In this document: positions 1 to 64,000 of the stretch, one piece after another
How the letters are laid out: each line of letters opens with the position of its first letter
Position numbering within the stretch: the first letter of the stretch is position 1
Origin: a virus
Length of the DNA: 64,000 nucleotides
Strand: one strand, 5' to 3'
IMG/VR virus record: IMGVR_UViG_3300027806_000035
Span: 22,447 to 86,446 of that record
Translations under genes and position numbers: made by a program
The notes under the pieces: generated by a model
Told to the model about the DNA's origin: nothing
The model's input: the letters and a program-made list of their open reading frames with translations, nothing else
The model's database searches: none

Positions 1-1
1 T

Positions 2-208
2 TTACCATTTGATTATCGCCAACATTTTGTAGTTAGTTTTACGCTCAGAGCTTTCTTGCACTTTTTGGATCTTCGCGCCAAGTTGGATGCACAGCTTGAG
101 ATTCGGCAACTTTGCGATCTGATGTGGCCACATCTTGAAAAATGGTCGCCAGAAATCGCAGCTTGGTATAAGGCCACCCGCTACGGCAAAGCGAGGCTTG
201 CGCCATGA
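2..208 (+). CDS. thyX: ThyX-type flavin-dependent thymidylate synthase, C-terminal end only
   Basis: The left edge of the window cuts this gene; an open frame of 68 codons runs from base 2 to a TGA at 206-208. The visible residues follow the ThyX C-terminal pattern: an LRAFLHFLDLR helix followed by AQLEIRQLCDLM, which matches the family pattern in which a hydrophobic helix with FxxLR leads into a segment ending EIRxLA. ThyX makes dTMP from dUMP using FAD, NADPH and methylene-tetrahydrofolate, and is frequent in cyanophages and picocyanobacteria. The catalytic N-terminal part and the RHR motif lie outside the window. Its stop overlaps the start of the sigma factor gene (ATGA), so the two are probably translationally coupled. 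Confidence 0.8.
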   Translation, partial: LPFDYRQHFVVSFTLRAFLHFLDLRAKLDAQLEIRQLCDLMWPHLEKWSPEIAAWYKATRYGKARLAP

Positions 209-1143
209 CATGCGAGGACTACTTGAAGGACATTGGCAGAGTGCCACTGTTGACAAGCGAAGAAGAGATCGTGCTTGGTAATAGAGTCCAAGCAATGATC
301 AGAATGCTTGAATCGCACGGGATTGGCTATCAGCTATCGGCGAGCAATATTGACGAGGCATTGCAGCAGCTCAACCAAGACGAAAAACGGCTTGTAAGAC
401 TTGGAATCAAGGCAAGAAATCGCATGGTTTCAGCCAATATGAGACTCGTCGTTGCGATAGCCAAAAAGTACGTCAACAAGCAAGTCCACATGACAATGCA
501 GGACTTGATTCAAGAAGGTGCTATCGGCCTTACGAGAGCTGCTGAGAAGTTTGATCCAGCAAGGGGTTATAAATTTTCGACGTATGCGTATCTATGGATA
601 AAGCAAGGAATGACAAGGGGGTGTGAGGCCCAAGAGGGCATCATCAAGCTCCCGGCTCACTTGCAGCGTCTGATACGCAGGGCCGGTGAAATGAGAATTC
701 GGCTTGCAGCGAAGCTCGGAAGAGAGCCGAGCTTCAAGGAGCTTTCCGATCAGATGGGAGAAGCTGATCACGAAAAGCTCAGAAGCATCATCTCGATGCA
801 CTTCCTCATGTCACCTGCGATCCTGTGGATTGACAGGTGGGTGGAGACAGGGGATCGGTCATTCTTCACGCTATCAGATCTGGCTGGTGACGGCTACGCA
901 GAAGCCAAAAGCGAAGAGGAGGATACTAGTAAGCTGAACTTTATCATGCTTGCGATTCAAGCACTTGAGCCGATTGACAGGGAGCTTGTCACAAAGAGGC
1001 ATGGAATTGGCTGCGAGCCAACCAATTTCAAGGAGTTATCCGAAGCAACGGGCCTGACAGTACAGGTGGCAAAGGAAAGGTATCAAAAGGCTACAGCAAA
1101 GATACGGTATATCGTTACAACTTTCACCGCGCCTGATGGCTGA
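205..1143 (+). CDS. Group 2 (RpoD-like) sigma factor, cyanobacterial type
   Basis: This 312-residue protein carries the sigma-70 regions in order. Region 1.2 is DYLKDIGRVPLLTSEEE at residues 5-21. Region 2 begins with RLVVAIAKKYVN near 80 and continues through DLIQEGAIGLTRA and FSTYAYLWIKQGMTR (core binding, -10 recognition and melting). Region 3 follows near 150-190, and region 4 near 240-305 has an HTH (NFKELSEATGLTV). The region 1.2 wording is that of cyanobacterial group 2 factors. The segment between regions 3 and 4 is unusual, and region 2.4 reads WIKQGMTRG rather than the common WIRQAITRA, so promoter preference may differ. It probably redirects host RNA polymerase to phage genes. It overlaps the upstream thyX stop and is followed by a strong terminator. 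Confidence 0.9.
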   Translation: MTCEDYLKDIGRVPLLTSEEEIVLGNRVQAMIRMLESHGIGYQLSASNIDEALQQLNQDEKRLVRLGIKARNRMVSANMRLVVAIAKKYVNKQVHMTMQDLIQEGAIGLTRAAEKFDPARGYKFSTYAYLWIKQGMTRGCEAQEGIIKLPAHLQRLIRRAGEMRIRLAAKLGREPSFKELSDQMGEADHEKLRSIISMHFLMSPAILWIDRWVETGDRSFFTLSDLAGDGYAEAKSEEEDTSKLNFIMLAIQALEPIDRELVTKRHGIGCEPTNFKELSEATGLTVQVAKERYQKATAKIRYIVTTFTAPDG

Positions 1144-1150
1144 ATGGTTG

Positions 1151-1177
1151 CCACCGTCCCGTCACGGTGGACTTTTT
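1151..1177 (+). terminator. Rho-independent terminator after the sigma factor gene
   Basis: A perfect 7-bp stem (CCACCGT/ACGGTGG) with a six-base loop is followed by five T residues, starting 8 bases after the sigma factor stop codon. Confidence 0.85.
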
Positions 1178-1283
1178 ACCAGGGCCGACTCTCAAGGAAA
1201 AACGGGCTGGACCTTGAGCCTGGAAAGTGGAAGGACGCACCGGACGTTTCCAGCATCGTCGTGCCACGAAGGCAAAATAGCAC

Positions 1284-1317
1284 AAAACCCGGAAGCGGCT
1301 GCACACCTCCGGGCTTT
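1284..1317. terminator. Probable bidirectional terminator between convergent genes
   Basis: The arms CCCGGA (1288-1293) and TCCGGG (1308-1313) form a hairpin. It has A4 on the left (T4 for minus-strand transcripts) and CTTT on the right. It lies between the plus-strand sigma gene and the minus-strand gene at 1389, where converging transcripts need to stop. Confidence 0.55.
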
Positions 1318-1388
1318 GGCGGGGCTTCCTACAGGGCTGATTCCTGCAGATGCTACGAACATCCTAGCGCAATTTCCTGATCACCGAA

Positions 1389-1829
1389 TCATGATGATGG
1401 GTCCGCGTCATAGCGATGAAGCTCAGCAAGCATAAGGCTAAATCTAGTCTCAATTGCATAGTGGCCAACGAATACTTTGCAGTTTGGATGGGCACCGCGA
1501 AGCGTCATTGTCTGCCAGTCAAAAGTAGGCAGACCCGCGTGAGACTCAATTTTGATGCCAAGATTCCCATAACCAAGTTTTTCAACAAGATGCTCAATGT
1601 CCGACTCCTCTCTTGCGGAGGCGCAGATAATGTAAACTGCGCGGCCATCAAGTGCTGCAGACCCAGCATTTTTGACCATTCTGGTCGTGCGACCAGTACG
1701 CCTCAAATCAGCAAGACGGTTCATATAAGTAGAGTTGAGGTTTGCGGCCCGCAAGGCGGGACAATCACAATATACCACAAAACCCAAGACTCGCACAAGA
1801 GGCAAGCCTTGGGCCTTGCAGGGTTTCAT
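1389..1829 (-). CDS. Small phage protein with GRTTR P-loop-like motif
   Basis: The protein has 146 residues if translation starts at 1829, where the ATG overlaps the upstream stop by four bases (ATGA). An internal ATG at 1721 is a serious alternative because conserved-looking sequence begins there. Just after it comes RRTGRTTRMV, the degenerate P-loop motif (GRTTR) seen in many small phage proteins. It is followed by a strand (AVYIICA), then an IKIESHAG segment and a C-terminal helix. A possible sigma-70 promoter (TTGTGC, 18 bp, TATATT) lies between the two starts and would favour the short form. The function is not known; nucleotide binding is an inference from the motif. It is the last gene of a minus-strand group and faces the bidirectional terminator. 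Confidence 0.6.
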   Translation of the reverse strand: MKPCKAQGLPLVRVLGFVVYCDCPALRAANLNSTYMNRLADLRRTGRTTRMVKNAGSAALDGRAVYIICASAREESDIEHLVEKLGYGNLGIKIESHAGLPTFDWQTMTLRGAHPNCKVFVGHYAIETRFSLMLAELHRYDADPSS

Positions 1830-2572
1830 GCTGGCTGCCCGTGATCGCCTCCGTTCAAGCGCGAGCTATTGGCCAGTTGACCACTTGATTTTAACCGTTC
1901 CAACAGTGCTGTTCCATCCCACTCCTCGATCCATGTCTCAGGCTTGTATTTGCCATCCACCCAAAGCATTTGCAACTCTTCAGGAGTGTAATTATCAAAA
2001 AGTAGAACGGCTGAAAATCGCTCCCTATCTTTTTCTGGGGCTTCGTTGACAAGGGTAGAGATGGATTCAGTGAATATGCCACCTCTCCGCACAAGCACTT
2101 CTTGAGTGTGCAAGCGCCACTTGTTGCAGAGTTCGGCAGCTCTTTTTGACGAAATGAGCGGAGCCGGGGAAGACCTATAGCGGCAGGGCACCTCACTGAA
2201 TCCAGTGTAGCATTTCCAGAAATCTACAGCATCCCAAATTCCATTGTCATCGCATTCTATTGGTCTTGCTTTTTCGATAAGTGATCGCAGGTTGATGTCG
2301 CTGATTTTCGTGAGATCTTTTTGCCATGCCAATCTACGATTCAATTCATCAAGCTGGAAGAAAGCTTTTTGGCGAAGCTCGCCAGCCTTGCCCTGCTCAA
2401 GAACTGACAGATTGCCATAGGAAATCGTTTCAAAACCGGCCTCCCTGGCCCACTTGCAGGCTGTGTACTGAGTCCAGCCATTGGAAAGTCGCCAGTTGAG
2501 CATCATCTTGCCAAAGGCCTTACGGCACTCCAGCTGGCGATCCAGTAACTCTTGGTAGTACGGTTGAAACAC
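1826..2572 (-). CDS. HTH (XRE-like) protein, putative regulator
   Basis: This 248-residue protein has an N-terminal helix-turn-helix-like region at about residues 20-75: a NGWTQYTACKWAREAGF segment (recognition-type 'G-W-T-Q' pattern), then a helix ending in NLSVLEQGKAG and FFQLDELNRRLA. This resembles the XRE fold, in which 'lSxlExGk' closes the domain. The C-terminal two thirds is not recognised. It lies immediately upstream of, and overlaps by four bases, the GRTTR gene. It could regulate the divergent early genes or the late region. No DNA site for it can be assigned from sequence alone. Confidence 0.6.
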   Translation of the reverse strand: MFQPYYQELLDRQLECRKAFGKMMLNWRLSNGWTQYTACKWAREAGFETISYGNLSVLEQGKAGELRQKAFFQLDELNRRLAWQKDLTKISDINLRSLIEKARPIECDDNGIWDAVDFWKCYTGFSEVPCRYRSSPAPLISSKRAAELCNKWRLHTQEVLVRRGGIFTESISTLVNEAPEKDRERFSAVLLFDNYTPEELQMLWVDGKYKPETWIEEWDGTALLERLKSSGQLANSSRLNGGDHGQPA

Positions 2573-2646
2573 GATTGCAGTTGTTGGTTGGAAGCCCTCA
2601 TAGCGAGGGCAGCCCGCATTCTATCACGGATGGCGACCTACAAGCG

Positions 2647-4347
2647 CTAGCGCTGCTGCTCTACACCAAGCCGCTGATCCTGCAGGAAATCTGGCGGGTC
2701 ATCATCCGCTGCCCATTCAGCCACCATTTTCATTAGCTCCCCATGCGTGAAATATCTTTTATCTGTTGGCATCTTAAATGTATTTTCAAAGATATCCCGA
2801 CTTTCTTGCAGTTTTTGCTCAAAAAATCTTGCAGGTTCCTCTGCCGTCCTCCGCTCCTGCTGGGGGGTTCCAGGGTTCCGGTGCTCACACCCCTTATGAG
2901 GGGGGGTATGGTGAACCAGTAGATCCCAGTAATGCCAGTGCTTCTGGATGGTGGCCCAGCCCATGCCGAGGAGCTTCCTGACCTGGTTCTTGCTCAGGCC
3001 TGCGGCTGTGTCCTTCATCTTGCAGAACAGGTCGCGCAGGCGTTCACGGCTTGCATTGAAAAGCCTTTCATTGCGGTTGCTATCTGCACTAACTTTGGCT
3101 TTTGCCGTTTTTCCATTTGCGTTCCAACCTCTTCTAAACGAGCAATTGGCCCAGCTTTTGCACCAACTGGTCAGGTTTTCTTTTGTTTCGTCGGATGCGT
3201 ATTGATCGAATCCAGGTGACTCAAGTGCAAGCTGCTCAACAATGGCTGCAAGTTTCTCGGGTGTTTGGGGCTTGTAGCGCAACCTTGCTTGTGTTGTAAG
3301 CGCTCCAAGGTTATCATTACTTTGGCTGGGGCCAGTCCACGCAATGTTGCCCGACGAGCGCTTGAATTCAGAAATCCCGTTGGACACTTTGCTGCACCGC
3401 TTGCTTTGCTTTCGCAAGCTATCTGCCTGAGATACCAGTTTCTTAAAGTTCAAGCAGCTTTGCGCCTCTTCTACAGCACTTTTCAGTTGCTGCAAGATCA
3501 GGACGGGATGGGTGATCGTTCGGTCGCCAACCACCAGGGCTGAGCCCTCTTGGCCGGGGAGGCGGAAACCGTTGCTCAGAGGGCGCTCAGAGGGGCTTCC
3601 GGCATGGAAGGGCATCTCGCTGGGGAACAGCTCGGCCTGGCCCGCTCCCGTGGCGATTCCGGCCCTCTGGAGAAGCGCACGGCCGATCCAGTGAGCCCGG
3701 AAGGCATGGACCCACTCCGGCAGCGCGATGTAGACGTGCAGCCCACCGGAATTGCTGCTGATAACAAAGTCAACCTTGCAGCCACAGTCTTCTGCAACCT
3801 CTTGCAGTCTCAGTAGTTCTTTGCTTTTGCCGAGTGGGTGCCAGTATTTGCTTGGCTTTTCGGGTTTATTGTCAATGTCAACGACGATAAGCCTTACTTG
3901 CCGCTCATGCCTGACTCCAATGATCTCCGCGTCATCAGAGGCGGCTCGGAATGCAATCTGAGAAAATGACAAGGGATGCCATCCAGACAGCCAGCTGGCG
4001 TCAGGCTTCCTGTAAATATAGTTTAGACAGCTTGTGTTGAAGGCCGAGCTAAGCAGCTTTTCATATTCGCGCTTCAGCTCTTTATCAGTTACTCTAAATT
4101 TAAGACCGTCTTCATCTTCGGCGTCAGCGGCGAGCGAATAGCTCTGCTCAAAGCTTTCCTCGCGGGGATCCCCGAGTCGCAGCCATTCCTCGGGCCACTC
4201 TGGGGGAGATTCTTGCCAGTCGTCCTGGGAACCCATTAAAGTGGGTGCGAGCGTGTTGGTGACGCTCATCCGGTCCGTAAAAAGCGATTCGCGTCGCTTG
4301 GACCGAAAGGGGGGATTCAGGAGGCTTGTCCTGGTCCCCCACCCCAT
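2647..4347 (-). CDS. Archaeo-eukaryotic-type primase (AEP/PrimPol-like) replication protein
   Basis: The protein has 566 residues from the first ATG; an internal ATG at 4269 (residue 27) is equally possible. The AEP signature motifs appear in order. RLIVVDIDN contains the metal-binding pair Asp157/Asp159. VDFVISSNSGGLHVY contains the SxH motif (Ser200 to His204), and a third motif, AELFPSE, lies near 239-245. These mark primase-polymerases of plasmids, phages and conflict systems. A separate C-terminal part (about 440-500) has an HTH-like segment, KNQVRKLLGMGWATIQKHWHYW. No helicase domain is visible in the protein. It probably primes DNA replication of the phage, perhaps at the iteron-type origin near 61.5 kb. 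It is divergent from the gene at 4425. Confidence 0.75.
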   Translation of the reverse strand: MGWGTRTSLLNPPFRSKRRESLFTDRMSVTNTLAPTLMGSQDDWQESPPEWPEEWLRLGDPREESFEQSYSLAADAEDEDGLKFRVTDKELKREYEKLLSSAFNTSCLNYIYRKPDASWLSGWHPLSFSQIAFRAASDDAEIIGVRHERQVRLIVVDIDNKPEKPSKYWHPLGKSKELLRLQEVAEDCGCKVDFVISSNSGGLHVYIALPEWVHAFRAHWIGRALLQRAGIATGAGQAELFPSEMPFHAGSPSERPLSNGFRLPGQEGSALVVGDRTITHPVLILQQLKSAVEEAQSCLNFKKLVSQADSLRKQSKRCSKVSNGISEFKRSSGNIAWTGPSQSNDNLGALTTQARLRYKPQTPEKLAAIVEQLALESPGFDQYASDETKENLTSWCKSWANCSFRRGWNANGKTAKAKVSADSNRNERLFNASRERLRDLFCKMKDTAAGLSKNQVRKLLGMGWATIQKHWHYWDLLVHHTPPHKGCEHRNPGTPQQERRTAEEPARFFEQKLQESRDIFENTFKMPTDKRYFTHGELMKMVAEWAADDDPPDFLQDQRLGVEQQR

Positions 4348-4424
4348 TCAGGGCAGCTGGTAGCCAGTCTATCGCAGTGACGCAGGAACTGCAAGTACAC
4401 TGCCAAATACCCCGCCAGCCATAA

Positions 4425-4772
4425 ATGCCACGCAAGCCGAACCTTGCTGTAACCGAGCTGCCGGCCAACTACAAGGCGCCTCCTAGACCAGTACGGAAAT
4501 TCAATCCGACAAGAGCGAAGCTCAACCGCTTTCTTGAAGTTAGGTGGTCAAGCGGCGCCGTTCCAATCAGGATTTCCGAGGTTCAGTCTGCGCTTGAAAT
4601 ACCGATCGCATCTTGGCCAAAGTATAAACACGAGGTTGAGCGTTGGCTTACGGTTGTCGGCTGGAGAAATTGCACAAGAAAAATGGGTAGCGATAAGCCT
4701 TCTCTCCGGGGCTGGTGGCCGCCGCTCAAGCCGGTGAAGAGGATCGACGACTGGAGCGAGTACGACGATTGA
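4425..4772 (+). CDS. Hypothetical protein, small and basic
   Basis: This 115-residue protein is divergent from the primase gene, with 77 bases between the starts. The N-terminal half is rich in Lys, Arg and Pro; a central segment (PIRISEVQSALEIPIASWPKYKHEVERWL) looks like two helices and could be a winged-helix or HTH domain. No family is recognised. Placement beside a primase and separation from the late genes suggest an early or regulatory role, which is inference only. Confidence 0.55.
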   Translation: MPRKPNLAVTELPANYKAPPRPVRKFNPTRAKLNRFLEVRWSSGAVPIRISEVQSALEIPIASWPKYKHEVERWLTVVGWRNCTRKMGSDKPSLRGWWPPLKPVKRIDDWSEYDD

Positions 4773-4823
4773 TCCAGTCGCCTGGTAGGCTCTCTTGGCG
4801 CTCTTGGACGGGCGGGACGGCGG

Positions 4824-4856
4824 CCCAGGATACAGCCCCCACAGGCTCCTGGGTTT
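4824..4856 (+). terminator. Weak terminator candidate after the gene at 4425
   Basis: The arms CCCAGG and CCTGGG, with an inner AGCC/GGCT pairing, form an imperfect hairpin 52 bases after the stop. Only three T residues follow, so this is tentative. Confidence 0.35.
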
Positions 4857-4918
4857 AGCCCCTCAACAGGCAGCCAGCCAAGACGCAACGCCCAACAGAG
4901 CGCGAGACTTGCAAGGTC

Positions 4919-5224
4919 TTACGGCCTTTTGTCCTGCTTGACGTAGCGGCCATGCTCGTCACGAAGCAGTCCGCCTTCTTCTTTCCCTTTGAGTGCCGGG
5001 TTGTAGGTGTTGTAGCCTGCAAGGTAGCCACCGCCAACTCCGGCACCAAGACCCATCATTGGCAGTGCTGACAGATAGCACCTGTCGATTGCATCAGTGC
5101 CTTTTGCTGAAATGCGGCAATCAACAAGATATACCGCGCCCATGACAACTGCAAGGCTTGATGCAGTGCTGATGATCTTTGCACCACTACCGAAAATAGC
5201 CGCAGCAACACCTGGAATGTTCAT
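4919..5224 (-). CDS. Small membrane protein, lysis-cassette candidate
   Basis: This 101-residue protein has two likely membrane segments: IISTASSLAVVMGAVYLV (about 17-35) and a Gly-rich stretch from SALPMMGLGAGVGGGYLAGY (about 52-71). The tail is charged. Its start overlaps the stop of the upstream holin-like gene by four bases. Position at the downstream end of the late operon next to another membrane protein suggests a holin or holin partner. No specific holin family is recognised. Confidence 0.6.
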   Translation of the reverse strand: MNIPGVAAAIFGSGAKIISTASSLAVVMGAVYLVDCRISAKGTDAIDRCYLSALPMMGLGAGVGGGYLAGYNTYNPALKGKEEGGLLRDEHGRYVKQDKRP

Positions 5225-5523
5225 CTTAGCTCAAGTTTAATAAGACGGCGATCGTGTTCGTTGACCTGTTCTCTCAGTTCATTGAACTGCTGCCCAAATG
5301 CGGCTTGGTTCTGAATAATAAGGTTGATTTGCTCCTTCATCTTTTGCAGCTCATTCGGAAGTGAAATGACAAGCCATGTCATTCCAGTTGCCGTACCTAA
5401 GATCGCGGCTGCAAGAACTGCTGCGGCAGTTGCTTCAAGGACTTGCACCTTGCTGAATCTGCGAGGCTCGGCCGCGCTCGTTTGTTCTGGCTCCACGGGC
5501 GATACCGGTTCCCTCATTGGCAC
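5221..5523 (-). CDS. Holin-like protein with one membrane segment and a coiled coil
   Basis: In this 100-residue protein, a Pro/Glu-rich N terminus is followed by one strong transmembrane helix (about 32-54, AAAVLAAAILGTATGMTWLV). After it comes a heptad-like helix from ELQKMKEQINLIIQNQ to the C terminus (HDRRLIKLE). A single membrane anchor plus a coiled coil is typical of phage holin accessory and spanin-like proteins. It overlaps the next gene (ATGA) and lies just downstream of the fibre chaperone, as expected for a lysis cassette. The exact role is inferred. Confidence 0.6.
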   Translation of the reverse strand: MPMREPVSPVEPEQTSAAEPRRFSKVQVLEATAAAVLAAAILGTATGMTWLVISLPNELQKMKEQINLIIQNQAAFGQQFNELREQVNEHDRRLIKLELR

Positions 5524-5538
5524 TCTAGGCCGCCCGTT

Positions 5539-5988
5539 TTATGGCTTTTCCGGCCAGCCAATCTCCCATGGGAAGCCGGGCTGAGATGTAATGTCCCTCA
5601 GTGCTTGGCGATATTCAGCCCAAGCATCCTTGTCGCAGGTTGCATCCCAGATCTGAGTCCAATCACTTGACGCAAGTTCAGCATTTCGCTCGCTTCTCAC
5701 TTCGGCAGCCTTTGCTTCCGTCCTCGCGGAAACTTCCTCGCTACTTGCGTCCTCAATATCCCATTGCTGAACCCAGATCCCATCTACCAAGACGGCAGTT
5801 CTGCTGATGGCGTTTTGCCAGTAATCAATAAGAGGCTGCGCAACGGGAAGGGCTTCTTCGTAACCTTCCGGGGCTTCAAACGGAATCGGGAAGCTCGTTT
5901 CAGGAAAGCGAGCAATGATCTGCCGCTCGTAAAGCGGAAATTCTGCAACCTCTTCACCTTCAAGACGGAGAAAGATTCTGGCTGTCAT
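5539..5988 (-). CDS. Tail fibre assembly chaperone (Phage_tail_APC-like)
   Basis: This is a 149-residue protein. The C-terminal 55 residues match the tail assembly chaperone signature: RxxRNAELASSDWTQIWDA, then WAEYRQALRDI and SQPGFPWEIGWPEKP. This 'RnaeLaasDWTq...YRqaLRDit.qpGFPw.i.WP' pattern is found at the end of many phage fibre operons. The N-terminal half is an unrelated adaptor. It probably helps fold or trimerise one of the adjacent fibre proteins (6029 or 6706). Confidence 0.8.
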   Translation of the reverse strand: MTARIFLRLEGEEVAEFPLYERQIIARFPETSFPIPFEAPEGYEEALPVAQPLIDYWQNAISRTAVLVDGIWVQQWDIEDASSEEVSARTEAKAAEVRSERNAELASSDWTQIWDATCDKDAWAEYRQALRDITSQPGFPWEIGWPEKP

Positions 5989-6028
5989 TGCTCACTGAAA
6001 TGCTTAAGCAAAGCATAGCTCAAGTGAG

Positions 6029-6700
6029 CTAGAGGGCGATCCTCCGAAACGCTCTAACTGATCCCGTGTTTCCGCTTGGCGAGACAGCTGGCGACTCTCC
6101 ATTGGAAAAGCTCAGTCTATGCGTATTGTTGAAAAGGCTATCGTAAGTAGAGGTCCAGTGCCCGTTTGCCATAAAAGCCTGCGCATTGCCAGACTGAAAA
6201 AGTGTCAATGCGGTCTGAGATGGCGTTCCAGAGGAGTAATTTGAATTTGATAATGGGACTGAATACTGGTTGACGCCGTAGAAGGTTGAGTTCGTTTGCG
6301 TGGTCGGCTTGAGATTTCGATACGCTATCCCAAGTTCACTCAGGGACGGCAAATACCAATCCGTAAATCCTCCTATACTCAGCCCAATGCAAAACTGAGC
6401 AGCAAGAAATGTAGAGATGCCAATCTCAATCATCCTGTCCGTGTTCAGCCTTCCATCGTAAACGCTTGTAATTGTTGGCTGCGAATTACCATTGCTGGAA
6501 TTGCTGTAGGCTGTCGTAAGCGTATAACCACTGCCGCTTGCGCCTGTTTCAGCCGGAGCAATGATCAGGGCATGTGTTGCAATGCCATTCGCGCTGTGGC
6601 TTATGTATCCGGCGAAATAGCCACCACCAGTAGCCTCACCAAGCGTAAAGCTTGCCGGTGACCTGGACGAAGCAAAAAGGCGAAATGTATTTGGATCCAT
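6029..6700 (-). CDS. DUF1566 (Lcl-C)-type fibre tip / adhesin
   Basis: This 223-residue protein has the DUF1566 hallmarks: GGFTDWYLPSLSELGIAY near 110-127, a WTSTYDS segment near 182 and the closing pattern LSFSNGE...VRAFRRIAL. DUF1566 folds like a C-type lectin and occurs in surface-binding and phage fibre-tip proteins. Its position directly after a large fibre gene and before a fibre chaperone supports a receptor-binding role. The start is 6 bases after the stop of the fibre gene. No reverse transcriptase or template repeat is present in the window, so there is no sign of retroelement-driven diversification. Confidence 0.7.
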   Translation of the reverse strand: MDPNTFRLFASSRSPASFTLGEATGGGYFAGYISHSANGIATHALIIAPAETGASGSGYTLTTAYSNSSNGNSQPTITSVYDGRLNTDRMIEIGISTFLAAQFCIGLSIGGFTDWYLPSLSELGIAYRNLKPTTQTNSTFYGVNQYSVPLSNSNYSSGTPSQTALTLFQSGNAQAFMANGHWTSTYDSLFNNTHRLSFSNGESPAVSPSGNTGSVRAFRRIAL

Positions 6701-6705
6701 GTTGA

Positions 6706-9189
6706 TCAGTTTGCGTAGTTGACGAGGGAAGACGCTCTCCAGCGAGTGCCGCCATCATCAGTGATAAACATGAAGAGATGAGTCTTCCCAGTTGTCAAAG
6801 ATGGAGCTGTTCCATTTGGCCACTCAACACCGCTAAACCAAGTAATTGAGCCGCTTGTGTGCGTGATCTCAAGGGTAAAGCTATATGCTCTACTGGCTGG
6901 AACATTGCTAACGGTGAAAGTAACCGAGGAGGAAATCGTTTTCGCAAAATAGTTACCAGCCGAACAGTCAATGTTTAGTGATGGGACGGCGACTGGAACC
7001 TGCGCATAGGTGCCGTTAACGTCAAGATCTGTATTGGCCGCTGCACTTGCTTGGCCAATGGCAACCGATCCACTTGTTGAAATGTTGCCAGTAGTGCTGA
7101 TGTTGCCGTAGGTGATAGCTGCACCGCTGACCTTGCCAGGGGTTGTGATGTCACCAAGCTTGCTCTGGTCGATTGAGCCAGCCAACATAGTGTTGGTAAC
7201 TGTCCCCGTATCAGCGCTTGTGATGATGGTTCCACTGACGTTGGGAGCCGTCAACGTCCTCGAAGCCGAAAGCGACGCCGGAACGATCTCAAGCACGAAC
7301 GAGCCCGTGCCACCGCCGCGACCACGAAGCAGAATGCCGTCCTGTGTTGCAGCCTGCCTGAAGGTCTGACCGGTTACGTTCGTGAAGGTATTGGCGCCAG
7401 TGAGCGCATTGTTACCGCCAGTGCTAATGCTATCCGTGATTCCATATCCAGAAAGCGTTGTCGGCTTGCTTGTAATATTTTCAAAGGCATAACCAGTGCA
7501 ATAGACAAGGTTGCCGGATTGCGGTGTTCCGAGAACTGGGGACAGCAGCGTCGGGCTGTTGCTGAGCACCACGCTGCCGATCCCTGTGCTGGTCGTGACG
7601 CCCGTGCCGCCGTTGGCCACAGCCAAGGTTCCAGCGAGCGTCACAGCGCCCGTGGAGGCCGCTGACGGCGTGAGGCCGGTCGTTCCACCCGAGAAGCTGC
7701 TGACGCCGGCTGTGGTCGTCGGAGGGACCGTCCAGGTGCCGTCAGCCCGCAGGAAGTTCGTGGTTCCGCCGCCGCTCGCGGGCGCCAGCCCAGCAATGCT
7801 GTTGCTGAACAGTGGAATCTCGGCATCTGATCCGGTGCTGCTTTCAATCGTTCTGTTGTATCCAGACCATGTAAGATTGGTCGGAACGTTGACTTGTGCT
7901 CCAGTCTCAATTCCGTTGAGCTTCACCTTGTCAGCGCCGCTCATGCTGCCAGCGGCACTGGTTGTTGCAGCACTGATTGAAACAGACGGAGTTGATCCGC
8001 TGCTGACAGAAATTGGCGCAACGCCACTGATGCTGGTGATCGCAACAGAGCTTGAGAATGAAATAACTCCTGTATTCGAGTCGTAAGTCAGATCGCCGCT
8101 AGCGCTGATTGCATTGCGAGCACGCGCTTGCGTAAAGTACAGATTCGTCGTTCCTTCCGTGATCGCATCCGAATTAGTCGGAATCGCGGAACTCGGTAGC
8201 AGGCTGGTTGGAATCTTCCCGCCAGAATCCAGCCTCGCAAGGCCGTTGGCGACGTTCATCGAAAGGGAGATGTTTCTTGCGAAAGTCCAGTCACCATTGC
8301 CATCCTTCGTGGCAACTCCGCTAACAGAGAAGGGCTGACCGGACTCTGATGTTACGTTTGTAATATAACGGCTGCCAGCAAATTCCTTGACGGCGAATTG
8401 AGTTGGCGCAGTATTTGCATCGACCTGACCAGTAGACGCAACAAGTGACGTATTGTTGCTGATCTCCCGAAGCTGTGCTCCAACGGTTGTGACACCGTTA
8501 TCGCGGCTAAGGGGACCGACCGTGTAAAGCGTGGAAGATCCAGAGCCGCTACCGCTTGAACTGCCGCTGACAATCAGCGTTCCGGTTGAGCCGTTGACAC
8601 GTCCAACCCTGGCGACAATTTGCTTGTAGCCACCGGGCTCAGAACTCGTCAGGCCACCGCTTTGACCAACGTACAGAGCTTGATTTGCTTGCCAGCCAGG
8701 AAAAACGGTGTTGTATCCGGTGATTTGTCCAACAAGAATTCCATTACCTTCGGCATTGACAGAGAGGGAATCTGCAATAAGTCCAATTGCCGGACCTTTT
8801 GCAGTGTCTGAGGCCATTGCCTTCTTGACCTCGACTGCCTCGCCACCGCTGGCAGTTCCGCTGATGTAGAAGGGGGTTCCCTTGGCAAGAGTTTCTGTAT
8901 CTGTATTCTTGACCTTGATATAAAGCGAGCCGGAAACATCCGCTTCAATCTGACCGGCTTCAAGCAGCCCAGTGATGGTCAGATTCTGGAAGGTTGGGCT
9001 GGCCGAGAAGTCAAACAGATATTCAAGATTGGCGAAAGTCGTTACACCGTCACCAATCTTGATCCATCTTGACTGGTCAGTCTTGATTTCAATCGCAATT
9101 TCACCAGCTGCAACCACAAATGGATTTACAGCGGCCCACTCAGCAGTTGTGCCAACAAGATGACGAGTCCGCGCCAGCTGCTCAGTCAT
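6706..9189 (-). CDS. Long tail fibre protein with shared modular repeats
   Basis: The protein has 827 residues. Residues about 1-60 (RTRHLVGTTAEWAAVNPFV and IKIGDGVTTFANL) are the common 'hyaluronidase-like' fibre head found in many phages. A module at about 85-215 (LYIKVKNT ... LAKGTPFY ... GQITGYNT ... VGRVNGSTGTL) recurs in the fibre at 49082. A second module (ESSTGSDAEIPLFS ... SGGGTTNFLRADGTW) recurs twice in the tail protein at 17414. The rest is a Ser/Thr/Gly-rich beta shaft with fibre repeats. The C terminus (SRAYSFTLEITHTSGSITW ... TRWRA) is a typical fibre end domain. It is likely to be a trimeric host-recognition fibre. Confidence 0.85.
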   Translation of the reverse strand: MTEQLARTRHLVGTTAEWAAVNPFVVAAGEIAIEIKTDQSRWIKIGDGVTTFANLEYLFDFSASPTFQNLTITGLLEAGQIEADVSGSLYIKVKNTDTETLAKGTPFYISGTASGGEAVEVKKAMASDTAKGPAIGLIADSLSVNAEGNGILVGQITGYNTVFPGWQANQALYVGQSGGLTSSEPGGYKQIVARVGRVNGSTGTLIVSGSSSGSGSGSSTLYTVGPLSRDNGVTTVGAQLREISNNTSLVASTGQVDANTAPTQFAVKEFAGSRYITNVTSESGQPFSVSGVATKDGNGDWTFARNISLSMNVANGLARLDSGGKIPTSLLPSSAIPTNSDAITEGTTNLYFTQARARNAISASGDLTYDSNTGVISFSSSVAITSISGVAPISVSSGSTPSVSISAATTSAAGSMSGADKVKLNGIETGAQVNVPTNLTWSGYNRTIESSTGSDAEIPLFSNSIAGLAPASGGGTTNFLRADGTWTVPPTTTAGVSSFSGGTTGLTPSAASTGAVTLAGTLAVANGGTGVTTSTGIGSVVLSNSPTLLSPVLGTPQSGNLVYCTGYAFENITSKPTTLSGYGITDSISTGGNNALTGANTFTNVTGQTFRQAATQDGILLRGRGGGTGSFVLEIVPASLSASRTLTAPNVSGTIITSADTGTVTNTMLAGSIDQSKLGDITTPGKVSGAAITYGNISTTGNISTSGSVAIGQASAAANTDLDVNGTYAQVPVAVPSLNIDCSAGNYFAKTISSSVTFTVSNVPASRAYSFTLEITHTSGSITWFSGVEWPNGTAPSLTTGKTHLFMFITDDGGTRWRASSLVNYAN

Positions 9190-9250
9190 TGATTCTAACG
9201 TCTTAGACGTACTACTGCTTCAAGGCAACTGTAGCCAAGACGCTCAATGG

Positions 9251-10519
9251 CTACTGCTGGAACACACCGACGTAGACGGTTCCTTTGTCGCAAAGGGGAA
9301 GAATTCTGTCCCTGCAATCAATGTTGTGGACGCGGATGCAGCCAAGTGTCGGGTGCAGTGTTTGACGTTCTGCCCATGCTCCAGGCCATCCACATGCACT
9401 CCCGCCGCCGTGCGTCATAATCCCAGCTCTGCCATTAACAGCTTCCTGATTTTCAAGCTCAATCATGTCGAATGAATACCAGCCATACGACTGAGCGGTA
9501 TCTGATTGAGGGGGATTCGGATTAGTCTCGTAATCTCGGTAGATCTGACCGATCTTGTAAAGTCCCGGAGGTGTATCGCCACCGGTTCTCTTCCAGTCAG
9601 AGTGCTGGCCGCTTGCAAGGCAGGGAATCTTCCACAATAGATTGCCTTCGTGGTCGTATGCCTCCATGTCACGATCGCGATCATTGACAAGCAGGTAGCT
9701 GTCTCCAGGTTTGACGGGAGCAGCAATCTTGGGGCCGGTCAGACCTTCTTCCTCTTTGCCGCGAGGGTCAAGTCCTGCGGGTTTCGGCTTTTCTTCTTGA
9801 ACGCCAGAAGGAATAGCTCGCGTTGCTTTTTCAAAGTAAGCTTCGCGTTCATCGAGCCCATTAGCTGGATCTCTACCATTCACTTTTGCGCTGACTTGCC
9901 TGCAGCTTGCGCCATTGTCAACAAAGGAATTGATGGCATTGAGATGCCACCAAAAACCAGCTGACGTGAACGGATACGTATTGGCAACATACTGGCAGCC
10001 AAGCATCACATCCTTGTCGCCAAGGAAGTCTGAAAGACGCTGATAGTTGTATCTGCCAGTGAGCTGCAATGCGCCGGCTCCCTTGAACCTTGGTCCATCG
10101 CCAACCTGGGTGTTGCCCAGATCCTTGCGCCCCTCGTAAGCGTCGCCAGACGCAAGCTCCATCATCCAGCGCAGGCCGCCGGATTCATGCGCCACCTGGG
10201 CCAAGAAGTGGCGGATCCTGGCCGGCGTGTTGATCGAGAACCGCTGCAGGCAGGCGTTCAGGTCATCGACCTGGGTCTGGCTCGGCATCCGGCCGAACAC
10301 AACGGCTGCCTGGTGGATCGAAACCAGCTCCTTGCCGGTTGGCGCGTCCTGCTCGTCCCAGGCGCCGCTCCAGATCTCGTAGAGCTTCCCGTCCCGGTCA
10401 AGGGCGGCAGGCTCCACGGCGACCAGGCGGACCAAGGCTTCCTTGACGAAATCGCGATGGCGACGAAGCTCGGAATTCAGGTTGTCGGCAAAATCGGCAG
10501 GAACTGGTTGATTGCTCAT
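9251..10519 (-). CDS. Modular lysin: GH19 muramidase/chitinase-like domain fused to L,D-transpeptidase-like domain
   Basis: The protein has 422 residues and two catalytic modules. Residues about 65-235 are a GH19-type lysozyme domain: FLAQVAHESGG with the likely catalytic Glu112, then RFKGAGALQLTGRYNY. Residues about 275-420 resemble YkuD L,D-transpeptidases: SYLLVNDRDRDMEAYDHEG, then IMTHGGGS with His370 and TLGCIRVHN with Cys394. A charged linker (about 238-265) joins them. The first domain should cut glycan strands. The second could act on peptide cross-links or be a wall-binding relic. There is no signal peptide. It lies between two fibre genes, so it may be either a holin-dependent endolysin or a virion-borne hydrolase. 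Confidence 0.85.
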   Translation of the reverse strand: MSNQPVPADFADNLNSELRRHRDFVKEALVRLVAVEPAALDRDGKLYEIWSGAWDEQDAPTGKELVSIHQAAVVFGRMPSQTQVDDLNACLQRFSINTPARIRHFLAQVAHESGGLRWMMELASGDAYEGRKDLGNTQVGDGPRFKGAGALQLTGRYNYQRLSDFLGDKDVMLGCQYVANTYPFTSAGFWWHLNAINSFVDNGASCRQVSAKVNGRDPANGLDEREAYFEKATRAIPSGVQEEKPKPAGLDPRGKEEEGLTGPKIAAPVKPGDSYLLVNDRDRDMEAYDHEGNLLWKIPCLASGQHSDWKRTGGDTPPGLYKIGQIYRDYETNPNPPQSDTAQSYGWYSFDMIELENQEAVNGRAGIMTHGGGSACGWPGAWAERQTLHPTLGCIRVHNIDCRDRILPLCDKGTVYVGVFQQ

Positions 10520-10538
10520 TGCTTGGTATGGGAGTGAT

Positions 10539-13500
10539 TCAAACCTTCACGACAACGATCATGCCATGAGCTTCGTGCTCGTTGATCAGCGAGCTTGCGG
10601 ATGGCGATCCAGCAGGGGCGAACTGCTTGTAGAGATAGTAGATGTTGTGCAGCCCTGGCGGCATTGCTTTCGCCCACTGCGAACCAGAGGTTGTATCAAC
10701 GGTTCTGTTTTCTCCATAGAAAGCGTCGGCAGCTGGCGACGATTGACTGTTGACACCTGGCGCAACGTAAGCAATCACGTTGTTTACGTCAGTGGTTGGG
10801 TTGTTGTAAATATCAAGAAATGCCGTCACGAGCGTATTGGATGCCTGCACCCAGCTAATTCTTGGAGCAACGGGATAGACAGACGAAGGAGCGACGGACC
10901 AGTTAAGGCTTGGGACGTTCCAAGAATTCCCAAAGAAGTAAACAGCCCGAGCGTCGTACAGGTTGTAGAAGTTGGCTAAGTAGATGCGGGGGAAGTTGGC
11001 ACTCCCAGATCCCTGAATCGTTCCGCCAAGGTCAATCGTGCTAGTTCCGGCCGAGGTAGTGCGAAGCACGCCAACAAAGCGTCTGGACGGATCACCATTT
11101 TTCACGATCACGCCGTCTCTGTCGCCCCTGGTTGGCATGACGGTATCACTTGGCCATGCCGTATAGTCAACTGCGAGTGTTGGACTTTGGGTGCTTCCAG
11201 CGTTATACAGGTAAATGTCGTAATTCCTGTTTGCAATGTTTGCTGGTGCAAAGCCGTTTCCAGCGTTGCCGGTCAGAAGGCTGAAGGCCTGCAGTCCAGA
11301 GAATCTGACAACCTGCCAACGCAGTGTTGCAGTGCTGTAAAGAGCAATCTCATTGCCGTTAAAAGGATGGACGTAGAGAGTTGTCGAATTCAGCTGGTTC
11401 TCCCCTGGCGTGCTTGAAGAAGATGAGAGGCTGAGTCGCAGGTTGACAACAGACTTGACCGCATCACCAAGAGTTTCAATTAGTGTTGCAGGGGTGATGG
11501 CAAGATCATTACGCACAAACTCTTGAGCCTCAAGGCTGGTCGCAATCTCAATCGCACCCCTCTGAGAAGTGCTTGCGGCTGGAAGTTCTGGCAGGACGCC
11601 GCCAAATCCATTTACACCTCCCCAGTTGGGTGAACCACTGATCGTCGCATTGCCAAGATTCAGTCCGTTGTTGACGGTGAGTGTATTGACGGCAAGTTGA
11701 TCAAAGAAAGTTGGGAATGCAATTTCGTCAATCGGAACATTGGAGTCGCCGATCGCCTCAAAGGAGATCTCATTGCCAGTGGCGAGATCCTGCAGGCCCT
11801 GCGGAGTTACAAGCAGCCCCTCTTCGTTGAAGCCACTTGCGTACACCCGACCACCATCTTGATTGGTGAAGTAATAGGTGAACTTGTTGACAGCGCTCAG
11901 TTCAAGTTGGTACTCGGGCAGTGCCTTTGTGTAATTCAGCGTGCCGGCCCATTCCCAAGCATGGCCGAACAGGCGAATGTTCGACGGGCGGCGGAACTCA
12001 ACAGGCCAGTTGCTCCAGCTCGTTGCAGCACCAGATGGAGCGGCAATGCCATCAAGAGCTGCATTTGGATTGCGCTCACGGGTGGCGGCAACCTTCGGTA
12101 GCAAGATTGTGTGAGCGTTTGACGAGCTGAAGCCAAGGCTCATCAGGAACGAATGAATACCGAGATAGTCGGTGGCGGATCTGTACTGAGCCTGAATCAG
12201 CGAATCAGACGACCAAACAGTTGTGAGGTTATAGCCGCAATTGATCGTGCCATCGTTGGCATCGGTGTCGTTGTCAAAGATGACAGCAGGCTGACTGTTC
12301 TTCCAGTAATCCTCAGGGTTGTAGAGGGTGTCCATGTGGACATAGGCCTGTTCCCACTTTTCGAGAGAGAATGAGGTATCGGTGTTCTGAATCTTGCAGC
12401 TCCACTTCTTGCCCTGGTAGGAAACGCAGTCGCCGGGACGATACAGCTGTCCAGAGAGCCAGTTGCGAAGCGGATTGCTACGACGAAGCTCAACGGACGC
12501 TGAACGAGTCACGCCATTCTGTTCGGGAGCAACAGAGTTGCCGATAGCAACAGTGAGAATTGCGCTATCTGGAATGTTGCCAACGATACCACTGCTACCA
12601 GGGCTGGTCTGCAGGATGTAGTCACGAACTGGAGTCCGCGACAGGACATTGGTATTGTTGACGCGCAGCGAATAGCGGCGTTCGTCAATCGAGCGCGTAT
12701 CTTGCAGGCGGCGAACGTAGATCCTTGCGCCAGCCAGATCGGGCCAGCTCTGGCCAGTGCTCAGGCCTTGCGAGTTCAGAATCGCATCGCCAGGCTTGAT
12801 GCCGTTCTGATCTTGAAAGACAGCGGTAACAGTGATGACATCGGGCTGCGCCGGATTCCATGCAGTTCCGGTAAGACGAGCGCGATAGTCAAGTCCTCTT
12901 GCATTTTCAATCCAGATGAAGGAGTTGCCCTTCAGCGAGTATCCGTCACGCGCAAGTGATGCAGGGGTTCCTGGGCTGGAAATGCTGTCAGTCAGTGGAA
13001 CTGTCAGCGTGATTGAGGTTGCGTTGTTTGCGACACCTTCGTCAACGACGCCAAGATAGATCTTGCGAACGTTGTTGCGCTTTTCTGTCAGATCGGTTGC
13101 AACACGGATTGATCCGACGTTCCAGTTCGAGTCACTGACAAATGCGGCATTCTTATAGCCCTCGGCGATCGCAGCGCATCCGCCGAAGTTGCTGTTGCTA
13201 TTTGTGATAGTGATTTCACCACCGGAATCAACCCAGTGGTGGACACCTTGGCCAATCGCAAAAACGGAAACCTCTTGGATGATCGCATCGTTGATGCAGC
13301 GAATATGGAAGCTCCGGCGTGCCGGATTCATCCGCACATCATCGGGATCACTGTTGATCAGGTCGTTGTAGCCAGTGAAGTAGTTGCCCCACTGCGGACT
13401 CTGATTCGATGCGTATTTCTGCCAGCAGGACAGGTCGCGCTGCAGGCTGACGCCAGTGAACTGCGCCGTCACCATCGACTTAAAGCCGGAAGGCTTGGAG

Positions 13501-14480
13501 CCGTCAGCAAAAATGCCGCAGATACCGTAGTTGCTTCGGATTGAGCAGTTGAAGATGTACGGAGAAGCGGAGAGAGTCGTATCAGTGTTGATTGTCTGAG
13601 CGCCAGACGCTGGCCTGGGGCCGACAATTTCGTATTCGGCCGTGCGCGTTACGGCAAGGCTGTTGTCAAGATTGCCGGTATTGTTGACGCCACCGAATGC
13701 CTGAACGATTTTGGCATAGAATTCATCAAGCTCAGCCTTACTTGCAAACTGAAAGCAGTCCAGTAGATGGTGCGAGGATGTGCTGCCGACTTGATCCATG
13801 AAGGTCATGCCGAAGTAGTATCCAGCGCCAGTCACCTTGAAGATGGCTCGGCGGTTGCTGCAGTCGGATGCCTCGTCAGCAGGCGCCGGAACCGAGCCAG
13901 GCCGAACGATCGTCTTGCGGAGGTCGATGTTGCACAGGCTCGCGCCACGGACCAGCAGGATGCCCCCGGTGCCGGAGGGGTTGAAAGCCTCCAGCTCCGC
14001 ATCCGTGGGATCCTTGCCGTTCTCCCACTCGCTCACGGACGCAGCCCCGGCGCCATTCAGGGCGTAGGAGACGCCAGGGGACAGGAAAATGCTGACGAGA
14101 TCAGTATTTGCAAGAGGATTTTCGTAGTATGACTTGGCGGTGATGATACCGGCTTCAATAACAGCGCGGTTGATTGTCTTGAAGGGCCTTGCCGGTGTGT
14201 AACCGCATTCCAGGCGCTGAAGTTCAATGCGCTCAGTCGCTGATCCGCTTGTTGAGTAACTTCCGCTTACGAATCTATCACTGCCGATATATGGATTGAC
14301 GTACAGGACATAGGGTGCGGACAGCGGATCACTGATGACAGCGCCAGAGCCAATTTCAGCGCCGCCGCTCAGCTGGCGAACAGCATCGGTGATCGCTGCA
14401 ACCTGAGCGCGAACAGTGCCTTGCGAGCTGTTGATGTTGTCGAAAGAGCCGACCTGGCCACTGCGGACAATCTTGGTCAC
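10539..14480 (-). CDS. Large cyanophage-type virion fibre/structural protein
   Basis: This 1313-residue protein has the N-terminal domain of cyanophage structural proteins: an APYVLYVNPYIGSDRFVSG segment at about 54-72 followed by QRLECGYTPARPFKTINRAV near 87-106. That pattern introduces a pectate-lyase-like beta-helix. Repeated beta-helix turns (ITNSNSNFGG, NWNVGSI and similar) fill residues 250-480. The centre has a carbohydrate-binding-like module (YRPGDCVSYQGKKW), and the C terminus (LINEHEAHGMIVVVKV) is distinct. It is probably a side fibre or tail spike. It may also bind or degrade host-surface polysaccharide, but no catalytic residues can be assigned. Confidence 0.8.
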   Translation of the reverse strand: MTKIVRSGQVGSFDNINSSQGTVRAQVAAITDAVRQLSGGAEIGSGAVISDPLSAPYVLYVNPYIGSDRFVSGSYSTSGSATERIELQRLECGYTPARPFKTINRAVIEAGIITAKSYYENPLANTDLVSIFLSPGVSYALNGAGAASVSEWENGKDPTDAELEAFNPSGTGGILLVRGASLCNIDLRKTIVRPGSVPAPADEASDCSNRRAIFKVTGAGYYFGMTFMDQVGSTSSHHLLDCFQFASKAELDEFYAKIVQAFGGVNNTGNLDNSLAVTRTAEYEIVGPRPASGAQTINTDTTLSASPYIFNCSIRSNYGICGIFADGSKPSGFKSMVTAQFTGVSLQRDLSCWQKYASNQSPQWGNYFTGYNDLINSDPDDVRMNPARRSFHIRCINDAIIQEVSVFAIGQGVHHWVDSGGEITITNSNSNFGGCAAIAEGYKNAAFVSDSNWNVGSIRVATDLTEKRNNVRKIYLGVVDEGVANNATSITLTVPLTDSISSPGTPASLARDGYSLKGNSFIWIENARGLDYRARLTGTAWNPAQPDVITVTAVFQDQNGIKPGDAILNSQGLSTGQSWPDLAGARIYVRRLQDTRSIDERRYSLRVNNTNVLSRTPVRDYILQTSPGSSGIVGNIPDSAILTVAIGNSVAPEQNGVTRSASVELRRSNPLRNWLSGQLYRPGDCVSYQGKKWSCKIQNTDTSFSLEKWEQAYVHMDTLYNPEDYWKNSQPAVIFDNDTDANDGTINCGYNLTTVWSSDSLIQAQYRSATDYLGIHSFLMSLGFSSSNAHTILLPKVAATRERNPNAALDGIAAPSGAATSWSNWPVEFRRPSNIRLFGHAWEWAGTLNYTKALPEYQLELSAVNKFTYYFTNQDGGRVYASGFNEEGLLVTPQGLQDLATGNEISFEAIGDSNVPIDEIAFPTFFDQLAVNTLTVNNGLNLGNATISGSPNWGGVNGFGGVLPELPAASTSQRGAIEIATSLEAQEFVRNDLAITPATLIETLGDAVKSVVNLRLSLSSSSSTPGENQLNSTTLYVHPFNGNEIALYSTATLRWQVVRFSGLQAFSLLTGNAGNGFAPANIANRNYDIYLYNAGSTQSPTLAVDYTAWPSDTVMPTRGDRDGVIVKNGDPSRRFVGVLRTTSAGTSTIDLGGTIQGSGSANFPRIYLANFYNLYDARAVYFFGNSWNVPSLNWSVAPSSVYPVAPRISWVQASNTLVTAFLDIYNNPTTDVNNVIAYVAPGVNSQSSPAADAFYGENRTVDTTSGSQWAKAMPPGLHNIYYLYKQFAPAGSPSASSLINEHEAHGMIVVVKV

Positions 14481-14539
14481 AGCACAAGCGCGTCAATACG
14501 CACAGTGTAGATGCGCTGAGATTGAGCCAGTTGGCAAGT

Positions 14540-15700
14540 CTAGGAGAAGGGGCCGATCAATGGCTTGATGCCAATTCCATCTTTATCCTTGACGACGACG
14601 AACTGAGAAGAGTAGTTGATCGCTTCGTCTACGGAAGCTCCGATTTCACCGGGGCCAAGCAGAATGTCGGCTTCAATCCATACGGCATCCTCTTTCTCGC
14701 AACCAACGGATCGCTGATCCTGAACGCGAAGGCGGACTCTTGCCTTTGATCCAGTTTCGGTCATCAACATCAACCTGATGAAGCCTCTTGCATCAAAACT
14801 GCCAGAGCCTGGATTGCTGACAGGTATGAATCCATTGAAGCTTCCAGATCCCCTGACCACATCTTTGACGCTATCACCAAAGTCTTCGCCAATAGCAGTC
14901 GTGTCGAGAACTGTTGGATCGGTTTGCAGCGTCCATTCGCGGCAGCCAACAAGAATCGACCAGCCACGCTGCTCCGGGTCATCGGCAACGCTTGTCATTT
15001 CTTCCGGTAGGTCGATATAAGCGCTTGCCCCCTGCTCTCGTTGAGGCATTTCCTCAAACAGAAACTCTCCAAGAGCTTCAAACGCAATTTGGTAGTCGGT
15101 TGACGAGCTGTAGGGAGCAATCAGCAGATTTTTGTAGTCAACATTTGAGAAAGTGATTAACTGGTCTGGACTTCTATTGATCGCTCCGTTTTCAGAGGTA
15201 TAAAAAGTAATGCGATCAAGCTGATCACGATTGACGTAGGCTTCAATCACCCGGTCAAAACCTGTCGTCAGCTGCGTTTCCCAAAAACCGGCGGAAATCG
15301 TGTAAGCGAAGAAGTCGTCAGCGGGATCCTGAAGCGTGCCAGGAACAATGAAGTCATCGGCTGGATCACCAGGTGTCCCTGGATTGACCATCAGCGGTGC
15401 AACGTCTGACTTCCAGAAAATCGTGTTTCCGCTTCCCCTGTGAGCGGTTTCAGGCCCCTGTGCCCAGCTACTGCCACCCCAAAATCTGTGCCCTTCTGGA
15501 CACGGGGCGTATTGCTGGCTGGAGGTTCTTACAGGAAAGCCGAGGTACGAATAGATCAGGACTCTCTGGCCGGTCCAGAAAGCCTTGTCTTGGCAGAAGA
15601 TCGCATTGGATCCAGCCCTGCTGGACTGCGGGAAAACGGTGGGCTCAGGCCATTCCCGGCTGAGCTGCACATAGCCGCCGTAGCCAAGAATGACAGACAT
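14540..15700 (-). CDS. Tail/baseplate protein, unknown
   Basis: The protein has 386 residues and no recognised family. The sequence is beta-rich with aromatic residues (ILGYGGYVQLSREW at the start) and includes a DDFIVPGTLQDPADDFFAYTISAG segment. Its start shares one base with the stop of the tube-like gene at 15700, and this coupling suggests the two products assemble together near the tail tip. The C terminus repeats a YSSQFVVVKDKDG strand pattern. Confidence 0.6.
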   Translation of the reverse strand: MSVILGYGGYVQLSREWPEPTVFPQSSRAGSNAIFCQDKAFWTGQRVLIYSYLGFPVRTSSQQYAPCPEGHRFWGGSSWAQGPETAHRGSGNTIFWKSDVAPLMVNPGTPGDPADDFIVPGTLQDPADDFFAYTISAGFWETQLTTGFDRVIEAYVNRDQLDRITFYTSENGAINRSPDQLITFSNVDYKNLLIAPYSSSTDYQIAFEALGEFLFEEMPQREQGASAYIDLPEEMTSVADDPEQRGWSILVGCREWTLQTDPTVLDTTAIGEDFGDSVKDVVRGSGSFNGFIPVSNPGSGSFDARGFIRLMLMTETGSKARVRLRVQDQRSVGCEKEDAVWIEADILLGPGEIGASVDEAINYSSQFVVVKDKDGIGIKPLIGPFS

Positions 15701-16101
15701 CAGAAGGAACCGGTGATAGGACCGCTGAACTGAATCGAGATGCTGATGCGCAGCAGATCACCAACAGAAACAGATGCACCGCGAGAGGTGATGATTGCCG
15801 TTCCTTCACGCGAGCCGTTGCTGGTATTCTTGATCCACTCAATCTTCAGCGTACCATCGGTCGTGTTGTTTTGATCAATGGCGTTGATCAGTCCTGCAGC
15901 AACCGAATCAGATGGATCGTAAAACAGTGTACCAGAAAACGTGTTATTCCTCAGCTTGCTGCTGACGTATGTTCGATCGCTGGCACCAAGCGCCGTAGTT
16001 TCAAGTGCGGGCTTCTCGGTTGGCTGTTCAGCAGAAATGAAGCTGCCGACATGCTGGCCGTTCCAGTAGACGTATGCGTCTGCGCCGGTTGCAATGCCCA
16101 T
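15700..16101 (-). CDS. Tail-tube-fold protein, probably a tail-tip or baseplate ring
   Basis: This 133-residue protein has a sequence pattern like phage tail tube proteins: GADAYVYWNGQHVGSF, then a TTALGASDRTYV loop, FSGTLFYDPSD, a strand with LKIEW, and a final pair (SVSVGDLLRISISIQFSG). The probable main tube protein is at 33607, far upstream in the operon. This one sits among the tip genes and is probably a distal ring of the same fold. Confidence 0.6.
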   Translation of the reverse strand: MGIATGADAYVYWNGQHVGSFISAEQPTEKPALETTALGASDRTYVSSKLRNNTFSGTLFYDPSDSVAAGLINAIDQNNTTDGTLKIEWIKNTSNGSREGTAIITSRGASVSVGDLLRISISIQFSGPITGSF

Positions 16102-16155
16102 TGGACTTGAATACTTTGCCTCATTCTACCGCCCTTGGTCAAAGCTGGCTAACAG

Positions 16156-16392
16156 CTAGTTGAGCCCCCTTGGCCATATCTGGCCAGTTGTTGGAACTGA
16201 GCCACCTCCTCCACCGCCACCGCTACCGGAGATTTCAATGTTCATAAAGTAGGTTGGCCCCGTTCCATCTTGCTGAAAGCGTTTGTAGTTTACACGCACT
16301 GTTCCTTCAGTGCTTCCGCTAACAAGTGACACACTTGAAGCTGAAAGCGAAGTCGTAGCCTGATTCGGTGGATCCTGGTTAAATATCGCCAT
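16156..16392 (-). CDS. Small hypothetical structural protein
   Basis: The protein has 78 residues. Ser/Thr-rich strands are followed by a poly-Gly stretch (seven Gly near 59-65) and a short tail ending WPRGLN. Its start overlaps the stop of the gene at 16392 by one base. It is probably part of the tail-tip structure; no family is recognised. Confidence 0.55.
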   Translation of the reverse strand: MAIFNQDPPNQATTSLSASSVSLVSGSTEGTVRVNYKRFQQDGTGPTYFMNIEISGSGGGGGGGSVPTTGQIWPRGLN

Positions 16393-17411
16393 CAGATAAT
16401 CCTTGCCCCAAAAGCCATGGAGGCCGACGTGTTGGCGCCACTACCGTTCAGCCTGAGAAGAATTTCCCATTCTTCAACTCCAGCTGTTACCACGAAGGTA
16501 TCGCCAATCCCAAGTGTGTTATTCACGTATGTTGGAATAATCCCAAAATCTGATGGGAGCTGTGAATTGTTCATGTAAAAAGAGTAGGGGACTCCGGTTA
16601 CAATCGGATTGTAGTTGCTTGTGTAAGCCGGATTTCCAGAAGCTACCGCATTTGGTATGAGCAGGGAAAACGCTGTAGAGTTTCCACCTGCGTAAGTCAT
16701 GGGAATTGGCAGGCTGCTTACATAGTTTGTTGATCTTCCTGGGATTGAGTAGCTTGACACGCACGTACTGAAATCAGCCCCAGAGCTAGTCGTTCCAGCA
16801 ATAATTGATCCAGCTCCATAAGATCTTCTCAATGTAAACAATGAATTGAATGAGAGTGTTTGACTTGCGTTTGAGGTGGAGATTACTGGAGTAATGAAAT
16901 GCGAGAAAAACGTTTTATCAAGATCCATCCAGCTAGCCACCTGATGGCTTGGATGTGAGATAGTAAATACAATATTTTGCGTTGTGCTTTGCTTGAGCAC
17001 AAAGTAAGAATGCGTATTATTTACCTGAGATGTGTAACGCAAAAGTTCTGCGTTAGTTGCAGTGGACATGCTGCCAGAGTGCATCTGCCTTCCAGATGGA
17101 GAGCTGGTAGTATTCGAGAAAAAATCAAGCCATAGGGTTCCAGTCGGAACATTTGTTGAAGTATTCCATCCAGTTGTAACTTGAAACCAAAACCCAGCAG
17201 TTGTAAACTGGAACCAGTAGAAGCAGTCTCCGTAAACCTTTCCGGCTGAGTATGTAATTCTGAGAACTCTGTTTAGAGTGCTGCCAGACGTAAAGGCTGA
17301 GTGCCAGTCCGACATCAAACCAGCATCAATAAAGGCAGACCTGAACGCATCTGCAAGCTGTGTTGCAGTCCAAGTGGCCGTAAGTGAATAGGTCTGCTTG
17401 GTGACTGGCAT
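16392..17411 (-). CDS. Tail-tip structural protein, unknown
   Basis: The protein has 339 residues, is rich in Ser, Thr and Asn and has few charges, typical of beta-sandwich phage surface proteins. It begins with a helix (TATQLADAFRSAFIDAGLMSDW) followed by beta strands, and ends SASMAFGARII. It lies 2 bases after the gene at 17414 and overlaps the next gene by one base, so it belongs to one tail-tip translation unit. It may be an adhesin or fibre-base protein. Confidence 0.6.
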   Translation of the reverse strand: MPVTKQTYSLTATWTATQLADAFRSAFIDAGLMSDWHSAFTSGSTLNRVLRITYSAGKVYGDCFYWFQFTTAGFWFQVTTGWNTSTNVPTGTLWLDFFSNTTSSPSGRQMHSGSMSTATNAELLRYTSQVNNTHSYFVLKQSTTQNIVFTISHPSHQVASWMDLDKTFFSHFITPVISTSNASQTLSFNSLFTLRRSYGAGSIIAGTTSSGADFSTCVSSYSIPGRSTNYVSSLPIPMTYAGGNSTAFSLLIPNAVASGNPAYTSNYNPIVTGVPYSFYMNNSQLPSDFGIIPTYVNNTLGIGDTFVVTAGVEEWEILLRLNGSGANTSASMAFGARII

Positions 17412-17413
17412 GA

Positions 17414-18784
17414 TCAGCTGTTGAAGGAAAGAATTGAGAACTGAAGGGCCAGCGCCCTGGTCACTGTATCAGTATTCTGAACCCTGAGGTACACAAGGCC
17501 AGCTGTCGGCTGAACGAGTGGGACTGGCGAGAGTCGGATGGTTTGTGGTGTCGCCGTGGTTACAAGTTCTGCGTAATACTCGCTACCAGCTAACGGCAGT
17601 GTGCCGCCTGGATTTGTTCTTGCATCAGCGGCGCGTGCAGCACTGGTCCCGTACACTCTAATCCAAGCTGGAGTGGATGCAGTAAGGCTCAGCAGCTGAA
17701 ACAGGCTGTTGCTTGACAGCGTGAAGTCTGCGCTGGCGCCAGCTGCAAGCGATCCTGTCGTATGCGTAAGCGTACCCGCTGAAACACCGGTTCCAGGCGG
17801 CTGAGCCCACGTACCATCGGCCCTCAGATAGTTTGATGTTCCGCCACCGCTTGCGGGTGCAAGACCGGCATCGCCACTGGAAACAAGTGGGAGTGTCGCA
17901 TCATTGCCGGTGCTGCTCTGAAGTAGCCTGATTGACGGTGTATATGACAGATCAGTAGAAGATTGCGGAGGCGCCGCCCATGTGCCATCTGCTCTCAGGA
18001 AATTGGTAGTGCCACCACCAGAAGACGGTGCAAGGCCGGGGTCAGCGCTAGATACAAGCGGCAGCGTAACATCATCGCCAGTGCTACTTGCAAGCAGCCT
18101 TGTTGACGGCGTATAGGCAAGGTTTGTTGGAACATTCGGCTGTGCGCCAACTTCAATGTTGTCCAGCTTCAACTTATCGTTCTTCGACATCCCGCCATCG
18201 GCCGTCTGGGTGGCCATGGGCAGGGAGAGCACCGGATTGGTGCCCCCGGTCGAGCTGAGGGGTGCTTCGGCGCTGACGCTGGTGACGTACTGGGTCGGCT
18301 GGACCGTGCCGCCTCCAGGGCCTCCTGGCGTTGGCAGAGGGGCCGGCAGGATCGGCGTGGTCGATGAACCGGTGGAGTCCGGCATGAGCCGAGCCGCCAG
18401 CTCCATCGACATATTTGATACTTCTGCGCCACCCTCCACGCGATTGATACGTGGTGGGGAGTCTTCAATAAAGTACCAGAGAAGCCCAGGATAGGCCGAG
18501 CCATCAAGAAACAGCCTCAGGTCATCACCAGCACCACGAAAAAAGCTTTCGTAAAAGGCAATCGGCGCAAGTCCCCTTGAGTTGATGCAGGTGAGCAGCA
18601 CCTGGGCGCACAGATAGTTCGAGATATTCCTGAATTCAACTGTAAGCCTGCCATCGTATTGACGATTGCCAAACTTGCGTCTTGACGAAACGCCGCCAAG
18701 ACTTGTATCGGACCCCACCGGAAAGCGCGGGGCCACAAAATCCATTGACGAAGGGGTGATGTCTGGGAACTGTACGAAGTTCAT
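17414..18784 (-). CDS. Minor tail protein with duplicated fibre module
   Basis: The protein has 456 residues. The N-terminal 135 residues (FPDITPSSMDFVAPRFPV and AFYESFFRG) form a compact domain of the sort that docks to a tail tip. The middle carries two direct copies of a ~57-residue module (YTPSTRLLASSTGDDVTLPL ... GGGTTNFLRADGTW; then YTPSIRLLQSSTGNDATLPL ... GGGTSNYLRADGTW) near 225-340. The C-terminal domain is a beta-rich binding domain (SLTASTPAWIRVYGTSAARA). The same module occurs once in the fibre at 6706, so these proteins exchange or share parts. Confidence 0.75.
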   Translation of the reverse strand: MNFVQFPDITPSSMDFVAPRFPVGSDTSLGGVSSRRKFGNRQYDGRLTVEFRNISNYLCAQVLLTCINSRGLAPIAFYESFFRGAGDDLRLFLDGSAYPGLLWYFIEDSPPRINRVEGGAEVSNMSMELAARLMPDSTGSSTTPILPAPLPTPGGPGGGTVQPTQYVTSVSAEAPLSSTGGTNPVLSLPMATQTADGGMSKNDKLKLDNIEVGAQPNVPTNLAYTPSTRLLASSTGDDVTLPLVSSADPGLAPSSGGGTTNFLRADGTWAAPPQSSTDLSYTPSIRLLQSSTGNDATLPLVSSGDAGLAPASGGGTSNYLRADGTWAQPPGTGVSAGTLTHTTGSLAAGASADFTLSSNSLFQLLSLTASTPAWIRVYGTSAARAADARTNPGGTLPLAGSEYYAELVTTATPQTIRLSPVPLVQPTAGLVYLRVQNTDTVTRALALQFSILSFNS

Positions 18785-21700
18785 TTTTCAATCACCCAGT
18801 TTTCGTCAGTGGACAGCCCTCCCCAATTCTGGGACAAGATCAGCCTGCCATTTTCATCAGTCGGAGTCTCAATGGCATTTGCGATGAATCCGCTGTTTTC
18901 GGCCGGATCAATGTCCAGAATTCTGTAGGTCTTGTAGTCGGAGCCGGATTCCTTGATCACGAAAATGATGCCAGATGGTGAAGCCGTGCCATCTTCGTTG
19001 ATCGTCAACTCAGATTCCGTGACCTCGCTTTCAAGGATGCCATCCCAGATCATCGCCTGATAAGTTCCAGGCTCAATGTCGGTGACGGAAATCACAAGGC
19101 CATCGCTCTTAACGATGCCAGTCTTGTATTCATTGAAGAATGTCACTTCAACAGGGACTTGCACATAGTCGCCTGGCTTGATTGGTGCGAGCAGCGAGTC
19201 CTGCGTCAACTCCATTGTAATGCCATGTGTTGAAAGCCTGCGAATACGGGCCTTCATCTTCAGATAGTCAATCAGGTGCTTCTCGTTTGTCGCAAAATCT
19301 GATAGATCAAACGACTGGATCGGATCATCCTCCGACGAAAGCGCACCAGCTTCGCGCAACAGAATCTCGCGCTCAACAGGGAAGATCCCAGGATTCGTGA
19401 TCGTGCTCAGTTTCCGCTCTTCCCGCCAGCGACCAGAAACCTTGATCGACCTACGAGACTCTTCGTCAATCGCCGAGAATGAGAAGCTGCGCATTTGCAG
19501 CAGGCCGAATACACCCTTGATGTCAACGGGTGCGTTCCAGTTGGTTCGGTCACCCTCCACGTACGGGAACATGGGACGCAGCACGTAACGCCCATCAATC
19601 TCCATGAAATACAGCAGGTGCTCTTCCGCTTTCTTGGCTACCCATTCCTTGATATTCGTCGGGAGATAGACGAGATCACAGAAATACCTGTTGTCGTAGC
19701 ACCACTGAGCTGATTCACGGAAGCTATCAATGTCAATCTGCTCATCGCTGACCTGATCGCCGGTTCCGTAGACCGGATTGGTGAACAGCTCAAGAGCGAT
19801 GTCGGGGAACAGGTGCGTCGGCCCCGGCGTCATGTCATTCAGGAGTCTGCGAGCCTCTGGATAGCCAGCGTTCGCATAGCCAGAGAGCTGCCCCAGCTGC
19901 TGGAATGTGTTTCCAGGGAGGAGGTTCAGGCCGACAATGCCCATGTCCGGGTAGAGCGGCAGCGTCTCGTTCTGAACGATCTCGGTCACGGAGACGATTT
20001 CATGCTCCGGTCCGCCCTCAGCCGTTGAAGAAACCTCAGGGAATACGAATGTTTCAGCTAGCGCGCCAAATTCATCGACGAACTGCACGCCATCAGTGTA
20101 TCCATAGCCAAGGTTCCCGTATCCCTGCGCCTGGTCCTTGTGGACGGCTGGCAGCCGGAACGGATCATCGCCATCGTTGACAACGCCAACGTCACTGCCG
20201 TTACCCTCTTTTCCATAAACCTGCAGCACAACTGATTCGTGCGCTCTGGTGATCAGATTTCCATTCGCCTGCCGCTTATCTTCGATCAGGACGTAGGCGC
20301 CAGAAGCGTTACCAGATCTGATCTCCCAGCCAGAAAGCGGCTCAAACTCAATTTCCCACTGTTCAACGGTTGGGAACTGGAGTCTGACCGTATTGAACTG
20401 ACTTTGTTGATTGATTCCACGAATGCAATAGCACTCGGGAAAGGTGATCCATTCTCCAGTGCTGCTGCTTGGTCTGACGCGAATCCTGAAGAACGAGTAC
20501 CGCATCTGAGCGGTCGTTACCGTTCCAGACGTATAGTTGAATTGCTTGAGCGTTGATCCCTTGGAGATCGTGTCGCCCCTGTAGTCAAGACATGCCTTGT
20601 TATCTGCAGCTCCGTAGGAAATAGTGTCCCTGAAGTTGCACAGATTGTTGATCCTGATGCCAAGAGTGCTCCTGATGATGATTTCAATCAGGCGCGTCGG
20701 CCTTGTGGTCGTGATTGTTGCAATTGAAACCCTGAACAGGTGCGGGAAATTTGTTGCCGTGTAGCGGTCAATGTTGCTGCCAACGTTCGCATTGACACGG
20801 AGGTCGGAAATAGTCGTCAGATCAATGACGCCGGGTCTGACAACGGTGAACGTGGCTTCAATGCTTTGACCTGGGCGCGGATCTTGTGAGCCAGGATCAG
20901 AGAAGTTTGCCTCGCTAGTGAAGACCTCGCCTTCGGGGCTGCGCCCGGTGCATACGACAAGAGCCGTGCCGAACTTGTAAAGAGAGCCGATCTGAATTGC
21001 GTCGTCCCACTGCTCTTGCTTTCCGGCGATGGCGGAAGCGATGTCAGCGGCTGGCTCGCTGTAAAGCTCACCCTTATTTAGCGTTGCTTGAACCGTTTCC
21101 CTTGAATCAGCGGTTGATTCAACAACGTAAATAGTTGAGGCTGAACTGTAATTGCCGGAGAATGTCTGGTTGATGAAGTCGACATCGTAGTTTGCTTCAA
21201 CGTCGGTTTCCTGTTGAACGTTGACGCGGTAGTAAGTTGACGGCTCTTCGTCATCGTCAACTGCCCCATTCACGAATGTAATCTTGAATCTTGAATACAG
21301 CAGCGCCTTCTTCTGATCGTTCGTCAGCCCGGAAGCGTTGTACTGAAGTCGCGTACTGAGTGTTACGCGCTTGCCGGACTGCTGGGTGACGGTGACGATT
21401 GGATTCGGTACGACCTGATCACCCGAGTCAAGCCATTGGATACCAGCTTCAAGAGCCGAGAGGCTTCCACTGAAAGCGGTGGATCTAAGTCCAGTGGTTG
21501 AATTGGTTGATCTGTATTCATTTACGGTTGTCCCACTCCCACCAATTCGCTCAACCTCAACATTGACATCCCATGCTTGAGCATTGAACGCTTTGCTGAA
21601 GTCAGTTTCAACATCGCTGCTCTTGTCAAGAACGTATGTCAGTGTGTTGCCGATCGCGCTTGCGTCGCCAGAGATGAAACCAGATCGAGTTGAGTAGACT

Positions 21701-22617
21701 GCGCGTGTTTTGTCACGTTGCGCCGCTGCTACATCATCAATCTGACAAACAACCTTAGCATCGCCATCATCACCCTTTGGAATGAGTTGAGCTTGGTACT
21801 GAGCCCTGATGACAGGATTTATACGATAAGCGAGATTGTTGCCGATTGGAGAATAAACGCCAAAAGCAGCATTTGAACTGGGTCTGACGACAGAACAGAA
21901 GTCACCAGCCCATGCTCTGTCAATAGAGCGAGCTGCAAAAACATCGTCGCCACCCTGATTCTCAGCATTCCCCGGATCCAGATTTGCAAGTCTGCCGGCA
22001 ATTCTGTCCTCAGACGTGATTCTGCCGCCATCCGGCCTGAAGTAGATGACGTACGAGGATCCTAATTCTGTTCCTGGTCCAATGTTATACGCATTCAGAA
22101 GATTATTGCCCAGAGCAAAACCATTAGGGTCAAGTTCAGCAATTCCGCCATCGCCAGCAAGGAAAACAGCACGGAGTAGTTGCTGACCATTGCTTGTTTG
22201 CAGCTGACTCCACAGTAGATCCATGTTGACGCGGATGCCACCGTAGGTTTCGCCGTCAATCACCTCCTTCAGAGCGAAAACCATCGGCATCGGCTGGCCG
22301 ATCGCTGCCGGCTGCTGCAGCGAATCGAAGCCCTCCCGAGGGGCGTAGCGGCGCACATCGCTGACCGTCTTGCCCAGGCGCTCGCTGCTCTGGATCCGGG
22401 CTGGCTCCACCTCCCCAGGCCGGAAGAACTGGGCGATGATCGTCAGCCCCACGGAGATCGCCGAGGCGACCAGGGAGATCACAGCCAGCGTTCCCAGGGG
22501 CTCGCCGGCCACAACGGCTGGTCGAGGCCCTTTGGCAGCCCTCTTGGCAGCCTCTGCGTAGAACCGCTTCACCTCCTCCGGCCGGATCCCCAAGATGCGA
22601 CCGAGGCGATAGTGCAT
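18781..22617 (-). CDS. Tail tip attachment / central fibre protein (J-like)
   Basis: The protein has 1278 residues from the ATG at 22617. A longer frame would start at 22695 but would overlap the hydrolase gene by 61 bases and add 26 residues of out-of-frame character, so the short start is preferred. Near the N terminus is a hydrophobic segment (LAVISLVASAISVGLTIIAQFF). Regions with ERLGKTVSDVRRYAPREGFDSL and YFRPDGGR follow. Then comes a hub-type module with LFPDIALELFTNPVYGTGD near 970-990 and ICDLVYLPTN-like sequence, as in gpJ proteins. It is the largest tail-tip protein and follows the NlpC/P60-like and L-like genes, the same order as lambda K-I-J. It probably forms the tail tip and contacts the host. 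Confidence 0.8.
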   Translation of the reverse strand: MHYRLGRILGIRPEEVKRFYAEAAKRAAKGPRPAVVAGEPLGTLAVISLVASAISVGLTIIAQFFRPGEVEPARIQSSERLGKTVSDVRRYAPREGFDSLQQPAAIGQPMPMVFALKEVIDGETYGGIRVNMDLLWSQLQTSNGQQLLRAVFLAGDGGIAELDPNGFALGNNLLNAYNIGPGTELGSSYVIYFRPDGGRITSEDRIAGRLANLDPGNAENQGGDDVFAARSIDRAWAGDFCSVVRPSSNAAFGVYSPIGNNLAYRINPVIRAQYQAQLIPKGDDGDAKVVCQIDDVAAAQRDKTRAVYSTRSGFISGDASAIGNTLTYVLDKSSDVETDFSKAFNAQAWDVNVEVERIGGSGTTVNEYRSTNSTTGLRSTAFSGSLSALEAGIQWLDSGDQVVPNPIVTVTQQSGKRVTLSTRLQYNASGLTNDQKKALLYSRFKITFVNGAVDDDEEPSTYYRVNVQQETDVEANYDVDFINQTFSGNYSSASTIYVVESTADSRETVQATLNKGELYSEPAADIASAIAGKQEQWDDAIQIGSLYKFGTALVVCTGRSPEGEVFTSEANFSDPGSQDPRPGQSIEATFTVVRPGVIDLTTISDLRVNANVGSNIDRYTATNFPHLFRVSIATITTTRPTRLIEIIIRSTLGIRINNLCNFRDTISYGAADNKACLDYRGDTISKGSTLKQFNYTSGTVTTAQMRYSFFRIRVRPSSSTGEWITFPECYCIRGINQQSQFNTVRLQFPTVEQWEIEFEPLSGWEIRSGNASGAYVLIEDKRQANGNLITRAHESVVLQVYGKEGNGSDVGVVNDGDDPFRLPAVHKDQAQGYGNLGYGYTDGVQFVDEFGALAETFVFPEVSSTAEGGPEHEIVSVTEIVQNETLPLYPDMGIVGLNLLPGNTFQQLGQLSGYANAGYPEARRLLNDMTPGPTHLFPDIALELFTNPVYGTGDQVSDEQIDIDSFRESAQWCYDNRYFCDLVYLPTNIKEWVAKKAEEHLLYFMEIDGRYVLRPMFPYVEGDRTNWNAPVDIKGVFGLLQMRSFSFSAIDEESRRSIKVSGRWREERKLSTITNPGIFPVEREILLREAGALSSEDDPIQSFDLSDFATNEKHLIDYLKMKARIRRLSTHGITMELTQDSLLAPIKPGDYVQVPVEVTFFNEYKTGIVKSDGLVISVTDIEPGTYQAMIWDGILESEVTESELTINEDGTASPSGIIFVIKESGSDYKTYRILDIDPAENSGFIANAIETPTDENGRLILSQNWGGLSTDENWVIEK

Positions 22618-22634
22618 CGGCAGGAGATGAGGCT

Positions 22635-23042
22635 TCACTTTACAAAACGGCGAAAGTTGAACTTTGGCAGTCCGGGAGTTGTAAGAGGAAGCCAAACAAC
22701 ACCTTTCCTTGTGTGAATTGTAACGACACCAAGATTGCCGCTATTTTCAAGTACCGTAGAGATCCCGAGCTTTGGGTGTCCGCCGGCTCCCCTGTTCCGC
22801 GTCATTGCTACACAGCCCTGCTCAACAACATCAGTTGGACAGGTGTGATGATTCCAAGCCGTCTCCAGTGAACCCCAGAGTCCAGCAGCGGCCATGTCCA
22901 TCCAACGAGGATCAATCTCTGGCCTGTAGATTCCGGCTTCATCGAGAAGGGTGAAACAGAGGAGCAAGCAATCTGCGGCTTTTCCTTCTTTCGGGTCAGC
23001 CCAGAACTCATGCTTCAGTCCAAGATACTGATGAAGGCTCAT
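22635..23042 (-). CDS. NlpC/P60-like tail-tip peptidoglycan hydrolase
   Basis: This 135-residue protein includes GKAADCLLLCFTLLDEAGI near 19-37, which places a Cys in the 'G-x-x-D-C-x-x-L' context of NlpC/P60 catalytic cysteines. GHPKLGIST and LGVVTIHTRKGVVWLPL follow; these would hold the later catalytic His region and the closing strands. The protein is short for the family. It corresponds by position to the C-terminal domain of lambda gpK and should help the tail cross the cell wall. It overlaps the L-like gene by four bases (ATGA). Confidence 0.65.
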   Translation of the reverse strand: MSLHQYLGLKHEFWADPKEGKAADCLLLCFTLLDEAGIYRPEIDPRWMDMAAAGLWGSLETAWNHHTCPTDVVEQGCVAMTRNRGAGGHPKLGISTVLENSGNLGVVTIHTRKGVVWLPLTTPGLPKFNFRRFVK

Positions 23043-23527
23043 ACGGAAATGGTTCCAGATGTTGGCAGCGCTCCCACAAGCGACTGTGAAAGCGGTCTAC
23101 CACCAACTGTAGCGTTGACAGTATCAAGTGGACTGGCAAGCTGAAGAACAGATTGACCCGGCCTGCCCATCTCAACCGCACCCTCAACCCTGCAGGACCA
23201 CAGCATCTTGGTCAGCTGCGTAAGTTCTTGATCGGTTTCAGTGTCAATCTCTACTGAAGTTACCTCAACCAGCCACTTACTGGAGTCCGCTTGCCAGAAG
23301 ATGTTTTGGACAAGGGTGTTGGCTGGACATACGATCGCACCCCTGCTGCGTTCTCCGCCCTGCTTGCCGCCACCACCAGAAACGCCAAGAGGGGCAAAGT
23401 CGTAATCAACTCCACCGTAAGTGCGCGTTTCGTTAATGAAATAGTTTTGGTACGCATAGGGGAGGTAGCCCCCTCCCCCGCGTTCCTTGAAGCGGATGTA
23501 GCTGACAATTGCGAATTCCCCTTTCAC
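23039..23527 (-). CDS. Minor tail protein (L-like)
   Basis: This 162-residue protein starts with GTG at 23527. The features that resemble L-type minor tail proteins are a YDFAPLGVSGGG segment, a core with WLVEVTSVEID, and a C terminus (LQLASPLDTVNATVGGRPLS then LVGALPTSG) that matches the 'LqlasPlDav.a.vp.R.lt...vG.lP' ending of that family. In the uninterrupted arrangement the tape measure would stop 4 bases upstream of this GTG. Now the TnpB element lies in between. Confidence 0.7.
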   Translation of the reverse strand: MKGEFAIVSYIRFKERGGGGYLPYAYQNYFINETRTYGGVDYDFAPLGVSGGGGKQGGERSRGAIVCPANTLVQNIFWQADSSKWLVEVTSVEIDTETDQELTQLTKMLWSCRVEGAVEMGRPGQSVLQLASPLDTVNATVGGRPLSQSLVGALPTSGTISV

Positions 23528-23531
23528 TGAA

Positions 23532-23564
23532 TCAGAGCCCCAGGCGCTTACGTGTCTTCATGCT
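23532..23564 (-). repeat. Original 3' end of the tape-measure gene, now separated from it by the TnpB element
   Basis: Read on the minus strand, this stretch encodes SMKTRKRLGL and a TGA stop. It is the same ten residues that end the present tape measure at 24905-24934. The first nine bases (Ser-Met-Lys) are identical. All seven later sense codons and the stop differ, with ten substitutions in the last 24 bases, all of them synonymous or stop-for-stop. The TGA lies 4 bases before the GTG of the next tail gene, which is normal operon spacing, so this copy is most likely the ancestral gene end. Confidence 0.85.
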
Positions 23565-23720
23565 TTGACTTCCAGCCACCATACAGATGGTAGCCTCCTT
23601 CTACGCTGTGCATGGGAATGCCTCAGCGATCGGGTGGGTTGACGCTTCACAGCCTGCCGCCACCGAAAGGGTGGACTGATGCACGGCTCCACGCCCGTTT
23701 TGACTCTCCGCCAGTCCGGC
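23565..23720 (-). ncRNA. Predicted omega RNA (guide RNA) of the TnpB element
   Basis: TnpB proteins use an RNA made from the 3' part of their own gene and the right end of the element, with the guide taken from the flanking DNA. Here the scaffold would end with the hairpin at 23575-23594 and TCAA. The guide would begin at 23564 and read leftward into the ancestral tape-measure end. The 5' boundary at about 23720 is an estimate. Confidence 0.5.
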
Positions 23721-24809
23721 GGCGAGGATGTTCAAAGCAGCGTTGATGTCGCGGTCGTGAACCGTTCCGCAACTCGGGCACTGCCACTCCCGAATCGACA
23801 GCTCTTTCTTGCCGTCGTGATGGCCGCAAGCTGAGCAGACCTGACTGGTAGGGAGCCATCGGTTGATGACAACCACCTGCCTGCCATATTGCTCAGCCTT
23901 GGACTCCAGCAGAGCCCTGAACTGCCGCCAACCCGCATCGGCAATCGAGCGGGCCAGCTTCTTGTTCTTCAGCATCCCCGAAACGTTCAGGTCTTCCAGC
24001 ACCACCGTTTGGTTTTCACGGATGATGCGGGTCGAGAGCTGATGCAGGAAGTCGAGGCGCCGATCAGCAGCCTTGGCGTGCAGCTTGGCTACCCTGCGTC
24101 TAGCGAAAGCCAGACGGTTAGAGCCCTTTTCCTTGTGCTTCAGGTTGCGCTGCAGCCGCCGCAGCCGCTTAAGCGCCGAGCGCAGAAACCTCGGCGGAGC
24201 AATCTTTTTGCCATCTGAGGTAACGGCGAGGGATGTCAAGCCCAAGTCTATGCCAATCACTTTGCCGTTTTTCGGCATTTGACTTGGCTCGACTTCTACA
24301 ACAAAGCTTGCGAAATAACGTCCGCTGGAATCACGAATAATTGTGACACTGGTTGGCGATGACGGCAGTGAGCGACTCCAAATAATTGGCACTGAACCAA
24401 TTTTTGCAAGAATCAAACGATTATTTTTTACGCGAAATGCATTGGATGTAAAACGAGCTGACTGGGTGCCGCACTTTTTCTTGAAGCGCGGCGGGCCAAC
24501 CCCACTGCCCCTGCGCTTTCCTTTTAGGCTATTCCACCAATTACGATAGGCTCTGTCAAGGTCGCGCACAGACTGCTGAAGTATCGTATTACTTGGTTCG
24601 GCAAGCCACTTTCTTTCAGGAGTCTGCTTCGCTTGAGTAATGCAAAGCTTGGCTAAAATTGGATAGGTAACTTTTTGACCAGCACTGTATAGCTCGCGGC
24701 TTTTGGCTAGAGCGTCATTCCATACAACGCGAGCGCAGCCAAAGGCCTTGCCGATCGCACCTATTTGGTGCGGGTGTGGATACAGGCGAAACCGGTAGCG
24801 TCGCTTCAT
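23601..24809 (-). CDS. tnpB: TnpB, RNA-guided nuclease of the IS200/IS605 group
   Basis: This is a full-length 402-residue TnpB. The N-terminal domain ([15 protein letters not shown] ... [10 protein letters not shown]) is typical. The RuvC-like catalytic residues are all present: Asp188 in [13 protein letters not shown], Glu272 in [11 protein letters not shown] and Asp354 in [12 protein letters not shown]. The zinc ribbon (CSACG at 325-329 and CPSCG at 344-348) is intact, so the nuclease should be active. A TATAAT box ends 6 bases before the ATG, so the message may be leaderless. TnpB cuts DNA next to a target-adjacent motif when it matches its guide, and helps the element persist. It is out of place among tail genes and is the only transposon-type gene in the window. 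Confidence 0.95.
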
Positions 24810-24815
24810 CAGTCA

Positions 24816-24821
24816 ATTATA
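24816..24821 (-). promoter_or_regulatory. -10 box for tnpB
   Basis: A perfect TATAAT on the minus strand ends 6 bases before the tnpB ATG. The expected transcription start falls at or next to the start codon, suggesting a leaderless transcript. No convincing -35 box is seen. Confidence 0.5.
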
Positions 24822-24901
24822 CCACGCGGGGCCACTCCTACCCACCCCCGGCTTCCCGTCGCCTTGGCGTATGGTCGCTTAATTGCCCGACAAGTATATA
24901 A

Positions 24902-27900
24902 CTACAGGCCGAGTCGTTTTCTGGTCTTCATGCTATCGGCAAGTTCACGAATCGTCTGGTTCCGGGCCACCTTAGCAGTACGGGCATTAGATGCCTCAAG
25001 CTGCTCGGGAGTGACGAAATCGTACTCGTTGACGCGAGTGGTTTCGTACTTGATCGGAGGCAGTTCTTTCGGGCTGCTGGTGACACGCTCCAGTCGGTCG
25101 ATCTCCCTGGTCGTTTCACTCCGCTGATACGGAACGGCCCGACCATAGTTGCCGGTGTAGATGGTGTCACTAGATTCACCATCACCGCTCTCCATGCTGC
25201 TCGCGGCGCGACGGGTATAGCGGCCGATCGAAGGGGCACTGCCGCCCTTGTCGTCAAGGCCGGGGACGTACAGCTCGTCGTTGGGAATGATCGTGCCTGG
25301 GCGGTCGGGAACCCACAGCTCAGGGCCGTTCTCGCCGATGATCGCCGGGTCGTAGGGATCAGGGCGACCGCCCGAGGCATAGCCAGGCAGGCCGAGGTTG
25401 CCGAGGTTGAGCATTTCGCCGGTAAAGCCGGGGAGCGACGACTTCGGCTTGCTGCCAAACAGACCTGACAGTCCACCGCCAGCGCCAAACATTCCAGTGA
25501 TAGAGCTGATGGATCCGAAGATTGAAGCTGCACCCATCAGGGTGTTGTAAGCCCCGCCCTTGCGGATCATCTGAGCGCCGCCAACGCCCATCGCGATGCT
25601 GCTGATCGCTTGCAGGCCGATGCCAACTGTTTTCTGGAACTTGGTGACAGAATCTGACATCTGAGTGCCGAGATCCTGAACGCTATCTGTCGCTTGCGCG
25701 GCTGCCTGGCCAAGCTGACCCAGCGATTCGGCCGTCTGATTTCCAGCTGCAGTAGCGGGACCATAGGCAGCGCCAACAGCCTCGCGCATTGCATCGTAAG
25801 CCTCAAGCATTCTCCTAGCATTTTCCTCAGCATTGAACTGAGGAGCTGGCTGAACCTGGGACACAACAGAGCCAATTTCGGAAAGAAGCTTGCTGGTGAT
25901 CGCAGGGTTTAGGCCGGGCTCTCTGCCTGGGCCGTGGAAGAAGTTCTGCCCCTCGGCTCGCAGGAAGTCGCCCTGCATCATATTGCCGTACTGGCTAACG
26001 CCTTTGAAATACAAGCGGCCATTGATGTCCTTGATCGACTGCTCAAGAAGTGCGGGATCAAGAAGCTCGGCCTTGACCTTGTTGAACAGGTCGGCGCCGT
26101 AACGATTTGGATTGACGACTTGGGCGCGACTCAGGCCAAAATTTGGTGCATACTGGCCGGCTTGGGTTACGACATCCACCAGATTCGATGGATACTGACC
26201 GGAGCGTGAGCGGCTGAGGATGTTCGCGAAAACATCAGTTCTGCCCAGCGGATCGGATCCACCATATTCGCCAATTGCAGTATTGACTGCAGCCGCAATT
26301 TCTTCATCCGTAAGACGCAGCGCCTCCTTGATGCTTCTGCCGGTCATCGGCAGATCAGGCCCGCCAACGCCCGTGAACTGTCCAGTTGCTCCACTGGACT
26401 GAGCGTCCCGATACCACTGACCGCTCTTGGGGGGCTCCGTTGCCGGCGACCTGCCGCCTGGACCTGGGACAATCCCGTTCGCGGGAGCCGTGGCCGGGGC
26501 CGGAGTGGCGCCGCGAGCCGCCGCAGCCGCAGTCTCAGCCTTTTTGACAAGTTCAATGGCAGCCTGAAGAATCTTGTCGGTATTGTCCTTGACAGCAGTA
26601 ATTGGCTGAAGCAGGGGGTTCTGCTCAGGTTTGATGCCTAAGACATCGGAGAGATTCTTGAACAGCTGATCCTGCAGGGGGCGCAGCGTAAACTCAAGGA
26701 GGACATCAAGAGTCCGATCTGCAACGCCTTCAGCGAAACGCTGAACAGATTCCAGCAGGTTCCCGCCTTTCAGCAGTTCTTTATTGAGCTGGATAAACGA
26801 GTCGGTCCAGCCACTTGCAATATCCCTAAGTCCATTAAGAACCTTGAGCTTGGCATTCAAGTTGTCAAGCGCTTTTGCGTTTCTGAGGATTTCCTCCTCC
26901 TGTCTTGGGTTGATGCCAAGCCCGCCACGGCTGTTGATGATTTGCAGCCACTTATCATATTCGCTGACAGGGAGCAGGAGCGCAGAAATCTCACCCCTCG
27001 CCTGAGTAATGGAGTTGCTGAGCTGGTCGTTTGACTGGGTGTAAAACTCAATTGTTGGCCGCAGCTTTTCAAACTCGACAGTAACTTTTTCCGCAGTGGC
27101 AATTAAGCCGAGCAGTTCGGGTGTCAGCTTGAAATCTGGCCGCCTTGCAAGAGAGCTGACAAGGCTTGTGTAAGAGCCTTGAATGACGCCGATGGCAATT
27201 GAGAAATCGTCTGCGACAAGGCCAAGTGCCTTCCTGGATCTAGTAAGAGAGTCGTCAAGCTCTTTGAATGGACCGGTGGCAAGATCGCTTATGCGACCAA
27301 TAAATTCATTGAAGTTGCCAGCCTGACCAGAATTGACAAGTGAAGTTTCAAGGTCGAGCAGGGTCTTCTGAAGCTGATCCCCGCGTGCCACGGCCTGCGT
27401 TACGCCAGCAGTAGAAACACTCCGAGTGGAGACAGACGGAATCTCCCTGAGCTTTGGAGGAGCCTTTGTTGTCTCAATCGCTTTCAGGTTTTCGCCCGCG
27501 AGCTTCAGATTTTCTGTGATGTTGTCGAAGATTGTTTGATTTGCCGTGAGTACGTCTTGATAGACCTGCTTGCCAGGATTCTCCTTCGCATTGACCTTTG
27601 CGCTTTCAAGGAAGCTGCTCTGCCTTGCCTGCATGACAAGGAGTTCGTTCTTGATAACCTCTGCCTTAAGCGAGGCAATTTTCTTTTCGGCTTCAAATGT
27701 ATTCAGGGCCGCATCTTCGTTTCTGCGTGCAACGCTTCTGTTGATCTCCTGAATTTTTTCGGCGGTGCTGATATTCAGGTCCGAAACCCTCTTGGCAACC
27801 TCGGCCTTGTACTTTTCAAGCTCAACCTGTTGGTTGCTAATCGCAATCTCAAACTGCTTACGGCGTTGCTCGATCTGATCCTGGGCCGAAAGCTGAGCGC

Positions 27901-30900
27901 CAAGGTAGGTGGTTACAGCGTCCGCAAGGCTTTGCGCAAGCTCGTCGCCAGCCAGCTCATTGCGAACCTCAAGCGCAGCATTCTTAAACTGCTGCTCCCT
28001 GATCTGACCCTGCTTGACAAGGATCTCAAGCTCTTTCTGGGCGTTTTCTTGACGAAGCTGGGAGATCCTGTCTTCAACGCCACGGCGAATATCCTCGATC
28101 TGCTTTTCGTAGTCACGACGCAGCTCAAAGGACTGACGATCAAGATCTTCCTGCTCGCGCTTGATGGCGTTGGCTTGTTGCTTGAAGCCCTTCAGGATGT
28201 CCGCTCCTTCGTTCCGCTTATTGAATACTTCGAGATCGCGTTGAGCTGTGTCGCGGCGGGTTTCTGCGTCCCTGATCGCCTTGTCGCGTTGCTCCTGTGG
28301 CTTGAGCTGTGGCGCAGGAGTGGATCTTACAAGTCCAGCGGTGATTTCAGCCAAATCTTTAGTCGGAATCCCAAGAATTGAACCAGCTCCACCGCCTCCA
28401 AGCGGGCGGCCAATCAACCTCTCAAGAAGTCCAGATCCCCTTGGTGCGCCTGCTTTTTCAGCGGCAGCCTGCAACTGCCTGTTTGCAGCCGCTCTAGCTT
28501 CTGGTGTGGCTGCAGCAAAGGCATTCTCAAATCTTTTTTCCGTCCCGCTTCTCTCCAGTCCTGATGCAATAGCATTCAAGATGTCAGTAAGCGGCCCAGC
28601 AACAAGAAGCTGGATCTGTACGCCAAGGTCGGCCATTGCACGCTTCAGGCGATCACCAGCATCAGCGGCTTCACGAAGCTTCGTAGCTCCATCGACCCCG
28701 AGCTTGTTATTCAGTTCACCCTGGATAATCGAGTAGGCAGCGGTCTTATTCCCAGCCTCAATCAGATTGCCAATCAGCTTTTCCTGGCCACGGCTTGCAA
28801 GCAGGCCGGAATCCTTGATCTGCTCAAAGTTGCCGACCAGATCACGCAGCATGTTGCCGGTGTCCTGGGTCGCCTGCATCAGCATGTCCACCTGGGAGCC
28901 GATCGCCGTGCCAGCAAGCGACAGGCCGAAGCCCAGCGTGCCGCCGGCCAGGCCACCGAAGAAGCCGCCCAGACCGCCACCAGCAGCGGCTCCGGCGCCC
29001 TGACCGAACAGGAGGGGGAAGGCGCCACCGATCAGGCCTTCCCCGACCGCCTGGCCGCCTCTCTGGCCGAACCTGCGGGTCAGGAAGTCAGCCCCGGTAT
29101 CCCGGCGAGCAATCTGGTCGTCAACCTTGTTCAGAACTTTGGTCAGCTGATCAAAGCTCGCGTCCGTCATCTTCACGCCTTCGCGTGTTTCAGACAGCGC
29201 CTGAGACAGAAGCTGCAGCTGCTTGATGCTGGCGCCTGACATATCAGCCAGATCCTTCAGGCCAAGAAGCTGATCAGCATTGCCGCGAGCAGCATTTACG
29301 CGGCCCTCAAAGTCGCCAGGATCCGGTCCGGCAGGAGGGGCTGGAGGATTCGGCCCACGACCGCCGCCGCCAGCAGACCGAACAGCGGAAGAGGTGAAAT
29401 TGGCAGCAGATTGAACGCTGAGCGCAAAGTCGCGAATCGGCTTTGTAGCGGAATTCAGTGCTTGCTGCAATTTTTCAAGCGGGGATCCAATAGCGGCACC
29501 GGCTTCGCTACCAAGGGTCTGCGTCTTACCAAAAGCAAAGATTGACGAAAGCGGTGATCCAATGCCGCGCCCCTGAATCTGATTGGCGGAAAACAGGGGA
29601 TTAGAAGGTGGAGCGCTCTGAAGAGTTGGTAGCTTACCGCGAATTCTTTGGTCGCGACTCATCAGAATACCAGGGTTCAGAATTGATGACTCGCCCGCTT
29701 GTCCGGCAACCGGAGACATGGGTGCCGTTACGAACCTGGCAGAGCTGAACTTGTTGGCACTCTTGACGAAGGCGTCATCAATCTGCTTTTCAAGAAGCCC
29801 CGGAAGGTTCCTGAAAATTCGCTCAAGCTTCATTTCCGGGAATACGTCCTGGAACGTACCCCTTGCGCTCGACTCCCTCAGTATTTCGGTTGGGAAGTTC
29901 TGGAGCCCAACCGCATCAATTCGCCTTCTGTATTTAGCCGAATCAATTGTCAGGTCAGCAATGGATTGCGAAAGTGTTCCATAGTTAGCTCCAAGGCTCG
30001 GACGCTTCACCGCAAAATCAAACTGACCTGCGATTCCAGTCTGCGGATTTCTAGTAGGAAGGTTTAGGGAGGCAGTCGCTATGCCCTCTCTTGCCGTTTT
30101 AACGGCTTTCCCAACTGCATTCGCGCCAGCACCAAAGGCCTTGCTGAAGGCCGCTTCAATAGCAGAAGTACCCTGCTCAAGCCTGCTAGTAGTGGCATTG
30201 ATGATGTCACTGATTAGCATAAGAATGAACTTGGGAGGGCTGTTCCTGCCAAAGACCTTATTGATCGCTTTTGTTGCAGCAGACGCAAACTTGGTTGCCG
30301 CCGCAGCAGCGCTGGATGAACCGCCGGCAAGCTTGTCGGCAAAAGTGCTTACAACGCTCGCGCCAGTTTCAGCGGCGCCAGAGACTGCGCCCTTGAGGCC
30401 GCCAGCACCAGTTCCTGTAGCTTTCCCGCCAACAGAAGCGTTGAACGCACCGATGATGTTGCTCAGGGCTTGCTCGCCACTGCGACCGCCACGGAAGACC
30501 TTGGCGGCAGTGTCTGCACGTCCGAGATCACCAAGAATCGAGGTCAGGGTTCCGGTATCGCGCTGCTGCCCACGGCCAAGCCTTTTTGCAAGCTGCTCGG
30601 ATGCTTTTGACTCAGCCTGCGCATTGGCCGCTCTTTGCTTCTCTAGCGCAAGCAGTTGCCTTGTTCCGTTTAGCTCTTCATCAAGAATATCCAGGCTCTT
30701 CGCGGAAATCTCAAACGTATCAGCCTTTGCGGCATTGAGTGTATTTTGGAGCTTGACAAGGGTGTCACCAATCTCAACGCCTTTTGCCTGCGCTCCGGCA
30801 AGTTTCTCCTGCAAAAGGAGGCCAGAGGCGAGGATGTTAGCGAGTCGCTTTGGCGCATCAATTGGTGAGACGTCAGTGGTTCGGATATTTGAAGGCCTGA

Positions 30901-32302
30901 TTTGTCCAGCCTGGCCGGCTCCAGCCTTGGTGGACACTCCACTGGAAAGCTCCTCCACCTGAGCTAATGCACTTCTCCAGTTTATTCCCTTTGCTGCAAG
31001 TTTCTGCGCCTCAGTTACTGGCGTTGGCGTTCCACGTCTATTCAGGCGCTCAAGCGACATTCGCTGGCGGTCAATTTCAGCTGTCTGACGCTTCGAGGCC
31101 GTTAGATCCCTTTCGGCAAGCGAGGAAGTTGCCTTGTCAAGCTTTTGGCGAAGCTCAAGTTTTTGGTTTTGACTGAGAAATGCTTGGTCAACACGAGTCT
31201 CAAGAGCCGCAATTCGATCAAGCTGCAGTTCAATCTTATCATAGTATCCCTGCTTCTTGATGATTGATTTCGGATCATCAAGCCTGGAGGCAGGGCCAAG
31301 CTGCGGCTGAATCTTCATACTTTGGCCACGCAGGCCAAATCCGCTCATTTCCTCGCGAACAGATGCAATCCGCTCCTCAAGAGCCCGGTACTCATTGGAG
31401 ATAACAGGAACAAGAGAGCGCAGTCTTTCTAGGTAGCCAAGGTATGAGTCCATTGCGGCCTCGCTTCTTGTCACCGTGTCACCCATTGCAAGCGCGGAAG
31501 CAATGAGCTTGCGGGAGCCGGCAAGATTGGCTTCTGATGTACCTTGACCAAAATTTTGACGCTGAGCCTGAGGAGATAAACCAAAGGCGATAGCCCGAAA
31601 GCGTTGCTGTTCGGCTTCTGCGAGCTTCTTGTTCGCCCCCTCTACGGCAACACTGAATCTATTGAAATCGGCAGACGCAATTTTAACGTTATTTGCAACC
31701 AGCGAAAGAGCGGATGCCTGCTCTTTGAGCTGACTTATGCTTGCGTCAAGGCCTACGTCTTTGCCAAGCCCGCCAGTTACGAGTTTCTTGCGGAGATCTC
31801 CAATGCGGAGATAGGCATCAGCAAGGCCCTGAAGCGCGTTTACGCTTGCCTGGTTTTTCATGGCAAGGCCAAGGGCTCTGTTAAGCCCGATCGCCCCGGT
31901 CTGGGCCTCCCTCTGCCTCTGTGTTAGCTGGGCTGTTTTGCTGTTGAGTTCATCAATAGCGCTGGCCGCGTCAAGAATATCTTGCTGTAACTTTTTATAG
32001 GTTTTTGTTTCTGGATTTTTCAGTCTTGACAGTCTTTGCTGCGCCTTTTCGATTTTATCAAAGTTTTTTTGAATTTCAGCTCCAGCCCCAGCAATACCCT
32101 TTCCAGCATCGTCCGAAATACGGTTAAGCGCAGTCATGCTTGACTGCAGCTTTTCCACATCACGCACAGCTCTTGACGCGGATACGTCCAGCGGGGAGCT
32201 ATTTAGCCTATTAACAATGTCGTCAAGCTTGCTAACTCTTTCAATCAGCCTGTCAACAGCTGAGCGGCCAGTTACCAGAAGGTCAATTGAAGCGCCAGCC
32301 AT
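24902..32302 (-). CDS. Tail tape-measure protein with embedded hydrolase-like domain
   Basis: The protein has 2466 residues. It starts with long alpha-helical coiled regions (SAVDRLIERVSKLDDIVNRL onward). A hydrophobic Gly-rich segment at about 1080-1140 (GGAFPLLFGQGAGAAAGGG, then GTLGFGLSLAGTAIG) may enter the host membrane. More coiled coil follows near 1330-1560. Residues about 1995-2145 (EIAAAVNTAIGEYGG, VFANILSRSRSGQYPSNLVD, AGQYAPNFGLS) resemble SleB-type cell-wall hydrolases (Hydrolase_2), in which an 'E...A.GE', 'NR', 'GQ(F/Y)' order is typical. The length predicts a tail of roughly 350-370 nm at 1.5 angstrom per residue. The last ten residues are recoded relative to the copy at 23532-23564. 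Confidence 0.9.
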   Translation of the reverse strand: MAGASIDLLVTGRSAVDRLIERVSKLDDIVNRLNSSPLDVSASRAVRDVEKLQSSMTALNRISDDAGKGIAGAGAEIQKNFDKIEKAQQRLSRLKNPETKTYKKLQQDILDAASAIDELNSKTAQLTQRQREAQTGAIGLNRALGLAMKNQASVNALQGLADAYLRIGDLRKKLVTGGLGKDVGLDASISQLKEQASALSLVANNVKIASADFNRFSVAVEGANKKLAEAEQQRFRAIAFGLSPQAQRQNFGQGTSEANLAGSRKLIASALAMGDTVTRSEAAMDSYLGYLERLRSLVPVISNEYRALEERIASVREEMSGFGLRGQSMKIQPQLGPASRLDDPKSIIKKQGYYDKIELQLDRIAALETRVDQAFLSQNQKLELRQKLDKATSSLAERDLTASKRQTAEIDRQRMSLERLNRRGTPTPVTEAQKLAAKGINWRSALAQVEELSSGVSTKAGAGQAGQIRPSNIRTTDVSPIDAPKRLANILASGLLLQEKLAGAQAKGVEIGDTLVKLQNTLNAAKADTFEISAKSLDILDEELNGTRQLLALEKQRAANAQAESKASEQLAKRLGRGQQRDTGTLTSILGDLGRADTAAKVFRGGRSGEQALSNIIGAFNASVGGKATGTGAGGLKGAVSGAAETGASVVSTFADKLAGGSSSAAAAATKFASAATKAINKVFGRNSPPKFILMLISDIINATTSRLEQGTSAIEAAFSKAFGAGANAVGKAVKTAREGIATASLNLPTRNPQTGIAGQFDFAVKRPSLGANYGTLSQSIADLTIDSAKYRRRIDAVGLQNFPTEILRESSARGTFQDVFPEMKLERIFRNLPGLLEKQIDDAFVKSANKFSSARFVTAPMSPVAGQAGESSILNPGILMSRDQRIRGKLPTLQSAPPSNPLFSANQIQGRGIGSPLSSIFAFGKTQTLGSEAGAAIGSPLEKLQQALNSATKPIRDFALSVQSAANFTSSAVRSAGGGGRGPNPPAPPAGPDPGDFEGRVNAARGNADQLLGLKDLADMSGASIKQLQLLSQALSETREGVKMTDASFDQLTKVLNKVDDQIARRDTGADFLTRRFGQRGGQAVGEGLIGGAFPLLFGQGAGAAAGGGLGGFFGGLAGGTLGFGLSLAGTAIGSQVDMLMQATQDTGNMLRDLVGNFEQIKDSGLLASRGQEKLIGNLIEAGNKTAAYSIIQGELNNKLGVDGATKLREAADAGDRLKRAMADLGVQIQLLVAGPLTDILNAIASGLERSGTEKRFENAFAAATPEARAAANRQLQAAAEKAGAPRGSGLLERLIGRPLGGGGAGSILGIPTKDLAEITAGLVRSTPAPQLKPQEQRDKAIRDAETRRDTAQRDLEVFNKRNEGADILKGFKQQANAIKREQEDLDRQSFELRRDYEKQIEDIRRGVEDRISQLRQENAQKELEILVKQGQIREQQFKNAALEVRNELAGDELAQSLADAVTTYLGAQLSAQDQIEQRRKQFEIAISNQQVELEKYKAEVAKRVSDLNISTAEKIQEINRSVARRNEDAALNTFEAEKKIASLKAEVIKNELLVMQARQSSFLESAKVNAKENPGKQVYQDVLTANQTIFDNITENLKLAGENLKAIETTKAPPKLREIPSVSTRSVSTAGVTQAVARGDQLQKTLLDLETSLVNSGQAGNFNEFIGRISDLATGPFKELDDSLTRSRKALGLVADDFSIAIGVIQGSYTSLVSSLARRPDFKLTPELLGLIATAEKVTVEFEKLRPTIEFYTQSNDQLSNSITQARGEISALLLPVSEYDKWLQIINSRGGLGINPRQEEEILRNAKALDNLNAKLKVLNGLRDIASGWTDSFIQLNKELLKGGNLLESVQRFAEGVADRTLDVLLEFTLRPLQDQLFKNLSDVLGIKPEQNPLLQPITAVKDNTDKILQAAIELVKKAETAAAAARGATPAPATAPANGIVPGPGGRSPATEPPKSGQWYRDAQSSGATGQFTGVGGPDLPMTGRSIKEALRLTDEEIAAAVNTAIGEYGGSDPLGRTDVFANILSRSRSGQYPSNLVDVVTQAGQYAPNFGLSRAQVVNPNRYGADLFNKVKAELLDPALLEQSIKDINGRLYFKGVSQYGNMMQGDFLRAEGQNFFHGPGREPGLNPAITSKLLSEIGSVVSQVQPAPQFNAEENARRMLEAYDAMREAVGAAYGPATAAGNQTAESLGQLGQAAAQATDSVQDLGTQMSDSVTKFQKTVGIGLQAISSIAMGVGGAQMIRKGGAYNTLMGAASIFGSISSITGMFGAGGGLSGLFGSKPKSSLPGFTGEMLNLGNLGLPGYASGGRPDPYDPAIIGENGPELWVPDRPGTIIPNDELYVPGLDDKGGSAPSIGRYTRRAASSMESGDGESSDTIYTGNYGRAVPYQRSETTREIDRLERVTSSPKELPPIKYETTRVNEYDFVTPEQLEASNARTAKVARNQTIRELADSMKTRKRLGL

Positions 32303-32336
32303 TGAGCCAAAAACTCTTCTCTAGCCAGTATAGGCA

Positions 32337-32927
32337 CTATAAGCGAAAACCGATTTCGACCCCTCTCCGAACATTGAAAGATAGCTGGCCGCCTCTTGTG
32401 TAGGTCTGGAACCAAAACTTCGGAGCAGTAATTGAAGCATTTGGATCTTCCCTTGTGTATCCAATGGCAATGTCAGGGCGAAGGCCAAAGTCTTGCATTC
32501 CACCTCCATCCTTGCGCCTGAATCCACGCTCAATCACCGGCTTAATGGGAGTGCCGATCGCAAAGAAAAGCCCCTCTTCTTCGTCAATTGCAATTCCAGC
32601 ATAAGGAGATGAGTTCGTGATTTCAAATCTAATCATATCGCTGCCAACTTTTGAATTCAGAACTCGCTCGTATCTGCTGAGAGGGAAGTTTCTTTTGTTG
32701 TACGAGTAGACGGATCCCTCCTTTCTTGGGGGGCTTGCGGCGCCGCCAGGGATCACCACATCCCAAGCAGACGAAAAGCTGCCGCTCCACGCGGGACCGG
32801 CCTGCGCAAGTCCATTCGTCACCTCAACGGCGACCTGTTGCACCGCCTTTGCAACTGCCTTATTGATCTGCCCCTGCAGATCCTTGGCAAGGCTGATGTT
32901 TTGTCCGCGCCTTCTTACTCTGGCCAT
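32337..32927 (-). CDS. HK97 gp10-like tail/neck protein, second paralogue
   Basis: This 196-residue protein shares a clear pattern with the protein at 34894: NGLAQAGPAWSGSF against NGLAAKGPAYSGDF, FEITNSSPYAGIAID against FEIVNTSPYALYAMD, and a C terminus with RGGQLSFNVRR against RGGEMSADVKR. The GPAxSGxFxxxW motif followed by a central strand is the gp10-like neck/tail-completion signature. It lies between the GT chaperone and the tape measure, an unusual place for a neck protein, so it may have a different role in the tail. Confidence 0.65.
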   Translation of the reverse strand: MARVRRRGQNISLAKDLQGQINKAVAKAVQQVAVEVTNGLAQAGPAWSGSFSSAWDVVIPGGAASPPRKEGSVYSYNKRNFPLSRYERVLNSKVGSDMIRFEITNSSPYAGIAIDEEEGLFFAIGTPIKPVIERGFRRKDGGGMQDFGLRPDIAIGYTREDPNASITAPKFWFQTYTRGGQLSFNVRRGVEIGFRL

Positions 32928-32950
32928 TTTTTATTTCAACTCTAGCCAAG

Positions 32951-32974
32951 AAAAAGGGGCCTACCGGCGGCCCC
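32951..32974 (-). terminator. Rho-independent terminator after the GT frame
   Basis: The arms GGGGCC/GGCCCC form a 6-bp GC stem, and the minus-strand transcript ends in T5. The stop codon of the frameshifted product (32961-32963) lies inside the hairpin. Confidence 0.75.
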
Positions 32975-33523
32975 TCTTCGCTTTACTTATCGCCTCTTCT
33001 TGATCTTCCTGTTTGATCTTGAAGTAAGCTGACCAGAGGATTAGTTCCTCTGGGGTCATCGTCGTATCGACTTCGCGGAGACTCTTGCCAAGAGTTTCTG
33101 CAACTACCAGTTTCAGGTAGGTCCAGCGGTCTTCGCGGAGTTCGTCTGCGATTTTTTTGTCGAGGACTCAACCTCATCATCCTCACTGCCAAGGACAACA
33201 AGAATCAGCTTGTCAAGATCCTCAGCACGAATCGCGGTCTTCAGCTCGGGGATTTCCCCAGCTGCAAACATCGCGCTGCCATCAGCATTCTTGGCCTTGC
33301 TGACGAGCAGATAGATCAGCCAGTCGGAATCGTCATCCTTGGTCTTGGATGCAGCACGGGCATTGCGACGAGCCCGGTCACGCTCAGCTGCAACCAGCGG
33401 CGTGATATACATTTCAAGCTCGGTGAAGCCATCGCTGAGAGGAACGACCTTCTTGATTGGTTCAAGATTGGCGGCCTGCTTCAGCTTTTCAAGAGCTGTG
33501 CCGAAGCCAGTAGTGGAGGCCAT
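32961..33523 (-). CDS. Tail assembly chaperone GT, made by -1 ribosomal frameshift
   Basis: Ribosomes start at 33523, read the G frame to the A7 run (33152-33158), slip back one base and continue to the TAG at 32961-32963. The base at 33152 is read twice. This gives 215 residues: 152 from the G frame and 63 from the T frame. The added part begins IADELREDRWTYLKLV and contains MTPEELILWSAYFKIKQEDQ, the helix pattern seen at the C terminus of lambda-type GT chaperones. GT binds the tape measure and recruits tube subunits. The frame has no start of its own. Confidence 0.85.
33113..33523 (-). CDS. Tail assembly chaperone G
   Basis: The protein has 136 residues from the ATG at 33523 (MASTTGFGTALEKLKQ). 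A longer reading from 33607 would run back through the terminator at 33557-33582 and is rejected. The protein has a folded core (LSDGFTELEMYITPLVAAERDRARR) and a helix with SDWLIYLLVSKA, then an acidic stretch before the slippery site. It lies between the tube and tape-measure genes, the conserved place for G/GT chaperones. The normal product ends in NSAKTAGPT after passing the A7 run in frame. Confidence 0.85.
   Translation of the reverse strand: MASTTGFGTALEKLKQAANLEPIKKVVPLSDGFTELEMYITPLVAAERDRARRNARAASKTKDDDSDWLIYLLVSKAKNADGSAMFAAGEIPELKTAIRAEDLDKLILVVLGSEDDEVESSTKKSQTNSAKTAGPT
33152..33158 (-). other. Slippery heptamer for programmed -1 frameshift
   Basis: A7 on the minus strand lies in the frame A AAA AAA, the canonical X XXY YYZ arrangement for -1 slippage, 14 codons before the G stop. 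Confidence 0.85.
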
Positions 33524-33556
33524 GTGAATAGACGGAGGCTTGAACAGGATAGCAAC

Positions 33557-33582
33557 AAAAAAGCCCCCGAACAAGCGGGGGC
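33557..33582 (-). terminator. Strong terminator after the tail tube gene
   Basis: A perfect 7-bp stem (GCCCCCG/CGGGGGC) with a six-base loop is followed by T6 in the minus-strand transcript. It lies between the stop of the tube gene and the start of G, and should lower expression of the downstream genes. Confidence 0.9.
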
Positions 33583-33606
33583 AGGCGAGGCTCCAGCCGA
33601 ACAGCA

Positions 33607-34359
33607 TCAGGTGCGGGTCAGGTCGAAGGTGACGTTGCCAGACGGACGGAAGTTGATGCTCACGCTCTGGGCATCATCCGGGTTCACGTTCAGGCTTGCG
33701 GAAGTCAGTACAACCTCAGTCGAGATCGAACGGCTCAGCGTTTCGGACAGCGTGCCACCCGAATACACGGCGTCAATGTAAAGCTTGACGGCGGTGCCGG
33801 TTTGACGACGCTGCAGCACATCGCTGATCAGACGGTTCGACATAGCCGAGTCGGCATCCGTGAAGTACACGGTGGTCGTGCCAGTAGCATCAGCAAAGCT
33901 GGTCACGTAAGTCCTGAAAGGAGCAAACTGACCATTCGGGACGCCGATGGTGGTTACGTCGATCTCAGCTCGCGTGATCTCCAGGCTCCAGTCCCGAACC
34001 TGGGCGATCGGGGCGAAGGCCTTGTAGACGATGGTGGCCAGCTGGCTGCCAAAGTTGGTCGGAGCAGCGGTTGCAGTAGCAGCCGTGCCGCCAACAGTGC
34101 TGGAAAGCGTCATGATCCCAGTTGCGGGATCATACGTCTTCACGAAGTAGTCGCCAGCCGCGATGGCATTGGTGACAGTCGCACCAACGGGATAGGTGAG
34201 GGTCACGGGGTCATCGACCTTGAAACCCAGGAAATCACCAACCGTGATATTGCTGCCGGTGGTGGGAAAAGCAGAGGCGCCGAGGCAGGCCTGGGTGTTT
34301 GCCGGCTTATACCAGAAAGCGCCCGAAGTGCCCGTCAGTACCGTGGTGTCACAGGACAT
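33607..34359 (-). CDS. Major tail tube protein
   Basis: The protein has 250 residues from the ATG at 34359 (MSCDTTVLTGTSG). An upstream ATG at 34407 would add 16 residues that do not look like the protein's own start. The C-terminal part has the tube-fold pattern: VRDWSLEITRAEIDVTTIGVP, FRTYVTSFADATGTTTVYF, and a final strand pair (LNVNPDDAQSVSINFRPSG). The N-terminal third is an insertion rich in Gly and Thr (VGDFLGFKVDDPVTLTYP) that may be a surface domain. It is followed by a strong terminator, consistent with a highly expressed structural protein. Confidence 0.8.
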   Translation of the reverse strand: MSCDTTVLTGTSGAFWYKPANTQACLGASAFPTTGSNITVGDFLGFKVDDPVTLTYPVGATVTNAIAAGDYFVKTYDPATGIMTLSSTVGGTAATATAAPTNFGSQLATIVYKAFAPIAQVRDWSLEITRAEIDVTTIGVPNGQFAPFRTYVTSFADATGTTTVYFTDADSAMSNRLISDVLQRRQTGTAVKLYIDAVYSGGTLSETLSRSISTEVVLTSASLNVNPDDAQSVSINFRPSGNVTFDLTRT

Positions 34360-34465
34360 GGACTTTGAAGAAATGAACAGCAGTGCGGGCACTGCCCGAT
34401 GTACCAATCCTAGCCACCACCTCGTTTCAGGCCGAATGAGAAGCCGTAGCCGGTAAGGTCAGTCC

Positions 34466-34897
34466 TTAGCCGAGATTGGTCGCATCCCAGGAAGCAGACA
34501 TTCTCGCCATGAAATGCGGCTGCTCCTGATCCATGTAAAACATCGGACCGGAAATATCGCGAACTCTCACAAAGGTTCCTGTCGCCGGCTTTTTTGTTGA
34601 GCCGAGATTCTTCAGGACGCAGGAAGCCGTTTCGGCAAGCTGTCTTGCACGCCTTCCGCCATTCCCCTTGCGCGTAAAAATGCGGATGATAATTGCACCG
34701 CGAGCGCGATCAAGGCTTTCTTCGAGAGCGGTTTCACTTGTTAGGCCAAATGTGATGTTGACCATCACGTACTCGCCAGGGGGATCCGGCGACATGGCAA
34801 TGAGGTTATCAAAGTAGATGCTGACAGGGGGAGTGAGCGCAGCAAATGCACTGTTGAGCGGGGTTTCAAGTGCTGCGCAGATTGCTTGGTAGTTCAA
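34466..34897 (-). CDS. Tail terminator / tail completion protein
   Basis: The protein has 143 residues. The pattern of a starting helix (YQAICAALETPLNSAF), a PPVSIYFDNL strand, an EYVMVNITFG strand and an RARGAIIIRIF strand, followed by a helix and a final strand pair, fits the ring-forming tail terminator fold (gpU/DUF4128 type). Its start overlaps the gp10-like gene by four bases, and it precedes the tube gene, as expected. Confidence 0.7.
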   Translation of the reverse strand: MNYQAICAALETPLNSAFAALTPPVSIYFDNLIAMSPDPPGEYVMVNITFGLTSETALEESLDRARGAIIIRIFTRKGNGGRRARQLAETASCVLKNLGSTKKPATGTFVRVRDISGPMFYMDQEQPHFMARMSASWDATNLG

Positions 34898-35529
34898 TTG
34901 ACGACCACTCCACTGTCACCCTTTCTAAAGGCAAGTCTAACGACGCGCTTCACATCGGCAGACATCTCACCGCCGCGAGCATAGTTTTCATACCAATCAC
35001 GCTCTGCGGTTGACACATTTGTCCCCTGCGGGTCTGGCTTGACATCCCAACGGAATGTAGGCCCTTTTTCCCTGATGCCATATACTGGTTTGAACTCAAT
35101 TCCACCAACCGGCTTTTCGGGCGTCTTCGGCTTTATCCACCTGCCTTCAAGAATATCCATTGCATACAGCGCGTATGGCGAAGTATTCACAATTTCAAAC
35201 ACCGTCACTCTTTGCAAAGCCTTGACAGTTGTTTTCAGCTGTGGAACGTCTTGGATTCTGTAGGGGTATCCCTTGGGTGATGGCTGATTCTTTGCGAAAC
35301 CACCAAGCGCGTTGGCTCTCCAGCTATTACGGAAGTCTCCGCTATAGGCCGGACCCTTGGCAGCGAGTCCATTCATGATCTCAGCAGCTGCCCTTCTCGC
35401 TGCGTTGTTAATATCTCTTTTGATCCTTTCTGGAACTTCCGACCATGGCTTGCCGCTGAGGGGATCTTTTTTGCCCCTCCTTGCGATTGTGCTTGGCCTG
35501 GGCTTACTCGGCCTTCTTGGGGTTGCCAT
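34894..35529 (-). CDS. HK97 gp10-like neck protein
   Basis: The protein has 211 residues with a basic Pro-rich N terminus, then the gp10-like core: NGLAAKGPAYSGDFRNSW near 51-68, FEIVNTSPYALYAMDILEG near 106-124, and YENYARGGEMSADVKR near 180-195. It is paralogous to the protein at 32337. Position before the tail terminator matches the usual neck order (connector, stopper, gp10-like, terminator). Confidence 0.75.
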   Translation of the reverse strand: MATPRRPSKPRPSTIARRGKKDPLSGKPWSEVPERIKRDINNAARRAAAEIMNGLAAKGPAYSGDFRNSWRANALGGFAKNQPSPKGYPYRIQDVPQLKTTVKALQRVTVFEIVNTSPYALYAMDILEGRWIKPKTPEKPVGGIEFKPVYGIREKGPTFRWDVKPDPQGTNVSTAERDWYENYARGGEMSADVKRVVRLAFRKGDSGVVVN

Positions 35530-35589
35530 GCCTGGGACTGCAACTCTTGCTTAATTGTAGCCCAACAGGTAATCAAAGTGCCAAAAATG

Positions 35590-35940
35590 CTAAACGCGCT
35601 TCCAAGTGGCCGAATCGCTCCAGCTTCCAGCCTTGACGGCTCTGATCGGCTTGTTAGGTAGGCATCCCCTCGGCATCACAGTTGCAGGTCCATCCCACAC
35701 CGAAATGCTGCCGATGATTTCAGCCGTTCGTCCGCTTGGCACTTGAACTACTGCTGGCTCACCGTTCGATCCGTAGACATCGCCAATGACGATCAGATCA
35801 TTCAGAGCGAGAAGCTGAAGGATCGGCTTGCGGATCCAGCGGATGAAGCTCCTGTAACCTTCAGTCATCGTTGCGCCCTCCGGTGGCGTGATGGTCATGG
35901 ACCGGGTGCTGCAAGCACGCCGGTCCGACCAATCATACAC
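35590..35940 (-). CDS. Small virion protein ending in a G8-like motif fragment
   Basis: The protein has 116 residues from GTG at 35940, immediately after the stop of the gene at 35941. An ATG at 35898 is an alternative start (102 residues). The core (RWIRKPILQLLALNDLIVIGD) is not recognised. The last 17 residues (IRAVKAGSWSDSATW) repeat the beginning of the next upstream protein (IVRAVKSGNWSDPTVW), so this gene may hold a cut-off copy of that domain. It lies among neck genes; the function is unknown. Confidence 0.5.
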   Translation of the reverse strand: MYDWSDRRACSTRSMTITPPEGATMTEGYRSFIRWIRKPILQLLALNDLIVIGDVYGSNGEPAVVQVPSGRTAEIIGSISVWDGPATVMPRGCLPNKPIRAVKAGSWSDSATWKRV

Positions 35941-37986
35941 CTACGTCTCAAGAGCGTCTTGCACGATGTCGCCGACCTCCTGGGTGGTTGCACAGTTCGC
36001 AACGCGAGAAAGCTCTGGCGTCAATTCAGTTCGCACTTCATCTGCAATCTGGCCAGGAGTCGGCACTGTTGGCGCGTTCGTCAGGCTCGTAGCCGTATCA
36101 GTCAGCGTGACGCGGGCCAGGGTGTCAGACGGCTTCAGGCGGCTGCTCACCGTGGCGTCGATTCGCGATAGTTCCGTGCTCAGCTCGGCGCGGACCGCTG
36201 TGGCATTGTCGGCAGCGCTGGGGCCTGGGTTGGCCGTGAGCGTGCGGGTGGCCGCGCTCCAGGCCGTGGTGGCGATACTGGCGGCACTCGGCGGCGCCGT
36301 GTAGCCGGAAGAGGGCAGCCGGCTGCTGACGGTGGCATCCAGGTTGCCCAGCTCCGGGGCCAGCTCTGTGCGCACCTGAGCTGCAGTCAGGGTCGAGCGG
36401 GTGGCGAGGGCGCCGCCGGTCCGCTCCAGATCTGCACGGATGGCGGCCACCAATGCCACTTGATCAATGTTCTGGTTGCCAATTGCACCAACAATTGCAT
36501 TCAAAATTGCCTGACCGTCATTTTCGTTCAAGATTGACTGTTCAACTGCTGTTGCAATCGCTTGCCGTTCTCCGCTGGTGAGGGAGAAGCCGGTTCTATC
36601 AAGGGCGCTGTTGACAGCGGTGGCAATAGCAGAAGCGGTTGGGGGAGTCGTATAAGAAGAGGTTGCAAGCCTTGTTGAAATTGCAACGTCAAGACGCCCC
36701 AGTTCAGTGCTCAGCTCGGTGCGGACAGCCGTGGCGATCTCGGCCTCTGTCGGCACATCCGGGGCGTTGGTGAGGGTGGTGACGGTATCGGCAAGGGTGA
36801 CGCGGGCCAGGGTGCCACCAGGCGCGAGCCGGCTGCTGACGGCGTCGTCGATCCTGCCAAGCTCAGTTGCCAGCTCCGACCGCACGGCGGTTGCGGCCTC
36901 GGCGGCAGTGGGCAGGGCATCGAGCTGCGTGTCCAGGTTGGCGCTGGCCAGGCCTACGGCGGCGCGGATGCTGGCGCCATCAATGGCAGCAGTGCCGGTG
37001 GTGGCATCAACGGGCACGCCAAGCGCCACGGACCCGGCAGGGGGGACGGCGCAGGTGCCGGTCAGCTCACCAGCAGGGCCGTAGACCGTGCCGCTGCGGA
37101 CGTTGCTGGTGGCTGGGTTGCCGCCTACAGAGTCGGCGGTGTAGAGACTGCGGATGATTCCTGACCCACCTACCCTAACCTGATAGTAAGTAGAAGAAGG
37201 GCTGGCTATCCAGCCCCATCTTATTGCGTAAATCGGATTGATTCCATTTATTGAAGTCAAAAGCGGGCCGGTTACTAACACTTGAGCGGCACTGCTGGTG
37301 CTACTGACACCAGCAGCGCTGCCCGACGCCGTGATTGTGCCATTCACGGTAAGACTTCCCGCCCCTGTTAAACCGATTCCGGCTGCGACACCGGCATTTA
37401 CACTTCCAACTACTGAAATTGAACCAGTACCATTGCTAAAAATTGCACTTCCGATAGCGGCAGTTACGGTGCCCGTAACATTAACAGTTCCTGAAGATGT
37501 GAGTCTAATCGCCTCGGCATTGGAAACAGCGGAAACATTGCCTGTGAAGTTAAAAGTTCCTGAAGAACTAACCCTGACGCCACCAGTGTCAGTGGTAGAG
37601 CCTAGAATATTGGGTACAATTGATCCGACCATGTTTAGGGTGCCGGTGCCGTTGAAAAGTATTCCGACAGCGCCTGCTGATGCTCCATTATGATTTCCAT
37701 TAAGCTGAACTGACGTACCAGTATTGTTAGATACCGTTAAAACTGTTGCAGTGCTTGCGATAGTATTTGCCGTCAGCGTGATTCCATTGGCACTGATTAA
37801 AAACCCACCACCCGCCGTCACCCCCGTCGTACTCGCGTTGCTTATCTGCAGCACCGTCGGGCTGACATCAATCGTCACCGTGAACGTATTGCTATACACA
37901 TCATCCGCCGCAGTCGGCAACGCCCCGGTGTTCCACACCGTTGGGTCAGACCAGTTCCCAGATTTGACCGCCCGAACGATTGCCAT
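35941..37986 (-). CDS. Repeat-rich fibrous virion protein
   Basis: This 681-residue protein begins with AIVRAVKSGNWSDPTVWNTG, the opening of G8-type beta-rich domains. Beta-helix-like Gly/Thr/Ser repeats extend to about residue 230 (NFTGNVSAVSN, VNVTGTVTAAIG, ISVVGSVNAG). The C-terminal half has several copies of an ~85-residue alpha-helical module: AVRSELATELGRIDDAVSSRL, AVRTELSTELGRLDVAISTRL, QVRTELAPELGNLDATVSSRL, AVRAELSTELSRIDATVSSRL. These repeats suggest a trimeric coiled fibre. Its place in the neck gene group suggests head-neck fibres or whiskers, although a fibre of other origin cannot be excluded. Confidence 0.7.
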   Translation of the reverse strand: MAIVRAVKSGNWSDPTVWNTGALPTAADDVYSNTFTVTIDVSPTVLQISNASTTGVTAGGGFLISANGITLTANTIASTATVLTVSNNTGTSVQLNGNHNGASAGAVGILFNGTGTLNMVGSIVPNILGSTTDTGGVRVSSSGTFNFTGNVSAVSNAEAIRLTSSGTVNVTGTVTAAIGSAIFSNGTGSISVVGSVNAGVAAGIGLTGAGSLTVNGTITASGSAAGVSSTSSAAQVLVTGPLLTSINGINPIYAIRWGWIASPSSTYYQVRVGGSGIIRSLYTADSVGGNPATSNVRSGTVYGPAGELTGTCAVPPAGSVALGVPVDATTGTAAIDGASIRAAVGLASANLDTQLDALPTAAEAATAVRSELATELGRIDDAVSSRLAPGGTLARVTLADTVTTLTNAPDVPTEAEIATAVRTELSTELGRLDVAISTRLATSSYTTPPTASAIATAVNSALDRTGFSLTSGERQAIATAVEQSILNENDGQAILNAIVGAIGNQNIDQVALVAAIRADLERTGGALATRSTLTAAQVRTELAPELGNLDATVSSRLPSSGYTAPPSAASIATTAWSAATRTLTANPGPSAADNATAVRAELSTELSRIDATVSSRLKPSDTLARVTLTDTATSLTNAPTVPTPGQIADEVRTELTPELSRVANCATTQEVGDIVQDALET

Positions 37987-37989
37987 GAC

Positions 37990-38283
37990 TCACAGCCCCT
38001 TTGCATCAATGAACGCCTGAGCCGCTGCCTCCAGCGCCTGCAGGAATCCAGCCACCGCTGGGTCGCTCGCAGCAGCCTCCACCGCATCGCCATAGACCAC
38101 CGCCTGCGCTGCATCATCCAGGCGCTCCGGGCCATCCGGGCCCGCCCGGTAGGGCGTCAGCCGCACTGCAATGCTCACGCCCATCCCATCGGCGTGCCAC
38201 ATCGGAGACAGCGCCAGGTTTGCCGCCAGCCGGTCAAAGACCTTGCCGTCGCGCTCAACAGGTCGGTTGGTGTGGAGAGCCAT
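37990..38283 (-). CDS. Hypothetical protein of the neck gene group
   Basis: The protein has 97 residues from ATG at 38283, 4 bases after the upstream stop; a longer reading to 38424 overlaps the upstream gene by 137 bases and is rejected. The sequence MALHTNRPVERDGKVFDRLA leads to SIAVRLTPYRAG, then an Ala-rich C-terminal helix (AGFLQALEAAAQAFIDAKGL). Such small proteins accompany fibre genes in cyanophages. No function is assigned. Confidence 0.6.
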   Translation of the reverse strand: MALHTNRPVERDGKVFDRLAANLALSPMWHADGMGVSIAVRLTPYRAGPDGPERLDDAAQAVVYGDAVEAAASDPAVAGFLQALEAAAQAFIDAKGL

Positions 38284-38287
38284 CGGA

Positions 38288-38917
38288 TCAGGTGTAGGTG
38301 TGGCCTGCTCGGCCGGTCCAGGTGACGTTGACTGCCGTGCCCTTGCTGGTGCGGACGCCAGCAGCGTTGTAGATGCTGCGGGTGATAGTCCAACCAACTG
38401 AAGATTCGGCCAGGCCATAAACACCGCGACCGACGTAAATAACGCCTTGGGTGTCTGTATCGACTCTGACCTCCTTCACTTCTCTGGCTCTTTCCGGCAG
38501 CTGAGTTGGATCACTTGTATCCACCACCATGATAGACCTGCCGATAACAGAGTGAAGTATTGGTTTTGAGCCTCTGTGCGTCAGCGGAGTGATTATCTTG
38601 GCTGTGATAATCAACTCAGCCTGAGCGTATTCAATGCAATCATCTGGCTTTGGAAAATAGTCGCCAAGATACGAAGCTGGAATCAGAAACTTTGTATCCG
38701 TGATTCTGATTTCACCATTCACGTCATCCGGCGCTACATTCAACGGAATGACAGATGTAGTGACTCTCGTGTCTGCGACGACCGGTGTTTCAAAGGTTCC
38801 GGTAGCAGGATCGTACACCTGCTCGCTATTCGCAACCTTAATGTAAGTTGCCGAAACACCCCACTGATCAATCAGTGGAGTTGGAATGGATCCAAAAACG
38901 TCGTCAACGAGTGACAT
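38288..38917 (-). CDS. Head-tail stopper / neck protein
   Basis: The protein has 209 residues. The start MSLVDDVFGSIPTPLIDQWG followed by beta-barrel-type strands (DTKFLIPASYLGDYFPKPDD, then IITPLTHRGSKPILHSVIGRSIMVVD) resembles head-closure proteins that plug the portal, in which a small barrel contains an 'f.vp......p...D.v' segment. The C-terminal part (IYVGRGVYGLAESSVGWTITRS) is an extra domain. It lies just after the adaptor gene at 38920, the usual order. Confidence 0.6.
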   Translation of the reverse strand: MSLVDDVFGSIPTPLIDQWGVSATYIKVANSEQVYDPATGTFETPVVADTRVTTSVIPLNVAPDDVNGEIRITDTKFLIPASYLGDYFPKPDDCIEYAQAELIITAKIITPLTHRGSKPILHSVIGRSIMVVDTSDPTQLPERAREVKEVRVDTDTQGVIYVGRGVYGLAESSVGWTITRSIYNAAGVRTSKGTAVNVTWTGRAGHTYT

Positions 38918-38919
38918 GA

Positions 38920-39576
38920 TCAGAGGCGGTTATTCCAAGAACCGCCATAAGGCCAAAGCTGGCCGTTGATCATGCGAACGCCACTTGGTTTCTGCCTGGT
39001 CACAAATCCCCTGTAGCCGATGCGGGCAGTAGATTCACGCCTGACCTTCGGCTGATAGAAGTCCCCGCGAATCATGTACTTTGCAAAGATGTCCATTGAG
39101 TACGGGGGAATGAACAGAGCGCCCGTCTGTGCATTTCCGCTTTTGTCAAACTTAACTCTCAGATCACTCCGGCCAAGCTCAACCTCTTCGTATTCACTGT
39201 TCTTTTGGCGTTTCGATCCGCCATCAGCATCCTGAATTCCGGTGTAACCGCCATTGATACCAAGAAATGCTGCCATGTAGGCAACACCGACCTTGAAGTC
39301 AAGCGGCAGCTCATCAACCTGAGAGTAGTAATAGTCAGCAATCAAGAGGCGTGGCCATGCCAGGCTTTGCTCTTGTGTTGCAGGACGACCTTTCCATTGC
39401 AGAGGATTGATCGCCATCGTCGCGGTGATCAATGTCTTCTGCTTATTTGAATCTGATAGCGCCAGCCACTGCTGCACGCCATAGCTAGGTGCGAGATCTT
39501 GAAGCAGAGCCGTGGCCTCAGCCACCGACAGGTAGGAATTGGCGTCAGGCGCCCCCAGCGTCGAGACAAAGGCCAC
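38920..39576 (-). CDS. Head-tail connector (DnaT-like / gp6-type adaptor)
   Basis: The protein has 218 residues. The N-terminal half fits the adaptor family often called 'DnaT-like': PDANSYLSVAEATALLQDL, WLALSDSNKQKTLITATMAI, then LQWKGRPATQEQSLAWPR, in which helices contact the portal ring. A C-terminal extension carries YRGFVTRQKPSGVRM. It lies one small gene downstream of the capsid gene, as expected for a connector. Confidence 0.75.
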   Translation of the reverse strand: MAFVSTLGAPDANSYLSVAEATALLQDLAPSYGVQQWLALSDSNKQKTLITATMAINPLQWKGRPATQEQSLAWPRLLIADYYYSQVDELPLDFKVGVAYMAAFLGINGGYTGIQDADGGSKRQKNSEYEEVELGRSDLRVKFDKSGNAQTGALFIPPYSMDIFAKYMIRGDFYQPKVRRESTARIGYRGFVTRQKPSGVRMINGQLWPYGGSWNNRL

Positions 39577-39585
39577 GATTCATCC

Positions 39586-39765
39586 TCAGGCGGCAGGAGC
39601 AGGCTCGGGAGCAGGCGCCGGCTTGGGCTTCGGCTTCACGGTAGCGGCGGCCTTCGGGGCAGGCTCAGGGGCCTTCTCGGCGGCCTCTGCGGTCGCCTCT
39701 TCAGCCTGGGCCTCCTTGGCGGCCAGGGCGGCTTCACGCCGCATACGAAACGTTCCAGCACTCAT
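39586..39765 (-). CDS. Short Ala/Pro/Lys-rich peptide
   Basis: This 59-residue ORF (ATG at 39763-39765, TGA at 39586-39588) begins MSAGTFRMRREAALAAKEAQ and ends in a low-complexity Lys-Pro/Ala-Pro tail. It fills the space between the capsid terminator and the connector gene, 9 bases upstream of the connector ATG. Similar short peptides often lie after capsid genes; they may be disordered decoration or assembly factors. The reading frame is supported by position and by unbroken low-complexity coding. Confidence 0.6.
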   Translation of the reverse strand: MSAGTFRMRREAALAAKEAQAEEATAEAAEKAPEPAPKAAATVKPKPKPAPAPEPAPAA

Positions 39766-39788
39766 GATGAAAGTCCAGATAGAGAGAA

Positions 39789-39806
39789 GCCCCGGCGAAC
39801 CGGGGC
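39789..39806 (-). terminator. Terminator after the capsid gene
   Basis: A perfect 7-bp GCCCCGG/CCGGGGC stem closes a TTCG tetraloop and is followed by a T-rich run (TTCTCTCT) in the minus-strand transcript. Confidence 0.8.
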
Positions 39807-39827
39807 ATTTGCAGATCGGGAAAGCGA

Positions 39828-40811
39828 TCAGACGAAGCAGCGCATCCGGGTGATACGGATGTTGCGGTCGTCATCGAACACCTTGACCCAGTTGGCACCA
39901 GTTGCCAGTTCGGTGTTGCTGGGGGCAGCCTTCGCCGAAGTACCTTTCCAGCTGATCCCGTTCGGGTGAACGAGGTAGTGGGTGCGGTTGATCAGGTAGT
40001 CGATGCCCAGGAACTTGTCGCGATCGGTTTCAACCGGATTCTTGGCGGGAGCAGTCGCGTAAGCGAAAGCACCAGGGCCGAAGAAGTAGGTGTCATGGAC
40101 ATCGGTGGAACCGGTGCCAGCACCAACGGCGACGGGCAGCTTGTCATCCACGAACACCGGGCGACCCAGATAGGTGCCCTTCTCCAGAGCCTGCTCGGAG
40201 AGGCGGGTGTCCAGCTGCGAGGTGCTGGAAGACGGAACAATCAGGTCCATCTTCATCAGAGCGTAATAGACCGGCGAACGCATCATGATGCCGGTCAGCT
40301 CGTCACCTGCATCACCCAGCTTGGCGATGCCGTCCACCATCAGGGACTGGGACAGCTGCGAGGAGGTGCCGCCGACAGCATGGCTGGTGGCCAGGGGACC
40401 GCCGGAAGCGAAAATGCCCTGCAGGATCGAAACGCAGGTCTTCTGCATGTCGCGGATCCAGTAGCGACCGGTGCTGCGGGCGATGGCCTGCATCGGGTCG
40501 GAACCGGACAGATCGGCAGCCAGGTCGGAAGACTTCCAGCTCTTGCGGCGCATGTTGCGCACACCGACCTGCAGATCACCTGCAATGTCGGTCGGGGCGG
40601 AAGCTTCGGTATCCGAGTCGATTTCGGAATCGCCGGACAGATCACCGAAGAAGGGGAGGTCGATGGTTTTGCCGCCCTTCTGAAATTCAGATTGGATGGC
40701 AGCGTTCGTGACCATCAGGCCGGAAGTAACCAGGGCATTCTTGTCCTGGATTTCTTCCTGCTGATAGTCAAGGAACAGCTCGGGGATAAGGGGAACACCT
40801 GCGAGAAGCAT
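39828..40811 (-). CDS. Major capsid protein
   Basis: The protein has 327 residues. The beginning (PLIPELFLDYQQEEIQDKNA), the core segment SEFQKGGKTIDLPFFGDLSG, and the segments MRRKSWKSSDLAADLSGSDP, YWIRDMQKTCVSILQGIFAS and PVYYALMKMDLIV follow the 'gp13-like' coat protein pattern, an HK97-fold family. The C terminus is basic. A strong terminator on each side suggests independently controlled, high expression. Position after the scaffold and before the connector supports the call. Confidence 0.85.
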   Translation of the reverse strand: MLLAGVPLIPELFLDYQQEEIQDKNALVTSGLMVTNAAIQSEFQKGGKTIDLPFFGDLSGDSEIDSDTEASAPTDIAGDLQVGVRNMRRKSWKSSDLAADLSGSDPMQAIARSTGRYWIRDMQKTCVSILQGIFASGGPLATSHAVGGTSSQLSQSLMVDGIAKLGDAGDELTGIMMRSPVYYALMKMDLIVPSSSTSQLDTRLSEQALEKGTYLGRPVFVDDKLPVAVGAGTGSTDVHDTYFFGPGAFAYATAPAKNPVETDRDKFLGIDYLINRTHYLVHPNGISWKGTSAKAAPSNTELATGANWVKVFDDDRNIRITRMRCFV

Positions 40812-40921
40812 TGTCCTAAAGCGGGTTTGTGGAAATTTGGTTCAGCTTCACAGCACTGCTGCCAGACCGCGTACGGTCGCTGCTGCGAGGCACTGCCTCT
40901 CTTGCCAAATAATAGCCAAAG

Positions 40922-40944
40922 AAAAAGCCGGGGTTGCCCCCGGC
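40922..40944 (-). terminator. Terminator between the gene at 41040 and the capsid gene
   Basis: A perfect 7-bp stem (GCCGGGG/CCCCGGC) with a GCAA tetraloop is followed by T5 in the minus-strand direction. Confidence 0.85.
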
Positions 40945-41039
40945 CCATTTCCTCATGACTTGACGAAGCTAAAAGACTTTTGCCCGTTGATCTGCTTTAT
41001 CGGTAAACCAACAAGAAGCCTGGTAGCGCTCGATACAAG

Positions 41040-41327
41040 TCAGTTCAGTGTGTAACCCTTGCCGGTCAGCACGGCTTTCTCGCCGGAGTCCAGGGCGGCC
41101 CAGCCAGCACAGCCGCTGGCGGTGATGACCTTGGTGCCGGTCACGGTGGGAGCAGCTGCAAAAAGCTCATTGAGCTGAGCTTCAGTGAAAGCGTCGGGGA
41201 GAATGAAAGTAAAGTTCTTCAGGCCACGGGCACAAAGAACGATGGCAGACAGAACTTCATCAACAGCGGTGGCGGACTGAACGCCGCGCATGTTGACGTT
41301 GGTGCGATAGGCGCCACTGACAGTCAT
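41040..41327 (-). CDS. Small head-associated protein
   Basis: The protein has 95 residues (MTVSGAYRTNVNMRGVQSAT, then a helix VDEVLSAIVLCARGLKNFTF, and a C-terminal strand GEKAVLTGKGYTLN). It is directly upstream of the capsid gene and set off by its own terminator, as expected for an abundant head decoration protein. No family is recognised. Confidence 0.55.
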   Translation of the reverse strand: MTVSGAYRTNVNMRGVQSATAVDEVLSAIVLCARGLKNFTFILPDAFTEAQLNELFAAAPTVTGTKVITASGCAGWAALDSGEKAVLTGKGYTLN

Positions 41328-41417
41328 TGGAAGTCGGGGAAAGTGTCTGCGGACATGGTAGACAGTCCCGAGATTCAGCCAGAATCAAGAAGAAGTCCTA
41401 GGTAAAGCCTAAGCAAA

Positions 41418-41609
41418 ATGGAAAGGAGAACCTGGGATACACCTGTGCGGGAAGGGTGGAATCCCATCATTCATCACATGCTTAAAGCTATTGACAGCCA
41501 CAACCGAATGTACTTTCGGACAGGGGACAACTGGCACTTGTTGAAAGCGGAAGAGCTTAGGCGGTATGTAGTTGAGCTGAAGGACTGGATTAAAGATCAG
41601 GAGAAGTAG
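41418..41609 (+). CDS. Small conserved-looking phage protein on the opposite strand
   Basis: The protein has 63 residues (ERRTWDTPVREGWNPIIHHM, then LKAIDSHNRMYFRTGDNWHL and a Leu-rich helix with LRRYVVELKDWIKDQE). The composition is that of a real folded protein and resembles small cyanophage proteins. It lies on the plus strand inside the minus-strand late region and overlaps the 3' end of the gene at 41597 by 13 bases. A minus-strand frame over the same bases is less protein-like. Confidence 0.55.
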   Translation: MERRTWDTPVREGWNPIIHHMLKAIDSHNRMYFRTGDNWHLLKAEELRRYVVELKDWIKDQEK

Positions 41610-41935
41610 CATTGCGAGCTAACCACAAACAAAACAATGGCCCACTTATAGCGATTTGACCACCAGCTTCCAGACATGCGGCCGGCAGCAATCCCCTTGG
41701 CATGTCTCGCTTTGAACGCTTCTCGCCTTTTGCGGTAGGCAGCTGATTCGCCTTCTTTTTTGGGGGATCCGCTAACACCTTGCTGGCCAAAGCGAATAAC
41801 CTTGTAGGTATCGCCTTCCTTTGCCATCACGACATGCGACTTTGTTGGGTGGCTCGGCGTGCGCTTAGGCTTATTGACACCGGAAAGGCCAAGCTCTTTC
41901 ATCTTGCTCTTGACGCGCTCGGGCATTCCGGCCAT
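41597..41935 (-). CDS. Basic small protein (phage KR-rich family 1)
   Basis: The protein has 112 residues. The segment LGLSGVNKPKRTPSHPTKSH, then IRFGQQGVSGSPKKEGES, YRKRREAFKARHAKGI and MSGSWWSNRYKW form a pattern shared by small, very basic proteins encoded near head genes in marine and freshwater phages. The last 15 residues (AIVLFVVSSQCYFS) are a hydrophobic extension that may come from loss of the usual stop. It is probably DNA- or head-associated; the function is unproven. Confidence 0.7.
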   Translation of the reverse strand: MAGMPERVKSKMKELGLSGVNKPKRTPSHPTKSHVVMAKEGDTYKVIRFGQQGVSGSPKKEGESAAYRKRREAFKARHAKGIAAGRMSGSWWSNRYKWAIVLFVVSSQCYFS

Positions 41936-41961
41936 TGCATCACTTCCTGTCTGATCAAACG

Positions 41962-42276
41962 TTAGCGACGGGGCTTACGCTTTTTTGTCCCCTTCCCAGG
42001 TGACAATCTCTTGTTGTTGCCATGGCCGTTGCGTGCTCGATTGGTGGAAGGATCCTCGGTCCTGAAGCCACCGCCAGAAGCATGTGAAAGATCCCTGCCA
42101 CCCTTCCCAGCAATACCGCGAGCTTCACGCTCTGCCCATAGTTCAGATCTGTACTTACGACGCTCCTTCGTGGAGTGATACTTCTTGTCGTAAGCCGCCT
42201 TCTTTTTGCGTGCTTCTGGATTGGCAGCGTAGAAAGCTGCAGTGCGGCGCTTGTTTTTTGCGGGACGTGGTGCCAT
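41962..42276 (-). CDS. Basic small protein (phage KR-rich family 2)
   Basis: The protein has 104 residues. The start is fixed by AGGAGG 4 bases before the ATG at 42276, one of few clear Shine-Dalgarno sites in the window. The protein is Lys/Arg-rich (RPAKNKRRTAAFYAANPEA, KYHSTKERRKYRSELWAERE, GKGGRDLSHASGGGFRTEDP). This pattern occurs in many cyanophage genomes beside structural genes. No catalytic motif is visible. Confidence 0.7.
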   Translation of the reverse strand: MAPRPAKNKRRTAAFYAANPEARKKKAAYDKKYHSTKERRKYRSELWAEREARGIAGKGGRDLSHASGGGFRTEDPSTNRARNGHGNNKRLSPGKGTKKRKPRR

Positions 42277-42302
42277 GCTGCCTCCTATCAAGCAGACTAT
42301 AG

Positions 42303-42563
42303 CTATTTCTTATTCCGTTTGTGCTGGTAGCCGATTCGCTTTGAACCTGTTTTTTCGCGCTTGAACTTACGCTTTTCTTTTTCAGAAAGCTCGCTTGCTG
42401 TCTTGGGGGTTTCCGCGGAAACACGCCTCTTGGGTCTGCAAGCTGGATAGCTCCTGCGTTTCTCGCCAGTTTGACGACCGCAGGGCTTACCGGTTTTGAC
42501 GTCAATCCACTCTTCAGCAAACCAGCGACCAAGGCCGCCGCGACCACGCCTCTTTTCAGCCAT
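42303..42563 (-). CDS. DUF5872-like basic protein
   Basis: The protein has 86 residues. The core matches the DUF5872 pattern: GLGRWFAEEWIDVKTGKPCG, then RRSYPACRPKRRVSAETPKT and SEKEKRKFKREKTGSKRIGY. The two Cys may bind a metal. It overlaps the upstream 53-residue gene by eight bases, and the group is cotranscribed. The family is common in phages with unknown role. Confidence 0.8.
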   Translation of the reverse strand: MAEKRRGRGGLGRWFAEEWIDVKTGKPCGRQTGEKRRSYPACRPKRRVSAETPKTASELSEKEKRKFKREKTGSKRIGYQHKRNKK

Positions 42564-42717
42564 TGCTTTTCAAGCTACGGTACTTTCCGCCGCGCTTTTT
42601 GTATTCGCGGACCAACCACGAATTAGCATATACGCTAGGATACACGGCGAACTTGCGCTTTGCCTCAGCCTTGACGCGAGCGTAAAGAGCCTTGTCAGTT
42701 GGAACATTCTTTTTCAT
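42556..42717 (-). CDS. 53-residue basic protein of the head-region cluster
   Basis: The [23 protein letters not shown] continues with [20 protein letters not shown] and a GGKYRSL tail. Its ATG overlaps the stop of the upstream gene (ATGA at 42714-42717), and the stop overlaps the start of the DUF5872-like gene. This '[16 protein letters not shown].kF.vyPSaYAnawlvk.YKkrGGkY' pattern is repeatedly seen in phages. Confidence 0.8.
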
Positions 42718-42866
42718 TTCTTGCGGCTCGGCTTCTTTTTCTTGCGGGACTTGCCGGCACGATCAAGCGCAATCGCGACAGCCTGCTTCTCTGGATAACC
42801 CTCCCTGCGGAGCTTGCTGATATTAGACGAAATGCTCTTCTGCGACTTACCCCGTTTCAGTGGCAT
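42714..42866 (-). CDS. 50-residue basic protein of the head-region cluster
   Basis: The ATG at 42866 is preferred over a longer frame to 42962, which would run through the terminator at 42900-42932. The protein ([20 protein letters not shown], then [20 protein letters not shown]) has the small-phage-protein pattern 'GyP.kQAvAIAl..Agks'. It is the first gene of a five-gene cluster of basic proteins. Confidence 0.75.
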
Positions 42867-42899
42867 GGCTTCATCCAGGCTGCCTGAACTGTAGGCAAG

Positions 42900-42932
42900 A
42901 AAAATCCCCCCATCAGCATTGCTGACAGGGGG
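42900..42932 (-). terminator. Terminator after the scaffold gene
   Basis: A 12-bp stem with two G-U pairs (42906-42932) is followed by ATTTTT in the minus-strand transcript. Confidence 0.85.
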
Positions 42933-42964
42933 AAGACCACCTTGCAAAGAAAAGCCTAGCACGC

Positions 42965-43810
42965 TCAGTTGACGGCGCGAGCAAGAATCGGATCAAGATC
43001 ACCGCGAGCGCGAGCCTGCTGCACAAGCCGCTTTGCAAGAGCCCGATCGCGACCGATGATCTCAGCGGCCCGAGTTGCGTTTGCAGTGGACTTCGCAAAC
43101 GGGTTATCGGTCGTCGGCATGGGGGAACGGTAAGACGGCAAGCCGCTACCAGTTGGAACATTGCCAGGGAAGTAGATACTGTAGTCGTCATCGTGTTCGA
43201 TCTGACCAACGCCATCCGTGACATTGATCGGATTTTCTTCGGGACCGAAGACGACGGTGACACCATCTTCAAGAAGCCGGAAGTCCTTCCCGCGCAGGGC
43301 GTACACATGAGCGGAACGCTTGCAGCCGGCTTTGTCAAGCTCCTGCATAACGATGCCCTTCTTGTACTCTTCCTGACGGGCACGCCTTTCGGCTTCCTTC
43401 TCCTTGCGCTCTTGCTTGAGCTGTTCGTCCATCTTGGCCAGCTGGCTTTGCAGGGAGGAGAGCTGGACTTTCATCGCCTCCTCAACGGCGCTGGAGGGGG
43501 TTCCGCTGCCATCCTGCTGCCCCTGGGCCTGGGGCTGGGCCGGAGGCTGCTGCTGGACCGCCGGGGCCTGGGCCTGCATCCTCTCGCCATTGACGGCGCT
43601 CAGCAGCTCGGAGATCCGGTCCTCGGCGTCATCGGCGGTCAGGTCGATGCCAGCAGCCCTGGCCAGTCGCTCTACACCCTTGCGCTTCACCAGATCAGCT
43701 TGCAGGCCGATCTTCGCTCGCTCCAGTGCGGCAAGCTGCGAATCACGTTCTTGCAGCTTGGCCTGCAGCTCTTCAATTGTCAGATCAGTGGCGGGGGACT
43801 CTTGAGACAC
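42965..43810 (-). CDS. Capsid scaffolding protein
   Basis: The protein has 281 residues from GTG at 43810. The N-terminal helix ([20 protein letters not shown]) is followed by a Gln/Pro-rich linker near 80-100, then a long charged coiled coil ([20 protein letters not shown]) to about 150. A C-terminal domain ends in basic helices ([20 protein letters not shown]). Acidic helical organisation plus location between portal and capsid is typical of scaffolds. Confidence 0.75.
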
Positions 43811-43841
43811 TCAGTTGCCTTGTGACTGTCGAAATTGTAGC

Positions 43842-45572
43842 TCAAGACTCGCGGAACTCAACAGTCACCTCGTTCGGCTCACCCTCCAGCGATCGGCCGG
43901 CCGCCTCCTCCATGGTGTTCTGGACGTTGTTCGTTCCCGGCACGAAGTCGCCATCAGACGGGCTGTCGTCAGATGAGTCCCCATCAGATGGGTCGGACTT
44001 AAACCTTTCGATCAGCTCGGACCTGCGCTCGGCTCCGGTCAAGCCCATCTTCTCAAGAAGTTTCTTGACATTGAAGCCATGTAGGCCTTCAAACATCTCG
44101 CCAGCTTCAAGCATCTCAAGCATGGTTCCAATCGGAATTGCTTCAGAATCCTTGTAAAGCGAACTAATCGCCATCACCTGCTGACTATGCAGCTTGGCAG
44201 GAATGAAGTTCTTGCTGATTACAATTTCAATTTTAGGGTACGTGTTCGGCTCGTAGCCAGACGCATACCACAGAGCGCGATTGATGCAGTCCTGCAACGA
44301 TCCCACAAGAACGGCGAGCTGCGAATCGGACTGCGAACGATCGAGCAGCTTGGCAAAGCCAGATTCAACCTGGCTCTTGCCCGGCGCCATTGCGATAGCT
44401 GCAAGGCGATCCATTGAAGCTTCAATCCTGGCAAGTTCCTTCAGGGTTGTCTCCGCCCCATCCATGCCAGGAGAAATCATCCCGAATCTTGCCTGTTCGT
44501 TCTGGCTGAACAAGCTTCTGCCGGATCCGGCGTAGATCTCGTCGTCAGGGCGAACACCAGTACCCGTCAGCAGTGGTGAAGAGTTGAGGTGGATCGTTTC
44601 CGACAGGTCAGCGCAGGTTGCCCAGTGATGCAGATTCAGTCTTGCAATGTCAAACAGCAGCGGCCTTGCCCTGCAGAAAGCCTCCTCCTTGCCGCCGTAA
44701 CAAGGAACAAAGGGAATATAACTGATGGAAAGGTAGTTTTCGTTTTCGGGCGGCAGATAGTATTCATTAGGATTACCGGTCATACTCTTTTCGTAGACCC
44801 GCACCCTTACGCGCTGAGGCTGCTCCAGATCTTCCTGAACGGGAATGTCGTAAACGACAACAGTTGGCACAACTTCCTCAAAGTGCTCGTTCGTCGCGCT
44901 TGCACGCCGGATCTCCGACTTGATACGAAGATACATAACGCGAGCTTGGTAAGAAACTTCGCCGTTGATAGTTACCGAGCCATTTTCATGTCGGCAATCG
45001 AGAATATCTTCAACCTTGATGATCGAGAAGTACGGGCGATACTTTCGCCTGCGAACTTCAACCTTTGACAGGCTCTCGTCAACCTTGGGATACTCGGCCA
45101 TCAAGCCAGCAATGCCGCCATTCAGCGCTTCGGTGAACAGGGTCTTTGCGAATGAAGTAATCGACTTGCCTTCAAGATTGGCATTCTTGAAGAACTCCTC
45201 CCATTCAGGCGGCATCTCCTGTGGGAGAATCACGCCCTTGCGAAGCGCCGTACCAACGATGATGTCTACAAGGTGGGAGTAGAACGGCTCAAAGCATGAC
45301 ATCGCTCGCGTCTTGCGAACGTTATAGCTGTCGCTATGCTCCTGGTAGTCTTGTGGAATATACTGGCCGATTGCTTCGTCCAGATAGAACTCTGGGAGCG
45401 TGCAAAACTTGATCGGAAGAATCCTGGCAACCTGTTCAGCCTGGTCAATCGAATAGGCGTCTACATCCGTGACTTGCGAGTAGACCCTTTCTGTTTCAGG
45501 CTCTCGCCGCTCAAATGGAATCGGCAGATCGTCCGAACTAAGAATAATCGAATTCGGTACGTCGATTGCCAT
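43842..45572 (-). CDS. Portal protein (DUF4055-like)
   Basis: The protein has 576 residues and matches the DUF4055 portal pattern: KFCTLPEFYLDEAIGQYIPQ, NVRKTRAMSCFEPFYSHLVD, IVGTALRKGVILPQ, then YRPYFSIIKVEDILDCRHEN, ISYIPFVPCYGGKEEAFCRA, LNLHHWATCADLSETIHLN, and a C-terminal helix (KKLLEKMGLTGAERRSELIE). The Asp/Ser-rich C-terminal tail (DPSDGDSSDDSPSDGD) is disordered. The portal forms the dodecameric DNA entry ring. It lies directly after the large terminase. Confidence 0.85.
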   Translation of the reverse strand: MAIDVPNSIILSSDDLPIPFERREPETERVYSQVTDVDAYSIDQAEQVARILPIKFCTLPEFYLDEAIGQYIPQDYQEHSDSYNVRKTRAMSCFEPFYSHLVDIIVGTALRKGVILPQEMPPEWEEFFKNANLEGKSITSFAKTLFTEALNGGIAGLMAEYPKVDESLSKVEVRRRKYRPYFSIIKVEDILDCRHENGSVTINGEVSYQARVMYLRIKSEIRRASATNEHFEEVVPTVVVYDIPVQEDLEQPQRVRVRVYEKSMTGNPNEYYLPPENENYLSISYIPFVPCYGGKEEAFCRARPLLFDIARLNLHHWATCADLSETIHLNSSPLLTGTGVRPDDEIYAGSGRSLFSQNEQARFGMISPGMDGAETTLKELARIEASMDRLAAIAMAPGKSQVESGFAKLLDRSQSDSQLAVLVGSLQDCINRALWYASGYEPNTYPKIEIVISKNFIPAKLHSQQVMAISSLYKDSEAIPIGTMLEMLEAGEMFEGLHGFNVKKLLEKMGLTGAERRSELIERFKSDPSDGDSSDDSPSDGDFVPGTNNVQNTMEEAAGRSLEGEPNEVTVEFRES

Positions 45573-45720
45573 GGTGTTCAGCGGGAGTTACCGTATTCTA
45601 GTTTGAAGCACAAGACCCCAGGCTGTAAGCCCGAGGCCTTCAACGAAGTTGCAATAGCGTGTCGTTAGCCCCCGCCGAGACAATGCTATTGGTGCCGTTG
45701 CACCCTAGCAGCGATTGGAC

Positions 45721-47601
45721 TCACCTCCAACGACCGCCATGGCCCGTCCTCATTCCCGCCCGCTGGAACACCTGCCAAATCAGATAGCGAAGCGCGTCAC
45801 CAGCATGTGAGTAATCGGTTGCGCCACCCTTACTCGGCTTCAACGTTTTACTGTCATACGACCAGCGCTCAGCGGAGCTGATTGTATTGTGGCAGGTTGT
45901 TGGATTCAAGAGCACCAACCCACGGTGCATGTGAACGTTTGCATGGGCCAGTGTTTCAGCGATCGGTGGGTTGCGGCGTTCCGCAATGACTTGCACACCA
46001 GCTGCCCTGAGGATTTCGTGATCGCTCTGGGTTGAAGATGTGGAATCATGTGAGCCGCTGGCATCCGGGTAGCAAGTGATCAGACCAGAGGAAAGATGAT
46101 GCGGATACTTTTCGCGAAGATGGGCGACAAGCGCAAACGTATCGGCAACCTTGGACTCAGCAAAGCAGTGAAGCTGCTGACCAGCAGGTCCGGCCTTAAT
46201 CACTCCGTACACCGCATGACACTGACCAACGTTGAAGTCAGCGCCAAATACGATTCGCTCATTACGTTCTGGCACAAAGATGCCAGTTGTATGCTTGGCC
46301 CTGTCAAACTCGTAGAAGACGGTCGCTGACTCAAGGTTGACAAACTCACCGTTGAGATACGCCTTGATAAGCTGTGGATGGTATTTTGTTTTGAGGTCTT
46401 CAACGAAGCCTGGATCAAGATAGGGATTGTCTTCTGACTTTCCACGATACAACTTCTTGTTGTCAGCTTTTTGCTCCTCAAAGAAGGTGTACATCCAGCC
46501 GTAGCCTTCTGGCGTGGATGCTGCAACGATCTGCGGACAGTTGCCAACACGAACACGGCCTTGCAGCTTGATCATTGCCTTTTCGGCGACTTCAGCCCTT
46601 GTCGTATCGGTTTCGTCAGTTGCGATACTTGCAGCGTTGACGCCAATGAGACGCTCGTAGTTCTCCATTGAACGGAGAAGTACAGGGGTTTCGCCGCCCG
46701 GAAGCAGAAGCTTAAAACTTGGCCGTGGCGATGCCTTAAAGGTATGTGGAATTGCGTATTTATCCAGTACCTCGTTCCACTTTGGTAGCGCAACGTCATC
46801 AATCAGTGGAATGGTTGGCTCAAGGAAGAGATGTGTAAAGCCCTGGGAGCGGAAGCAGAGCAATAACTGCTTCATTACAAGGCTGTACGTCTTGCCTGAG
46901 TTGTGGTTTAGGATGCCGTGAGCTTCGTAGTGATTCCAGAGCGGAACATGAAGATCGTAGAAATCATCATCCCTCACATACTCAATGGCGGCAATATTCG
47001 ACCATCCATATTCGCGACTTGACAAGAAGGCATCCGTGTCACCTTGGATGCCAAGCTCCCTAATTCTATTACCAACAAAGATTGCCCATGGGCTCGGCAT
47101 ATTGAGCCGCTCTTCTGCGCCATTTCTGCGAACAGCAATTGGAGTCTCCTTGTAAATATCTCCGAGCTTACGCCACCCAAGCAGTGTTAAAAACTTGTGC
47201 TCTTTGGTAACAATAATGCTGCATCCATTTGCAGTCGTTACCCTGAAAAGTGAAGCAACGCCTTTCCTGTAAGCGGGCGAAGCTTCAGCTGTGCCGCCAA
47301 TAGTTTGAACTTGAATTGTCGCCTCCGTCAGTTCTTTAATGGGTGTGCCGTTGATGAGTGTTTCACCAGCGACGCACCCGTAGCCCCCACAGAACCCGAC
47401 GTACTTATGCTGAAAGTCCTGGACGAACGCTCTTTGATATGGTAGCAGGTCTTCGAGTATCTTGATTTCAGCCGCTTCTGTGTCGAAGCTGGAGTTCGCA
47501 CGCTTTCTCAGTTTCGTCAGGATCTCCGTGCTGTGCAGCAAGCCGAGGGATCGAGCCGCTGCGCGATCGGCGTAGGCATTGGCCTTGGTCCTGGCGGGCA
47601 T
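45721..47601 (-). CDS. terL: Large terminase subunit interrupted by a mini-intein
   Basis: The precursor has 626 residues: N-extein 1-75, intein 76-234, C-extein 235-626 (spliced protein 467 residues). Splicing joins CGGYG to SGKTYSLVMKQ and restores the Walker A P-loop GGYGSGKT, so ATPase activity should depend on splicing. Walker B is SIATDETDTTR in the C-extein. The nuclease domain follows (FGADFNVGQCHAVYGVI, YPDASGSHDS and TDYSHAGDALRYLIW). It translocates DNA and cuts concatemers. It is preceded by a hairpin at 47607-47624 and a terminator that separates it from the HNH gene. Confidence 0.95.
   Translation of the reverse strand: MPARTKANAYADRAAARSLGLLHSTEILTKLRKRANSSFDTEAAEIKILEDLLPYQRAFVQDFQHKYVGFCGGYGCVAGETLINGTPIKELTEATIQVQTIGGTAEASPAYRKGVASLFRVTTANGCSIIVTKEHKFLTLLGWRKLGDIYKETPIAVRRNGAEERLNMPSPWAIFVGNRIRELGIQGDTDAFLSSREYGWSNIAAIEYVRDDDFYDLHVPLWNHYEAHGILNHNSGKTYSLVMKQLLLCFRSQGFTHLFLEPTIPLIDDVALPKWNEVLDKYAIPHTFKASPRPSFKLLLPGGETPVLLRSMENYERLIGVNAASIATDETDTTRAEVAEKAMIKLQGRVRVGNCPQIVAASTPEGYGWMYTFFEEQKADNKKLYRGKSEDNPYLDPGFVEDLKTKYHPQLIKAYLNGEFVNLESATVFYEFDRAKHTTGIFVPERNERIVFGADFNVGQCHAVYGVIKAGPAGQQLHCFAESKVADTFALVAHLREKYPHHLSSGLITCYPDASGSHDSTSSTQSDHEILRAAGVQVIAERRNPPIAETLAHANVHMHRGLVLLNPTTCHNTISSAERWSYDSKTLKPSKGGATDYSHAGDALRYLIWQVFQRAGMRTGHGGRWR
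46900..47376 (-). other. Mini-intein coding segment inside terL (159 residues)
   Basis: The intein begins with Cys1 in CVAGETLINGTPI (block A). Block B is VTKEHKFLT, with the Thr-x-x-His pair. Block F is YDLHVPLWNHYEAHG, and block G is ILNHN followed by Ser+1 of the extein. There is no room for, and no sign of, a LAGLIDADG or HNH endonuclease between blocks B and F, so it is a splicing-only element or one that depends on an enzyme supplied in trans. Confidence 0.95.
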
Positions 47602-47606
47602 TCAAG

Positions 47607-47624
47607 ATCTGGTGAGTACCAGAT
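47607..47624 (-). promoter_or_regulatory. Hairpin just upstream of the terL start
   Basis: Perfect 7-bp arms (ATCTGGT/ACCAGAT) with a 4-base loop lie 6 bases before the terL ATG. The hairpin could control translation or be a protein-binding site. It contains TGAGTACC, which recurs in the dyad at 62315-62353. Confidence 0.5.
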
Positions 47625-47633
47625 TTTAGCAAC

Positions 47634-47666
47634 AAAAAACCCGAGACTGTTGACGCAGCGCTCGGG
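47634..47666 (-). terminator. Terminator between the HNH gene and terL
   Basis: CCCGAG/CTCGGG arms with a 15-base loop are followed by T6 in the minus-strand transcript. Confidence 0.75.
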
Positions 47667-47749
47667 CTATCGAAAGGTGGTCAGCGGCCCCGGAGTTTGC
47701 GGCTCGCGGGGCCAAGCAAGTTTACAGCATGGCATCAAAAGCGATCCCG

Positions 47750-48286
47750 CTAACCCAGAAGCCTGAATTTATCTATGAGTGGGCGCTTGGCGAGTTTCTC
47801 CAGCCCTTCGCTAGAAAGTGCCAATAGAGCATAGGCAGCAACAGCAGCAAGCTCTTCGGGGGTTCCATTGCCTTTGAGTGTATTTGCCTTCCTACTTATT
47901 ACGCAGATGTTGCCCTTGATATATCCCTTGCAATTGTCAATTCTATCAAGAGTCGGCGCATTCCAGTTGTTAGATCCGCCGGCCGAACCCCCACCAACAT
48001 CCTGAAAAAGGGGAATACCAAGAACGGGGCATACACTTGGAATCTCAAAATCATCCGTAGCAATAGAGAAGTCAATTCCAAATCTTTTCGCTCTACCTTT
48101 TGCGGCCTGAAAAAGCTTATCCTTTGGGGATCTTTTGATGTAGTACGCTATGCCGCACTCTTTGCAGCACGAATGCCGCTTCCTCCCGTAAAGATCAAGT
48201 CTGCCACTGTTAATTCTGTGTCCTTTCTGTCTGTAGGCGTAGAAAGACGTAACGGGCTTAAGGGTTTTGCAGCTTGAGCACGGCAT
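47750..48286 (-). CDS. Free-standing HNH-type endonuclease
   Basis: The protein has 178 residues from ATG at 48286; a longer frame to 48589 adds unrelated sequence. The N-terminal zinc finger MPCSSCKTLKP pairs with HSCCKECG near 40-47. The nuclease core reads APTLDRIDNCKGYIKGNICV, then ISRKANTLKGNGTPEEL, the His-Me-finger pattern 'p.lDRid..kGY..gN..viS..aN..K' used by phage-borne endonucleases. There are no long flanking repeats. It sits directly upstream of the intein-bearing terL, so a role in homing of the intein or of itself is possible. Confidence 0.8.
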   Translation of the reverse strand: MPCSSCKTLKPVTSFYAYRQKGHRINSGRLDLYGRKRHSCCKECGIAYYIKRSPKDKLFQAAKGRAKRFGIDFSIATDDFEIPSVCPVLGIPLFQDVGGGSAGGSNNWNAPTLDRIDNCKGYIKGNICVISRKANTLKGNGTPEELAAVAAYALLALSSEGLEKLAKRPLIDKFRLLG

Positions 48287-48453
48287 CAAAAGTGGGCAGG
48301 GTGTATCAATTTTTGTCTCCCAGCAAGGGGGAAATGGGTAGACTCTGTGCATCGGTCCAGGTGTGTGGATCGGTCTGGGGCGGGCGCTACCAACACACCG
48401 TCCCGTCCAAGTATATTCAACCGCCGTTGACAAGACCGTGACTAATCCAGCGG

Positions 48454-48546
48454 TCAGACCGATGCCGCCTTGATCACCAGCCTGGCGCCGGTTGGCTTCT
48501 TGATGATCAATGTCGCGCCGGTTGGCTTCTTCAGTTTCAGTGTCAT
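48454..48546 (-). CDS. 30-residue peptide with a duplicated KKPTGA motif
   Basis: An ORF of 31 codons encodes two imperfect repeats (LKLKKPTGATLI and IIKKPTGARLVI) that pair well as beta strands. It lies in the same transcription direction as its neighbours, 27 bases after the gene at 48574. It is tentative because of its length, but the repeat argues against chance. Confidence 0.35.
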   Translation of the reverse strand: MTLKLKKPTGATLIIKKPTGARLVIKAASV

Positions 48547-48573
48547 CACCGCACCTGCTGTAGTGTCGTCGTC

Positions 48574-48678
48574 TTAGGCCACGGTCCACGCCTCATCCAC
48601 GTCCGGCGTGCTCGGGTCGTCGCCGATGAAGCAGCCTTGTTCATCGCGGGCTCTCTCTCGGCAGAGACAGCCCGCCAT
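48574..48678 (-). CDS. 34-residue small phage peptide
   Basis: The ORF begins MAGCLCRERARDEQGCFIGD and ends DDPSTPDVDEAWTVA. The stop-start junction with the gene at 48678 shares one base, which supports translation. The 'DPSTPDVDEAW' ending is familiar from short peptides encoded beside fibre genes. The function is unknown. Confidence 0.5.
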   Translation of the reverse strand: MAGCLCRERARDEQGCFIGDDPSTPDVDEAWTVA

Positions 48679-49076
48679 CACTCCCCCGGTTGTGCAAGCA
48701 CGGGACGGTCATAGGCCACCAGCTCGGTCACGCGCTCAGGGGCGATCAACCCGGCAGCGGCCAGGCTCTCCAGCGCAGGCTGCAGACGTGGATCGGTCAG
48801 CGGCACCCAGGCTTGAGCAGCAAGCTGTGTGATGTAGCCGGCCACGTCAGGGTTGCTCGGTGCAGCATTGACGATCGCGGCGTACTCATCAGGAGTGAAG
48901 CGCAGCACAAAGGCGGCGCCGGTGACGCGGGCGAGGCCGAACAGTTCGGCGTAGCTGTTGCCCTGGTTGGTCAGCGCCTCAGCAGCAATGGCCTCGGCGG
49001 TGGTGTTGTTGCGGTTGCCGGCTTCGATCAGGCCGTCAAGGGCGCTGTCGGGCAAGTTGATGGTCAGTGTGGCCAT
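48678..49076 (-). CDS. Hypothetical protein of the fibre-gene cluster
   Basis: The protein has 132 residues. It starts TLTINLPDSALDGLIEAGNR with a helix-forming Ala-rich region (NNTTAEAIAAEALTNQ) that resembles a small ribbon-helix-like or structural domain. It is followed by TPDEYAAIVNAAPSNPDVAG and an Ala-rich helix. It lies 5 bases after the fibre at 49082. No family is recognised. Confidence 0.6.
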   Translation of the reverse strand: MATLTINLPDSALDGLIEAGNRNNTTAEAIAAEALTNQGNSYAELFGLARVTGAAFVLRFTPDEYAAIVNAAPSNPDVAGYITQLAAQAWVPLTDPRLQPALESLAAAGLIAPERVTELVAYDRPVLAQPGE

Positions 49077-49081
49077 GGTGA

Positions 49082-51208
49082 TCAGGCGGAATGAGTGATT
49101 TGAACAAGGTCCAGCTTGCAGACCCAGTTGCAGGTGATGTTGGCGGTTACCGTGCCAGTGGCCGGCGAAGCAGATGGTGTAGAGCCTGCGGTATAGGTGA
49201 AAGTTGTATCACCTGTTTTTGTGATCGTGAACGTGCCGTTGTACGCCGTCTCAGCAGCTCCGGCAATGGTCACATAGTCACCAGTCAGCAGGCCATGGTT
49301 GGCGCTCATGGTGACGGTGCATGTGGTGCCGCTAGATGTGACGCTGCTAACAGTTCCGCCGACCTTGGCAGTACCTTCCACCTTGAGGCTTTCGTTGGTG
49401 TCGTCTGCCGTGATGGTCACGGTCGCGCCAAAGTCGGCATTTGACTTGATGTCCGTGCCGAGTGTTTTGACGGTATCAACAAGCGTTGTGTTGTTGCTGC
49501 CGTCACGTTTGATCATCACTTGTCGCTGGAAATGAGCATTAGAAATGCCATTACGGGTGCGGGCAAGAATGGTGGCCGTACCGGCCCATGTGGTATTGGC
49601 TGGAATAACTTGCCTGTAACCGCTAAATCCTTCTCCGAATAGCTCAGTTGCGCTACTAGTTGTGGTCTGGGCCGCCATGCCCATGACTGTCCATTGCGCC
49701 CCGTAGTTCCTAAAGCCATAAGCAAACTGGCCAATGTTTGGCGTAACAGCTCCCCAGTTAAATGCAATACTGCGAATACCTGTGGCGCTTGCGCTAGAAC
49801 CTAGCGCCACTGCGTTCGTATTTGACGCGTTTCCGCCAGCCGCACCAAAAGAATCCTGGCCGCTAGCATTTCCAAATGCAAGCGCTACAGACCTGGATCC
49901 GCTTGCCTCCCCGCCGCTTGTTGCAAAGCTGTCATTGCCAGAAGCAATAGAATTATGAAAAACAACCGAGCGAATTCCCATGGCCCTGCCTTCCGTGCAG
50001 GCCGCTTGAAATGAATTGTTACCGCTGGCTACGTTGACGGCATTGGTTCTGCCAGTGCTGAGGTCAACAGCATTGGCGCCCCTGGCATTGCCACCCGTGG
50101 CAGTGCCATCAGGATTCTGCAGGGCAATAAAGTTATGCCCAACAACAAACCGGCTTGCGCCATTGAGCTGCAGGTCCAGCAGGCGTCCGGTCCAGCCGCT
50201 CGGCGCATTGACACCCAGCCCCGTCCCGCCGGTGCTCCAGTTGGTTGACGTGGTGCCCGCTGGCTCGATCAGGAAGTGCGGCTTGGTGGTCGTTGCCGTT
50301 CCACCCGTGAACCACGTACCCGTGAACTGCTTGGCAGGAGCCGATGCAAGCGACGTATAGCTATTGGTCAGCCGACCGCTCAGTGTCAGGTTCCCGCTAA
50401 CATCAACATTCAGTGTGCTCAGGCCTGCATACGCACCATTCAGGTTGTAGGCAACATTGCCACTGCTGCCAGCAACCAGGCCAACAGTTCCCGTAGCGTT
50501 GGGTAGACTGATCGTACGATTGTCGGTTGGCGTGATCGTCTGCAGTGTGGTAGTAAACGAACCCCCATCATCAAGGTTAATGTCGCCGGGAATGCCAAGA
50601 TTGCCGCTTGCATCAATATCGAAACCAGTTACCGTCCCAAGATTTCCAGCATTGTTGACCTGAATCTGTCCGCCGCTCCCAGCAGCATCATCCATTTGGC
50701 TGCCGATCTTGATCAGCAGTGTTCCAGTGCTGGAATGAACGCGACCGACAATGGCAATAGCTTGCACGTAGCCAGTTACCGGCTTGGTAGCAGTCAGACC
50801 ACCGCCAGCAGCAACATAAAGCTCGTCGTTAATCTGGTATGAGCCAGTATTGACTCCGGTGATTTCACCGAACATCACGGCATGGCCGGAAGCGTTGTGA
50901 ATTAGCTGTTCGTTAAGAACGCCAATCGCCGGAGACTTTGCGGGATCCGCGGAGTCCGCCGCAGCAACCTCAAGAGTCGTCGTATCGCCAACAGCACCAA
51001 CTGCATAGACAGGCGTGCCTTTTGCAAGCGTTGTATTACTTGTATTTTTTACGTGAATGTAAAGACTTCCGGCAACATTGCCGTGAATATGCGCCGCAGT
51101 CAGCAGCGTGTTGACAGTAAGATTATTGACTGTCAGCGGATCTGGAACAGAGGCCGCAGCACCGGTAACATCAAAGTTCCCGGTAAACGGGTTGAAGGCG
51201 TATCCCAT
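49082..51208 (-). CDS. Tail fibre with YadA-like head repeats
   Basis: The protein has 708 residues. The N-terminal MGYAFNPFTGNFDVTGAA and the module at about 45-170 (LYIHVKNTSNTTLAKGTPVY, GEITGVNTGSYQINDELYVA, VGRVHSSTGTLL) match the fibre at 6706. The centre carries repeats like those of YadA/Hia head domains (NDSFATSGGEASGSRSVALA and NASGQDSFGAAGGNASNTNA), which fold as left-handed trimeric beta-rolls. The C-terminal part is a beta-rich domain with GLLTGDYVTIAGAAETAYNG. It probably forms a trimeric host-binding fibre encoded away from the main fibre locus. Confidence 0.8.
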   Translation of the reverse strand: MGYAFNPFTGNFDVTGAAASVPDPLTVNNLTVNTLLTAAHIHGNVAGSLYIHVKNTSNTTLAKGTPVYAVGAVGDTTTLEVAAADSADPAKSPAIGVLNEQLIHNASGHAVMFGEITGVNTGSYQINDELYVAAGGGLTATKPVTGYVQAIAIVGRVHSSTGTLLIKIGSQMDDAAGSGGQIQVNNAGNLGTVTGFDIDASGNLGIPGDINLDDGGSFTTTLQTITPTDNRTISLPNATGTVGLVAGSSGNVAYNLNGAYAGLSTLNVDVSGNLTLSGRLTNSYTSLASAPAKQFTGTWFTGGTATTTKPHFLIEPAGTTSTNWSTGGTGLGVNAPSGWTGRLLDLQLNGASRFVVGHNFIALQNPDGTATGGNARGANAVDLSTGRTNAVNVASGNNSFQAACTEGRAMGIRSVVFHNSIASGNDSFATSGGEASGSRSVALAFGNASGQDSFGAAGGNASNTNAVALGSSASATGIRSIAFNWGAVTPNIGQFAYGFRNYGAQWTVMGMAAQTTTSSATELFGEGFSGYRQVIPANTTWAGTATILARTRNGISNAHFQRQVMIKRDGSNNTTLVDTVKTLGTDIKSNADFGATVTITADDTNESLKVEGTAKVGGTVSSVTSSGTTCTVTMSANHGLLTGDYVTIAGAAETAYNGTFTITKTGDTTFTYTAGSTPSASPATGTVTANITCNWVCKLDLVQITHSA

Positions 51209-51211
51209 GGC

Positions 51212-51541
51212 TCAGCTCTTGGCGACGGAGATCAGATTGTTGCCACCGTCGTATGTGAGCGTCAACGTTGCAACAGTCGTCCCACCAGATCCACCGGTCT
51301 TGTAGACAACTCCTGTCAGGTTGCTTCCCGTGTAGCTCAGGCTGATGTAATCGTGCTCCGGGATTTCAAGACCAGTGACAACGGGAACCGGATTGCCGGA
51401 GTCATTTTTGATTTCAACGCCATCAGCCGTAACAGAAAGCGTTGCACTGCCAATATCAACCTTCAGTGCGCCATCCGTGTTGACAGTTGCGGGCCTGTCC
51501 TTGCCATCTGGCCCCCTGCCGATCAGAAAAGCGCCAGACAT
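51212..51541 (-). CDS. Small virion-associated protein, unknown
   Basis: The protein has 109 residues (SGAFLIGRGPDGKDRPATVN, then VKIGSATL-like strands, VSLSYTGSNLTGVVYKTGGS and a LTYDGGNNLISVAKS end). All-beta with few charges, it looks like a small beta-sandwich structural protein that appears with fibre genes in cyanophages. Its stop is 4 bases before the fibre ATG. Confidence 0.65.
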   Translation of the reverse strand: MSGAFLIGRGPDGKDRPATVNTDGALKVDIGSATLSVTADGVEIKNDSGNPVPVVTGLEIPEHDYISLSYTGSNLTGVVYKTGGSGGTTVATLTLTYDGGNNLISVAKS

Positions 51542-51613
51542 GATCGACCACTACCACCTACTGCCAATCGTAGCGAGGGGTTTCAGTCGATCTCTTGCAG
51601 CCCCGGAAGCCGC

Positions 51614-52189
51614 TCAGGGCGCCTGGTTGTCGCTCGGGGATCCGAGGTCGCCGCCGGCACCAAACAGCTGCCTGAGCCGCTGAAACCCACCAGCTGGACG
51701 CGACCAAGAGGGTGCTGGCCAGGTGAACCGGATGCCGTCGATCAGAAACCCGTCCCGCCCGGTGGTAATCGAACGAATCAACCGCGACAGAGCGCTATCT
51801 GTAAGGCGATTGCCAAAAAGAAGTGCAAGCTTAACTGCCTGATCAGAATCTTCAAGCTGAATTGATACGGGTGAGTTGAGGCCATTGCGCTGAAACGCAG
51901 CCCTCAATGTCTCAACAGCGGCTGCAACATCATTCACGCCAGACAGTTCTTCTCCGGTGCTCATTTTTACTGCTGTTTCAAGATTGACTCGTCTGATGCG
52001 GCCGGTCATAGGATCAATGACAACGACTTTTGCGTGAACGGGGATGTCACCAGCTTCAACCTCTTCAATGCCGTAGTTGATCGGAGAAAAGCAAACTGGA
52101 TTGTTGGCTACGCAGTTGACGTTTTCGTGCTCTTCGGCAAGCACGTAGAAAGTTTCCTGGGGAAACGGCTCGATGCGATGGAACTTCAT
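51614..52189 (-). CDS. Hypothetical protein
   Basis: The protein has 191 residues. The N-terminal domain (FHRIEPFPQETFYVLAEEHE, VCFSPINYGIEEVEAGDIPV, VVVIDPMTGRIRRVNLETAV) suggests a small alpha/beta fold. The C-terminal part has AFQRNGLNSPVSIQLEDSDQ and a Gly/Pro/Arg-rich tail. No family is recognised. It overlaps the upstream 54-residue gene by four bases. Confidence 0.55.
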   Translation of the reverse strand: MKFHRIEPFPQETFYVLAEEHENVNCVANNPVCFSPINYGIEEVEAGDIPVHAKVVVIDPMTGRIRRVNLETAVKMSTGEELSGVNDVAAAVETLRAAFQRNGLNSPVSIQLEDSDQAVKLALLFGNRLTDSALSRLIRSITTGRDGFLIDGIRFTWPAPSWSRPAGGFQRLRQLFGAGGDLGSPSDNQAP

Positions 52190-52350
52190 TCTTGGTTAGC
52201 CTGCTTCACGCATGGCCGAATGGCGATAATGCGATGCTTGCCGCCAGAATTCTTATATCTCATTCGTGCATCGTATGCACATGGCGCCTCAACGCGAATG
52301 TCCATTGTACGCTGAGCATCAAGCTGCAGCGTCAGGAAGTATTCAATCAT
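52186..52350 (-). CDS. 54-residue hypothetical protein
   Basis: The ORF MIEYFLTLQLDAQRTMDIRV continues with EAPCAYDARMRYKNSGGKHR and IIAIRPCVKQANQE. Both ends overlap neighbouring genes by ATGA, which is good evidence of a real translated gene. No family is recognised. Confidence 0.7.
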   Translation of the reverse strand: MIEYFLTLQLDAQRTMDIRVEAPCAYDARMRYKNSGGKHRIIAIRPCVKQANQE

Positions 52351-52550
52351 TGGTCGGATGGGCTGGCGAATGGGAAGTCAATACCTTTTTGCCGCATGAT
52401 CCAGCTCGTAGCACATCGTTGAATCATCCAGGCCCTGGTAAGAGCTTTCAGCGTGTTCTTGAGCTTGTCCACGTCAGTCTCACGATCAATGGCTCGATTG
52501 ATCTTCTCAATCTCAAAGTGTTGAGAAGCTGAAAGCTCGATTTTTTCCAT
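52347..52550 (-). CDS. Small helical protein, possible NblA-like
   Basis: The protein has 67 residues and is all helical: ELSASQHFEIEKINRAIDRE, then VDKLKNTLKALTRAWMIQRC. The start and length resemble NblA (about 60 residues, 'ELSLEQQF.L...' then a second helix 'a.eLL...l.Qlm'), the adaptor that triggers phycobilisome degradation. The similarity is only suggestive. Other small helical proteins fit as well. It is linked by ATGA to the next gene and shares one base with the gene upstream. Confidence 0.5.
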   Translation of the reverse strand: MEKIELSASQHFEIEKINRAIDRETDVDKLKNTLKALTRAWMIQRCATSWIMRQKGIDFPFASPSDQ

Positions 52551-52918
52551 TAGTTCAAGCTCACTCTGTGGGAAAATGGGCTTCCACTGGGCCTGGTACG
52601 ATTAAGTTGCGCCGCCGCTTCTGCAAGATAAAGGCGGGTTTCGGCTTGCTTATGCTCCTCTTGCAGCATTCTGGTGATATAGCCGACGAAGTGGCTTACA
52701 AGCCAGCAAAGCGCTGCTGCCGCAAGTGCCGTGTTGCCGATAAAGATTCCAACAAATGCAAACGGAATGGCTGCGATTCCACTGAGAGACGCAAGGTTCG
52801 TCAGCACCCTCGCGGACTGCGCCTGCTCTCGCAGTTTCTCAAGGTCCTTTTTAACTTCCTGATCCAAGGCTGTATGGCGGGGACACCGACACTCTACCGC
52901 GCCCCCGACCAAATTCAA
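52550..52918 (-). CDS. Membrane protein with two transmembrane segments
   Basis: The protein has 122 residues if started at the TTG at 52918; a later TTG (codon 18) is possible. After a coiled-coil-like helix (EVKKDLEKLREQAQSARVLT) come two membrane helices (SGIAAIPFAFVGIFIGNTAL and LAAAALCWLVSHFVGYI), then a charged helix (HKQAETRLYLAEAAAQLNR). The function is unknown; a role in the host envelope is possible. Confidence 0.6.
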   Translation of the reverse strand: MNLVGGAVECRCPRHTALDQEVKKDLEKLREQAQSARVLTNLASLSGIAAIPFAFVGIFIGNTALAAAALCWLVSHFVGYITRMLQEEHKQAETRLYLAEAAAQLNRTRPSGSPFSHRVSLN

Positions 52919-52925
52919 CTAAGTA

Positions 52926-53330
52926 TTAACGAATACCAGCTTTTGCCATGCCAAGCTCTGCCCACAGGTTGATGAACGCATCATCAATCCGATTCTTGTT
53001 CTGAATTGCCTTGCGGTCGATCTGACGCCCAAGGTTTTCAAAACGAGCGGCGGCCAGCAGCTGAAGCTCGTCTTCAACAACGATGTCAGTGTCCCTGAGG
53101 ATAACGGTGATCGGAAGCTTGAAGGTGGCCACTACTTTCATGCCACCGCCTGTTCCGATGAACTGACCGAATCGCCAGTCAGCCGGCCATTCGTTGGGCT
53201 TATCAAAATCAATAAAAACAAACGCATTGCCAGTTCTTGTATCAATGTCGATACAGTTCTTGATCTCATTGCCGTCGCCATCCAGCAATAGGATGGGAAT
53301 GGACGAAACTTCTTCAGCTTTCAAGTACAT
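52926..53330 (-). CDS. Hypothetical protein
   Basis: The protein has 134 residues. It begins YLKAEEVSSIPILLLDGDGN, with a beta-rich first half (IDIDTRTGNAFVFIDFDKPN, FGQFIGTGGGMKVVATFKLP) and a C-terminal helical part (AAARFENLGRQIDRKAIQNK). No family is recognised. It overlaps the gene at 53321 by ten bases. Confidence 0.6.
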   Translation of the reverse strand: MYLKAEEVSSIPILLLDGDGNEIKNCIDIDTRTGNAFVFIDFDKPNEWPADWRFGQFIGTGGGMKVVATFKLPITVILRDTDIVVEDELQLLAAARFENLGRQIDRKAIQNKNRIDDAFINLWAELGMAKAGIR

Positions 53331-53779
53331 TCGCTTGCCTTGACGTAGAGCGGCTCGTTAGTCTGCTCAAGTTTATACCATTCCGGGGCGAATGCAAATC
53401 TTGCCGAATTAGATGGCTCGGCTGGCATCGGCAGCTTAAGCGCCAACTCGGCTGCAACCAGTTGCTGTCTCAGATGCTTCACTTGCTTGCGCTTTCTTGC
53501 AAGGAAGGACTCCCATGCCTGTTCCTTTGTTGGCCATGCGTAACGCTTGCGGCCAGCGTCAAGAACAAACTTTTTCCGACCGTAACTGCGTTCGATCCAG
53601 GCCCCCTTTGGCGTTTTCTTGGTTTCGCGCCAAACTTCAAGATCGACGACACCATCCAGATAAGAGCCCTGGCACCAGTCCCCGAACTCATCGGTCCAGC
53701 CTGTGCCGTGAACTTTCAGAACGTACCTGTAATAGCATTTCTGCTTGTGGTGGGGCGGATCAACACTCGTCCATTCCAT
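53321..53779 (-). CDS. Hypothetical protein with DNA-binding-like basic region
   Basis: The protein has 152 residues. The segment TSVDPPHHKQKCYYRYVLKV with Cys and aromatic residues comes first, then a Lys/Arg-rich stretch (ARKRKQVKHLRQQLVAAELA) that forms a helix. It is likely a small early-type or host-take-over protein. No family is recognised. Confidence 0.55.
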   Translation of the reverse strand: MEWTSVDPPHHKQKCYYRYVLKVHGTGWTDEFGDWCQGSYLDGVVDLEVWRETKKTPKGAWIERSYGRKKFVLDAGRKRYAWPTKEQAWESFLARKRKQVKHLRQQLVAAELALKLPMPAEPSNSARFAFAPEWYKLEQTNEPLYVKASECT

Positions 53780-53815
53780 AGGCGAAGTCCAAATTTGGAG
53801 GAAATTAGGAGTTGG

Positions 53816-54049
53816 TTAGGAGTTGGGCTGGCTCTGGGGGAGCTGGGCGGCGACCCGATCGAGCCAATCACCAGCCCTCGGCAGACCCTCCAGGCGAGCT
53901 GCAGTGGCCAAGGTGAGGGCAATGGTCGCAGCCTCGTTCCGGCACCGCTTGCAGGGGCCTGCACAGGTCAATCCTGTGCCATCGGGAGAGTCGGAATCGC
54001 CAGGGCACAAGCTCAGGGCCAAATCATCGAGCAACGGTCGATCTTGCAT
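53816..54049 (-). CDS. Small Cys-containing hypothetical protein
   Basis: The protein has 77 residues from ATG at 54049; a longer frame to 54124 overlaps the upstream gene. A cluster CAGPCKRCRNEAATIALTLA could bind a metal, and the rest is Ala/Leu-rich helix. The sequence PTC-like spacing resembles short zinc-binding motifs but is incomplete. Plus-strand frames over the same bases look less protein-like. Confidence 0.45.
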   Translation of the reverse strand: MQDRPLLDDLALSLCPGDSDSPDGTGLTCAGPCKRCRNEAATIALTLATAARLEGLPRAGDWLDRVAAQLPQSQPNS

Positions 54050-54089
54050 GGTTGGCTGGGTGCAATGTTGCAAGGGTTCTAGCGACGGC

Positions 54090-54491
54090 TCAGCTGTTCG
54101 GCAAGTGCTTGCCAGCAGCAACACGGTTCATGCCATCAAGGAAGATCGCGTAGGCGTTGTCAACTGATTCATCTTTTGTGGATTGCTTGCCTGCTTCAGC
54201 TTCCTCAATGAAGAACTCCATTGACTTACGATGATGTTCCCAGCCCTCCATGTATGCGAGGCTTCGATCGGCCTTGATGTAGGTCGGCGAGCGGTAATCC
54301 CGGGTTTTCGCAAAAAGTACAGGCAGCGAGGCTGCTAATGCGGAAATCGCCCAGCCAATTGCAAAAGATTCTGCAACTCTGTCGCCATCCTTCGCCAAGA
54401 GAATGAAGGCAACGCCAATTGCAACGTTTGCGGTCGTCCAGCTGCGCGGTTCTTGCAGAAATTCCCAGTAGGGCTTGATACGCTTAAGCAT
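54090..54491 (-). CDS. Membrane-anchored hypothetical protein
   Basis: The protein has 133 residues. A short N-terminal basic stretch is followed by ANVAIGVAFILLAKDGDRVA and AIGWAISALAASLPVLFAKT, which give two membrane segments. The C-terminal soluble domain (DRSLAYMEGWEHHRKSMEFF) is charged. It is transcribed away from the early operon at 54642 and follows the TATAAT box at 54515-54520. Confidence 0.6.
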   Translation of the reverse strand: MLKRIKPYWEFLQEPRSWTTANVAIGVAFILLAKDGDRVAESFAIGWAISALAASLPVLFAKTRDYRSPTYIKADRSLAYMEGWEHHRKSMEFFIEEAEAGKQSTKDESVDNAYAIFLDGMNRVAAGKHLPNS

Positions 54492-54514
54492 TTGTGGATT
54501 GACGGGGACACGGT

Positions 54515-54520
54515 ATTATA
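54515..54520 (-). promoter_or_regulatory. -10 box (TATAAT) of the minus-strand promoter
   Basis: A perfect TATAAT on the minus strand lies 24 bases before the ATG at 54491. A clear -35 box is not seen. It would serve the minus-strand genes from 54090 leftward. Confidence 0.5.
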
Positions 54521-54589
54521 CATGCGCTGGCTCCGTTGCGGTGTTGCGTGTGTTACGGCTTGCAAAGTGCTCGCGTTGAACGCAGAGGG

Positions 54590-54619
54590 TTGACGGACCC
54601 GCAAGAAAGGTGCTACCCT
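54590..54619 (+). promoter_or_regulatory. Possible promoter of the early operon
   Basis: A -35-like TTGACG (54590-54595) and a weak -10-like TACCCT (54614-54619), 18 bp apart, lie 23 bases before the ATG at 54642. The -10 match is poor. Confidence 0.4.
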
Positions 54620-54641
54620 TGGGGCTCCCCGCCAACCAGAC

Positions 54642-55064
54642 ATGGAAGATGCCGAGTTGATCGCGCTTGCCAGAGCAAAAGCTGCACGGTGGCAGATTGA
54701 AGATGACGGGACTACGGGTTACTGCATTTTTACGTGGCAGCGCTACCTTGACGTTGCGCGAACCATTGAAAAGTTGGCGAAAAAAACACCGCCAAGTATC
54801 AAGGAGGTTATCAAGCACACGCTCAAAAGCAGGGAAGCGGCAAAGGCGCCAAACATCTTCAATGGCCTGCGCTTGGCCGATGTTGTCTTTTCGGCGCATC
54901 GAGAAACCTCGCTTAACGACGAGCCTTTCGTGGCTGATCGCTTCAGCCTTGCGGCAGCGCTTCAAGCACTTGCCTTCAATGCAGACTGGGAAGCAGAAGA
55001 TCCGAAGTTCATGGTGCTGCGGATTGCCGAACAAATCAAAAGTGGAGAGGCTGCACAGCGATGA
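54642..55064 (+). CDS. Hypothetical protein, first gene of the plus-strand operon
   Basis: The protein has 140 residues. EDAELIALARAKAARWQIED begins a mostly helical protein with a middle helix SIKEVIKHTLKSREAAKAPN and a C-terminal helix DPKFMVLRIAEQIKSGE. No family is recognised. The next eleven genes follow with overlaps of 1-8 bases, so they form one translation unit. Confidence 0.65.
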   Translation: MEDAELIALARAKAARWQIEDDGTTGYCIFTWQRYLDVARTIEKLAKKTPPSIKEVIKHTLKSREAAKAPNIFNGLRLADVVFSAHRETSLNDEPFVADRFSLAAALQALAFNADWEAEDPKFMVLRIAEQIKSGEAAQR

Positions 55065-55465
55065 GCATTATGGTTGATGGCAGCGAGTGGATTGTTGATC
55101 GCCTGCCTACCAAGAAAGACGCCGACAAGGACGGCGAAGTTCAGGTCATGTGGCGAGATGTTTCAACCTGGACTTACGTTCCAGTCAAGGACGTAATGCC
55201 CGGAATTCCATGGAGGACTCCAGTTTCAACAGTGTTTGTGAGTTTGACCTATTTCTTGCGGCGCAGTGGTGAGTACAGGGCAGAGAGTAGTATTGAAGTT
55301 CTGGAGAGTGCCAGCTTTTCCGAAATTCTGGACGAGGTGCAGGAGCTTCGTAAAAGCGGAAAGCTCCCAGGACGCAGCCAAGGAGAGTATATCGGAGGCT
55401 CTGAGTACATAGTGCTTGTCAGCGTCCCATACCACTCCTACAATAAACCATACCTAATCATCTGA
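55061..55465 (+). CDS. Hypothetical protein
   Basis: The protein has 134 residues. SIMVDGSEWIVDRLPTKKDA and the strand pairs VMWRDVSTWTYVPVKDV are followed by a helix with FSEILDEVQELRKSGKL. The overlap with both neighbours (ATGA and TGATG) supports the start. The family is not recognised. Confidence 0.65.
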   Translation: MSIMVDGSEWIVDRLPTKKDADKDGEVQVMWRDVSTWTYVPVKDVMPGIPWRTPVSTVFVSLTYFLRRSGEYRAESSIEVLESASFSEILDEVQELRKSGKLPGRSQGEYIGGSEYIVLVSVPYHSYNKPYLII

Positions 55466-55842
55466 TGACTTTCATCAACACCAAAAACTGCACAATCGAG
55501 ATCAGCGGCGAAATTTACGAAGCGAAGAATTTCAAGGTTGAACTCAATGGCAAAACTTACGCAAGCGGATCGGCTGAGCTTTTTGAGGCTCTGAAGCAAA
55601 TCGCGCATACCAATGCCGAAGCAGAAGCAGCCTTCAATGCCTGCGTCATTCAGGAAAGCTACTGGAACCATGCGTTCAACCAAACCGCTTATAGGATGAA
55701 GTGCGTCAAACACCTTTGGTCTGTCGAAGGACCGGACAGGGAAGACGTAAGACGGCAGGCACTGCATTACCTGCAGCAATACTGGGCGGATGGCGAGTAT
55801 GGCGACATCCTCTACAAATCCATTGACAACGAGGAATCATGA
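55465..55842 (+). CDS. Hypothetical protein
   Basis: The protein has 125 residues. A beta-rich N terminus (TFINTKNCTIEISGEIYEAK) is followed by a helix (LFEALKQIAHTNAEAEAAFN) and an acidic C-terminal end. It shares one base with the gene upstream. The family is not recognised. Confidence 0.65.
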   Translation: MTFINTKNCTIEISGEIYEAKNFKVELNGKTYASGSAELFEALKQIAHTNAEAEAAFNACVIQESYWNHAFNQTAYRMKCVKHLWSVEGPDREDVRRQALHYLQQYWADGEYGDILYKSIDNEES

Positions 55843-56198
55843 GAGTCATTATTGCTGGTTCACGCGAAATCACTGATCCGCAGGTGCTCCTGGACGCACT
55901 ACAGGAGGTGCAGTGGCCGATTTCGCAGGTCGTGTGCGGCATGGCTCGCGGTGCCGATCAGCTCGGATACGACTGGGCCAAGGCCAATAACGTTCCGATC
56001 GCCGAGTTTCCTGCAGATTGGAATCGTTACGGAAAGCAGGCAGGCATGAAGCGCAATGCCGAGATGGCACGCAATGCCGATGCCCTGCTGGCGTTGTGGG
56101 ACGGTGAAAGCCGTGGCACGGAACACATGCTCTATGTCGCTGCGTGCAATAATCTGAAGGTTCACGTTGTTTACGTTATTGACGAGGAAAAGCCGTGA
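55839..56198 (+). CDS. SLOG-family protein (DUF2493/YspA-like)
   Basis: The protein has 119 residues. The Rossmann-like SLOG domain starts MRVIIAGSREITDPQVL. It carries the glycine-rich pattern VVCGMARGADQLGYDWAKAN, then PADWNRYGKQAGMKRNAEMA and ALLALWDGESRGTEHMLYVA, the signature of YspA/DUF2493 proteins. Such proteins bind nucleotide-like ligands and occur in phages and plasmids, where they may sense signals or interfere with host defence. It is the only recognised gene in the operon. Confidence 0.85.
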   Translation: MRVIIAGSREITDPQVLLDALQEVQWPISQVVCGMARGADQLGYDWAKANNVPIAEFPADWNRYGKQAGMKRNAEMARNADALLALWDGESRGTEHMLYVAACNNLKVHVVYVIDEEKP

Positions 56199-56509
56199 AT
56201 TTCTTCGTAAAGCGTTTCTGGATGGGGTGCCAGAAGCCATCCGCTGCTATCAATTCCGGGATGGTCGACTACGTGATGCCAGACCCAACTGGCCTGATTC
56301 GCGTCGTTGCAAAGCCCGTTTCGCTATCAGATCGCGACCCGTTGAGCCAAGAACTTACTGAAAGCGGGTTCTGCTGGTACGGATACTGGCATAACGAAAG
56401 TTGGCACTGGGAATGGGACAGGAACCCATGGGCATCGCATACACACTTTCTGCCGGCGGGTGTTGAGGTGCTCCCAGCGACCTGCTTCAATCCACTGGAG
56501 GATTCATGA
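56195..56509 (+). CDS. Hypothetical protein
   Basis: The protein has 104 residues from GTG at 56195, which overlaps the SLOG stop by four bases. The segments VDYVMPDPTGLIRVVAKPVS and LTESGFCWYGYWHNESWHWE are rich in Trp and His. The family is not recognised. Confidence 0.6.
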   Translation: MNFFVKRFWMGCQKPSAAINSGMVDYVMPDPTGLIRVVAKPVSLSDRDPLSQELTESGFCWYGYWHNESWHWEWDRNPWASHTHFLPAGVEVLPATCFNPLEDS

Positions 56510-56823
56510 CCGTTCCATGCCCAGTATGCCTGCACGTAGAAACCATCAGAAGAGCCGGCCATTCAGCCACGCCGGAGCTGAAATGGCGAAAGATTCCGCG
56601 ACGCAATCCCTTTAACACGGCCGACACACTTATTCAGCGCAGTGTTGCCATGCGCATCGCTCGATTGGATAACGGCTTTTGGGAGTGCGAGGCCTGTGGA
56701 GCCGGTTTTAACAGGCGCGATGCAGTTGTTCTGCTGGATTCCGTGCTGAAGGCTGACTTGCTGGACGTTCCGGCCCAGGAAATCGAAGAAATGATCTTTG
56801 AAGCTTTTAACGGAGGCAAATGA
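56506..56823 (+). CDS. Zinc-ribbon-like hypothetical protein
   Basis: The protein has 105 residues. Two Cys pairs, CPVC near the N terminus and CEACG in NGFWECEACGAGFNRRDAVV, suggest a zinc ribbon. Between them is a Lys/Arg-rich segment (KWRKIPRRNPFNTADTLIQR). It may bind nucleic acid; this is inference from the motif. Confidence 0.6.
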   Translation: MTVPCPVCLHVETIRRAGHSATPELKWRKIPRRNPFNTADTLIQRSVAMRIARLDNGFWECEACGAGFNRRDAVVLLDSVLKADLLDVPAQEIEEMIFEAFNGGK

Positions 56824-57428
56824 TTTATTCCGAAAAAAACCTCAACACGGCGATACTTTTTCGCGCACTTGCGGAACTTTCTGAAAAGTATCCAGCCACC
56901 GAGTCCGGCATTGAACTGAAAAGCAATGAAGGCGAGCTTGGTAGATACATTGAGCGGCCTGTCTATATTGAGCAGCTCAGTGTAAGTTGCCTGTTCCGCG
57001 AAGATCCACAAGAGCTTTGGCTTGAGGTTGGCCGGCTGTACGAAAAGCATGGGGGCAACCCAGAAGACCTGCTGGCATGTTGGGAGATCCGCAAGATGAG
57101 AGGGGCTACTGATGTACCAGCAGCAGGGGTCCAGCCCCTCCAGGAACCTGCAATCGCGGAAGATGAACTGAGTCGCGATGAGTGGGATATAGCAGCGGAT
57201 GCAGTTGAAAAGGAAATCGACATACTCTGCGGAAAGCCGGTGTATTACGCAAGAGCCGTGATTCAAAGGAAAGACCGTAAAGTATTCGAGAATCTAGTTG
57301 ATAAAAAAATTAAACTTGCCGGTCAACTGTTTACCATTATCGGGGGACGCATGACTCATTTAGCCAGTGCGGACGGCTCTGCTTCTACAAGTGCTTATGT
57401 TTTGTGCAAATTTGACGGGAAACTGTGA
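56820..57428 (+). CDS. Hypothetical protein
   Basis: The protein has 202 residues. An N-terminal acidic domain (LNTAILFRALAELSEKYPAT, YIERPVYIEQLSVSCLFRED) is followed by a helical part (DEWDIAADAVEKEIDILCGK) and a basic C-terminal part (KIKLAGQLFTIIGGRMTHLA). It is the longest gene in the operon. No family is recognised. Confidence 0.65.
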   Translation: MIYSEKNLNTAILFRALAELSEKYPATESGIELKSNEGELGRYIERPVYIEQLSVSCLFREDPQELWLEVGRLYEKHGGNPEDLLACWEIRKMRGATDVPAAGVQPLQEPAIAEDELSRDEWDIAADAVEKEIDILCGKPVYYARAVIQRKDRKVFENLVDKKIKLAGQLFTIIGGRMTHLASADGSASTSAYVLCKFDGKL

Positions 57429-57748
57429 TGCCATACGTCGCTCCACCCAGCATCCCTGGTGACTGGGATTTCGAGATCATCAAAGAACAGACGGAAATCG
57501 TCGAATGTCCGTGGAGTTGCATCCATGACTTTATCAGATGGGACCATGGGCGCACTTTTTGCACGGTCAGGATGTGGCCACTGGCGCAAAAGGGCGTGTT
57601 CCTACTAGAAAGAGAGCTAGTTGGTCATGGATTCGTGTTGCACGGAAGTCAACATCGAATTCTTCGCGTTATCACATTCATTCCAATGGTTGTTGAGACG
57701 CAAGCCGTAGCACTGTCCAGTGTTGTAGGCGAGGAGGAGCCTGAGTAA
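57428..57748 (+). CDS. Hypothetical protein
   Basis: The protein has 106 residues from ATG at 57428; a GTG one codon upstream is also possible. Pro/Trp-rich segments (PYVAPPSIPGDWDFEIIKEQ, CPWSCIHDFIRWDHG) and a beta-rich end (FVLHGSQHRILRVITFIPM) are visible. It overlaps the upstream stop by one base (TGATG). Confidence 0.6.
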   Translation: MPYVAPPSIPGDWDFEIIKEQTEIVECPWSCIHDFIRWDHGRTFCTVRMWPLAQKGVFLLERELVGHGFVLHGSQHRILRVITFIPMVVETQAVALSSVVGEEEPE

Positions 57749-58050
57749 TGAGCATCAGTGAACCCAAAAGAGCCATTCAAGACATGCCAGAACCGGAAAA
57801 TCCATCCATCAAGCTGAGCGCCACCGCAATCATGATGAAGATCCAGCAACAGCTGGAGCAGATGGGAGCGGACAACCCACCAGTTGCAATTTGGATCGGA
57901 TCGGAGGCGTATTACAGGATTCTGCAAGCGGCGATGGATGCCGAATGGCCGTTCAAGGCAGATTTTAACAATGAGAAAGCTTTGATCTTTGGCCATCGGT
58001 TCACTGTTTGCAACCAATACGGCGAGGATGCCATCACCTACTACCCATGA
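57748..58050 (+). CDS. Hypothetical protein
   Basis: The protein has 100 residues. The pattern of helix (LSATAIMMKIQQQLEQMG), then PPVAIWIGSEAYYRILQAAM and IFGHRFTVCNQYGED is one found in small phage proteins with a conserved 'IW(I/M)g...Y..l' helix and a final strand. It overlaps both neighbours. Confidence 0.6.
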   Translation: MSISEPKRAIQDMPEPENPSIKLSATAIMMKIQQQLEQMGADNPPVAIWIGSEAYYRILQAAMDAEWPFKADFNNEKALIFGHRFTVCNQYGEDAITYYP

Positions 58051-58142
58051 CAGCTGCAACCATCTTGTATATCACGATCTACGGCGTGATTCTGTATTTG
58101 TTTCTGAACATGATCCTTAGCGAGTGGCGGAATCGTGATTGA
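58047..58142 (+). CDS. 31-residue single-membrane-helix peptide
   Basis: The ORF starts ATG at 58047, overlapping the upstream stop by four bases. The product (TAATILYITIYGVILYLFLN then MILSEWRNRD) is one hydrophobic helix plus a short charged tail. It is too short for a domain but has the shape of a small membrane peptide. It overlaps the next gene by eight bases. Confidence 0.6.
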   Translation: MTAATILYITIYGVILYLFLNMILSEWRNRD

Positions 58143-58464
58143 CGCTTGTGAAGGCGAGGTGTTGGCGCAGATCATTGAAGATCTGAAGTTTTATGCCGAC
58201 ATGAAGCTGACAGTAAAGGCGATCCGGCTTGGCATGAGCGCTTGGGATGACCTGCGTAACAGCGATGTTCGGCTCGTCATCGAACCCGGCCATTTCGTTG
58301 CAGATTCGTACCCCAAGCTCTTCGGTATTCCGGTCATCGTACTTGATCGAGGAAATCCGTGGGCGCGGGGTTACACGTTTGCCGAAACCAATGCTTCGGT
58401 GTTCCAGCTTCCTGCTGCAAAAGTGCGGGATGACTTTACAAATCCAATGAACTTCACAAAATGA
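58135..58464 (+). CDS. Hypothetical protein
   Basis: The protein has 109 residues from GTG at 58135. The helix LAQIIEDLKFYADMKLTVKA, then IRLGMSAWDDLRNSDVRLVI and FGIPVIVLDRGNPWARGYTF give an alpha/beta pattern similar in organisation to the product of 57748. Both have a '(I/V)xxGxxAxxxL' helix before a final 'FG(I/H)xVxV' strand, so they may be distant duplicates. Confidence 0.6.
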   Translation: MIDACEGEVLAQIIEDLKFYADMKLTVKAIRLGMSAWDDLRNSDVRLVIEPGHFVADSYPKLFGIPVIVLDRGNPWARGYTFAETNASVFQLPAAKVRDDFTNPMNFTK

Positions 58465-58757
58465 GCGAAACATGGGTTGTGCGCGGTTGCTATGTTTACG
58501 CAATCGCCCAAACACAGCGCGAATGCCATGGTCACGGTGAATTCCCGGACGTACAGGCTATACGAAGGATCTACTCAAGACCGCCATGGGAGCCATACTT
58601 ACGGGAATATCCACCTTTGTTTTTGACAGAGAAAGAAGCGTGGGATTGGATCAAGAAGCAGAGTCACGCTTTTGATCTGGAACCAGTTAAATTGCGGCTG
58701 ATGCTGCCGGAGAAAATTTGGCGAAAACTTCACTCTGAGGGTGAGACTGAATCCTGA
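58461..58757 (+). CDS. Hypothetical protein, last gene of the plus-strand operon
   Basis: The protein has 98 residues. ETWVVRGCYVYAIAQTQREC is followed by a Trp/Tyr-rich section (YSRPPWEPYLREYPPLFLTE) and a helix-rich C terminus (EAWDWIKKQSHAFDLEPVKL). It overlaps the upstream gene by four bases. No family is recognised. Confidence 0.6.
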   Translation: MSETWVVRGCYVYAIAQTQRECHGHGEFPDVQAIRRIYSRPPWEPYLREYPPLFLTEKEAWDWIKKQSHAFDLEPVKLRLMLPEKIWRKLHSEGETES

Positions 58758-58919
58758 GGCCACTGGTTGACAAGGAGAAATCAGCGCGAATTACCGTCGG
58801 GCCTCCATCGGAGGGTTGTGTTGGGCTGGCAGCAACAGGGCTTACGTGGATCGCGCAACTGGTGGCCTCAGCTGCTCCCGGAATGCAGGGAAAAAAATTT
58901 GACGACTTCGCTCGGTAAA
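58754..58919 (+). CDS. Possible 55-codon coding segment without a normal start
   Basis: The frame from CTG at 58754 to the TAA at 58917-58919 has a protein-like composition (DKEKSARITVGPPSEGCVGL, then ATGLTWIAQLVASAAPGMQG and KKFDDFAR). No ATG, GTG or TTG lies near its beginning, and the frame is closed upstream by a TGA. It may be the remnant of a longer gene or may use a rare start. Weak support. Confidence 0.25.
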
Positions 58920-58979
58920 TTGCTTGATCTCGAACTCTGGGCGGAAACTTGTGGGCTGACAACCTTATGGGTTGAGTAA

Positions 58980-59260
58980 TTTGTAGGGATGGGTGGGGGA
59001 TGGGTGCAAAGCTATAGCAGCGATTACTTACAAGTCTGAGAATCCGTAAAGATAGGTGGGGATGTAGAAAAAAGGTGGTGGAAGGGGGTCTTGCAAGTTA
59101 GACAATCTGTAAGGATGAGTGGGGGATGTGGGAAAAGGGTAGTCGAGGGGGGAAATTTTTAGAAAAGTAATTGCTTTTGGGTGGAGAAATAGGGAAAAAA
59201 TTGCTAGAAGGGGGAGGCGCACCACCTCGCCCCTGGAACTACCCCACCCCACCCAACTTC
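58980..59260 (+). repeat. G-rich ~60-bp tandem degenerate repeats, no gene
   Basis: Two consecutive units of about 60 bases match at roughly two thirds of positions. Each carries a CAAGT/GACAATC-like head, a TCTGTAAGGAT-like core, then GTGGGG(G)ATG and a G-rich purine tail. A partial third unit precedes them at about 58982-59007. No open frame here is convincing. They may be protein-binding sites. Confidence 0.55.
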
Positions 59261-59540
59261 CTGCCGACTTTCTATAGATTAGTCCGGCCGATAGCTTAAC
59301 ACTACCGGCCGGAAACTAGCATTATCTCCCGTAAACCTTAAGGCGGCACTCTGTAACGCTATTCTTGGTCTGACATTCTGACACCAGCGAGGCATCCTGC
59401 CGCGCAAGTTCAGAAACTAGACAGAATGTAAGATAGGTGGAGGCCACGATAATCAAAAGCCTGTTCATTGATTGAAACTAGGATGATAGCAGGAAGGACA
59501 GGCCAACCCTAAAGGCTAGCCTGTCCGGTAGAGTTAGGTG
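59261..59540. other. Non-coding stretch with a further repeat copy
   Basis: No gene is seen. A third, diverged unit of the G-rich repeat lies at about 59407-59442 (a GACAGAATGTAAGAT-like core and GGTGGAGG tail). A hairpin lies at 59496-59526. Confidence 0.5.
59496..59526 (-). terminator. Hairpin after the gene at 59541, possible terminator
   Basis: Perfect 8-bp arms GGACAGGC/GCCTGTCC close a 15-base loop. Minus-strand transcripts then read TTCCTGC, which is only weakly T-rich. Confidence 0.4.
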
Positions 59541-60167
59541 TCAGGTCTCAGGCTGAACCTTAGGATCCTCGGTCGTCAGCCTCACCATACCGTCAGTACT
59601 GACAGTAACGTAACGGCCCGAAAGGTTAGCCATAACCGTCAGAAGCCTGCTCAGGCTTTGCCAGGATTCCACCTTCCTGTAGACAGTGTGGTTAAGGTCT
59701 AGGATTGTCAGAATCCACTCGAGCGAGAGGGGATCCCCTGCTGACAGATTTGCGGGCAGTTGCACGCCATTGTAGGTTCCGTTAATCACGTCGGTCAGGA
59801 TCTGGGCGGAGATAACGGCACGCTTGGAGCTGCGGCGAATAGGGTTCTGGAGAGCCGATGCCTTGGCGGGTCTGCCGTGGGGGAGCTTCCGCGTTGCAAG
59901 GGCGAACGGTGGTTCCATGGCGCGGGCTGCTTCCCTGACCGCCTCTGGCCAGGTGATGGCACCATCACCAGAGCTGCCGCGCTGCCCCCTGACGGGCTCT
60001 CGCAGACTGGCGGGCACAGCGGCACCCATACCACGGAGGATCTCCAGCATTGCCGACTCGCGCCGCGCGGGCTTCTGCTCTGCGATGGGAGTCGCTCCAG
60101 CTTCTGGCGCGGCAGGCTTAATGATCTTGACGGCGCCATTGCGGCGGGACTGAGATGAGGATTGCAT
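59541..60167 (-). CDS. Hypothetical protein near the replication region
   Basis: The protein has 208 residues from ATG at 60167; a longer frame to 60233 runs through the long dyad at 60198-60245 and is rejected. A disordered basic N terminus (SSSQSRRNGAVKIIKPAAPE) is followed by RRESAMLEILRGMGAAVPAS and a helical C-terminal part (LSLEWILTILDLNHTVYRKV, SLSRLLTVMANLSGRYV). The family is not recognised. Its location next to the repeat region suggests a replication or partition role, but this is inference. Confidence 0.5.
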   Translation of the reverse strand: MQSSSQSRRNGAVKIIKPAAPEAGATPIAEQKPARRESAMLEILRGMGAAVPASLREPVRGQRGSSGDGAITWPEAVREAARAMEPPFALATRKLPHGRPAKASALQNPIRRSSKRAVISAQILTDVINGTYNGVQLPANLSAGDPLSLEWILTILDLNHTVYRKVESWQSLSRLLTVMANLSGRYVTVSTDGMVRLTTEDPKVQPET

Positions 60168-60197
60168 GGTGTTAGTTGGGAGGGGTGATAGGGGGGA

Positions 60198-60245
60198 GAT
60201 TCCCCTAGGGTGCCAGACTTTAAGGACTGGCACAGTAGGGGAATC
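60198..60245 (-). other. Long dyad (19-bp arms with two mismatched positions)
   Basis: The outer arms GATTCCCCTA/TAGGGGAATC (10 bp, perfect) and the inner arms GTGCCAG/CTGGCAC (7 bp, perfect) enclose a 10-base loop, with a 2-base mismatch between the two stems. It lies between two minus-strand genes. No T-run follows, so a terminator function alone does not explain it. Confidence 0.75.
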
Positions 60246-60250
60246 TATGA

Positions 60251-60529
60251 TTAGCGGTTGCGCGTTTTAATCAAGTAACCGTCAGAATCAAGGCCATAGA
60301 CTTTTCGACTCTCGCCAGTTAGCAGGCTAACGGCGTCCCGCGCCTCGTGCAAAAAGCGAAAAGCGCCATTAACGGTCAACCATCCGACAATCCTAGTGTC
60401 GCCGAACGTATCTGTACGGCAGACTGCGGCACCATCGTTTGCCGCCTCCCATAGGCCTACGGCGAGGGGAGCAGTCCGACTCTCAGCGCAGGGGCCGTCA
60501 ACTGGTGAGATAAAGGGGAATCCTTCCAT
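60251..60529 (-). CDS. Small hypothetical protein
   Basis: The protein has 92 residues from ATG at 60529; a longer frame to 60655 is low complexity. It starts MEGFPFISPVDGPCAESRTA and has a beta-rich middle (TRIVGWLTVNGAFRFLHEAR) and an LLTGESRKVYGLDSDGYLIK end. The family is not recognised. It is the first gene on the minus strand left of the repeat region. Confidence 0.5.
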   Translation of the reverse strand: MEGFPFISPVDGPCAESRTAPLAVGLWEAANDGAAVCRTDTFGDTRIVGWLTVNGAFRFLHEARDAVSLLTGESRKVYGLDSDGYLIKTRNR

Positions 60530-61437
60530 GGGGAACCTAGGGCTCTGGTTTGCGTGAAACCGGCGGTGAGAGAGACCTACGGCCCCGCCCCCCCGGTTCC
60601 CATATTGTACGGCATGGTGTCCCGGTTTGCAAGCGATCGGCCGGACGGATCCCACAAGCTACCAAACCGCCGATAGCCCATAAAGTTAGCTAGTGGCACA
60701 AAATAGCCCGCTAACTCACTCTATAGGCTGCGGAACCGTCAAAAATGCTCGCTGTAGCTTGTGACCGCGACAGTCTGCCGTACGTTCAGCGCAGATCAGG
60801 ATGCGGCTCAAACAAAAACTAACACGAATCGCACCATACAGTTACGCTAACCTAACCGCCGTTACAGTTACGCTCGAAGCTAACAGCAAGCTCAGCACAC
60901 CTTGCAGTTGAGCTAACGTCTCGCCGTTACAGTCTCGCCAGGACTGTTAGCCTGTCAGGCAGGTAGGCTCTCACGCTTTACAGTCACGCTCCGCTGCTAG
61001 TCTCACCAGGATTGTAAGGTTACGCCTACCGTAGTTTCCGCACCATACAGTTACGGCACCTTCTACAGTCTGGCAGGTTAGCTTGTGACGCTAGCAGGTA
61101 AGATCGGCCAGAGTTAGCTTAGTTGTAAGGTTAGCTAGTCTGGCAGGTTAGTTACGCTCATTCAGGTAAGTTTCGCCCGGATAGTGAACACAACAGATAC
61201 GCTAGGCTAGTGTATAGGTTAGCTTGCGCAAGTTACAGTTACAGATACTAGCCACAAGTTACAGTTACAGTAGCGCCAAGATTAACGTTCTGTCAGGTTA
61301 GGCTAGCGCCGGTCAAGTTAGGCTAGGCTCCGATCAAGCCAGTAGCCGATCAACCCAGCCAGCCTGTCAGATAGGTTAGGCTTCAGGTTAGCTAGTGGCC
61401 GCGGCGTTAAGTTAGCTGGCGCGATAGGTTCCGCCAG
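60530..61437. repeat. Non-coding region with two interspersed short-repeat families
   Basis: No convincing gene is present. One family has the core TACAGTTACGC or close variants (for example 60837-60847, 60863-60873, 60928-60938, 60979-60989, 61046-61056, 61064-61074). Another family is GGTTAGCT and close variants (for example 61077-61082 and 61130-61136). They are irregularly spaced and mostly read in one direction. They look like binding sites or multiply duplicated short elements in a replication or regulatory region. Confidence 0.6.
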
Positions 61438-61740
61438 GGAATGCAACTTAGCGGCGCAGCAAGCTAGCAATGAATGCAGTTGACAGGGGCGAATGCAACT
61501 CAGTGGTGAATGCAAGTTAGTAGTGAATGCAACTTGCGGGTGAATGCAAGTTAGACATGAATGGCATTTAGCAAGGGTGAATGGCATTTATACATGAATG
61601 GCAAGCTAGCAGTGAATGCAACTTTACGCATGAATGGCAAATTGACATGAATGGCATTTAGCAACGTGAATGGCAAGTTAGTGTGAATGGCCTCCAAGCG
61701 TGTGAATGGCGAAACCGATCAACAAGGGGAGTGAATGTTA
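61438..61740 (+). repeat. Iteron array: 16 copies of a TGAATGGCA-type unit
   Basis: Units begin at 61438, 61471, 61490, 61507, 61524, 61541, 61558, 61578, 61595, 61613, 61631, 61648, 61667, 61684, 61703 and 61732. Each starts (T)GAATG and usually continues GCAAnTTA or GCATTTA. Most spacings are 17-20 bp, close to two helical turns, so bound proteins would lie on one face. The array ends at the stop of the adjacent winged-helix gene, and weaker units continue inside it (about 61811 and 61829). Confidence 0.85.
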
Positions 61741-62088
61741 CTTTCCTTGCTCGCCAGCTTCAATCCAGAGCCTGTACTTAAATGTTCGACGTTGAGGTGA
61801 TGGAGTAACAGTGAATGTTGGATCAACCATGAATCCAACCATGTCCTTGTACTTTACTTTGCGAATGTAATTTAACTTGCGCAGCTTAGCAAGTGAGCGA
61901 TAGGTAGCCTTGAAATGAAAGCCAAGATTCTCAGATAGTTGCGCTGGCGTCAAGCCAATGATGATGCGAGAGTTGGACAGGATTACAAGGTAGAGAAGAA
62001 TGGTAAGGTCATTACCAGCAATGCCAAGTAGTTTACGGTTGCAGATAATTGATTGCATACGCTGTTCAGGACGCTGAGGTTTGTTCAT
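61738..62088 (-). CDS. Winged-helix protein, possible replication initiator
   Basis: The protein has 116 residues. LTILLYLVILSNSRIIIGLT, then PAQLSENLGFHFKATYRSLA and KLRKLNYIRKVKYKDMVGFM form helix, HTH and wing, similar to RepL-type plasmid initiators and other wHTH regulators. The N terminus (NKPQRPEQRMQSIICNRKLL) is basic. It lies on the minus strand with its 3' end touching the iteron array. Binding to the iterons is inferred from this arrangement. The protein is short compared with many Rep proteins. Confidence 0.65.
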   Translation of the reverse strand: MNKPQRPEQRMQSIICNRKLLGIAGNDLTILLYLVILSNSRIIIGLTPAQLSENLGFHFKATYRSLAKLRKLNYIRKVKYKDMVGFMVDPTFTVTPSPQRRTFKYRLWIEAGEQGK

Positions 62089-62382
62089 TTTACAGCCTTC
62101 AGCCAGCTTGGCAGGGAGGGAACGTTTTGTAGAAAACAGCGTACCATAGAACCCAGTCAGGGACTGGCCCGGTCATTCCACTTTGTAGAATATCTGAGTT
62201 TGAGATCCCTTGCGCCGCAGTCGATCTGAGGTCGTGCTTTTATACCAGTTAGATGGGTAAGGAACAGGGGGGTCTGGCAGGTAGGCGGTCAGGTAGGCAG
62301 GGGGGTCGCGAAGTACAGGTACTCAGCTGGACGTGCCGTTAATGAGTACCTGTAAGTTTGCTGACGTGCAGACAAAAGTTAC
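62089..62382. other. Non-coding spacer with dyads
   Basis: No gene is seen. It holds a small dyad (CCAGTC/GACTGG near 62151) and the large dyad at 62315-62353. Repeated AGGTAGGC units lie near 62278-62298. Confidence 0.5.
62315..62353. promoter_or_regulatory. Perfect 11-bp dyad with 17-base spacer
   Basis: The arms ACAGGTACTCA and TGAGTACCTGT flank a 17-base spacer. It lies 30 bases past the stop of the small-terminase-like gene, without a T-run. The TGAGTACC core also occurs in the hairpin before terL. It may be a protein operator or a DNA-packaging site. Confidence 0.6.
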
Positions 62383-63153
62383 TTAGTCAACTTCAGACTC
62401 TTCGATTGCTGCAAGTAACTGGTCTACACCAAGTGCATTACTTTGTAGATTCTTTCCTACTTCAGCCAACTTGGATGCTGCATTTAACATTGAGGGAAGA
62501 TCACGTACATCGAGATCCTGTTCACTATCCAGCAATTTAGTCAACTTGCGATCTGCCAGGTATGCGATACGTGCTGCATTTAGGCTAAGTTGATGGCCAA
62601 TCTGTTCCTGCTGCTCACGGTATGCTTCCAGTCTGTTAAGATGCTTCTGATGACGAGCATCCTGTACTTCATTTAACTTTTTGCTGAGTTGGTACCTATC
62701 AAAATCCCCCACCCTAACCAACCAGTTATTGCGTTTAGCTACTTGTTGTAGTTTAGAAATGCTGAAATTGGTAATCTGGGATACATATTGTAGTGAACGT
62801 CCCCCACCCAACCTACAATAACAGGAGAACAATTCAAATTCTTTATCAGACTCAGAAGGTGCAAGGACACTATTTTTCAACCAAGTAGCATTACGGTTAG
62901 TGGTAGTGGAGGTAGTGAGGCTAGTGTTTTCCGAGAGGTTGTTACTTTGTTGGGGGGTGTTATTTGCTACATTAAGAGTATCAGTATTGACGGTAGAGGG
63001 AGCTAGATGTTCAGTTTCTGTAAGCTCCTCACTATTTAATTCCTGTTCATCTACAAGTTCACCGAACTCATTGGTTGTTAAGTTAATAGCATCATTTTCG
63101 ATTTCTTCTGCATTTTGGAGTAGTTCCTCGAAATTAAAGTCAGAAGGTTCCAC
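62383..63153 (-). CDS. Putative small terminase subunit
   Basis: The protein has 256 residues from GTG at 63153. The N-terminal 90 residues are acidic and Asn/Thr-rich (disordered). The domain from about 100 matches terminase small-subunit proteins: FELFSCYCRLGGGRSLQYVS, then LQQVAKRNNWLVRVGDFDRY and a long helix to a C-terminal tail (LSMLNAASKLAEVGKNLQSN-like). The 'RSL..va...W..R...yD' order is the HTH of this family. It lies about 15 kb from terL. A sigma-70 promoter is just upstream. Confidence 0.6.
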   Translation of the reverse strand: MEPSDFNFEELLQNAEEIENDAINLTTNEFGELVDEQELNSEELTETEHLAPSTVNTDTLNVANNTPQQSNNLSENTSLTTSTTTNRNATWLKNSVLAPSESDKEFELFSCYCRLGGGRSLQYVSQITNFSISKLQQVAKRNNWLVRVGDFDRYQLSKKLNEVQDARHQKHLNRLEAYREQQEQIGHQLSLNAARIAYLADRKLTKLLDSEQDLDVRDLPSMLNAASKLAEVGKNLQSNALGVDQLLAAIEESEVD

Positions 63154-63176
63154 GGTTAGTGTTCGGGTGCTTACGT

Positions 63177-63206
63177 ATTCTACGGCGGGAATCTGACAGC
63201 TGTCAA
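63177..63206 (-). promoter_or_regulatory. Sigma-70 promoter with overlapping palindrome
   Basis: On the minus strand TTGACA (63201-63206), an 18-bp spacer and TAGAAT (63177-63182) form a near-consensus promoter for the gene at 62383. The 10-bp palindrome GACAGCTGTC (63195-63204) overlaps the -35 box and could be an operator. Confidence 0.7.
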
Positions 63207-63214
63207 TAGCTACT

Positions 63215-63247
63215 AAAAAACCCGGCGCAGCGGTTAAGCTGGCCGGG
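63215..63247 (-). terminator. Rho-independent terminator of the right-end operon
   Basis: The arms CCCGGC/GCCGGG with an inner CAGC/GCTG stem and one bulged base are followed by T6 in the minus-strand transcript. It lies between the gene at 63277 and the promoter of 62383. Confidence 0.85.
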
Positions 63248-63276
63248 TTCTGTAAGCTGATTAAATCTATAGGTTG

Positions 63277-63468
63277 CTACGCTTGCTGATCTACCAAGCC
63301 CTGTGGCTTCATTGAATCACTTATCACATCAACAATAGCATGTGGATACTTATCAGTGTGTTCATCTACCAAGCTATCGGCTTCCTCATACGTTAAGTCA
63401 GTGGCGAGTATCTGCCAGCTTCCTTCATCATCAAGCACAACAACTTTCCACTTCGTTGAGTCAGGCAT
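63277..63468 (-). CDS. Small hypothetical protein
   Basis: The protein has 63 residues. AAGGAGG lies 7 bases before the ATG at 63468, which decides the start; an ATG at 63474 would leave no spacing. The sequence (STKWKVVVLDDEGSWQILAT, then YEEADSLVDEHTDKYPHAIV) has strand-helix-strand form like small regulatory proteins. It shares one base with the gene upstream. Confidence 0.7.
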   Translation of the reverse strand: MPDSTKWKVVVLDDEGSWQILATDLTYEEADSLVDEHTDKYPHAIVDVISDSMKPQGLVDQQA

Positions 63469-63641
63469 CACCATACCTCCTTGTAGCGTTTACGTTTGTG
63501 CGGGAAACTTTTAATAGGCACCACTTTGTAGCAGATACCCTTGCCAGGTATGTAAGCCGTGACCAACTTACGGTTCCTGGATAGTCGATCTTCGATAGAC
63601 TGAAGATCATCAAGTTTAGTAACGGGTCGCCAACCTGTCAT
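63468..63641 (-). CDS. 57-residue basic hypothetical protein
   Basis: The ORF starts MTGWRPVTKLDDLQSIEDRL and ends KSFPHKRKRYKEVW. It overlaps both neighbours (ATGA upstream, TGATG downstream). The Lys/Arg-rich end may contact nucleic acid. No family is recognised. Confidence 0.7.
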   Translation of the reverse strand: MTGWRPVTKLDDLQSIEDRLSRNRKLVTAYIPGKGICYKVVPIKSFPHKRKRYKEVW

Positions 63642-63880
63642 TCGACCTCCGTAAAGAATCTCTTGCCATTCAGCGTTTTACCGTGACCAGATAGATCGGA
63701 GTCACCATCACGCCAAGTCAAACCGATGTACCAGTCGGTTAGCTTGCAATGGATCAGGTACTGGCCAATACAATCTCTGATGACAACATAAGCCAGTGAG
63801 TCAACGTAAACCACTTTTCCCTTGTCAACTGTCTGACGAATCAGGTCAGCATTGTTGGCCAGATCAACATAAGTCTTCAT
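63638..63880 (-). CDS. Small hypothetical protein
   Basis: The protein has 80 residues. MKTYVDLANNADLIRQTVDK, then KVVYVDSLAYVVIRDCIGQY and a DWYIGLTWRDGDSDLSGHGK end suggest an alpha/beta protein. It overlaps both neighbours by ATGA. No family is recognised. Confidence 0.7.
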   Translation of the reverse strand: MKTYVDLANNADLIRQTVDKGKVVYVDSLAYVVIRDCIGQYLIHCKLTDWYIGLTWRDGDSDLSGHGKTLNGKRFFTEVE

Positions 63881-63999
63881 CGTGAGAACTCCCGCAGATC
63901 ACTTTTTAGCTGACTTACCTGAGCCTCAAACACAAGCAGTTCAGCGCGTTTGCTTGCAATCTCCTCAACGGTATAGTCACTGCGCCGTTCAGTGATCGG
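63877..63999 (-). CDS. C-terminal end of a gene that runs off the window
   Basis: A 41-codon open stretch ends with TGA at 63877-63879, overlapping the next ATG. The visible product is helical (RRSDYTVEEIASKRAELLVF and EAQVSQLKSDLREFSR), probably a coiled coil. The 5' part is outside the window. Confidence 0.6.
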   Translation of the reverse strand, partial: PITERRSDYTVEEIASKRAELLVFEAQVSQLKSDLREFSR

Positions 64000-64000
64000 C

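Follow-up and report, generated by a model that had tools for sequence, protein, structure and literature searches.

The array locus and its genomic setting

The window, that is, the whole 64-kb stretch of DNA that was analyzed, corresponds to bases 22447-86446 of an 86,446-bp IMG/VR record and, judging from the relatives of its TerS and winged-helix (wHTH) proteins, probably comes from an uncultured phage with a cyanobacterial host. The contigs IMGVR 3300005528_000235 and 3300031758_000836 bridge both ends of the record via a 12,151-bp stretch that contains small ORFs only, with 99.98-100% identity to the record over the overlaps, and the map of the window genome (G000) closes as a circle of 98,597 bp. 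A tRNA search retrieved none, and neither an integrase in the window genome nor a family-A DNA polymerase was detected above the respective cut-offs. The locus under study and the gene for TerL comprise the following features:

45721-47601, minus strand: TerL
59541-60233, minus strand: P0003, a protein in the 200-250 aa range at the end of the locus, with one clear homologue
60251-60655, minus strand: P0004, small hypothetical protein (ORF) downstream of the second repeat block
60656-61437, no strand assigned: second repeat block, non-coding, with irregular GTTACAG / AGGTTAGCT repeats (k-mer enrichment)
61438-61740, plus strand: array of 16 (T)GAATG(G)CA units in a single direction, 17-20 bp spacing
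61738-62088, minus strand: P0001, predicted winged-helix DNA-binding protein of 116 aa (homologues and AF2 model)
62314-62354, no strand assigned: 12-bp perfect inverted repeat with a 17-nt loop between the TerS and wHTH genes, possible terminator
62383-63153, minus strand: P0002, TerS homologue of 256 aa (phrog_6299, E 6.6e-11)

The GAATG cores number 16 on the plus strand (61439-61733) and 0 on the minus strand; TGAATG is present in 14 of these and GAATG(G)CA in 13, and the successive core spacings are 33, 19, 17, 17, 17, 17, 20, 17, 18, 18, 17, 19, 17, 19 and 29 bp, which bears out the description of 16 units, mostly 17-20 bp apart, in an earlier sequence-only reading of this DNA. All 11 occurrences of TGAATG(G)CA on the plus strand of the window fall inside the array. 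On the opposite strand, which encodes TerS and the wHTH protein, the unit reads CATTCAY, and CATTCA is found 14 times in a 630-nt stretch, compared to 0.1 times on average and at most 2 times after dinucleotide shuffling. The array also abuts the small wHTH gene, as had been stated: the 116-aa ORF and the last unit (61733-61740) overlap at the stop codon, the array being located 3′ of this gene rather than upstream of it. A search of Rfam gave no match, and a DNA-level search among phages returned nothing.

The distance from the array to the TerS gene is 0.6 kb. The relatives of P0002 detected by tblastn are TerS proteins of the cyanophages S-CBS2, PSS2 and S-CRES and of the Aphanizomenon phage CL131, and alignment with the S-CBS2, PSS2 and CL131 proteins reveals a TerS-type HTH; the HTH and C-terminal residues are invariant among the relatives, and the conservation of the recognition helix (KNNW) is suggestive, although not decisive, as to which protein reads the array. 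The genes for TerL, portal and major capsid protein lie 14-22 kb from the array on the same strand; the distance around the circle to those for DnaB, a recombinase-type SSAP and an exonuclease is some 30 kb. At the other end of the locus, P0003 has one clear homologue, in the related genome G003 (31% identity), and ORFs of similar size occupy the same place in most relatives.

Conservation in related phages

Relatives were gathered through the major capsid protein and TerL, followed by alignment of TerS. A homologue of the wHTH protein follows TerS at all 28 TerS loci, which include near-duplicates and amount to roughly 20 distinct ones (hmmsearch E 1e-12 to 1e-82), and a CATTCAY array with 3-20 copies of CATTCA lies past the wHTH gene at 25 of the 25 loci with enough flank, all of them on metagenomic contigs the ends of which are often near repeats. 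Nearly all copies point in the direction of TerS, and in most loci the array starts within tens of bases of the wHTH stop codon. Across the 288 units compared, only CATTCA and the next pyrimidine are common whereas the flanks diverge, and the spacing, which ranges from 4 to >60 bp, is group-specific (13, 14, 17 or 20-22 bp). In four genomes the array is the sole dense non-coding direct-repeat array detected, when other repeat tracts are taken as coding on the basis of their G+C-rich 12-15-bp units. The array that is paired with the wHTH protein is real, conserved, iteron-like and unique in the genome.

In the genomes G003, G004 and G034, the locus is located upstream of the TerL-portal-major capsid protein genes on the same strand (in G034, TerL is 3 kb away), and in all four genomes DnaB is separated from the array by about 30 kb or more. 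The arrangement recurs across the phage group, and the array is therefore probably a unique start site, for packaging in the first place and for replication as the second choice.

The winged-helix protein

The 116-aa ORF can be considered a real gene because homologues are present in 28 of the 28 related loci and because a confident winged-helix model was obtained with AF2 when 26 sequences were supplied (pLDDT 91.2); with P0001 alone, the model was useless (pLDDT 34). Sequence searches with P0001 alone produced noise in the PDB and no match among phages and PLSDB plasmids. The matches of its profile to replication-initiation families are weak (phrog_428, 1.4e-5; phrog_270, 4e-5; phrog_186, 1.1e-3; RepL PF05732, E 0.0028), none passes the curated cut-offs of the Rep/O-like families, and they constitute modest evidence because the phage library is rich in wHTH proteins of this kind. 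The fold neighbors in the PDB, none with E <1e-3, are MarR/ArsR/Sar-type regulators and the DnaD N-terminal domain; those in the viral library include uncharacterized phage proteins and a RepL.

The regulators are the closest solved folds, and in most loci the array directly follows the stop codon, on the sense strand, with spacings of 4 to >60 nt, as might be expected if P0001 had a regulatory function and the array served for titration or silencing or as an mRNA 3′-end element, with no role in the initiation of packaging or replication. However, the location of the array 3′ of the gene, together with a densely conserved, genome-unique tract that has a low-stability neighbor, would be unusual for an operator, and such a regulatory tract appears unlikely.

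A combination of a small wHTH protein with an iteron array is also found in the TubR-tubC partition system, and P0001 has a weak match to the TubR profile (4asn, E 0.018), which raises the prospect of a TubR-like protein acting on a tubC-like centromere of a phage-plasmid. The window phage differs from TubR-tubC in its lack of TubZ and in the position of the array, 3′ of the gene: among the 14 genomes or records searched, no tubulin/TubZ and no ParA above the cut-off was detected. The absence of a motor gene disfavors partition, which we consider very improbable. The suggestion in the sequence-only reading that the phage could persist as a phage-plasmid finds no support, on the same grounds and in view of the lack of an integrase in the window genome, of PLSDB matches for the wHTH protein and of relatives of TerS and the major capsid protein in 84,980 prokaryote genomes, in scans that reach fairly close relatives only.

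The wHTH family is not confined to this phage group. A tblastn search with one of the homologues showed that it is also represented in Autographiviridae (T7-like phages), for example in Synechococcus phage S-SRP02 (QTP86369, E 9e-12) and in MedDCM-OCT-S38-C3 (BAQ94468, E 6e-10). In 30 of the 31 Autographiviridae loci, the wHTH gene lies about 380 bp upstream of TerL (maturase B). As with P0001, the wHTH proteins of S-SRP02 and MedDCM-OCT-S38-C3 adjoin the terminase, but their genomes are T7-like and, unlike that of the window phage, lack a CATTCA array; no such array was detected at the Autographiviridae wHTH loci, so that the protein can act without one. The linkage of the wHTH family to terminase genes thus extends over two phage groups that are unrelated to each other, which hints that hypothetical proteins in cultured cyanophages, S-SRP02 being one example, have a function connected with the terminase.

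The second repeat block and a possible replication origin

In the relatives, the CATTCAY array is usually followed by a second repeat block, which is repetitive (7-, 17-, 22-, 27- or 48/49-mers) and often AT-rich. In 20 of the 25 loci, compared to about 3 expected by chance, the least stable 150 bp of the fetched DNA are found no farther than about 1 kb from the array, and in G034 the least stable segment of the whole genome is beside the array. The window genome is the exception: its second block (about 780 bp), which corresponds to the AT-rich or heptamer block of the relatives, is not AT-rich, and the low-stability block is absent. In L124, L127, L131, L132 and L133, heptamer tracts (AGGTTAC, CACGTTG, TAGGTTA; up to 27 copies) are located 3′ of the array. 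These tracts resemble the short tandem heptanucleotide repeats of cyanobacteria; a literature search on such repeats and on cyanophage iterons found nothing useful.

Iterons next to a low-stability repeat block are what an iteron-type origin would look like, in which the wHTH protein would act as the initiator, binding the CATTCAY iterons, melting the AT-rich block and recruiting the phage DnaB. The presence of several direct repeats in one orientation (16 units) agrees with this proposal, as do the recurrent, albeit weak, RepL/O-like matches of the wHTH protein and its resemblance in fold to DnaD and RepL. The plasmid origins listed in a review likewise pair iterons, 2-7 in number and mostly 17-22 bp, with repeat-bearing DUEs (PMC4980987). 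The origins of RK2, P1, F and R6K and the lambda-type origins resemble the window locus in their 17-22 bp direct repeats and winged-helix protein, and AT-rich repeats flank iteron/lambda-type origins and the arrays of the relatives alike. The phage encodes DnaB and an AEP-like primase and therefore needs an origin. The primase of plasmid or phage type that the sequence-only reading placed elsewhere in the genome corresponds to an AEP-type match at 2647-4347, although the match is weak (E 0.0014) and below the Pfam cut-off.

Against an origin stand the position of the array, which is always beside TerS and is far from DnaB in the four genomes and from the exonuclease and the SSAP in the window genome, the missing low-stability block of the window genome and the failure of any wHTH match to exceed a curated cut-off. 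In addition, no DnaA boxes were detected, and the wHTH homologues of T7-like phages sit at TerL. In G000 and G004 the cumulative GC skew reaches its maximum, not its minimum, near the array, and in G003 and G034 it has a local maximum there; this peak is confounded because gene orientation explains much of the skew. The window phage further departs from iteron origins in having just one winged-helix domain (about 110 aa), a 6-7 bp core, the variable spacing seen across its relatives and a location beside the terminase, with 16 units compared to the 2-7 iterons of the reviewed plasmid origins (PMC4980987). Of the earlier proposal of an iteron origin, the genome-unique iteron-like array with its wHTH partner is borne out, and the AT-rich block of most relatives is in its favor, whereas the genomic position, the window genome itself and the terminase linkage of the wHTH family speak against it; replication initiation at the array is less likely than packaging but a serious alternative to it.

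A candidate packaging-initiation site

How a terminase selects the DNA of its phage has been worked out in few cases. We tentatively favor the interpretation of the array as a pac-like packaging-initiation site that is read by the wHTH protein, TerS or both. A pac site is expected at or beside terS, and this is the position found at 28 of the 28 loci; in four genomes it is, moreover, the only dense non-coding direct-repeat array detected, as expected of a genome-unique cis element. The fixed orientation, the adjacency to TerS, the linkage to the terminase, the placement upstream of TerL-portal-major capsid protein and the distance from DnaB all favor packaging. The circular maps, namely the 98.6-kb window genome and those of G004 and G034 with end overlaps of 123-127 bp, fit either pac or cos packaging.

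The closest parallel is with phage SPP1, in which the pac site consists of direct repeats at the terS gene (PMC4737164). The pac loci of SPP1 and its relative SF6 resemble the window locus in having direct repeats beside terS and a TerS-family HTH protein encoded adjacent to them. However, the SPP1 repeats form three small sets where terS begins, whereas the window phage has 16 units 3′ of a separate wHTH gene, and in contrast to SPP1/SF6 one fixed core is kept across the window phage group. The DNA-binding domain of the SF6 TerS binds pac repeats without sequence specificity (PMC4737164), which, taken on its own, weighs against a pac array, as do the array-less wHTH proteins of Autographiviridae and the fact that the weak matches are mostly to replication families. 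Combined with the fixed CATTCAY core, the lack of specificity of the SF6 TerS points to a specific reader, and we infer that this reader is the wHTH protein.

Under the packaging interpretation, the TerS gene, the wHTH gene, the array and the repeat block would form one conserved locus. The wHTH protein would bind the CATTCAY units to yield a directional nucleoprotein tract; TerS would then bind this wHTH-array tract, the repeat block that flanks it or both, and would recruit TerL, which would cut the concatemer and start packaging from it. The array, the gene order, their conservation, the predicted fold and the linkage to terminase genes in two phage groups are observed, whereas the binding of the array by the wHTH protein or TerS and the start of packaging at the array are inferred.

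To our knowledge, no known pac site contains 9-20 iteron-like units. It is conceivable, although we would put it forward with some reserve, that recognition involves two components, TerS and a dedicated wHTH protein that reads an iteron-like pac array of 9-20 copies, across a group of probably cyanobacterial phages, with the wHTH protein present also at TerL in T7-like cyanophages; the architecture would have been borrowed from origins, and origin and pac might even occur together. The CATTCAY core and its partner protein represent a directly testable recognition code for the start of packaging (or replication), in a phage group that is widespread and of which the searches retrieved no relatives among prophages or plasmids.

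Additional features of the phage genomes

Several further observations concern the locus and its surroundings. A 50-bp palindrome (84%) between P0004 and P0003 (window positions 60197-60246; ATTCCCCTA...TAGGGGAAT) could be a terminator hairpin. Two tandem 64-bp G-rich repeats occupy non-coding DNA between a plus-strand gene cluster and P0003 (59027-59152), and repeats of similar composition are found past the closing ORF in relatives. At 7482-7694 of L002, a 15-bp unit (CAGGTCGGCACCCCT) occurs 14 times, probably as a coding repeat. In S-SRP02 (L170, 6366-6739), a short ORF (about 75 aa) seems to separate the wHTH gene from that for maturase B; it could be the unannotated small terminase. The window phage encodes an RNA polymerase sigma factor (205-1143, plus strand; phrog_351, E 7.5e-51), of which G003, G004 and G034 have homologues. 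Finally, an apparent mini-intein at residues ~76-231 of TerL splits the Walker A motif (GGYG / CVAGETLINGT...NHYEAHGILNHN / SGKT); among relatives, the same site carries no insert in L076 and a longer intein-like insert in L068.
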